A DNA stretch of 34,839 bases from Acidobacteriota bacterium. GTDB taxonomy: Bacteria; Acidobacteriota; Terriglobia; Acidiferrales; UBA7541. The notes under the pieces were generated by a model. That model was not told where the DNA came from. It was given only the letters and a program-made list of their open reading frames with translations, and made no database searches. This document shows, in pieces, positions 1-34,839 of this stretch (its first letter is position 1; the number at the start of each line of letters is the position of its first letter). The stretch is taken from assembly GCA_003224235.1 (NCBI GenBank), contig QHYU01000075.1, positions 1 to 34,839 on the forward strand. Direction: 5' to 3'. A program made the translations under genes and the position numbers.

Positions 1-121
1 ATTCGGAATGGGCTTGATCTCGGCAAGCCTGTTACCTCCGCTGAGACCAAGTCTAGCCCAGAGCCCAATGTGAAGGCTAGAAAAATACGTCATCGTATTT
101 ATGAAACGGAGTACTAAGCTA

Positions 122-252
122 GAGTCTGAGTGAAAACTCAAGTTCTTCGTCAGGGCACGCCTCCAGGCGTGCCGCAAATCGGGCCATTTCAATATCTCTA
201 CAGCGGCTTCAGCCGCTGAGGCCCGATCAAGTCGTGGTTTTCACACGGACTC
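122..252. repeat. MITE-like palindromic intergenic element, copy 1
   Basis: The ends are imperfect inverted repeats of 16 bp (GAGTCTGAGTGAAAAC at 122-137; GTTTTCACACGGACTC at 237-252, two mismatches). Inside are two palindromes, GGCACGCC-TCCA-GGCGTGCC type at 154-173 and CAGCGGCTTCAGCCGCTG at 201-218. The same element lies in inverted orientation at 4327-4454. It has no coding capacity. It sits just downstream of hppA, so its hairpins could also serve as a transcript end. Mobility is inferred from structure and copy number only. Confidence 0.75.
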
Positions 253-270
253 ACTAACCCCGAAGCTGCG

Positions 271-2406
<2,136 letters not shown>

Positions 2407-2476
2407 GAATCCTCCGTCCGGAAAACTCCCTTAGGGAATATACAAGGCGAGATGGCAACTGATTGACAAACCGGCA

Positions 2477-2506
2477 TGTATAGCAGGGATTTCCCTTCGC
2501 GGTCAA
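2477..2506 (-). promoter_or_regulatory. Putative sigma70-type promoter of hppA
   Basis: On the minus strand TTGACC (2506-2501) and TATACA (2482-2477) are separated by 18 bp. The predicted start near 2470 gives a leader of about 65 nt before the hppA ATG. Motif match only. Confidence 0.5.
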
Positions 2507-2612
2507 GAACACCCGCCCGACAAAGGGCAAAAGGTGTAATCCCAGATGAACACCGATGAATGCCGATTGACAAAGGAAGATTCGAGGCCAGGAGGGGGGG
2601 GGAACCCCCCGC

Positions 2613-2717
2613 TTTTTTGTAACTGTTCATTTCACGAGGGTTTAAGTCCAATGATTTTGTAAGTGCGGATTCCAGGGGATTTACAGGGACGTTTTTTGTA
2701 ATTGCGGATTCTAAAGG
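2613..2717. repeat. Three short direct repeats T(4-6)GTAANTG
   Basis: The motif occurs at 2613 (TTTTTTGTAACTG), 2655 (TTTTGTAAGTGCGGATTC) and 2692 (TTTTTTGTAATTGCGGATTC). The last two share about 17 positions including GCGGATTC. A related GAGTGCGGACGCGGG follows at about 2724. Function unknown. Confidence 0.45.
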
Positions 2718-2791
2718 CTTTGGGAGTGCGGACGCGGGACAGAGCGTCGGAGGCCTGAGACATACCGTCACCATGTAGGAGTCCGTCGTTT

Positions 2792-2818
2792 CTGCAAAGC
2801 TCTAGGCCAGCTTTGCAG
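2792..2818 (+). terminator. Hairpin with perfect 10-bp stem
   Basis: CTGCAAAGCT and AGCTTTGCAG flank a 7-nt loop and are followed by TTTAAATT. It could be an intrinsic terminator in either direction or part of a repeat element; no neighbouring gene clearly ends here. Confidence 0.3.
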
Positions 2819-3000
2819 TTTAAATTACCTCGGCGGTAATAGTCGGGCAAGCGAAAACTGCGTGAATTGCGCGAATTCTGTCTTCGACTACTCGCGAGGT
2901 TAGAGTGTTCGAAACCGATGTGCCACAACCACCAGGGTGCTAGGAGAGTGTAATTGGTTGCAATGCTGAAAGATCTGCGAGCCCGTCATATCGCAGGTAT

Positions 3001-3023
3001 GCTGCCCTGAGGGCAGCGCTACA
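3001..3023. repeat. Short palindromic repeat with GCTACA tail
   Basis: GCTGCCCTGAGGGCAGC followed by GCTACA. It has the same architecture as the palindrome-GCTACA units near 4478 and 4624, so it belongs to the interspersed palindrome family of this genome. Confidence 0.45.
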
Positions 3024-3145
3024 TCTTGTTGCAAACCGACGTCAGATGGGTGGATAACTCGGCGCGACCGAGCTGATGCGCTCAGGAAAATATACCGATG
3101 GACCTTCTCTCGGCATAGAATGCTGACCTCCTTGAAGGGGGTTCT

Positions 3146-4255
3146 ATGCATTCAAACCAGGCACTTTCGCGTCGCAGCTTTTTGGCAGCCACCTCTTGTT
3201 TCGGCGCCGCCGTCGCTTTCGCCAAATTGCTTCCACTCCCGGCTCTTGGCGAAGACCTCGCGCAGGACTCACGCATCGCCCAAACACCGCTGGTGGACAA
3301 AGGCTTCGCCTCCGTCCGCAAGATGGGCAACGGCGTTTACGCCACCATCTCCGATTTCTCCAAGGGCGCCCAAACCATCTGCAACGGCGGCTTCCTCATC
3401 GGCCGCGACGCTGCCCTGCTCATCGAAGGCTTCGCTTCGCCTGCCGGCGCCGGATTCCAAATGGACACCCTGCGCACCCTCAGCCAAGTGCCCGTTCGCG
3501 CCGCCCTCGACACGCACTATCACTTCGATCATTCTCTCGGCAACGCCTTCTACGGCGCGCAGAACATTCCCGTCTGGGCCCATGCCCGCGTCGCGCCCCG
3601 CATCATCGAAAGCTACGTTCCTCTTCAGGGCATGGAGCGCGATAAAGCCCTTGCGCCCTTCGAGAAGCGCCTCCAGAGCGCCAAGAACGATACAGAACGC
3701 CAGCGCGCTCAGTCCGACGTCAACGCCGCCACTGCTGTTTGGTCGCTTGCCAACGGCACTGTTCTGGCCCTTCCCAACCACCCGCTCGACCCCGGGAAGC
3801 TCCCCGTGACGATTGATCTCGGCGGCGTCTCCGCTGTCCTCGATACCTACCCAGGCCACTCCGGCACTGACGTCATCGCCCGTGTCCCCGACCAGAACAT
3901 CGTCTTTACCGGCGACTTGCTCTTCAACGCCTGGTATCCGGTCACCTTCGACGCCTCCATTTCCGCCTGGCGCGCGACGCTAGGCAAGTTCGCTGCGTTC
4001 GACAAAGACACTCTCTTCGTTCCCGGTCACGGCCAGCTCTGCGGTCAGGAAGGCATTGCGCTGTCGCGCTCGGTCTTCGACGACCTCGCCGAGCACGCGG
4101 AGAAAATGTACAAGGCCGGCGTACCCGTCGAGGAAGCTGTCCAGCGATACGCCGTCCCCGAAAAATTCAAGAATTTTCCGATTTTTGCCTGGGGCTTTAC
4201 CGTTGGCCCCACCATCGCCAAGCTCTACGAGGAATGGAAAGGTGGGCGCCCGTAG
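3146..4255 (+). CDS. Tat-exported MBL-fold metallo-hydrolase
   Basis: Predicted periplasmic binuclear-metal hydrolase of the metallo-beta-lactamase fold; substrate unknown. Residues 8-13 (SRRSFL) are a twin-arginine export motif, followed by a hydrophobic stretch to about residue 35. The HxHxDH metal site is HYHFDH (His124, His126, Asp128, His129). Further ligands are His238 (GHSGTD), Asp257 (FTGDLLF) and His295 (PGHGQ). The overall arrangement resembles SoxH/quinoprotein-relay-type MBL proteins rather than true beta-lactamases. At 369 aa it has an MBL core plus a helical insertion (about 150-200) and a C-terminal helical tail. The ATG at 3146 follows AAGGGGG 6 nt upstream. It stands alone between the long intergenic region and the repeat block. 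Confidence 0.88.
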   Translation: MHSNQALSRRSFLAATSCFGAAVAFAKLLPLPALGEDLAQDSRIAQTPLVDKGFASVRKMGNGVYATISDFSKGAQTICNGGFLIGRDAALLIEGFASPAGAGFQMDTLRTLSQVPVRAALDTHYHFDHSLGNAFYGAQNIPVWAHARVAPRIIESYVPLQGMERDKALAPFEKRLQSAKNDTERQRAQSDVNAATAVWSLANGTVLALPNHPLDPGKLPVTIDLGGVSAVLDTYPGHSGTDVIARVPDQNIVFTGDLLFNAWYPVTFDASISAWRATLGKFAAFDKDTLFVPGHGQLCGQEGIALSRSVFDDLAEHAEKMYKAGVPVEEAVQRYAVPEKFKNFPIFAWGFTVGPTIAKLYEEWKGGRP

Positions 4256-4326
4256 ATCCGTGGCAGGAACTGAATGACAGAGACTGATGCGCACTCTTGT
4301 CACCTCGCGCGGGCTAAGCTCTGCAG

Positions 4327-4454
4327 GAGCCGTGTGAAAAGCCGGCTTCATCGGGCTTCAGCGGCTGAAGCCGCTGAAGAGATATTGAGATGGCCCGACT
4401 TGCGGCACGCCTGAAGGCGTGCCCTGACGAAAACTCGAGTTTTCACACAGACTC
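4327..4454. repeat. MITE-like palindromic element, copy 2 (inverted relative to copy 1)
   Basis: Begins GAGCCGTGTGAAAA and ends TTTTCACACAGACTC, which are inverted repeats of each other. It carries the same two internal palindromes as the copy at 122-252 (CAGCGGCTGAAGCCGCTG at 4359-4376; GGCACGCCTGAAGGCGTGCC at 4404-4423) and an extra palindrome AAAACTCGAGTTTT near the right end. Confidence 0.75.
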
Positions 4455-4664
4455 TTCAGGGCGACGGGCACAACCCCTGCCGGGCTGAAGCCCGGCGCTA
4501 CAAAAACAATGTAGCACTGCTGAAGAGGTATTGAAATGGCCCGACTTGCGGCACGCCTGAAGGCGTGCCGTGACGAAAACTCGAGTTTTCACACAGACTC
4601 TTCAGGGCGGCAGGCATAACCCGTGCCGGGCTGAAGCCCGGCGCTACAAAAACAATGCAGCGCT
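4373..4664. repeat. 146-bp tandem duplication carrying palindromic units
   Basis: Two head-to-tail units, 4373-4518 and 4519-4664, align without gaps at an offset of exactly 146 bp with only scattered substitutions. Each contains the GGCACGCC palindrome, the AAAACTCGAGTTTT palindrome with the element end, and a GCCGGGCTGAAGCCCGGC palindrome followed by GCTACAAAAACAATG. The duplication joins the right part of the MITE-like element to a second palindrome family, and its right end lies less than 40 bp before the next gene. Confidence 0.85.
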
Positions 4665-4701
4665 GCCCTTCAGGGGCCCAAATCAGTTAAGGAGCACGCC
4701 G

Positions 4702-5523
4702 ATGAGCTTTTCTCATTTTTTTCTGGCATGCCTCGCAGGCGCCTCCGTACTCGCGGCTGTGGCGGTGGGAGTGGACTCGCGTGTGCTGATGGACGAGATG
4801 ACCACCACCGAAGCGCGCGATGCCATCAAGTCCGGGAAGACCGCAGTGCTGATCTTCAACGCCAGCACGGAGGAATCCGGACCGCACCTGGTTTTGGGGA
4901 AGCACATCTTCCGCGCGCGCTATCTGGGGGAGCGCATTGCGCGCGAGCTGGGCAACGCCCTGGTCGCCCCGGTGATGCCCTTCGCGCCTACCGGCGAGGA
5001 GGCGAAGTTTCCGGGCACTGTGAATCTTTCGCCGGAGACGTTCTCCCGCGTCAACGAAGAGGTGGCCGACAGCATGGTCAAGGCCGGCTTCAAGTACATC
5101 ATCCTTATGGGCGACCATGGCGGCAACCAGGCGCCACTGAAGGAGCTGGCTTCCAAACTCGACGAGCGCTATCGCTCGCAGGGTATCCGCGTGTTCTATT
5201 CCAGCGATGCCTATGCCAAGTCCGACCGGGAGATCGAGAACTACCTCAAGGAGCACGACTTTGCGCCCAGCCGTCACGGTGGCGTGGCCGACACTTCCGA
5301 GCTGTGGGCAGTAGGGGAGCAGTACGTTCGCCGGGACAAGATTGCCATGGGCGACCCCGTCCAGCGGCCTTATCCGCCGCAACTCAGCCTGGGTCCCACC
5401 GGTGTGGAGGGCGACCCGCGCAGGAGTTCCCTGGAGCTGGGCAAAATGTTCATGGATTGGAAGGTCAAAAATGGCGTGACGGAAATCCGCAAGCTGATCC
5501 AGGACGCGCAGCCAGCCAAGTAG
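4702..5523 (+). CDS. Secreted creatininase-family protein (variant metal site)
   Basis: Creatininase-fold hydrolase, 273 aa, substrate unknown. The start chosen is the ATG at 4702, preceded by AAGGAG; a longer open frame from 4570 would begin inside the repeat block. The first 23 or so residues form a hydrophobic signal-like segment. The family's ligand motif near the N-terminus reads ESGPHLVLGKH instead of EQHGPHLPLGTD, so the usual metal-binding His and Asp are Ser and His. The later motifs GDHGGNQ and RHGGVADTSE match the usual NGHGGN and HAGxxETS blocks. This variant is also known in other creatininase-like proteins, so it is probably a subfamily rather than a dead enzyme (recalled, not checked). 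True creatininase activity should not be assumed. Confidence 0.82.
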   Translation: MSFSHFFLACLAGASVLAAVAVGVDSRVLMDEMTTTEARDAIKSGKTAVLIFNASTEESGPHLVLGKHIFRARYLGERIARELGNALVAPVMPFAPTGEEAKFPGTVNLSPETFSRVNEEVADSMVKAGFKYIILMGDHGGNQAPLKELASKLDERYRSQGIRVFYSSDAYAKSDREIENYLKEHDFAPSRHGGVADTSELWAVGEQYVRRDKIAMGDPVQRPYPPQLSLGPTGVEGDPRRSSLELGKMFMDWKVKNGVTEIRKLIQDAQPAK

Positions 5524-5656
5524 CGCGAAATTTCCGATCAGAGAACGCAGCCGAGAACACAGCGTGGAGATTCGTAAACGCTCGATCATCAAAGTAGCCG
5601 GTAGTTGTGCGTTACTAGGATAAGGGACCCAAGAACTGGACTATTCCTGCGCAGGT

Positions 5657-5678
5657 CAAGTCTTATGGTATAGACTTG
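5657..5678. promoter_or_regulatory. Putative VapBC operator palindrome
   Basis: CAAGTCT-N8-AGACTTG, a perfect 7-bp inverted repeat whose AT-rich centre (TATGGTAT) and overlapping TATAGA could be the -10 region. It ends 31 bp before the vapB start, where autoregulating VapB-VapC complexes usually bind. Inference from position and symmetry. Confidence 0.5.
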
Positions 5679-5709
5679 TGATATATATCCAAGACGGGAG
5701 GATAGGCCC

Positions 5710-5955
5710 ATGGCCAAAACAGGGGTCGCCAAACTGTTCCGCAACGGTCGTAGCCAAGCTGTCCGCCTTCCCAGAGAGTTTCGCTTCGAAGGGGACCGTG
5801 TACGGATTCGGCGGGTTGCCGAAGGTGTCCTCTTGGAGCCGCTCATTTCTGATGCTCCCAGGTGGTTCGCCGAGCTCGACCGCCTCAATTCTGAGGCCTT
5901 CATGAAAAAAGGCCGCAAACAGCCGGTGACTCCCCGCCGCGCGGTTTTCAAGTGA
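5710..5955 (+). CDS. vapB: VapB-type antitoxin (AbrB/MazE-like DNA-binding)
   Basis: An 81-aa antitoxin expected to bind and neutralise the VapC RNase encoded next to it and to repress the operon. The N-terminal swapped-hairpin AbrB-like domain is visible as [20 protein letters not shown] followed by GDRVRIRR (residues 8 to about 36). The C-terminal part (about 45-81) is the flexible toxin-binding tail. The ATG at 5710 follows GGGAGG with 8 nt spacing. The last four bases of the gene are shared with the vapC start (GTGA), implying translational coupling. Confidence 0.93.
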
Positions 5956-6365
5956 CATATCTTCTCGATACCAACGCCTGCATTGCCTTGATCAACGGCA
6001 GGCCATCTTCTGTGCGAGCCCGGCTTCAGAGAGCGCTCGATGCGGATGTCGAGGTACTCGTATCAACCATTGTTGCGTTCGAACTCTGGTATGGGGCCGC
6101 GAAGAGCGCTCGCCAGGAAACAAACGCAAAGCGGGTTGAAACTTTCTTCGCGGGTCCTGTCAGCTTTCTACCTTTCGAGGAAGAGGATGCGAGGACCGCT
6201 GGCAAAATACGCGCAGCAATGGAAGCTGTGGGCAAGCCGATCGGGGCCTATGACCTCTTGATCGCGGGTCAGGCGTTGCGCCACAAGCTCACATTGGTCA
6301 CGGCGAACGCAAAGGAATTTGGTCGCGTAAAGGGTCTGGTCTGGGAGGATTGGGCGAAGCCCTAA
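5952..6365 (+). CDS. vapC: VapC-type PIN-domain ribonuclease toxin
   Basis: A 137-aa Mg-dependent PIN-domain endoribonuclease toxin. The acidic site is visible: Asp6 (YLLDTN), Glu44 (FELWYG), Asp101 (AYDLLIAG) and the TAN motif at 117-119, followed by the typical EF.RV.GL..EDW end. The start is a GTG overlapping the vapB stop by 4 nt. All expected catalytic residues are present, so the toxin looks intact. RNA target unknown. Confidence 0.95.
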
Positions 6366-6580
6366 CCTGGACTCATCTGGCAGGCTCCTACTTTCACCTG
6401 GCGTTGCAGAACTCCCCTCACGCTTTCCTCTCCTCTCCAGGCCGGTCGCGTGGCAAATGACAAGTTGTCGGGCGTCCCTTTCCTCCGGCGAGGGTAGGCG
6501 ACAGCCTCGGCTTCGGTTTCGCGGCCGGCGGTGTCGCTGGTGAGCATACTCACTCAGGTGTTAGACTTGCGAAATCGAGG

Positions 6581-6952
6581 CTAATTGCCGGTCGGCACCA
6601 CCCCGGCTCCCTCGATCATGAGGACAACAGTTCTTTCCAGGGCCCGCGTCCGATGCATCACACCTTTCGGGACAGTAAATCCCTGCCGCGGCATGAGCTC
6701 AACTGACCGGCCTTCCAAGTCAATCTGGAAACGCCCCTCCACTACATAGAAGAACTCATCTTCCTTGTCGTGCTTGTGCCAGTGGAACTCTCCCTGCACG
6801 ACGCCGAGCCGCACAACGCTGTCATTCACGCGACACAGAGTCTGGTTATACCAAGCGTCCTTGCACGCATCGACCAGCGTCTGAACGTCAATGAGCTCAA
6901 GAGGACTGAATCGCGCGTCTAGTTTAATCGAATAGCGGGTTTGAGACCCCAT
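6581..6952 (-). CDS. Small single-domain cupin protein
   Basis: A 123-aa cupin_2-type beta-barrel protein. Motif 1 is G54-x4-H59-K-H61-x4-E66-x6-G73 and motif 2 is GFTVPKGVMH with His100, so three His and one Glu are placed to bind a metal. No substrate can be inferred. The ATG is preceded by AAGGAGA with 6 nt spacing. It is 44 bp downstream of the YciI-like gene on the same strand and probably co-transcribed with it. Confidence 0.85.
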   Translation of the reverse strand: MGSQTRYSIKLDARFSPLELIDVQTLVDACKDAWYNQTLCRVNDSVVRLGVVQGEFHWHKHDKEDEFFYVVEGRFQIDLEGRSVELMPRQGFTVPKGVMHRTRALERTVVLMIEGAGVVPTGN

Positions 6953-6996
6953 AAGAAATCTCCTTCATAGTCGTAAAGTCGATTCTACGACCGTGC

Positions 6997-7287
6997 TCAT
7001 GGCGTTGAAGCGCCTTGCCCCACGACCGTCGTCCATTTCCGCACTCGCCATGCGGTCACGAGTCCATTAGTAACATACGGGTCGGATTTCGCAAACGCTT
7101 CAGCGGGCTGAGGAGACGGTCCACGGAACACGAGCACCGCGCCGTCGACGGGATCCGCCAGAGCGCCGGCGAGCACCAGATCGCCCCGCTGGTGTGCCTG
7201 CCGGGCGAGCGCCAGGTGTTCGTTTCGAAATGTCGCGCGCTTCGCGATGAAGTCGTCTACGACATCGTAGAAGAGGATGTAATGCAT
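6997..7287 (-). CDS. YciI-like (YCII-related) protein
   Basis: A 96-aa protein of the YciI family, small dimeric ferredoxin-like-fold proteins of mostly unknown function. It shows the family pattern HYILFYDVV, then R..HL.LA..A...GDLVLAGAL, and FAKSDPYVTNGLVTAWRVR, including the conserved His of the RxxHL segment and the Asp-Pro of the SDPY segment. GGAGGG lies 8 nt before the ATG. It probably forms an operon with the downstream cupin gene. Confidence 0.87.
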   Translation of the reverse strand: MHYILFYDVVDDFIAKRATFRNEHLALARQAHQRGDLVLAGALADPVDGAVLVFRGPSPQPAEAFAKSDPYVTNGLVTAWRVRKWTTVVGQGASTP

Positions 7288-7414
7288 CGTTAGACCCTCC
7301 GATCCGCCCGTTAGGCGTGCTCAAATCCATCCGTGAGAAATCCGGCGCACGCCCGGTCAGCGATGCCTGATTCGACTGGGGCGCACAGACGAGAAGTCCA
7401 TCACGCGTCGCAGT

Positions 7415-7963
7415 CTACATGAGCTTGATGCGTTTGTTCCGCGCGGAAAATTCGATTAGTTGATTCAGGCGCTTGAGTCTGGTTTCTTCCTTCTTTGCGC
7501 TGGCTACCCATCCGATTGTGATTCGCCGGTAGGACGGCGGAAAACGCGCGAAGTGTTCCCAGGCGTCTGATTTCATTTTAAATTGGTTTTCGAGATCTTT
7601 TGGCAGCCGCTCGGGCATGGATGGAGTTTCCCGCCGCACCTGAGGGCTGAATGCCCTGAGACCAGCCGGGGTCATCTTTCCTTCAGCAATCAGCTTCTCA
7701 GCTCGTTGGATATTCAATGCAGACCAGCGGCTTTGCGGTTTGCGGGGAGTGAATCTATGCGCGTAGCGGGCTTCATCTATGTTCTTGACCTTGCTATCTA
7801 TCCACGCAAAGCAAAGGGCTTCTTCAACGGCATGGTCATAAGCGATGTACCGTTTTCCTGACTTTTTCTTGTGGAACAAGAGCCAAATTTCGTCGCAGCT
7901 CCTGGAATTCTTCCGCAGCCAAGCGCGCCATTCGCTTCTATCCTTGAGGTAGAGAGTCTTCAT
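7415..7963 (-). CDS. YdeI/OmpD-associated family protein
   Basis: A 182-aa protein of the YdeI/OmpD-associated family, whose founding members were linked to resistance to antimicrobial peptides and bacteriocins; biochemical role unknown. Recognised from the N-terminal pattern (F/Y)LKDRSEWRAWL and EIWLLFHKK, the block YDHAVEEALCFAWIDSKVK, the RFTPRKPQSRWSALN motif, and the C-terminal SYRRITIGWVASAKKEETR. No signal peptide or membrane segment. A TATAAT-containing promoter lies just upstream; the YciI-like gene follows 127 bp downstream on the same strand. Confidence 0.88.
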   Translation of the reverse strand: MKTLYLKDRSEWRAWLRKNSRSCDEIWLLFHKKKSGKRYIAYDHAVEEALCFAWIDSKVKNIDEARYAHRFTPRKPQSRWSALNIQRAEKLIAEGKMTPAGLRAFSPQVRRETPSMPERLPKDLENQFKMKSDAWEHFARFPPSYRRITIGWVASAKKEETRLKRLNQLIEFSARNKRIKLM

Positions 7964-7997
7964 CGGGATTCGCGCTTTGGTCTTTGGGATGTTCGTG

Positions 7998-8025
7998 ATT
8001 ATACGACTGCCTCGAGTCCAAGCAA
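7998..8025 (-). promoter_or_regulatory. Putative promoter of the YdeI-like gene
   Basis: On the minus strand TTGCTT (8025-8020) and a perfect TATAAT (8003-7998) are 16 bp apart, giving a leader of about 28 nt to the ATG at 7963. Confidence 0.5.
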
Positions 8026-8167
8026 CTGTTCGGCCCGGTTCCCCGGTTGCTTCCGAAAGAGCCAGCCCTCGCGCTCCCCAGAACTGCCGGGGAGTGTCAG
8101 ATTACATCCCGTGGGTGCACGATTGCGGCACCGCCGCCTCTTCCAGGCTGTCCGCAACGCGGTTGTT

Positions 8168-8176
8168 TGCTACAAT
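8168..8176 (+). promoter_or_regulatory. Putative extended -10 promoter of the DedA-like gene
   Basis: TGCTACAAT is an extended -10 element 33 bp before the ATG at 8210. No good -35 hexamer is visible (CTGTCC at 8148-8153), which an extended -10 can tolerate. Confidence 0.4.
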
Positions 8177-8209
8177 CGCGGCCTTTGAACACGTTGGGGC
8201 TCTTCACCG

Positions 8210-8812
8210 ATGAACCTGGACAAGCTTCCCCACTGGCTGCAGCCGCTCGTCGTCTCGCTGGGCGGCCTGGGATTGTTCGTGGTGGCGTTCCTGGATTCTT
8301 CGGTGCTCACCTTTCCGGTGATCAACGACTTGCTGGTGATCCAACTCTCGATCTGGAGCCCCGCGCGAATGCCTTACTACGCACTGATGGCCACACTGGG
8401 CTCGGTGGGCGGTTGTGTCCTGCTCTACTTCCTGGCGCGCAAGGGTGGGGAGGCGATGTTCCGCAGGCTCGCTGGTGCCCGGGCGGAGAGCATTCGCGCG
8501 TGGGTGGGGCGGAACGGCTTTACCAGCGTGCTAGCCACTGCTCTTCTGCCACCGCCTACACCGTTCAAGATTTTTGTCGTTGCCGCCGGGGTATTTCAGG
8601 TGAGGCTATGGTCGTTCACGCTCGCGCTGGTGATCGCCCGCGGTTTCCGGTATTTCGGCGAAGGTTATCTGGCCATCCGCTATGGCCCCGCGGCCATTCA
8701 CTACCTGGCCGAACACAAGCTGCAGTTGGCAGTGATCGCACTGGGAATCGTTCTGATAAGTTACCTGCTCTCGCGGCTCTTCCTGCGCCAATCACCGCAA
8801 GGGGACGTCTAG
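8210..8812 (+). CDS. DedA/VTT-domain membrane protein
   Basis: A 200-aa polytopic inner-membrane protein of the SNARE-associated/VTT (DedA, YqaA-like) family, implicated in lipid translocation and membrane homeostasis. Hydrophobic segments lie near 12-32, 55-77, 100-125, 130-150 and 170-192. The family's re-entrant-loop features are visible as FLDSSVLTFPVINDLLVI and, after an R-W-V-x-R-N-G-F segment, LLPPPTPFKIFVVAAGVF; the last is the conserved loop with Pro-Pro-x-Pro-x-Lys. It converges with the YdjM-like gene across a repeat block. Confidence 0.85.
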   Translation: MNLDKLPHWLQPLVVSLGGLGLFVVAFLDSSVLTFPVINDLLVIQLSIWSPARMPYYALMATLGSVGGCVLLYFLARKGGEAMFRRLAGARAESIRAWVGRNGFTSVLATALLPPPTPFKIFVVAAGVFQVRLWSFTLALVIARGFRYFGEGYLAIRYGPAAIHYLAEHKLQLAVIALGIVLISYLLSRLFLRQSPQGDV

Positions 8813-8848
8813 ATGCTAAGGGCACGGCACCCCGTGACCCATTCCTTT

Positions 8849-8954
8849 GTCATTCCGAGGCCCGACGATGTGTGTCGGGCCGAGGAATCTCTCTGTCATC
8901 CCAACACGGATTCCTCAGAGAGATTCTCGCCTGCCGCAGCGGGCTCGAAATGAC
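8849..8954. repeat. MITE-like element with GTCATTCCGAG ends, copy 1
   Basis: Terminal inverted repeats GTCATTCCGAG (8849-8859) and CTCGAAATGAC (8944-8954). Internal hairpins include GGCCCGAC/GTCGGGCC, and GAGGAATCTCTCTG with AGAGAGATTCTC. A related 80-bp copy lies at 24779-24858. Non-coding; lies between convergent genes. Confidence 0.65.
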
Positions 8955-8960
8955 AACAGC

Positions 8961-9010
8961 GCCGGGCTAAAGCCCGGCCCTACATTCAAGACCGCCGGCC
9001 AGAGGCCGGC
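8961..9010. repeat. Two short palindromes between convergent genes
   Basis: GCCGGGCTAAAGCCCGGC (8961-8978) and GCCGGCCAGAGGCCGGC (8994-9010). The first is the same palindrome family as at 4478 and 4624. They end 9 bp from the stop of the YdjM-like gene and could terminate transcription from both sides. Confidence 0.6.
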
Positions 9011-9018
9011 GTTACAGG

Positions 9019-10023
9019 TCACCTCTTACGATCCGTTCCGAGGCGCAGCTCTTCGTGGATCACCTGCGCCTGGGGATTCAGCTCGATGATAGCGACCATT
9101 CCGCCGCGGCCGAGCCCGGACGCGAACCGCAGATCGCGCAACTCCACGCGGTAGCCGTCCGAGGTCTTCTCCACGCTGGCTTTCGGGAAACGCGCGAATT
9201 GCAGGAATTCCCGCGCGAGGGCACTGTTGCGAGCGGATTCGAGTGCGGGCGACGCCTCGGGCTTGAAATGCGTGCGGGCGAGGTCGGGGTCGAAAGCGCT
9301 GCCTGGCCCTAGCGACACCGGCAGTTCCTCCACCGCGCTGTCCGTTTCCACGATCCCGGACCAGGTGAAAGGCGAAGCGCCGGCCGGGAACGCGCCCACT
9401 GCGAGCGGCGTCTGGCCATTGTAGATACGCGAATTCAGCGCTTCCAGCGCGCGATCGTGCAGCATCCAGCGCGCGCCGACATAGCCAGCCACCAACACCA
9501 GGGCGACAATGGCCCCCCGCTGCGCTCCGCGGGCTTTGGGCCGCGCCCCGATCTCCTCGCTCACCAGACGAAACAAGCCGGGCAACAGCAGCCCAAGCAG
9601 CAGCAAGATCAGGACCCACGGGTCGATGGGAGCGAGCAAGTCCCAGGCATACCATTTGGCGCGGAAAGGCCACAGGAGCATGACGCCATAGCTGTTGCCG
9701 AGGTCGAGCAGCAGATGGCCGGCAGCGCCTGCGCCGCACACCAGTAACGCCCGGACAAACTGGACAGGCGCGGAAGGGTGCTTGCGTCCCAGTGCCCAGA
9801 ATACGCCGGCGGTAGCCAGCGCGATGACCGCCGCGCCGGCCAGCGAATGGGTGACTGCGCGGTGGTCGCGGAGAAATGCGCGCGCCCCGCGGAACACGCT
9901 AAGCCAGTCGAGATCCGCCGCCAAGCCGGAGATGAGCAGCATGGGCGTGGCCAGGCGCGTCATTCTGTTGACACCGGCGCGGCCCAGGGCGAGTGAGGCC
10001 AGCGCATGTGTAACGGGTTCCAT
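9019..10023 (-). CDS. YdjM-like inner-membrane metal-dependent hydrolase
   Basis: A 334-aa protein of the LexA-binding inner-membrane-associated putative hydrolase family (YdjM, formerly DUF457). The signature is complete at the N-terminus: MEPVTHALASLALGRAG, then LAADLDWLSV, then HRAVTHSL, supplying His and Asp residues for a metal site at the membrane face. Four to five transmembrane helices fill residues 25-190. The remaining C-terminal soluble domain (about 195-334) is not recognised. It is 66 bp downstream of the lipid kinase gene on the same strand, so both may act on membrane lipids from one transcript (inference). Confidence 0.82.
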   Translation of the reverse strand: MEPVTHALASLALGRAGVNRMTRLATPMLLISGLAADLDWLSVFRGARAFLRDHRAVTHSLAGAAVIALATAGVFWALGRKHPSAPVQFVRALLVCGAGAAGHLLLDLGNSYGVMLLWPFRAKWYAWDLLAPIDPWVLILLLLGLLLPGLFRLVSEEIGARPKARGAQRGAIVALVLVAGYVGARWMLHDRALEALNSRIYNGQTPLAVGAFPAGASPFTWSGIVETDSAVEELPVSLGPGSAFDPDLARTHFKPEASPALESARNSALAREFLQFARFPKASVEKTSDGYRVELRDLRFASGLGRGGMVAIIELNPQAQVIHEELRLGTDRKR

Positions 10024-10089
10024 TTCTGAGCTGTCAGCCCTCAGCTAGCGGCTTTCGGCGGGCCGATTTCTGCACTCCGCCGCCTGCAT

Positions 10090-11055
10090 TCAGGGCACGG
10101 CCGCCAGTTGGCTATTCCGTTCTAGTTGACGGCTGACTGGTTCTGGCACAGCCAGCGTCAGCGCATCTAGCACGATGCGGAATTCTATCGGCAAGCGTCC
10201 CACTAGCTCGCCATCCACCTGCGCATAGACCGGCTCATGGCTCAGAGGCTCGCAGCGCAACCACGCGCATTTTATGAACTGGACATCGCGCATCCGCCGC
10301 AACTGCCCCAGCCAGGCAGCAGGAAGGTAACTCAGGTAGCGAGCCGGGCTGCGGGTGGTGTACGCGGCAAGTTCGAATTCATCTTTGAACAGATCAGCCT
10401 CAGTGGTGAGGCGGAACGGCCCGCCGTAGTGCTTCGTGCGCCCGACAACCACCAGCGTGGCTTGCGTCTCGAATCCGGCAGTGCTGAGCCGAAACCTGGG
10501 AAAGGTGTAACGGAAAAGCTGCCGGAACCCTTCGACCCAGTAAGCCATGATTCCCATGCGCCGCTTGAGTTCCGGGTCGAGCGAATGGACCATCACGCCG
10601 TCAGCTCCGGCGCCCGCCACGCACATGAAATAGCGGCGCGCTTCGGGCGAATCGAGCGGCACGGCCAACCCCAGCGCGATGCGCCGCGGTGTGCTCCCGC
10701 CAACCAACCCGGCGGCCCGGGAGATGTCCCATGGGATGCCCAGCTCTTTGGCGAGCACGTTGGCGGTTCCCGCAGGCAGTACTGCCAGCGGAACCTGGCT
10801 ACCGGCCAAGCCGTTGACGACCTCATTCACGGTGCCATCGCCTCCGCAGACCATGACGAGTTGGCGCCCCTGCTCGACGGCACGCCGCGCCAGCGCGGTG
10901 GCCTCGCCGCGCGCCGTGGTGGCTTGCAGTTCCGCTTGGATGCCGGCACGCGCCAGGATGCGGCGCGCCGCATCGAGCTGCCTGGCGCGCGGCCCTCGAC
11001 CGCTCCCGGCAAGCGGGTTATGGATCATGACTGCGTTTTGGACTCCAATCAGCAT
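10090..11055 (-). CDS. Diacylglycerol kinase-family lipid kinase (YegS/BmrU-like)
   Basis: Predicted ATP-dependent lipid kinase of the DAGK catalytic-domain family, about 321 aa. Motifs are the N-terminal IHNPLAGSGRG phosphate loop, GGDGTVNEVVNGL, the PAGTANVLAKELG loop, and a C-terminal beta-sandwich domain ending in a QVDGEL segment. The open frame reaches 11211, but the ATG at 11055 puts the family's first strand at the N-terminus and avoids overlap with the ligA promoter and start. ATGs at 11112 and 11130 are alternatives; none has a strong ribosome site. Divergent from ligA, and probably co-transcribed with the YdjM-like gene. Confidence 0.85.
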   Translation of the reverse strand: MLIGVQNAVMIHNPLAGSGRGPRARQLDAARRILARAGIQAELQATTARGEATALARRAVEQGRQLVMVCGGDGTVNEVVNGLAGSQVPLAVLPAGTANVLAKELGIPWDISRAAGLVGGSTPRRIALGLAVPLDSPEARRYFMCVAGAGADGVMVHSLDPELKRRMGIMAYWVEGFRQLFRYTFPRFRLSTAGFETQATLVVVGRTKHYGGPFRLTTEADLFKDEFELAAYTTRSPARYLSYLPAAWLGQLRRMRDVQFIKCAWLRCEPLSHEPVYAQVDGELVGRLPIEFRIVLDALTLAVPEPVSRQLERNSQLAAVP

Positions 11056-11114
11056 CCTAATTTTGGGCTCTGTGGTGCTGGTGGCCCAGCGCCGCTCCGC
11101 CGAGGATCGCATTG

Positions 11115-13183
<2,069 letters not shown>

Positions 13184-13221
13184 GACCTCGTCCACCCCGG
13201 CGTTGGCGCTAGCCGCTCGAA

Positions 13222-15576
13222 CTATTGCGGTAGGCCGAGGCGCCGCGCCAGGTCGGCGAAGCGCGGGTCGGCTCGCAGGGGGTCGAACGCGGGATCAACG
13301 TTGAGGAGGTTAAGCCCTCCATCCCGCTCCTCGTACGCCTTCTCCAGTGCCGTGAATGCTTGCTCTTTGTCTCCCAGCCGCGCATAAACCCCTGCCAGAT
13401 CGCTGGCTGGCAAGTAAGGTTGCCTGAATTCCTGCGTCATCCACGCAAGCTGTTTCTGCCAGTAGCCCTTCGCCCCGGAGGCGGAGTAGCCTTGGCGGAG
13501 CGCCGCCGCGTCGCTCGAGTGGCCTCGAATGTTGGGCATCATCCTGGGCGTCGCGGCGATTGCCTCTTGGTACTTCCCCTCTTGCTCGTAAATGCCAATC
13601 AGGCGGAAAGTAGCCGCTATAAAGTTTGGATCCATCTCGAGCGTTTTCCGATACTGTTCCATTGCCTGGTCGTACTGGCGCGCGTAATAGTAAGCCATCC
13701 CCAGGTTCGCGCTGATGATGGGCGAGAGCGGATCGAGCTCCTGCGCTCTTTTCATTTCGGCAATTGCTTCGTCCAGCCTGCCCATGGGAGCCAGGTAGCG
13801 GAGGGCATACCAGTGATGCGCACTTGCATAGCGCGGGTTCAGTTGTAAAGCGCGCCTGAACTCTCGTTCCGCAGCCGGCCAGTCGAGATCGTAGGCAGCA
13901 AGGACACCGGCCAACGTCGTGTGCGCCTCAGCCAGGGTGTCGTCAAGTTCGAGAGCCTTCAGCGCCGCTGCCTTGGCTCTGGGGAGGGTTTCCCGCGGGG
14001 GAAGCACCCCGAACCCGCTCATCACGCTGTAGCTGTCGGCCAAACCAGCGTAGGCCGATGCGTAGCCCGGGTCCCTGTCGATGGCCTCCTGGAAATACTG
14101 GATGCACTTTTTGAAGCCTTCCGGGGAACGCTTGTTCCACTCGTAGCGGCCTTTGAGATAGAGCTGATAGGCCTCGGCGTTTACGGTGTGCCGCTTCGTC
14201 ATGCGGGTCATTTCCTCGCCGCTCAACCGCTGGCGCAGCTTCTCGGAGATTTCCTGAGCAATCTCATCCTGCATCGCAAAGATATGCGCGAGCTTGCGGT
14301 TGAAGTGCTCGCCCCAGAGCTGCCGGTCATCCTGCGCGTCCACCAGGTCCACGGTGATGGAGAGGCTGTCGCCGCGTTGCACTACGCGGCCGGTGACCAC
14401 CGCGTGCACCGCCAACTCGCTCGCCACTTTTTTGGGGTCAATCTCCCGGCCCTTGTATCGAAAAGCGGAGCTGCGAGAAGTCACCCGGAGATTCGGGATC
14501 CGGGAAAGGCTGTTGATCAGGCCTTCGGTGAGGCCGTCGCTCAAGTAGTCGTTGTTTGGGTCGGCGCTTGCGTTCACGAAAGGCAGCACGGCCACCGAAT
14601 CAATGATCTCACCGTGCCCCCGGGACCAGGTGAGCCACGCCCCAATGGCCAGCAGCGCCGCCAGCGCCACTCCGCCTAGCGCCAGCGCCGCCTTGCCCCG
14701 CCACCGCGGCCGAACTGATTCGCCGGCTACGTCGCCGCCCACGGCCGCTAGCCGCGCGGACTCCGTATCGCGTTTCAACCGCTTCAAATCGGCGCGCAAC
14801 TCGGCGGCGCTCTGGTAGCGCATGGCGCGGTCCTTTTCGAGCGCCTTGGCAATGATGCGTTCGAGTTCCGGTGGCAGCTCCGGATTCAGCCGCAGCACTG
14901 GGGTGGGCGCGCGGTGCAGGATCGCCGCGAAGATCACCGCAGAAGTGTTTCCCGAAAACGCCATACGCCCCGTGGCCATCTCGTAGAGCACCGCGCCGAA
15001 GCTGAATAGGTCGGTGCGCGCGTCGAGTTCTTCTCCCCGTGCCTGCTCGGGCGACATGTAGGCAACCGTTCCCAGAGCCGTGCCGGGGCTGGTCAGATTC
15101 CCTTCGGTAGTGAGCCCGGACGAGCGAAACGCGCCGTACGCTGCGCTCGCCGGGCGGCGTTCGGGAGCTAGCTTGGCGAGGCCGAAATCCAGCACCTTGG
15201 CCTGGCCGCGCTCGGTGACGAAAATGTTCGCCGGTTTGATGTCCCGGTGGACGATGCCCTTGGAGTGCGCGGCATCGAGCGCGTCGGCAATCTGAATGCC
15301 CAGTTCGAGTAATTGCTGTGTCTCGAGCGGTCTCCCATCGATGAGGTGCTTCAGCGTGTGACCTTCGAGCAGCTCCATCACGATGAAGTGCCGGCCCTCG
15401 TATTCGTCAATGTCGTGGATGGTACAGATATGCGGGTGATTCAGCGCGGAGGCGGCGCGGGCTTCGCGCTGGAAGCGTTCGAGGGCCGCCGGGTCGGAGG
15501 ATGGCTCCTCGGGCAGGAATTTCAGCGCCACGTGCCGGCCAAGCTTGGTGTCCTCGGCCATGTACACGACTCCCAT
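13222..15576 (-). CDS. Ser/Thr protein kinase with TM, TolB-like and TPR domains (5' frameshifted)
   Basis: Membrane-anchored Hanks-type kinase of the kind expanded in Acidobacteria. The kinase domain shows catalytic Lys19 (VALKF), HRDIKPAN (110-117), DFG (130-132) and an activation-loop-to-APE-like [11 protein letters not shown] helix follows near 293-313. Then comes a TolB/FlgO-like domain ([20 protein letters not shown]), and the C-terminal half is tetratricopeptide repeats for partner binding. The open frame starts at MGVVY, in the middle of the glycine-rich ATP loop. The missing first strand is encoded just upstream in the same frame, but its initiator ATG is in another frame (see 15577-15631). 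ATP binding may be impaired unless the shift is a sequencing error or corrected in translation. Confidence 0.9.
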
Positions 15577-15631
15577 GCCGCCGCCACCCAGTTCTTCGAG
15601 AATTCGGTAGTGCGATGGTCTGCCCGATCAT
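15577..15631 (-). pseudogene. Frameshifted N-terminal segment of the Ser/Thr kinase
   Basis: From the ATG at 15631 the sequence encodes MIGQTIA. The strand [12 protein letters not shown] leading into MGVVY is encoded next, but in the downstream frame; in that frame a TGA occurs above it with no ATG, GTG or TTG between. Joining the two at 15610-15613 requires two added bases (GCAC to GCACAC) or one removed. The joined product [19 protein letters not shown] is the normal start of this kinase type, so this is a real 2-nt loss, a slippage error or an assembly error. Confidence 0.8.
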
Positions 15632-15705
15632 GGAGGGTGAATCCGCCCTTCGGCGGGCTCGGCATCGCTGCTTGCGCGGAGCGCAGCGGAGGGCGCTGCG
15701 CAGGC

Positions 15706-15734
15706 ATCTTAGGCTCCGCCCCGGGGCAAGTCAA
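15706..15734 (-). promoter_or_regulatory. Putative promoter of the Ser/Thr kinase gene
   Basis: On the minus strand TTGACT (15734-15729) and TAAGAT (15711-15706) have a 17-bp spacer. The expected start near 15699 gives a leader of about 68 nt to the ATG at 15631, which supports that ATG as the original start. Confidence 0.55.
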
Positions 15735-15799
15735 ACCGGTGATGATCTGACCTTGGCGGGTCGGGACTCGTTCACACTACTTCATCACCAAGTCGCGCG

Positions 15800-15828
15800 T
15801 TGAGGGAGGGCGGCGCGCCGCGTATAAT
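15800..15828 (+). promoter_or_regulatory. Promoter of the RNase P RNA gene
   Basis: TTGAGG (15800-15805), a 17-bp spacer and a perfect TATAAT (15823-15828). The predicted first base, 7 nt after the -10, is the G that opens the P1 helix at 15835, an excellent fit to a strong housekeeping promoter. Confidence 0.8.
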
Positions 15829-15834
15829 GGAACT

Positions 15835-16374
15835 GGCGGGCAGGTCGGGTGATCGCTGGGCCGGCATCTCACGATGCTCGGCCTGGAGGAAAGTCCGGAC
15901 ACCGCGGTCCGACGTCTAACGAGGTTGGACTGAAGGGCAACGCGCCTGGTAACGCCAGGGGGTCGGGTCTGCGAGGACTCGGCCACGGACAGTGCCACAG
16001 AAAATAAACCGCCGGCGCAGCTTGCGGTAAGCGCAAGCGAACCGCGAAAGCCTCGATGACAAGCTGGAGGAAAACCTTCGGCTCGTCTTTCACAGGCAGG
16101 CTGTGCAGGGCAAGGGTGAAACGGTGGGGTAAGAGCCCACCGCTCGGGCGGCAACGCTTGAGGCACGGCAAACCCCGCGTGGTGCAAGGCCAAATAGGAG
16201 GGGAGGGCTGGCCCGGCCCGTTATAACCCTCGGGTAGGCCGCTTGAGTTCCGAAGCGATTCGGGACCCAGAGGAATGATCACCCCGGTGCGTAGGCCGCA
16301 CGCGGTTCGGCGCCGAAAGGTGGCGGACCAATGGACACGCGCCGGACAGAATCCGGCTTACAGACCTGCCCGCC
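15835..16374 (+). ncRNA. rnpB: RNase P RNA (bacterial type A)
   Basis: Catalytic RNA of ribonuclease P, which trims 5' leaders from pre-tRNA. The ends GGCGGGCAGGTC (15835-15846) and GACCTGCCCGCC (16363-16374) form a perfect 12-bp P1 helix. Conserved blocks appear in order: GAGGAAAGTCC (15886-15896), CCACAGAAAATAAACCGCC (15995-16013), AGGGTGAAACGGTGGGG (from about 16112), GGCAAACCCC and GCAAGGCCAAATAGGAGGGG, GGGTAGGCCGCTTGAG, and ACAGAATCCGGCTTACAGACC near the 3' end. At 540 nt it is longer than typical (350-420 nt) because of extra sequence in the P12 region and before the last conserved block. Open frames here are shadows. Confidence 0.97.
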
Positions 16375-16451
16375 GCTAACTCGTATATTTTCCAAGTGTC
16401 ATCTCAGAAATCGGGCCAGCGTTCCGTGGGAACCTGTGGGGAGCGGTACTC

Positions 16452-19400
16452 CTATCGCTCAGCCCGCTCCAGTGTGTCGTATAGGGCTTGGGCCGGGCGC
16501 ACTTGCCCACTCTCATCCGCCACCGTGACCGCCAGAATGCGGATTTTGTCGTTATCCGGCAGTGCGAGTGTCTTGGCATTCCCCGGCACATCGAAGGAAT
16601 AGGCAAACAGGTAGGAATAGGCATAAGGCTCATTAGCGCCGTCAGCGGTGTGGCGATGCGAAGCAAACCACGCCACAGGCGAGCGCTTGATAAAGCCCGG
16701 CGTCAGGCCCTTATACTCCAACACAATCTGGGTCCTCGGCGGTTGCTGCTGGGTCCCGGCGGCACCTCCGGCCGGGGCGCTTGGCGGCGTCACCGGCACT
16801 TCCACTCTATTCCACAAGCGGTTGTCCCACTGCCCGATATAGCCGCCCCAGTCCTGGATCGCGAGTTCGACAGGATTACTGCCAATGCGGAAAGTGGCCT
16901 TCTGGTCGCCCTCCGCCGACGCCGCCAGCACGTACAGGCGGTTGAACTTGCCAGCCGGCAGCGAAATCGTCTGGCCACGGGATGCCACGGCATTGGGTTT
17001 CCCGCTCCCGGCAGGGGCAAGGCTGAAGCGAATGCCGGCATAGGCAATCTCGCTGGGCAGCATCTCCGCCGGCAGGCTGCGGCCAGCGGCATCGAACCCG
17101 CCGGCCGATTTCGTACCATTTACGCTGGCGACAGATAGATCGTAGGGCAACGTGACCGGCCGCGACTGCGGCGCAGCCACCTTCGCGGGCGCTGGGGCGA
17201 GCTTCACCGCAAAGGTGCGGAGCTGATACGGCCCCAAAGAGGTCACCAGTGCGCCCTTTGTCACGGTGGCTGCGCCCAGGGGCATCTCCTGGCCGTTGAC
17301 CTCGCGCGCGGCGGCAACCGGGGCGGCAAACGTGACGCGAACGTTCTGTGCCGGCTTGCCGTCGATTTCGACGAGGCGGACGATCACCTCATCGCTCTCC
17401 TCGGCTTTCTTCAGAGCCAGAACGCGCACTCGGCCGTTGTTGAGATTCAGCAATGAAAAGCTCTTGCCAAGGGCCCCCTGGTGCTTTGGACTCTCGAAGG
17501 CAAAGAGGGGCTGATTAAGGCGGTACGCCTGCCAGTCGGTCTGTTCCCGGCGCCAGTCGCCGGCATGGCCGGCCAGGCCGTACACGAATTCATGGTGGCC
17601 CCAATCCTGCGTGGTCTGGTCGCTGTACTCCTTTCCGTTACCTTCACCGAGGCCGGGAGTGTAGAGAAGGGTCAGGCGCAGGGTGCTGTCGTCCGGCTTA
17701 TCCGAGCCGTACTTGCAGTCCGAAAGCACAGTCACGCCGTAAGCCCCACTTCTGTCGGTGAGATCGAACCACTGGTGCGAAGGAACTTCGTACTTCTTGG
17801 GGTCGTTGTTGCCCCGCTGAATGGTGCCGACATCCCAATTGTAGGTCGCCTCAGGATTCGAAGCGGTCAGGGGGAAGGTAGCCTTGAGGGCGGTCTCGCC
17901 GGTCTTCCAGTCGATGACATTGCCGAATTCGACGCGATTGCCGGCACTACCGGCGGAGAGACGGATCGTCTGGACGAACCGGGAGGCTTCGGATTCGCGT
18001 TCGATCTCGAGGGACACGCGAACCGGACCGTTTTCGGTGATGCGTACCTTGGCCGGCCCTTGGACGAAGGCGCGCGGCGGCTTCTGCTGGTCTGTCCAGT
18101 CCATGTTCCAGGCGGGCCAATCCCTGGGCTTTTCAGTCTGAAACGCCAGACGAGCTGGGGCGGAAAGGAGTTCGCGGTTGATGGTCTTGTCGAAGATGCT
18201 GGCCACGTCGCCGTTCTGGTCCACCTTGATGCGGTAGCGGGCGTTTTCCAGCGACGACTCGGTGATTTTCAGCGTGGAAGCGGAAGGGGAAGCGGAAGAC
18301 TCGCCCGCCTGAACGTCGTAAACAGCGAAGCCAACGGAAGGCGCCGTAGCCAGGAACAGGACCTTCGCGGCTGCGTTGCTCCCGCTCCCGCGGGCCAACT
18401 GCGCGGGCACTTCCTTGCCGTCCGGTCCGAAGACGCGAACGGCCTTCGGCACGCTATCGGGGAAGGAGACAGTGGCTTCCACCACGTCTTCGCGCTGAAC
18501 GTTCAAGGGGTTGTAAACTATGATGGCCGTGCCCTTGGCCTGGGTGTTCAGCCCGGACGCAATCGCCTCTGTGGCGCTGGTCAGCACGCCCGCGAACTGG
18601 TTCATCGCTAGCACGTCGTCGTTCCAGGAATACTCGTACGACTTCGGGGTGGCGGTTCCGGCCATAATGTCGTGGAAGTGGCCGCCCATCACCAGTGTCC
18701 AGGCGTTATTCAGCCGCTGCCGGGGATAAGGCCTGCCACCCAACCATTCGGCGGCAACAGAAGCCCGCTCAGCAGCATCGGCGAGCAATTCGTTCTGACG
18801 GTTCCACCTCTTGTGGTAGGTCTCCGATGTAAGGGAGCCGGCCGAGTGCTCGATCAGCAGGAGATCGCCCTTGTAGCGCGGCAGGCGGGCGGCCTGCTCG
18901 GGTTTGATGTTGAGGAACATCTGCTCGGCGTTGGAGGAGATGACATTCAGCGGACCGTCGCCCACCCTGACCTCCGGACCGCTGGCCGCGGAAATTCGTT
19001 GTTGATATTGAACATATTCCTCGCCCGGATTCCGTGGTGGCGGCAAGACCGCAGTGCCCTTCGTGACAATCGCTTCCACCAATTTCACCGAAGGTTCCCG
19101 GGGTGAACCGCCGGTGTCGCCGGTGCCGTAGTAATGATAGTCAGCGAACAGGCCGCTCACCTTCCCGTCCAATTGGATTCGTTTGGGCCAATCCACATAG
19201 CCTCTGCCCGCCGGCGGTGGTGGAGGATTGCTTTTGCTCAGGTCAGAGATGATATCGCCGTCATAACTGCCAGGGTTAAACGCCGCGATCACGCTTCGGC
19301 CATCAGGACCTTCCCAAATGCCAACGTTGAACGGGATGCCGACCGGCGTGTCTTCCGGCGAGCCGGGGCCGCCGACGGAGGCTGCCGAGTGCCATGTCAG

Positions 19401-20030
19401 TTTCTGCGTGGAAAAACCCTTGATTCCGGCATGAGCCATGAGGCTGGGCAACGACGCGGGGAAACCGAAGCAGTCCGGCAGCATGTATTCGGCACTGGCC
19501 TTGCCGAACTCGCGCCGGAAAAACTGGTTGCCGTAAAGGAACTCCCGGATAATGGACTCGGCGGAAGGCGAATTGACGTCGCCTTCTTCCATGGACGAAC
19601 CAGCTGGGAACCAGTGCCCGGCTGCCACGTACTTTTTGACCTTCTGATAATCGGCGGGGAAATACTCCTTCATCATGCGGTAGCGGTTGGCGCCGCTGAA
19701 GTTGAAGATATAGTGCGGGTACTTCTCAAAGAGATCGAAGTTCAGCCGCATGGTCTTCAGAATGTACTCATTGATGGTGGTTGGATATTCCCAGCGCCAC
19801 TGCGTATCCAGGTGCGCGTAGCCGACCACGTACAGCGTCGGCTGCTTGGTTAGATCCGGGCCCGCCGACTCCTTGGGGCGCGCCGCATTAGACTCTGAGG
19901 CATTGGACTGTGTCGCATTGGAGTGGGCCGCAGCCACACCTTGGGATTGCGCGGCGGCTGCAATCGGCAAGAAAAGGGAAGCAATGATCAGGCCGGTGAG
20001 CACGCGGACAGTTTTGCGGTGGCTTGGCAT
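16452..20030 (-). CDS. Secreted glycoside hydrolase family 38 alpha-mannosidase
   Basis: Large exported enzyme expected to remove alpha-mannose from glycans. A signal peptide covers residues 1 to about 27, followed by an Asn/Ser/Ala-rich linker (about 30-60). The GH38 catalytic domain opens with VVGYAHLDTQWRWEY, whose H-x-D contributes the zinc site. The nucleophile Asp is probably in MLPDCFGFPASLP (about 185-197), and further metal-site residues lie in the GGHFHDIMAGT block. The middle and C-terminal beta-sandwich domains of the family follow, then about 250 residues rich in beta strands ending in VEVPVTPP and a Pro/Gly/Gln-rich linker. At 1192 aa it is longer than most bacterial GH38 (850-1050). 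It converges with rnpB, 77 bp away. Confidence 0.92.
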   Translation of the reverse strand: MPSHRKTVRVLTGLIIASLFLPIAAAAQSQGVAAAHSNATQSNASESNAARPKESAGPDLTKQPTLYVVGYAHLDTQWRWEYPTTINEYILKTMRLNFDLFEKYPHYIFNFSGANRYRMMKEYFPADYQKVKKYVAAGHWFPAGSSMEEGDVNSPSAESIIREFLYGNQFFRREFGKASAEYMLPDCFGFPASLPSLMAHAGIKGFSTQKLTWHSAASVGGPGSPEDTPVGIPFNVGIWEGPDGRSVIAAFNPGSYDGDIISDLSKSNPPPPPAGRGYVDWPKRIQLDGKVSGLFADYHYYGTGDTGGSPREPSVKLVEAIVTKGTAVLPPPRNPGEEYVQYQQRISAASGPEVRVGDGPLNVISSNAEQMFLNIKPEQAARLPRYKGDLLLIEHSAGSLTSETYHKRWNRQNELLADAAERASVAAEWLGGRPYPRQRLNNAWTLVMGGHFHDIMAGTATPKSYEYSWNDDVLAMNQFAGVLTSATEAIASGLNTQAKGTAIIVYNPLNVQREDVVEATVSFPDSVPKAVRVFGPDGKEVPAQLARGSGSNAAAKVLFLATAPSVGFAVYDVQAGESSASPSASTLKITESSLENARYRIKVDQNGDVASIFDKTINRELLSAPARLAFQTEKPRDWPAWNMDWTDQQKPPRAFVQGPAKVRITENGPVRVSLEIERESEASRFVQTIRLSAGSAGNRVEFGNVIDWKTGETALKATFPLTASNPEATYNWDVGTIQRGNNDPKKYEVPSHQWFDLTDRSGAYGVTVLSDCKYGSDKPDDSTLRLTLLYTPGLGEGNGKEYSDQTTQDWGHHEFVYGLAGHAGDWRREQTDWQAYRLNQPLFAFESPKHQGALGKSFSLLNLNNGRVRVLALKKAEESDEVIVRLVEIDGKPAQNVRVTFAAPVAAAREVNGQEMPLGAATVTKGALVTSLGPYQLRTFAVKLAPAPAKVAAPQSRPVTLPYDLSVASVNGTKSAGGFDAAGRSLPAEMLPSEIAYAGIRFSLAPAGSGKPNAVASRGQTISLPAGKFNRLYVLAASAEGDQKATFRIGSNPVELAIQDWGGYIGQWDNRLWNRVEVPVTPPSAPAGGAAGTQQQPPRTQIVLEYKGLTPGFIKRSPVAWFASHRHTADGANEPYAYSYLFAYSFDVPGNAKTLALPDNDKIRILAVTVADESGQVRPAQALYDTLERAER

Positions 20031-20562
20031 AATCTTTAATCAACTCCCTGCGAGGGCATTTTAATCTGCCCGGCGACGTTCAAATGTGCCCGCAATTTAG
20101 CCAAGAGGCGGTATCGAAAGCAAGCGCAAGTTTGCCGAGCTCTGCGCCATCGCTGCCGGCGCGAGCGATCTCTTCCAACCCTGCGCCGGTTTCCATGATG
20201 CGCCGCGTGCGTTCCCCGTTGCACGATTGGAATAGGCGTGCGCGAAGGCCCCTGCCCAGGCAGCAGAAAAAACCGTATCTTACAAAGCAGGCCACGAAGC
20301 GACCGCAACGATGAAGGTCAGAATAGGCCGCCGCCGCAGCGAACGCCTAGCTCTGCGCGTGCCCGTGGTCGTTTATCGGAGGGTCGAGGGATAGAGGCGC
20401 CCTTCACGGGAGAACGCACATGCTTTCTCTGAGGGCCAACCGGGGGATGCTTGCTGGCCAGTGTCCTTCCCACCGGTTGATCACAAATCATCGCCCAAGT
20501 AGGCGGAAGTGCTTCACCCTGGAGCGACGGCCTGCAGGCGGCTGAAACGCAAAGGAGCAGCA
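20031..20562. other. Intergenic region without a recognised gene
   Basis: About 530 bp between the divergent mannosidase and GmrSD-like genes. Short open frames exist on both strands (up to about 90 codons) but none has a known domain or ribosome site. The minus-strand frame ending near 20080 (IMETGAGLEEIARAG...) has a protein-like composition and could be a gene remnant. Promoters for both flanking genes must lie here; no convincing hexamer pair was found. Confidence 0.5.
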
Positions 20563-22176
20563 ATGATCGGTCATCCCCTTAAGGTCCGTGAGCTAATCGA
20601 AGCAATCGATCGAGGAGAAATATTACTTCCCGAAATCCAGCGCGCCTACGTTTGGAAGGGGCCCCAGGTTACCAAATTGATTGACTCACTATACCGAGAC
20701 TATCCATCCGGCCAGATCCTGCTCTGGGATACTGCCGACCTTCCCGTAACGAAAGTCATCGAGGGAGTGGAGATTCAGCCTGGATCGCAAAACGGCCACC
20801 CCAAGATCGTTCTCGACGGCCAGCAAAGGCTGACCTCCCTCTACAAGGCACTAAGAGAAGATGCCAAAGACCTGGAGGTCTATTTCCATCTGGGGAATGA
20901 ACAATTCCAATTGTACTTGGCCCGGCTCAAGGCGGACCCACTCTGGATCTCGGTGCGGGACGTGTTGAACAACAAGAAAACGGACTTGAAGACGCTTCGC
21001 GAGATCGAAGGAAAACTCGGAACGAATATTGACGACGATATGAAGGACGTTTATTTGGACCGCCTCCAGAGGCTCAGGAGGGTCGGCGACTACAAGTATC
21101 CCATCGAGATCTTCAAAACCGATGACTATAACCAGGTGACCGAATTATTTGTAAGGATCAATTCGGGTGGGACTCGTTTGCGCGCTGCGGAGCTGGTCCT
21201 GGCGCAACTGGCATTGCGTCTGCCTGGCGCTCTTGTGGACACATTCGAAAAGGCCATCGATGAATACGATGAATTAGGCTATGAGCTGGATGCACGCTTC
21301 CTGATTCGCGCGCTCATTGTTTCCGGGACCGGGCAAAGTCGCTTTCGGTATCTCTCCGACTTTTGGAAGAAAGATTCGGAAGAGTTCAGGAAAGTCTGGC
21401 AGAGGGCAAAGCGGGGCGTGGATACGGCCGTAAACTTCGTTCGTCAGAACGCCGGATTCGAGTCTTCCGACTGGCTTCCCTCATTGAACGCCCTCATTCC
21501 GCTCGCCGCCTATTTCGAGCGCCACAATGCGATAACTGGAGATATTGAGCACGGGCTTCTGCAGTGGTTTTACGTTGCTTCCCTGCGAGGCCGCTACAGC
21601 TCTGCCGCGGAAACCGCGATGGATGAGGATCTGAAGGCAATTCAGAGCGAAGACCCCATCTCCAAACTGATGCGCAACACCCTTGGGCCAGACGAAAAGA
21701 TCGAAGTTAGCGCAGATGAATTTGATGATGCCGGCTGGAAAAATCCACTTTTCCCCATGACCTATGCGGTTGCCAAGAAACGAGGGGCAAAGGATTGGTT
21801 CAAGGGAATGGCACTGAGCCAAGATGTCGCCGGCGAGGACCACCAGGTGGAAATCCATCGTATATTTCCCAAAGCGCTCTTGAAGGAGCGGGGCGAACGC
21901 AGGAAGGACATAGACGAAATCGCCAATCTAGCGTTCTTGATGGCTCGCCCCAACAAGCAGATCAACAAACGCGAGCCCCTGGAGTATCTTTCGGAAATTG
22001 CCGACGAGCATCCTGACCGGCTCATTGCGCAGTCAGTGCCGATGGAAAGAAGACTTTGGACGCTTGACAAGTTTCAGGAGTTCCTCGCGGCCAGGAGGCA
22101 ACTGCTTGCAAAAGCTGTAACCGATCTGCTCCAAAACCCTGCGTGCCGTTCGTCGAGAGTGTTGGTCGAGCGTTAG
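20563..22176 (+). CDS. Single-chain GmrSD-like (DUF262 + HNH) nuclease, candidate defence gene
   Basis: A 537-aa protein of the DUF262 (GmrSD N-terminal, ParB-like) family. The N-terminus reads LKVRELIEAIDRGEILLPEIQRAYVW and the nucleotide-hydrolysis motif is IVLDGQQRLTSLYKAL. An INSGGTRL block and long helical segments follow. Near the C-terminus, EIHRIFPKALL and then IANLAFLMARPNKQINKREP match the DUF1524/HNH pattern H..FPK...N(L)...N..I..R.P. Such proteins include type IV restriction enzymes that cut modified phage DNA (GmrSD, BrxU, SspE). The ATG at 20563 follows AAAGGAG by 5 nt; an upstream frame to 20509 is less likely. Codon use looks more AT-rich than neighbours, consistent with transfer. 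No other defence gene is adjacent. Confidence 0.85.
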   Translation: MIGHPLKVRELIEAIDRGEILLPEIQRAYVWKGPQVTKLIDSLYRDYPSGQILLWDTADLPVTKVIEGVEIQPGSQNGHPKIVLDGQQRLTSLYKALREDAKDLEVYFHLGNEQFQLYLARLKADPLWISVRDVLNNKKTDLKTLREIEGKLGTNIDDDMKDVYLDRLQRLRRVGDYKYPIEIFKTDDYNQVTELFVRINSGGTRLRAAELVLAQLALRLPGALVDTFEKAIDEYDELGYELDARFLIRALIVSGTGQSRFRYLSDFWKKDSEEFRKVWQRAKRGVDTAVNFVRQNAGFESSDWLPSLNALIPLAAYFERHNAITGDIEHGLLQWFYVASLRGRYSSAAETAMDEDLKAIQSEDPISKLMRNTLGPDEKIEVSADEFDDAGWKNPLFPMTYAVAKKRGAKDWFKGMALSQDVAGEDHQVEIHRIFPKALLKERGERRKDIDEIANLAFLMARPNKQINKREPLEYLSEIADEHPDRLIAQSVPMERRLWTLDKFQEFLAARRQLLAKAVTDLLQNPACRSSRVLVER

Positions 22177-22228
22177 ATAAACCTCCGGCTCCTCCATCGT
22201 CCTGCCGAGGGATTCCAGCCGAAGAGCT

Positions 22229-23776
22229 TCATGCGGTCTCGGGAGCTTTCTGCGTTACGGCTCGCTGGAGTTGGCTGAGCAGGTCTTGCTGCCAGGGCTG
22301 CTCCTTGCGCAGAAGAAGCTCCGCATGCGCGCGGAGACGTATCTCCTCCTCTCGGGTCAAGTCTTTACTGGTCAGAATGAAAACGGGAAGATCGGCGGTT
22401 CGCGGGCTGGCCCGCCATTCTGCCAGTAGCTCGAAGCCGCTTACCCTCGGCAGCAACAAGTCCAGAATCACCAGTTCGGGCAAGGAAGTCGCTACCTGGG
22501 CGCGGGCCTCGGCACCATCGGCAGCGGTGGCCACCGCGTAGCCTTGCTCGGTGAGCAATTCGGTGATGATTTCGCGGGTGGGCGTATCGTCTTCGATCAC
22601 CAGGATGGGCCGCTTGGGTGGCGCGCCGCCTCTCCGAACCAGGCAGCGCTGGACCGCGGCCAGAAGCGTGGACCGCTGCACCGGCTTGACCAGGTATTCG
22701 TCAGCACCGAGCGCCGCGCCCATGCCGGGATGATCCACGATCGTCACCACGATGATGGGAACGCTCGCGGTGCGCGCGTCATTCTTCAATTGCAGCAGAA
22801 CCTCCCAACCGTTGGCCGGCTTCATCAGCAGGTCCACGGTGATTGCGTCGGGCTGGAGCTCCGCCACGATCTCCGCGGCACGGTCAGGCTGATTACACAA
22901 CACCACCTCGTAGCCGGAAGCGGTAAGATGCGTCTGGATAAGCTGTCCCGCCACCGGGTCATCCTCAATCACAAGAACCCGCGGCGGCTCCTCCGACTTT
23001 GCACCGGCCTCGCTGATTCGGGGGCTGGCTTGTCGCAGAACCGTGGCAGCAGGCAAGGAGAAAAAGAAGCAACTTCCCTGGCCCGGTTGGCTCTGGAGGC
23101 CGAGCTGGCCGCCCTGCAATTCGACCAGGCGCCGGGTGATAGCCAAGCCCAGGCCCGTACCTTCCGTGGCCTCACCGGATTGCGAGAAACGGTAGAAGGC
23201 GTCAAAGATACGCTTTTGCTCTTCGGGGGGAATTCCCGGCCCGGTATCGTGCACCTCCACTCGGACTTGGCCGTCCGTCTTGTGAGCTACCAATTCGATG
23301 CGGCCGCCTGCGGGAGAGAATTTGATGGCGTTGCCAACCAAGTTCATGAGCACCTGCTTGAATCGCGTGGAGTCGGCGCGGATGGCGAGCCCCGTTGCGG
23401 CAAATTGAGATAGAGTTTGCGATTTTTTCTCCGCCAGCGACCGCAGCGTGCTGGTCACTTCCGCAAAAGCTGTCGGAACGAGCACATTTTCGATGGCCAG
23501 CTCCAAGCGGCCGGCCTCGATTTTGGAAAGGTCGAGGATGTCGTTGATCAGATTGAGCAAGTGCTGTCCACCATTGTGGATGTGGCTGACGTAGCGAGCT
23601 TGGCGCTCGTTCAGCGTGCCGTAACGTTCCTCGGCCAATAGGGCGGAAAAGCCCAGGACCGAGTTAAGCGGCGTGCGCAATTCGTGGCTCATCGTGGAGA
23701 GGAACTGATCCTTGAAGCGGCTGGCGCGCTCGGCTTCTTCTTTCGCTCGCACCAGGGCCTTGTTTGCCTTTCTCAC
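22229..23776 (-). CDS. Soluble hybrid histidine kinase with two receiver domains
   Basis: Sensor-kinase output half, 515 aa from the GTG at 23776. A coiled linker (KANKALVRAKEEAERASRFK) leads into the HisKA domain with the phospho-His in TMSHELRTPLNSVLGFS. The ATPase domain follows with N-box NLVGNAIKFS, G1 DTGPGIPPEE and G2 GTGLGLAI. REC1 contains VIEDD, phospho-Asp in ITVDLLM and Lys in YLVKPV. REC2 contains VIEDD, ILDLLLPRVSG, ILTSKD and a late Lys. There is no membrane segment or DNA-binding domain. The start GTG overlaps the stop of the upstream membrane gene as GTGA. The longer open frame from 23917 runs antiphase through that gene and is not credible. Confidence 0.88.
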   Translation of the reverse strand: MRKANKALVRAKEEAERASRFKDQFLSTMSHELRTPLNSVLGFSALLAEERYGTLNERQARYVSHIHNGGQHLLNLINDILDLSKIEAGRLELAIENVLVPTAFAEVTSTLRSLAEKKSQTLSQFAATGLAIRADSTRFKQVLMNLVGNAIKFSPAGGRIELVAHKTDGQVRVEVHDTGPGIPPEEQKRIFDAFYRFSQSGEATEGTGLGLAITRRLVELQGGQLGLQSQPGQGSCFFFSLPAATVLRQASPRISEAGAKSEEPPRVLVIEDDPVAGQLIQTHLTASGYEVVLCNQPDRAAEIVAELQPDAITVDLLMKPANGWEVLLQLKNDARTASVPIIVVTIVDHPGMGAALGADEYLVKPVQRSTLLAAVQRCLVRRGGAPPKRPILVIEDDTPTREIITELLTEQGYAVATAADGAEARAQVATSLPELVILDLLLPRVSGFELLAEWRASPRTADLPVFILTSKDLTREEEIRLRAHAELLLRKEQPWQQDLLSQLQRAVTQKAPETA

Positions 23777-24099
23777 GTCTTGGGGACGGAGGCGAAAGCT
23801 GTAATCGCCTTCAAGACTCCTGCGAGCCAATAGGCCCCGTGCCAAAGGTTCCAAACCTCCATGGCATGAGTGGCTCCGCAGGCCATGATGAAGACCCCGA
23901 AACACAGGAACATCCAATCGAATGGCAGGTCGCGTCTTTTGCGCACGAAATGGACCAGGGTAATCGGAATCGACATGTAGGCCAGCGTAATCAGCAGGTC
24001 AGAGATGACGTGCAACCACACCAGCCCGGGATTCCAGTGGTAGGAGTACCCGTGAGGCATGAACTCGCCGGAAGAAAAAAGATGCCTCAAGAATTCCAC
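23773..24099 (-). CDS. Ethylene-receptor-type membrane sensor domain (stand-alone)
   Basis: A 108-aa protein with three transmembrane helices, matching the ethylene-binding domain of plant ETR1 and cyanobacterial relatives. The helix motifs are WLHVISDLLITLAYMSIP, DWMFLCFGVFIMACGATH and YWLAGVLKAITAFASVP. Asp34, Tyr41, Ile44, Pro45, Cys74 and His78 have exactly the spacing of ETR1 Asp25, Tyr32, Ile35, Pro36, Cys65 and His69; Cys65 and His69 bind the Cu(I) that holds ethylene. The GTG at 24099 follows a strong AGGAGG with 6 nt spacing. It ends right after helix 3, where family members normally run on into a linker and kinase. The kinase is the next gene in another frame, with a GTGA overlap. 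Confidence 0.88.
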   Translation of the reverse strand: MEFLRHLFSSGEFMPHGYSYHWNPGLVWLHVISDLLITLAYMSIPITLVHFVRKRRDLPFDWMFLCFGVFIMACGATHAMEVWNLWHGAYWLAGVLKAITAFASVPKT

Positions 24100-24645
24100 G
24101 GTTAACCTCCTGTCGGCCTCAGCGTGCTACCTCGACGGAGCCGACACGAGACGGCACGAAAACCGACTGCCCTTCTGCCGACGAACCCTGCGAGAATGGC
24201 CCCGACATATGCTTAATCAGGAGGGAGGATCGCTCTTAGGCTTTCGGCAGGTCACCTCCCAAGTGGTTAACGTCGCTTGCTTTACCGAGCGACCGCGGTC
24301 TCCAACAGCAATCTGAAGCAACATCGGCCACAAATAGGCGGCTCTTCGATTTGAAGCCCGGTGGTGGGCGCAGTAGGTAGCTGTGAATTTGCTCAGTATA
24401 AGCAGCAAGAATGCGTTTTCGCCCCAAGATGCGCGCGTGGTCATAAAAAGCAAGCTAGCCGGTGTCCGGCGGACAGGGAATTTGGCGGCTGCCCATAACA
24501 AAGTAGTGTCTTCACTCCCGATTAATATTTCTGCCCTTTCTGCTCGACCCAATTTGATTGAACGAATCTGTTGCGATTTTCGCCGGGGCGAAACGATGCC
24601 TGATGATTTGCGCAAACAAACTACCGAAGCGAAAGAGAGCCGATG
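24100..24645. other. Intergenic region upstream of the sensor operon
   Basis: About 545 bp without a recognised gene. Open frames on both strands (up to about 130 codons on the minus strand) show no domain, and codon patterns look non-coding. It should hold the promoter of the ethylene-type sensor operon, but no good hexamer pair was identified. Confidence 0.5.
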
Positions 24646-24647
24646 AG

Positions 24648-24755
24648 GTGATCGTGAATGGCGAACTTCTCCATAAGCAGGTAGAGGAGGGTAAGCTCGC
24701 GGTGATAAAGGCTATCTACAAACTGGAGACCACAGAAGTAATCGGCCTCGATTGA
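24648..24755 (+). pseudogene. Probable remnant of a beta-carbonic anhydrase C-terminus
   Basis: The frame reads VIVNGELLHKQVEEGKLAV and then IKAIYKLETTEVIGLD before a TGA. It resembles the final helix-strand of beta-class carbonic anhydrases, where a S..L...V..GKL.IVGA.YDL.TG.V pattern ends the protein. No zinc-site Cys/His blocks occur upstream in any frame, so only the last 35 or so codons survive. The MITE-like element at 24779 begins 24 bp after the stop. Recognition is from memory of the family pattern and is moderate. Confidence 0.4.
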
Positions 24756-24778
24756 TCGTGGAATTGAACAACGGCGTT

Positions 24779-24858
24779 GTCATTCCGAGCGAAGCGAGGA
24801 ATCTGCTCTTTCACAAAAGTCGAGGAAAACAACGGATTCCTCGTCGCCTCGGAATAAC
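24779..24858. repeat. MITE-like element with GTCATTCCGAG ends, copy 2
   Basis: Terminal inverted repeats GTCATTCCGAG (24779-24789) and CTCGGAATAAC (24848-24858). The inverted arms extend inward as ATTCCGAGCGAAGCGAGGAATC against GATTCCTCGTCGCCTCGGAAT. Related to the 106-bp copy at 8849-8954. Confidence 0.65.
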
Positions 24859-24895
24859 ATGGCGAAGGGTTTTTCAACAAGCTGCTAAGGGCTCT

Positions 24896-25081
24896 CTACG
24901 TTCCTCGCCTCCCGGCCGCGACAGACGCCTCTTTTGGCGCTGCTTGAGCCCAGCATCTTATGCACAGAGTTGAATTTGGGTACGGACACTCGTCCTGATA
25001 ATTTGCCTCGCCACATTCCCACGTTGTCCCGCAGCGCGGGCATTGATGTGTGTGAGTTATTCGACTACCCGTTGAAGCCAT
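24896..25081 (-). CDS. Small zinc-ribbon-like protein
   Basis: Hypothetical 61-aa protein with six cysteines at 14, 17, 23, 32, 40 and 43, arranged as CPRC...C...C...CIRCW, typical of a small zinc ribbon. The ATG at 25081 lies inside a longer frame that extends to 25222; it is preferred because AAGGGGGAG lies just upstream and the extension looks unstructured. Function unknown; DNA, RNA or protein binding are all possible. Confidence 0.5.
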   Translation of the reverse strand: MASTGSRITHTHQCPRCGTTWECGEANYQDECPYPNSTLCIRCWAQAAPKEASVAAGRRGT

Positions 25082-25555
25082 GGCTCCCCCTTGCAGGTAA
25101 CCACCTGGCAGCGATGTCAAAGAGTGTGAGACTGCGCACGCGCGCACGGATGCCAGTCCGGGTCCCCGAAGTGCGAGTCGCACAGCCATAACGCGCACCG
25201 CTTCGTGGCAGGAAGCGTACAAGGCTCGTCCTATCCAGAGATACCTTGGCAGGGTGCCGGCACGTCCTCACTCTGCTTTTCACCTGTTGGCATGTCCTCT
25301 CCCTGAACGGTAACTCCATAGCTCGGGGGCTGTCAAAGTGAAGGCTGCTAACTTTGCTGGTGGGCCTCGTCAGATTATGCCTCCTCTCCCTTGCTACCAA
25401 CCCTCGGCCCGGCACGAAAATTCATGAATTGCCTTCCAGGTTCGCGACCTGGCCTCTCTTCGCCCCTGGGGCCGGCATCCAATTGACAGCCGAGGGCGTA
25501 TCGTTTAGCAGGTACGCTGAGCGGTTTAATCTCCGGGTCGTCAGGGAGGACGCCG
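25082..25555. other. Intergenic region before the flavin reductase gene
   Basis: About 470 bp between the divergent zinc-ribbon and ferredoxin reductase-like genes. Short open frames (up to about 80 codons) have no recognisable domain. A small palindrome AATTCATGAATT lies near 25420. No clear promoter pair found. Confidence 0.4.
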
Positions 25556-26278
25556 ATGGTCGAGCATCTGTTTCCCTTGAAGGATCGCCGCGAAGTCGCT
25601 GAGGGCACCATGGCATTCTGGTTTGATTCGAGCGGGAGCGACTTCACCTTCAAGCCTGGGCAAAACGCTGACTTTATTCTGCTCAATCCATCCGAAACCG
25701 ACGCCGAGGGAAATGCTCGCACGTTTTCCTTCTGCTCGAGTCCCAACGAGAAGGGCACAATCACAGTGGCAACCCGCATGCGCCCGACGACGTTCAAGAA
25801 GTGCCTAAAGGTACTTCCACTCGGCACGCGGGTGAAAGTCAGCCAGGCGATGGGCTCGTTCACGCTGCACAAGGATGTTTCGAAGGCGGCGGTGTTTCTC
25901 GCTGGCGGCATCGGCGTCACACCCATGCGCAGCATCATCCAGTGGGCCATTCAGGAACGACTCCCGCACAAGCTCTACCTGTTCTACTCCAACCGTAACC
26001 CTGCGGCCGCCGCGTTTCTGAACGACTTCGAAGCTTGGGCGAAGCAGAACCCACAGTTCACGCTCATCGCCACGGTCACTGAAGCCAAGCATCCCGGCTG
26101 GGGTTATGAGCTGGGCCGCGTGAACAAAGAAATGCTGACCCGGCATGTCACCGACTTGCACCAAGCCATCTACTACCTCGCCGGTCCTCCGGGAATGGTC
26201 GCGGGGATGCGGGAACTGCTCGATTCGCTCGGCATTAGCGAAGACAACCTGAAAACCGAGGAGTTCGCCGGTTATTGA
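25556..26278 (+). CDS. Ferredoxin-NADP+ reductase-family flavoprotein
   Basis: A 240-aa FAD/NAD(P)H oxidoreductase expected to pass electrons from NAD(P)H via FAD to an unknown acceptor. The FAD-binding beta-barrel includes FKPGQNADFILL and RTFSFCSS (55-62, the RxYS-type motif). The NAD(P) domain begins LAGGIGVTPMRSII (about 116-128) and continues with YLFYSNRN and YYLAGPPGMV. It ends in EEFAGY, with an aromatic C-terminus that could stack on the flavin. There is no 2Fe-2S domain, so it needs a separate partner. AGGGAGGA precedes the ATG by 5 nt. The efflux genes follow after 153 bp on the same strand; a functional link is not evident. Confidence 0.88.
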   Translation: MVEHLFPLKDRREVAEGTMAFWFDSSGSDFTFKPGQNADFILLNPSETDAEGNARTFSFCSSPNEKGTITVATRMRPTTFKKCLKVLPLGTRVKVSQAMGSFTLHKDVSKAAVFLAGGIGVTPMRSIIQWAIQERLPHKLYLFYSNRNPAAAAFLNDFEAWAKQNPQFTLIATVTEAKHPGWGYELGRVNKEMLTRHVTDLHQAIYYLAGPPGMVAGMRELLDSLGISEDNLKTEEFAGY

Positions 26279-26431
26279 GATGACGCGCCCCGCATAGTAT
26301 GCGGCTTCCAGACCTCTAACCGCGTAGACTCCAAGGGATTACGTTGATTCGACTCTCCTCATCGGAAGCCGCCGGGCGCGAAAATCCCTTGTAACTTGCT
26401 TGCTCGTTGATACATCCTAATAAAGAGAAAA

Positions 26432-27625
26432 GTGCCGATTCATATGCATGGCAAAAGAAACAGGTGGGGTATTCTCGTCTGCATAGCGGCCTTACTTGCC
26501 TCCGGCTGCTCGAAACCCCAGGCGGCACCGGCGACGGCAGCGGCCGTGCCGGTGAGGGTCGCGACGGTCGTGCAAAAGACCGTTCCCGTCCAGGTCACCG
26601 CAATTGGCAACGTCGAAGCCTACTCCACGGTCGCCATCAAAGCCTTGGTCTCCGGTGAACTTACCGCCGTGCATTTCCGCGAGGGCCAGGATGTGCACAA
26701 GGGCGACTTGCTGTTTGAGATCTATCGCCCACCGTTCGAGGTGGCGCTGCAGCAGGCGGAAGCCAATTTGGCTCGCGATAAGGCGCGCGCGGAAAATGCC
26801 CGCATCCAGGCCCAGCGCTACGCCAACCTGTTTAAGGAGGGGGTAGCTTCCAGCCAACAGAACGACCAGGCTGTCGCAGAAGCTGACGCCAACGACGCGG
26901 CGGTCCGTGCTGACGCGGCCGAGGTTCTGAAGGCGAAGCTCAACCTCCAGTACTGCTTCGTTCGTTCGCCGCTTGACGGCCGCACAGGGGGTTTCCTCGT
27001 CCACCAAGGCAATCTGATCAAGGCCAACGAAAACCCGCCGCTGGTGGTAATCAATCAGCTTAACCCCATCCACGTCAACTTCGCGCTGCCCGAACAGTAC
27101 CTGGCCGAGGTTAAGAAATTCATGGCCGGCGGGAAGCTAAGAGTTGAAGCAGTCATTCCAGAGGGGCCAGGAGGTTCCGCAGGGGCGGCGAAGACGCAGA
27201 CAGCTCGGACCGAAGAGGGCGAACTGAGCTTCGTAGATAACGCGGTGGACAACACCACCGGGACGATCCGCATGAAGGCCACGTTTGCCAACCAGCAGAG
27301 GCGCCTGTGGCCGGGGCAGTTCGTCAACGTTGTGCTCACGCTCGCGAAGCAGCCCAACACCATCGTCATTCCCGCGCAGGCGCTGCAGACTGGCCAGGCT
27401 GGGACATACGTGTATGTGGTGAAGCCGGATGGCACGGCTGAATCGCGCGTGGTGGTCCCTGGCAGGACTGTCCGAGGCGAAACGATGGTTGAGAAAGGCC
27501 TGAAGCCCGGTGAGCTCGTGGTCACTGACGGGCAGCTTCGGCTCGTACCGGGGTCTAAAGTGATTGTAAAAGGCGGCCTCGAAGCCGGCTCAACCACCGG
27601 GCAGGGTGCTCCTTCCGGGTCATAA
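26432..27625 (+). CDS. RND efflux periplasmic adaptor (membrane fusion lipoprotein)
   Basis: Adaptor of a tripartite RND exporter, MdtA/AcrA-like, 397 aa. The N-terminal signal ends in a lipobox LLASGC, so it is probably a lipoprotein. The lipoyl-like half-motifs are VSGELTAVHFREGQDVHKGD and, after a helical hairpin with many Ala/Glu, FVRSPLDGRTGGFLVHQGNL. The beta-barrel and membrane-proximal domains follow (FVDNAVDNTTGTIRMKATF, LWPGQFVNV, IPAQALQTGQAGTYVYVV). The frame starts at a GTG at 26432; an in-frame ATG at 26444 is also possible. The pump gene begins 52 bp downstream. Confidence 0.92.
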   Translation: MPIHMHGKRNRWGILVCIAALLASGCSKPQAAPATAAAVPVRVATVVQKTVPVQVTAIGNVEAYSTVAIKALVSGELTAVHFREGQDVHKGDLLFEIYRPPFEVALQQAEANLARDKARAENARIQAQRYANLFKEGVASSQQNDQAVAEADANDAAVRADAAEVLKAKLNLQYCFVRSPLDGRTGGFLVHQGNLIKANENPPLVVINQLNPIHVNFALPEQYLAEVKKFMAGGKLRVEAVIPEGPGGSAGAAKTQTARTEEGELSFVDNAVDNTTGTIRMKATFANQQRRLWPGQFVNVVLTLAKQPNTIVIPAQALQTGQAGTYVYVVKPDGTAESRVVVPGRTVRGETMVEKGLKPGELVVTDGQLRLVPGSKVIVKGGLEAGSTTGQGAPSGS

Positions 27626-27677
27626 GCATATCGTTAGAAACGGCAAGGGCGGCTTGGTGGACTGAGACAGACTAACG

Positions 27678-30600
27678 ATGAGCATTGCGGAACTCTTCAT
27701 TCGGCGCCCCGTGGCGACTGCGCTGGTCATGCTTGCCATCCTGCTGTTCGGCGCAATCGGCTACCGCGCCTTGCCGGTTAGCGACCTCCCCAACGTGGAT
27801 TTTCCTACCATCCTGGTGAGCGCCAGCTTGCCCGGCGCGAGTCCGGAAACCATGGCTTCCTCAGTGGCCACGCCGCTGGAGCGGCAATTCTCCACGATTG
27901 CCGGTCTCGATTCGATGACCTCGTCCAACGTGCAGGGCAGCACGCAAGTCACTCTCCAGTTCAACTTAAGCCGCAACATCGACGCCGCAGCGCAGGATGT
28001 GCAGGCGGCGATTACTCAGACTTCCGCGCAGCTCCCCCAGAACATGCCCAGCCCGCCGTCATTCCGCAAGGTCAATCCTGCCGACCAGCCCATTCTCTAC
28101 CTGGCACTCAGTTCACCCACCCTGCCGCTTTCGGAGGTGGATGAATATGCTGAGACGTTTCTGGCCCAACGCATCTCGATGGTGAGCGGAGTGGCTCAGG
28201 TGCAGGTGTTTGGCTCGCAGAAGTATGCCGTCCGCGTGCAACTCGATCCCCGAGAACTGGCGAGCCGGCAGCTTGGCATCAACGAAGTGGAGAATGCGGT
28301 GGAGCGAGGGAATGTCAACCTGCCCACGGGCACGCTATGGGGCAGCCATCAGGCCGTCACCGTGCAGGCCAACGGACAACTCACCGACGCTGCCGCGTAT
28401 CGGCCGCTCATCGTGGCCTACCGGAACGGCTCGCCGGTCCGGTTGGAGGAGCTGGGCCAGGTGATCAACAGCGTTGAGAACGACAAGATCGCGAGCTGGT
28501 TTAACGGGACGCGCGCCGTCGTGCTGGCCATCTTGCGCCAGCCCGGCACCAACACCGTCGAGGTGGTGGACAACATCAAAGCGCTGTTCCCGAACTTCCG
28601 CGCCCTGTTGCCTCCTGCGGTCAGCCTGAACATTCTTTACGACCGTTCTGTCTCCATCCGTGACTCGGTGCGGGACGTCAAGTTCACGCTGTTCTTGACC
28701 ATCACCCTGGTGGTGATGGTGATCTTCCTCTTCCTGCGAAATCTTTCCGCGACGGTGATCCCCAGTCTGGCGCTGCCAATGTCGATTGTGGGCACGTTCG
28801 CGGTGATGTATTTGCTCGGCTATTCGCTGGACAACCTCTCGCTGATGGCCTTGACGCTTTCGGTCGGCTTCGTCGTGGACGACGCCATCGTCATGCTGGA
28901 GAACATCGTCCGGCACATGGAGATGGGCGAGGGGGTGCTTGAGGCCGCGTTCCGTGGTGCGAAGGAAGTTGGCTTCACCATCGTCTCCATGACGCTCTCG
29001 CTGGCGGCGGTATTCATCCCAGTGCTTTTTCTGCGCGGCATCCTCGGACGGCTGCTGCACGAGTTTGCGGTCACCATCGGCGCGGCAATTCTGGTTTCCG
29101 GTTTTGTTTCGCTTACCCTGACCCCTATGCTTTGCAGCCGCTTCCTGCGCCCCCGGCACGGGGAAAAACACGGCCGCCTGTTCAACGCCTTTGAGCGCAT
29201 TCACCAGGGCATGCTCCGCGCTTACGACGTCAGCCTGCAGTTTGCGTTGCGCCATCGCCTGGCTACGATGGCTCTCTCTCTCGTTCTCGTGGTGGCCACT
29301 GGCTATCTATTCGTCAAGATTCCCAAGGGCTTCCTCCCGAGCGAAGACACCGGCTCGATCTTTATCTTCACCGAAGCCGCCGAGGGGATTTCCTATGAGG
29401 CGATGGTCCAGCACCAGCGACTGCTGGCCGACATTGTTTCCCAGGATAAGTACGTCGATAACGTGATGTCGAGCGTGGGCGGCGGCAGCGCTTCCGTTGC
29501 CGGCAACACGAACCAGGGTCGCATCTTCATCCGGTTGAAGCCGCGCGCGACGCGTCCTCATGTGGACCAGGTAATTGAGGAGCTACGGCCCAAGCTGGCT
29601 ACGGTCCCCGGCGTCAAAGCCTACATGCAGAATCTTCCGCCGATCCGCATCGGCGGACAGCTCACCAAGAGTCTCTATCAGTTCACCCTGCAAAGCCCGG
29701 ACACCGAAGAGCTGTATCGCTCGGCCACGCTACTCGAAGCCAAATGGCGCGACGTCCCCGGTCTGCAGGACGTGGCCAGCGACCTCCAAATCAAGAATCC
29801 GCAGATCAACGTCGTCATCGATCGCGACAAAGCCTCTGCCCTTGGTGTCACCGCTCAGCAGGTCGAAGACGCCCTCTACACCGCCTACGGCACTCGGCAA
29901 ATCTCGACCATCTACGCCCCGAACAACGAGTATCGGGTCATCATGGAGCTCGCGCCGCTGTACCAGCGTGATCCCTCAGCTCTCTCGCTCCTCTACATCC
30001 GTTCGAACAGCGGCCAACTCGTACCACTCAATGTGGTCGCCGGCTTGACAGCAACCCTGGGGCCGCTCTCGGTAAATCACCTGGGCCAACTCCCCGCTGT
30101 CACCCTCTCTTTCAACCTCAAGCCGGGGGTGTCTCTGGGGAACGCGGTGAAGCAGGTGGACGACTTGGCGCGCGCCAACCTGCCCACCACCATCACCACC
30201 AGCTTTCAGGGCGCGGCTCAAGCCTTTGAATCCTCGCTGAGCGGCTTAGGCATCCTGCTGGTGATGGCCATCTTGGTCATCTACATCGTGCTGGGGATTC
30301 TCTATGAAAGCTTCATCCACCCCCTGACGATTCTTTCGGGGCTGCCCTCGGCGGGCTTCGGCGCGCTGCTGACGCTGATGCTCTTCCACGTGGAGTTGAA
30401 CCTTTACGGCTTTGTGGGGATGATTCTGTTAGTCGGCATCGTCAAGAAGAACGCCATCATGATGATCGATTTCGCTCTGGAGGCGCAGCGAACGGAGGGC
30501 AAATCCTCTGCCGAGGCGATCTATCACGGCTGCCTGATCCGGTTCCGTCCCATCATGATGACCACCATGGCTGCGCTTATGGGGACGTTGCCGATCGCGC

Positions 30601-30890
30601 TCGGGTTCGGCGCCGGAGCCGAATCGCGGCGCCCGCTGGGCTTGGCAGTTGTGGGCGGGCTGCTGTTCTCGCAGGTGGTCACCCTGTATCTCACCCCAGT
30701 CTTCTATATCTACATGGAGTCCTTCCAGCAATGGGTCGCGCGGGTCTTCGGAAAGGGGCGCGAACCGGCCCTTGCAACCCCGCCCGAAGCGGCTATCGCC
30801 ACGCCAGGTGCCGAGGGACTACCTCTCCAGGGGGCCGGGACACGCGCACCGCACCTCGCGAGCACCCCTCCATCTGCTACCCGCCGCTGA
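27678..30890 (+). CDS. RND-family multidrug efflux pump, HAE1 type (MdtB/AcrB-like)
   Basis: Inner-membrane proton-driven exporter, 1070 aa, with 12 predicted TM helices and two large periplasmic loops. It opens with the typical MSIAELFIRRPVATALVM and LPVSDLPNVDFPTI. The proton relay is intact: Asp401-Asp402 in GFVVDDAIVMLENI and Lys924 in GIVKKNAIMMIDFA, equivalent to AcrB Asp407, Asp408 and Lys940. This favours organic-compound export (HAE1) over heavy metals. It forms an operon with the adaptor, but no TolC-like channel gene is nearby, so an outer-membrane partner must be encoded elsewhere. The last 40 or so residues are a Pro/Ala-rich tail. Confidence 0.95.
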   Translation: MSIAELFIRRPVATALVMLAILLFGAIGYRALPVSDLPNVDFPTILVSASLPGASPETMASSVATPLERQFSTIAGLDSMTSSNVQGSTQVTLQFNLSRNIDAAAQDVQAAITQTSAQLPQNMPSPPSFRKVNPADQPILYLALSSPTLPLSEVDEYAETFLAQRISMVSGVAQVQVFGSQKYAVRVQLDPRELASRQLGINEVENAVERGNVNLPTGTLWGSHQAVTVQANGQLTDAAAYRPLIVAYRNGSPVRLEELGQVINSVENDKIASWFNGTRAVVLAILRQPGTNTVEVVDNIKALFPNFRALLPPAVSLNILYDRSVSIRDSVRDVKFTLFLTITLVVMVIFLFLRNLSATVIPSLALPMSIVGTFAVMYLLGYSLDNLSLMALTLSVGFVVDDAIVMLENIVRHMEMGEGVLEAAFRGAKEVGFTIVSMTLSLAAVFIPVLFLRGILGRLLHEFAVTIGAAILVSGFVSLTLTPMLCSRFLRPRHGEKHGRLFNAFERIHQGMLRAYDVSLQFALRHRLATMALSLVLVVATGYLFVKIPKGFLPSEDTGSIFIFTEAAEGISYEAMVQHQRLLADIVSQDKYVDNVMSSVGGGSASVAGNTNQGRIFIRLKPRATRPHVDQVIEELRPKLATVPGVKAYMQNLPPIRIGGQLTKSLYQFTLQSPDTEELYRSATLLEAKWRDVPGLQDVASDLQIKNPQINVVIDRDKASALGVTAQQVEDALYTAYGTRQISTIYAPNNEYRVIMELAPLYQRDPSALSLLYIRSNSGQLVPLNVVAGLTATLGPLSVNHLGQLPAVTLSFNLKPGVSLGNAVKQVDDLARANLPTTITTSFQGAAQAFESSLSGLGILLVMAILVIYIVLGILYESFIHPLTILSGLPSAGFGALLTLMLFHVELNLYGFVGMILLVGIVKKNAIMMIDFALEAQRTEGKSSAEAIYHGCLIRFRPIMMTTMAALMGTLPIALGFGAGAESRRPLGLAVVGGLLFSQVVTLYLTPVFYIYMESFQQWVARVFGKGREPALATPPEAAIATPGAEGLPLQGAGTRAPHLASTPPSATRR

Positions 30891-31260
30891 TCGCTTACGC
30901 TCAGTTCCGCTTTACACCCGACCTCTGGCGGGTGACCTTCGCGAAATTGGTTGTAGCGCCAGCGTTCTGCTGGCGGTTTACCTTTGAAGAAGATGGAGCG
31001 ATAACCCTTTGCGCAAGCCGTACTATTGACGCTGCCCTGGTACGGCACTAGCCTTGCTTGTGGGGCCTATTGCACCCGGCACAAACCGGTTTGAGACGCG
31101 GGGGCCGTGTGCGTTCGAACAGTTCTGCTTGGTTACTTCCCGAGGCTTCGGGCTTGTTTGGCGCTAGCTGCAGTTGAGCATCGGGGAGCACCTGCGGACG
31201 GGCGCCCACGGTGGGGAACACGCCAAACTGGTAAACAGAAGGGTGGCTCGAGGCAACCGA
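30891..31260. other. Intergenic region with short palindromes
   Basis: About 370 bp between the RND pump and the PilZ-like pair. Palindromes CCCGACCTCTGGCGGG (30917-30932) and CGCCAGCGTTCTGCTGGCG (30957-30975, preceded by TGTAG) match the short-palindrome style seen elsewhere in the window and may end the efflux transcript. No gene or clear promoter seen. Confidence 0.5.
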
Positions 31261-31599
31261 ATGTCACTAAACAAAGAAGTTTCCCAAGAGACGCAGATGA
31301 AGCAGAAGAGGCGGGGCGTGCGTGTGAACTCCCGCGTGCAGGTGGCGCTGGAATGGCAAGGTGAAGCCGGAGCCCCCTGCCGCGGAGAAGCGCACACGCG
31401 CATCGTCGGACCCTACGGCTGCCTCATAGTCCTGCCACACAAGCTCGAGCTCGAACAGCACATCGTGCTGACCAACTTGGTAACCCGCCAGAGCAATCCA
31501 GCCATCGTCGTGTGGAAAGGGAACGAGCGCGCCGAGGGCTGGGAACTCGGCATCGAACTTATCGATCCGAAGATGGATTTCTGGGGGCTGGAACTGTGA
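31261..31599 (+). CDS. Divergent PilZ-like domain protein 1
   Basis: A 112-aa protein with the small beta-barrel layout of PilZ domains: an Arg-rich start (KRRGVRVNSRVQVALEW), a central GPYGCLIVLPHKLELEQHIVLT and a C-terminal WELGIELIDPKMDFWGLEL. PilZ domains bind cyclic di-GMP through RxxxR and (D/N)xSxxG. Here the second motif is replaced by VGPYG, so c-di-GMP binding is doubtful. The ATG at 31261 is chosen because GAGG precedes it; an upstream frame to 31174 has no ribosome site. Its stop overlaps the next gene's GTG by 4 nt. Confidence 0.65.
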   Translation: MSLNKEVSQETQMKQKRRGVRVNSRVQVALEWQGEAGAPCRGEAHTRIVGPYGCLIVLPHKLELEQHIVLTNLVTRQSNPAIVVWKGNERAEGWELGIELIDPKMDFWGLEL

Positions 31600-31973
31600 C
31601 GAAATCCAAGCCACGAAGCGACACCGTGCAGCAGGTTCTCCCGGGCGAGGAACGGCGGCGCAGCCAGCGAGTCATGGTGCGGACGCCGGTAACGTTGTAT
31701 GTCACCATCGCCGGTCAACCCCTCACCATTCAGGCTGAAACTGTTGCGGTCAACGACCACGGCGCCATGGTGCTCTGCTCGCGAACATTGCCCACAGACA
31801 TGAAACTGGAAATTCGGAATGACCGCACCGGCGAACGTTCGTCGTGCCGCGTCACACGCACGCCGCGCGACACTCCAGAGGGCTCTCTGATCCCGGTGGA
31901 GTTTGACACGCCGGTGCGCGGCTTCTGGCACATTTCTTTCCCGCCCACCGACTGGAAACCCCTGGACAGCTAA
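31596..31973 (+). CDS. Divergent PilZ-like domain protein 2
   Basis: A 125-aa PilZ-like protein: ERRRSQRVMVRTPVTLYVTI at the N-terminus, AVNDHGAMVLCSRTL in the middle, and FWHISFPPTDW at the end, a tail typical of acidobacterial PilZ-like proteins. The (D/N)xSxxG motif reads NDHGA, again lacking the Ser, so ligand binding is uncertain. The GTG start at 31596 shares GTGA with the upstream stop, implying coupled translation and perhaps a heterodimer. A hairpin terminator follows 7 bp after the stop. Confidence 0.72.
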   Translation: MTKSKPRSDTVQQVLPGEERRRSQRVMVRTPVTLYVTIAGQPLTIQAETVAVNDHGAMVLCSRTLPTDMKLEIRNDRTGERSSCRVTRTPRDTPEGSLIPVEFDTPVRGFWHISFPPTDWKPLDS

Positions 31974-31980
31974 GTGGATT

Positions 31981-32009
31981 TCTCACGTGGGGACGTGAGA
32001 GAATCTTTT
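31981..32009 (+). terminator. Intrinsic terminator of the PilZ-like pair
   Basis: Perfect 8-bp stem TCTCACGT/ACGTGAGA with a GGGG loop (31981-32000), followed by GAATCTTTT. It lies 7 bp after the second PilZ-like stop. Confidence 0.6.
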
Positions 32010-32124
32010 GTCCAGCCTGGCGTCTCTCTAGTTCCACGCTCGTCGAGTGACGCATTTCCACTTGCGTGGGGTGTACATGAGCGTGCCTGCCTTGCTGTGC
32101 AAGGATTTTTCCACAAACAATGTA

Positions 32125-34839
32125 ATGGTCCGGAGCTCTTCCCGAAAGGAAAGCGCCGCGAAAGCGGCGGTCGCCGCTCTCACGCTTTTGCTCGCGCTGG
32201 GCTTCGGCCTATTCGCCACCGCACAAGAGAAGCCGTTGGCGAAGAACGAGCACGTGGCGCGAGAAGGGGGAGAGAGGGAAGAGAAGGATACGGCGCGGAA
32301 GCGCATCGAGTGGTTCTACCAGCAGCGGGCTTTTCCGCTGGGCTTTATCCCCGCTGGCGCGCGCCTGCGGGCGCTGCAGGAACTCGACCACATGCTCGAG
32401 CGGGAAGGCAAGCTCGTGCGCCAGCCGGAGGGCTCCGTCCAACAGTTCATTCAGCCCGTGACTACCATGTGGACGCCGATCGGCCCGCAGCCGACTGTCG
32501 CGACCATCTTCGGCAATACCTCGGGTCGTGTTACCGCGCTCGCCGTCGATCCCACCAATTCCAACATCGTTTACTTGGGCGGCGCCGAGGGCGGCGTCTG
32601 GAAGTCCATGAATGGCGGCACGAATTGGACCTCGCTGACCGACTCCCAGCAGTCACTCGCCGTCGGATCGATTGTGATTGATCCAAACAATCCGAATACG
32701 ATTTATGTCGGCACCGGAGAAGAAAACTTCGCCATTGATAGTTACTACGGCGCTGGCATCCTAAAGTCCACCGACGGCGGCGCTACGTGGACGCAGCTTG
32801 GCTCGGGCACATTTTTCAACGCCGGAGGCGCTCCCGTTAGCGCGCGAAGTGGAGGCGCCCGGATCGGGGCGCTGGCCATCAGTCCGAACAGCCAAATCCT
32901 TCTGGCGGCGGTGCAAGGTGCCGGCTCAGTGGCCTCGGGCATCTACCGGTCGACCAACGGGGGTTTAACTTGGTCACCCGCCCCCGTACTGGGAGGCGCG
33001 CCGGGCACGGAAGTTGTTTTCCATCCCACCGACAACACAATTGCCTACGCTGCTTTGGGCAGCATCTTCGGCAGCGCAGCCAACGGCGTCTATAAGTCCA
33101 CTGACGGCGGCGCAACTTGGAACCCCGTAACCAACACTGGGGGCGTTCTGCCAGTGGGAGCAGCCACCGGGCGGATCGAAATTGCCATCGCGCCATCGAG
33201 TCCTTCGACGCTCTACGCCAGCATCCAGGATCCTCGCGGCGCTACGTTCGGCGCCTTGCTTGGCTTCTTCAAGACCACCGACGGCGGCGCCAACTGGATC
33301 ACGCTACCCGCGCCGGACTATTGCAGCCCGCAGTGCTGGTACGACAACGTCGTGCGCGTGGACCCGAACCCGACCGATCCCCCGACTGTCTTCGCTGCAG
33401 GGTCGGCCGTCAGTTTCCCAACAGGCGGTTACCTGATTCGGTCGATCGACGGGGGAAACTCCTGGTCGGAGGTCGCTGTCGGAGGCAATAGTGTGAGGCT
33501 CCACGTAGACCATCACGCCCTGGCGTTTTCCAAGCCTGGCTCAGGCACCCTGACACTCTATGCGGGAAATGACGGAGGCGTGTGGAGCAGCGCTATCCTC
33601 GGCACACCTGGTGCGATGATCTGGAGCGATCTGAACAATACGCTCAATATTACGCAGTTCTATCCCGGGCATTCCATTCACCCCTCCGACGATCAGGTTG
33701 GCTTCGGCGGGACGCAGGACAACGGCACTCAGAAATACACCGGAGCCCTCGGCTGGGCCGACGTGACCTGCGGCGATGGCGGCTGGACGGCGGTCGACCC
33801 GCAGTTTCCGAGCACCATCTATGTAACATGTCAGGACATTGATATCCGTAAGTCAGTCTTCAACGGGGATGCCCGTACATTCTCGTTCGCAGACAACGGA
33901 ATCGATCAGACCGACAACGGCGCGTTCATTCCGCCCTTCGTGATCGATGCCTCGACTCCACAGCGACTCTATTTCGGCACCTTCCGTCTCTGGCAAACCA
34001 CCGATAGCGCAACAACCTGGTCGGCGATTTCCGGCGATCTAACTGGCGGCGGCACGCTTTCGACCATCGCCGTCGCGCCCGGCAATTCCAGTGTTGTTTA
34101 TACGGGCAGCAGCAGCGGGCACGTACAAGTGAGCACGAACGTCGCTGCGGGCTCCGGTACGTTTAACGACGTCAGCATAGGGCTGCCAACACGCGCGGTC
34201 ACCCAAATCTCTGTTGATGCCAGCGATGCAACAGGCAGGACAGCCTATGTTACGTTTTCGGGCTTCACTTTCGGGACAGATGCTCAGGGCCACGTCTTCA
34301 AGACCATTAACGGCGGCACGGTTTGGACGGACATCAGCATCGCCCCATTCAGCACAACCCCGTTGCCTAATACTCCGGTCAACGACATCGCCATTGATCC
34401 TGACGACCCGACCCACCGGACACTCTACGTCGCCACCGACGTCGGGGTCTTCCAAACCACTGATGGCGGAGTCACCTGGACGACACTGAGCACGGGCCTG
34501 CCTCGCGTCGCGGTGTTGTCGCTCAAGTTGCGCCGGGAATCGCGCACCCTGCGTGCCGCCACGCATGGCCGTGGCGTCTGGGACCTGAAACTCCCCAATC
34601 TGGCGGGCACACCGTCGTTCAATCTCAGCTCGATTCAGCCGTCCACTGCCGCGGCAGGCTCGGCGGGCTTCACGCTCACACTGAACGGCAACGGATTCAC
34701 CGCGAACTCGATTGTCCGCTGGACGATTGGAACAAGCACAACAACCGTCACCCCGACCCCCCCTGTAAACGCGAATCAACTAACTGCAAACATTACCGCT
34801 ACCCTGGTGGGAGCAGCCGCGGCAGTGCAAGTGACCGTA
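32125..34839 (+). CDS. Secreted Asp-box (sialidase/VPS10-like) beta-propeller protein, partial
   Basis: Open frame of 905 codons running off the window edge, so the C-terminus is missing. The ATG at 32125 gives a classic signal peptide (basic MVRSSSRKESAAKAA, then a Leu/Ala core, cleavage near ATAQ-EK). An in-frame ATG at 32077 would add 16 residues. After a charged linker, repeated Asp-box motifs mark a beta-propeller: SMNGGTNW, STDGGATW (twice), STNGGLTW, TTDGGANW, SIDGGNSW, TINGGTVW and TTDGGVTW. These resemble VPS10/sortilin and BNR-repeat proteins; no sialidase active-site Arg triad was identified, so enzyme activity is not claimed. The last part (FNLSSIQPSTAAAGSAGFTL) begins an IPT/TIG-like Ig domain. 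Confidence 0.85.
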   Translation, partial: MVRSSSRKESAAKAAVAALTLLLALGFGLFATAQEKPLAKNEHVAREGGEREEKDTARKRIEWFYQQRAFPLGFIPAGARLRALQELDHMLEREGKLVRQPEGSVQQFIQPVTTMWTPIGPQPTVATIFGNTSGRVTALAVDPTNSNIVYLGGAEGGVWKSMNGGTNWTSLTDSQQSLAVGSIVIDPNNPNTIYVGTGEENFAIDSYYGAGILKSTDGGATWTQLGSGTFFNAGGAPVSARSGGARIGALAISPNSQILLAAVQGAGSVASGIYRSTNGGLTWSPAPVLGGAPGTEVVFHPTDNTIAYAALGSIFGSAANGVYKSTDGGATWNPVTNTGGVLPVGAATGRIEIAIAPSSPSTLYASIQDPRGATFGALLGFFKTTDGGANWITLPAPDYCSPQCWYDNVVRVDPNPTDPPTVFAAGSAVSFPTGGYLIRSIDGGNSWSEVAVGGNSVRLHVDHHALAFSKPGSGTLTLYAGNDGGVWSSAILGTPGAMIWSDLNNTLNITQFYPGHSIHPSDDQVGFGGTQDNGTQKYTGALGWADVTCGDGGWTAVDPQFPSTIYVTCQDIDIRKSVFNGDARTFSFADNGIDQTDNGAFIPPFVIDASTPQRLYFGTFRLWQTTDSATTWSAISGDLTGGGTLSTIAVAPGNSSVVYTGSSSGHVQVSTNVAAGSGTFNDVSIGLPTRAVTQISVDASDATGRTAYVTFSGFTFGTDAQGHVFKTINGGTVWTDISIAPFSTTPLPNTPVNDIAIDPDDPTHRTLYVATDVGVFQTTDGGVTWTTLSTGLPRVAVLSLKLRRESRTLRAATHGRGVWDLKLPNLAGTPSFNLSSIQPSTAAAGSAGFTLTLNGNGFTANSIVRWTIGTSTTTVTPTPPVNANQLTANITATLVGAAAAVQVTV

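Follow-up and report, generated by a model that had tools for sequence, protein, structure and literature searches.

A locus on the minus strand of an Acidobacteriota contig (QHYU01000075.1) is best read as a recently broken bacterial ethylene-receptor-type hybrid kinase and not as a working receptor. With a probability of about 0.87, it represents a one-chain receptor which was broken by a single frame-breaking deletion, either in the organism or in the assembly. The window, which is the whole stretch of DNA analysed, has a length of 34,839 nucleotides and belongs to a draft genome of 237 contigs. The locus adds an ethylene-receptor-type hybrid kinase, with an ethylene-binding domain (EBD) followed by a histidine kinase and two receivers (EBD-HK-REC-REC), to the set known from soil bacteria.

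Organization of the locus and its domains

The locus is composed of two open reading frames (ORFs) and three short sequence features:

24106..24111, minus strand: Shine-Dalgarno sequence AGGAGG, 6 nt ahead of the GTG of the EBD ORF, read from the sequence
24099..23773, minus strand: EBD ORF, 108 aa, GTG start, ETR1-type ethylene-binding domain
23781..23788, minus strand: putative deletion scar CGTCCCCA, where the matches in the EBD frame (ASV-P) and in the linker frame (R-P-Q-D) overlap
23773..23776, minus strand: GTGA overlap, formed by a GTG of the kinase frame and the stop of the EBD ORF
22229..23776, minus strand: kinase ORF, 515 codons, HisKA, HATPase_c, REC and REC

Both ORFs and their shared GTGA were found exactly as the original prediction described them. 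The TGA stop of the EBD ORF (23775-23773) overlaps the GTG of the kinase frame (23776-23774), and the kinase is read in the -1 frame with respect to the EBD. EBD and kinase therefore do not form one chain, as they lie in different frames with a TGA between them. A perfect and strong Shine-Dalgarno sequence precedes the EBD ORF; inspection of the 20 nt upstream of the kinase GTG revealed no purine-rich Shine-Dalgarno sequence. When the source genome was searched for an intact copy elsewhere, this was the only EBD place in it.

The Pfam profile ETR1_N matched the EBD ORF with an E-value of 1.9e-37 and 127.8 bits (cut-off 27), and the match covers profile positions 2-81 of 97. The seven residues which bind ethylene and copper, a set reportedly going back to Wang et al. 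in 2006, are all present in the ORF (D34, Y41, I44, P45, I71, C74 and H78). As had been claimed, D34, C74 and H78 correspond to D25, C65 and H69 of ETR1 at identical spacing, and the other four binding residues accompany them. The prediction of a three-helix EBD holds for the ETR1_N match and the key residues, but the domain is incomplete. Helices 1 and 2 are complete, helix 3 breaks off behind 'TAFASV', and the match lacks the profile's last 16 columns. The AlphaFold2 model of the EBD ORF (mean pLDDT 67, moderate confidence) contains helices 25-53 and 60-85, and a third helix which spans only 89-103. The aligned single-chain homologues keep a complete helix 3. The locus was filed as a damaged descendant of the receptor family because a complete helix 3 and a single chain were both looked for and neither was found. 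A search with the EBD sequence against solved structures returned none similar.

Novel residues in the EBD were no more numerous than in its homologues, and only the replacement C19S was unusual. Position 19 (window 24043-24045) is occupied by serine in the window and by cysteine in 23 of 24 homologues, where it forms part of a PHGxCYLW motif. The kinase ORF possesses HisKA, HATPase_c and two Response_reg domains by Pfam with intact catalytic motifs, as in a hybrid histidine kinase with two receivers, and its branch length is ordinary. No further stop or frameshift was found in either half. This speaks against the deletion; if the locus is a pseudogene, the absence of further decay indicates that it is a young one.

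The junction between the two frames

In the aligned single-chain homologues, ASV is followed by the rest of helix 3 (for example PTAILLVHLMPQALALP) and then by a cytosolic linker, for instance RPEELRRANEAL. The linkers were compared in 22 segments, one of them from a pseudogene (G008), with the linker motif P-x-x-[LVMW]. Counted from the residue that follows ASV, the linker proline lies at a distance of 18 codons in all single-chain homologues which were written out in codons, except where this proline is replaced. In the window both positions fall on the same place, but out of frame by one base, which indicates a missing stretch of about 55 nt, a length not divisible by three. The sequence CCCCA (perhaps CGTCCCCA) fits both sides of the junction, as would be expected from a deletion between short direct repeats.

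The kinase frame, when read through the GTG, gives LRPQD-VRKANKAL-VRAKEEAERASRFKDQFL. The peptide LRPQDVRKANKALV extends to five residues upstream of the GTG. It fits a profile of EBD-receptor linkers better than any other peptide of this frame and ranks 6th among the 50,614 peptides from all six frames of the window. Similarity to the kinase paralogues and other relatives begins only at about xALxxAKEEAER (ALVRAKEEAER in the window), after the linker-like peptide. From the linker-profile match and this later onset of kinase homology, VRKANK and the residues before it are most plausibly the end of the EBD module.

The ancestor would have been one chain with an EBD, a short coiled linker, HisKA, HATPase and two REC domains. 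The two frames most likely arose through one out-of-frame deletion of about 55 nt, which probably took place between short direct repeats of at least CCCCA. It would have removed the later half of helix 3 together with the membrane-exit segment and left kinase and EBD in different frames. Translation from the strong Shine-Dalgarno sequence would then produce a 108-aa EBD fragment with a helix 3 of 15-16 residues. The kinase product would be weak or none, soluble and without a sensor. Ethylene signalling through the broken gene is most likely lost. What the sequences show are the two frames, the lost end of helix 3, a linker-like beginning of the kinase frame and homologues in one chain; the single event and its size are inferred, and no undeleted allele was seen.

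The original prediction had named a frameshift in a fused receptor as one of two possibilities. This part is strongly supported, but the lesion appears to be a deletion of about 55 nt and not one extra base. The accompanying suggestion that a linker domain had been lost did not hold: the deletion would have removed the end of helix 3 and not a PAS or GAF domain. Single-chain EBD-HK homologues without PAS or GAF exist (G006, 383 aa, and G735, 401 aa), so the lack of such a domain is not in itself a lesion.

The lesion is probably in the organism rather than only in the assembly. A metagenome-type assembly error, with the receptor intact in the organism, is the doubtful sub-case of the deletion reading. 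It would fit a draft genome in this number of contigs and the undecayed state of both halves outside the junction, but the local repeat of only 5-8 nt is below any usual assembly word, and the remaining long ORFs of the contig are intact. Another reading, a programmed -1 shift of the ribosome in the CCCC run by which a fused protein would be made, agrees with the -1 position of the kinase frame and with the CCCCA run just ahead of the stop. It is nevertheless extremely improbable, as neither an X-XXY-YYZ slippery heptamer nor a Shine-Dalgarno-like stimulator at the usual distance could be read from the sequence, the product would still be without the 18 codons of helix 3 and the exit segment, and such frameshifting was seen in no relative.

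The GTGA overlap is real, but chance alone leads one to expect it after such a frameshift. In a frame displaced in this way, a TGA stop necessarily coincides with an NTG codon, followed by A, in the other frame. In a simulation of this displacement in eight genes of the window, the first stop overlapped ATG, GTG or TTG in 49% of cases. At this chance frequency, and with no Shine-Dalgarno sequence for the kinase, the GTGA does not indicate an evolved gene pair. In general, a start/stop overlap alone is no evidence for an evolved two-gene system.

Distribution of EBD homologues

A class-wide search recovered 55 EBD places in 52 genomes, and 51 of the 55 belong to open frames with a length of 301 aa or more. 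The inspected loci mostly run on into PAS and/or kinase. The four short places are that of the window itself and those of G008, G098 and G029; in G029 the frame diverges behind helix 3, at a distance of 87 nt from the end of the contig. No second intact pair of split EBD and kinase was found in about 1,000 genome searches, nor among the 55 class places, the phylum loci and the nine plasmid loci read, and a two-gene arrangement of the sensor kinase conserved in more than one species was not observed.

The claim of a new split arrangement is not supported, since the EBD homologues encode one chain across the junction. This is the observation which the original prediction had named as its refutation, and it was made for EBD homologues and not for a strict orthologue: an undeleted EBD-HK-REC-REC gene of exactly the type of the locus was not found in the genomes searched. 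The sister species G001, the only other genus member examined (80% complete), showed no EBD, and a synteny search in it gave no match for the neighbouring NAD-binding gene. Searches for standalone EBDs in phages and for EBD receptors of Acidobacteria in the literature also gave no match.

A functional split receptor, in which a 108-aa membrane EBD and a soluble kinase would be translated through GTGA coupling and signal by association, is considered very improbable. Both ORFs are intact, the binding residues and kinase motifs are kept and the start/stop overlap is present. In AzoEtr1, too, the receptor gene and that of its response regulator share a start/stop overlap (PMC11819568), so that coupling does occur beside receptors of this kind. 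Against these points, helix 3 retains only about 15 residues, the N-terminus of the kinase is a receptor linker, the kinase has no Shine-Dalgarno sequence of its own beside an overlap which arises by chance in about half of the cases, and the searches gave no second intact example. A young split, in which the 108-aa fragment would bind ethylene and act in trans on the soluble hybrid kinase via the GTGA coupling, is very improbable. A functional split would be a test of whether ethylene binding can be passed on from one protein to another.

Lesions of different kinds were observed in other EBD genes. In G008, a related receptor gene (C184, near 34780-35150; L045 / L009) carries in-frame stops and frameshifts and is clearly a multi-lesion pseudogene. 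G098 (C262; L061 1297-2004) has a 235-aa ORF in which EBD and linker are in frame with a tail that is receiver-like by eye, and from its sequence it has apparently undergone a large internal deletion. The plasmid search returned 19 records; among the nine loci read, seven are long open frames and two adjoin a transposase. The plasmids pMB01 (L102, NZ_CP071718.1) and pMB03 (L103, NZ_CP071720.1) of Acaryochloris sp. 'Moss Beach' carry ethylene-receptor-type genes which lose their frame near the same point after a GAF-like region, beyond about position 3880 of each. At the frame loss an IS1 transposase adjoins on pMB03 and, by eye, a transposase-like coding sequence on pMB01. Such receptors can thus suffer damage, represented by the deletion proposed here, the pseudogene and internal deletion in relatives and the transposases beside two cyanobacterial plasmid copies.

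Relation to known receptors and to kinase paralogues

AzoEtr1 of Azospirillum brasilense and SynEtr1 of Synechocystis share with the locus an N-terminal three-helix EBD, the seven binding residues and a histidine kinase output. Both are single chains with a complete helix 3, whereas the locus has a break inside helix 3 and two receivers after the kinase. AzoEtr1 is 525 aa long with a PAS domain, and the seven ethylene-binding residues are conserved in it (PMC11819568). The plant ETR1 family resembles the locus in ETR1_N and in the identically spaced residues equivalent to D25, C65 and H69. In contrast to plant ETR1, the locus has no GAF domain, its frame is broken and a bacterial-type PHGxCYLW segment, with Ser for Cys, stands before helix 1. 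The EBD-HK receptors of G006 and G735, from the same bacterial group, have in common with the locus a short coiled linker between EBD and kinase (LPRPEELRRANEAL in G006), but their chain is continuous with the full 18-codon segment and has no receivers.

All 13 kinase relatives inspected, two of them from the same genome, possess an N-terminal extension of 120-733 residues, and none begins at the kinase. The source genome (G000) encodes two kinase paralogues, on contigs C163 and C75, which are 79% and 81% identical. They resemble the locus in kinase and receivers (about 80% identity) and differ in being single chains with other N-terminal sensors, by eye CHASE3-PAS-PAS and CHASE8-HAMP. Such close paralogues indicate that module shuffling happens, and an identical fused gene was not found elsewhere; both points would suit an EBD gene and a truncated kinase gene which were never fused and were joined by chance recombination in the source genome. 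This origin is very unlikely, as the kinase ORF starts with an EBD-type linker in its own frame, just as a former single chain of EBD, linker and kinase would have left it.

In the three HK-REC-REC paralogues of the source genome (window 22229-23776, L049 and L050), the receivers appear by eye far closer to one another than the kinase regions do, a pattern suggestive of gene conversion or a recent exchange of modules.
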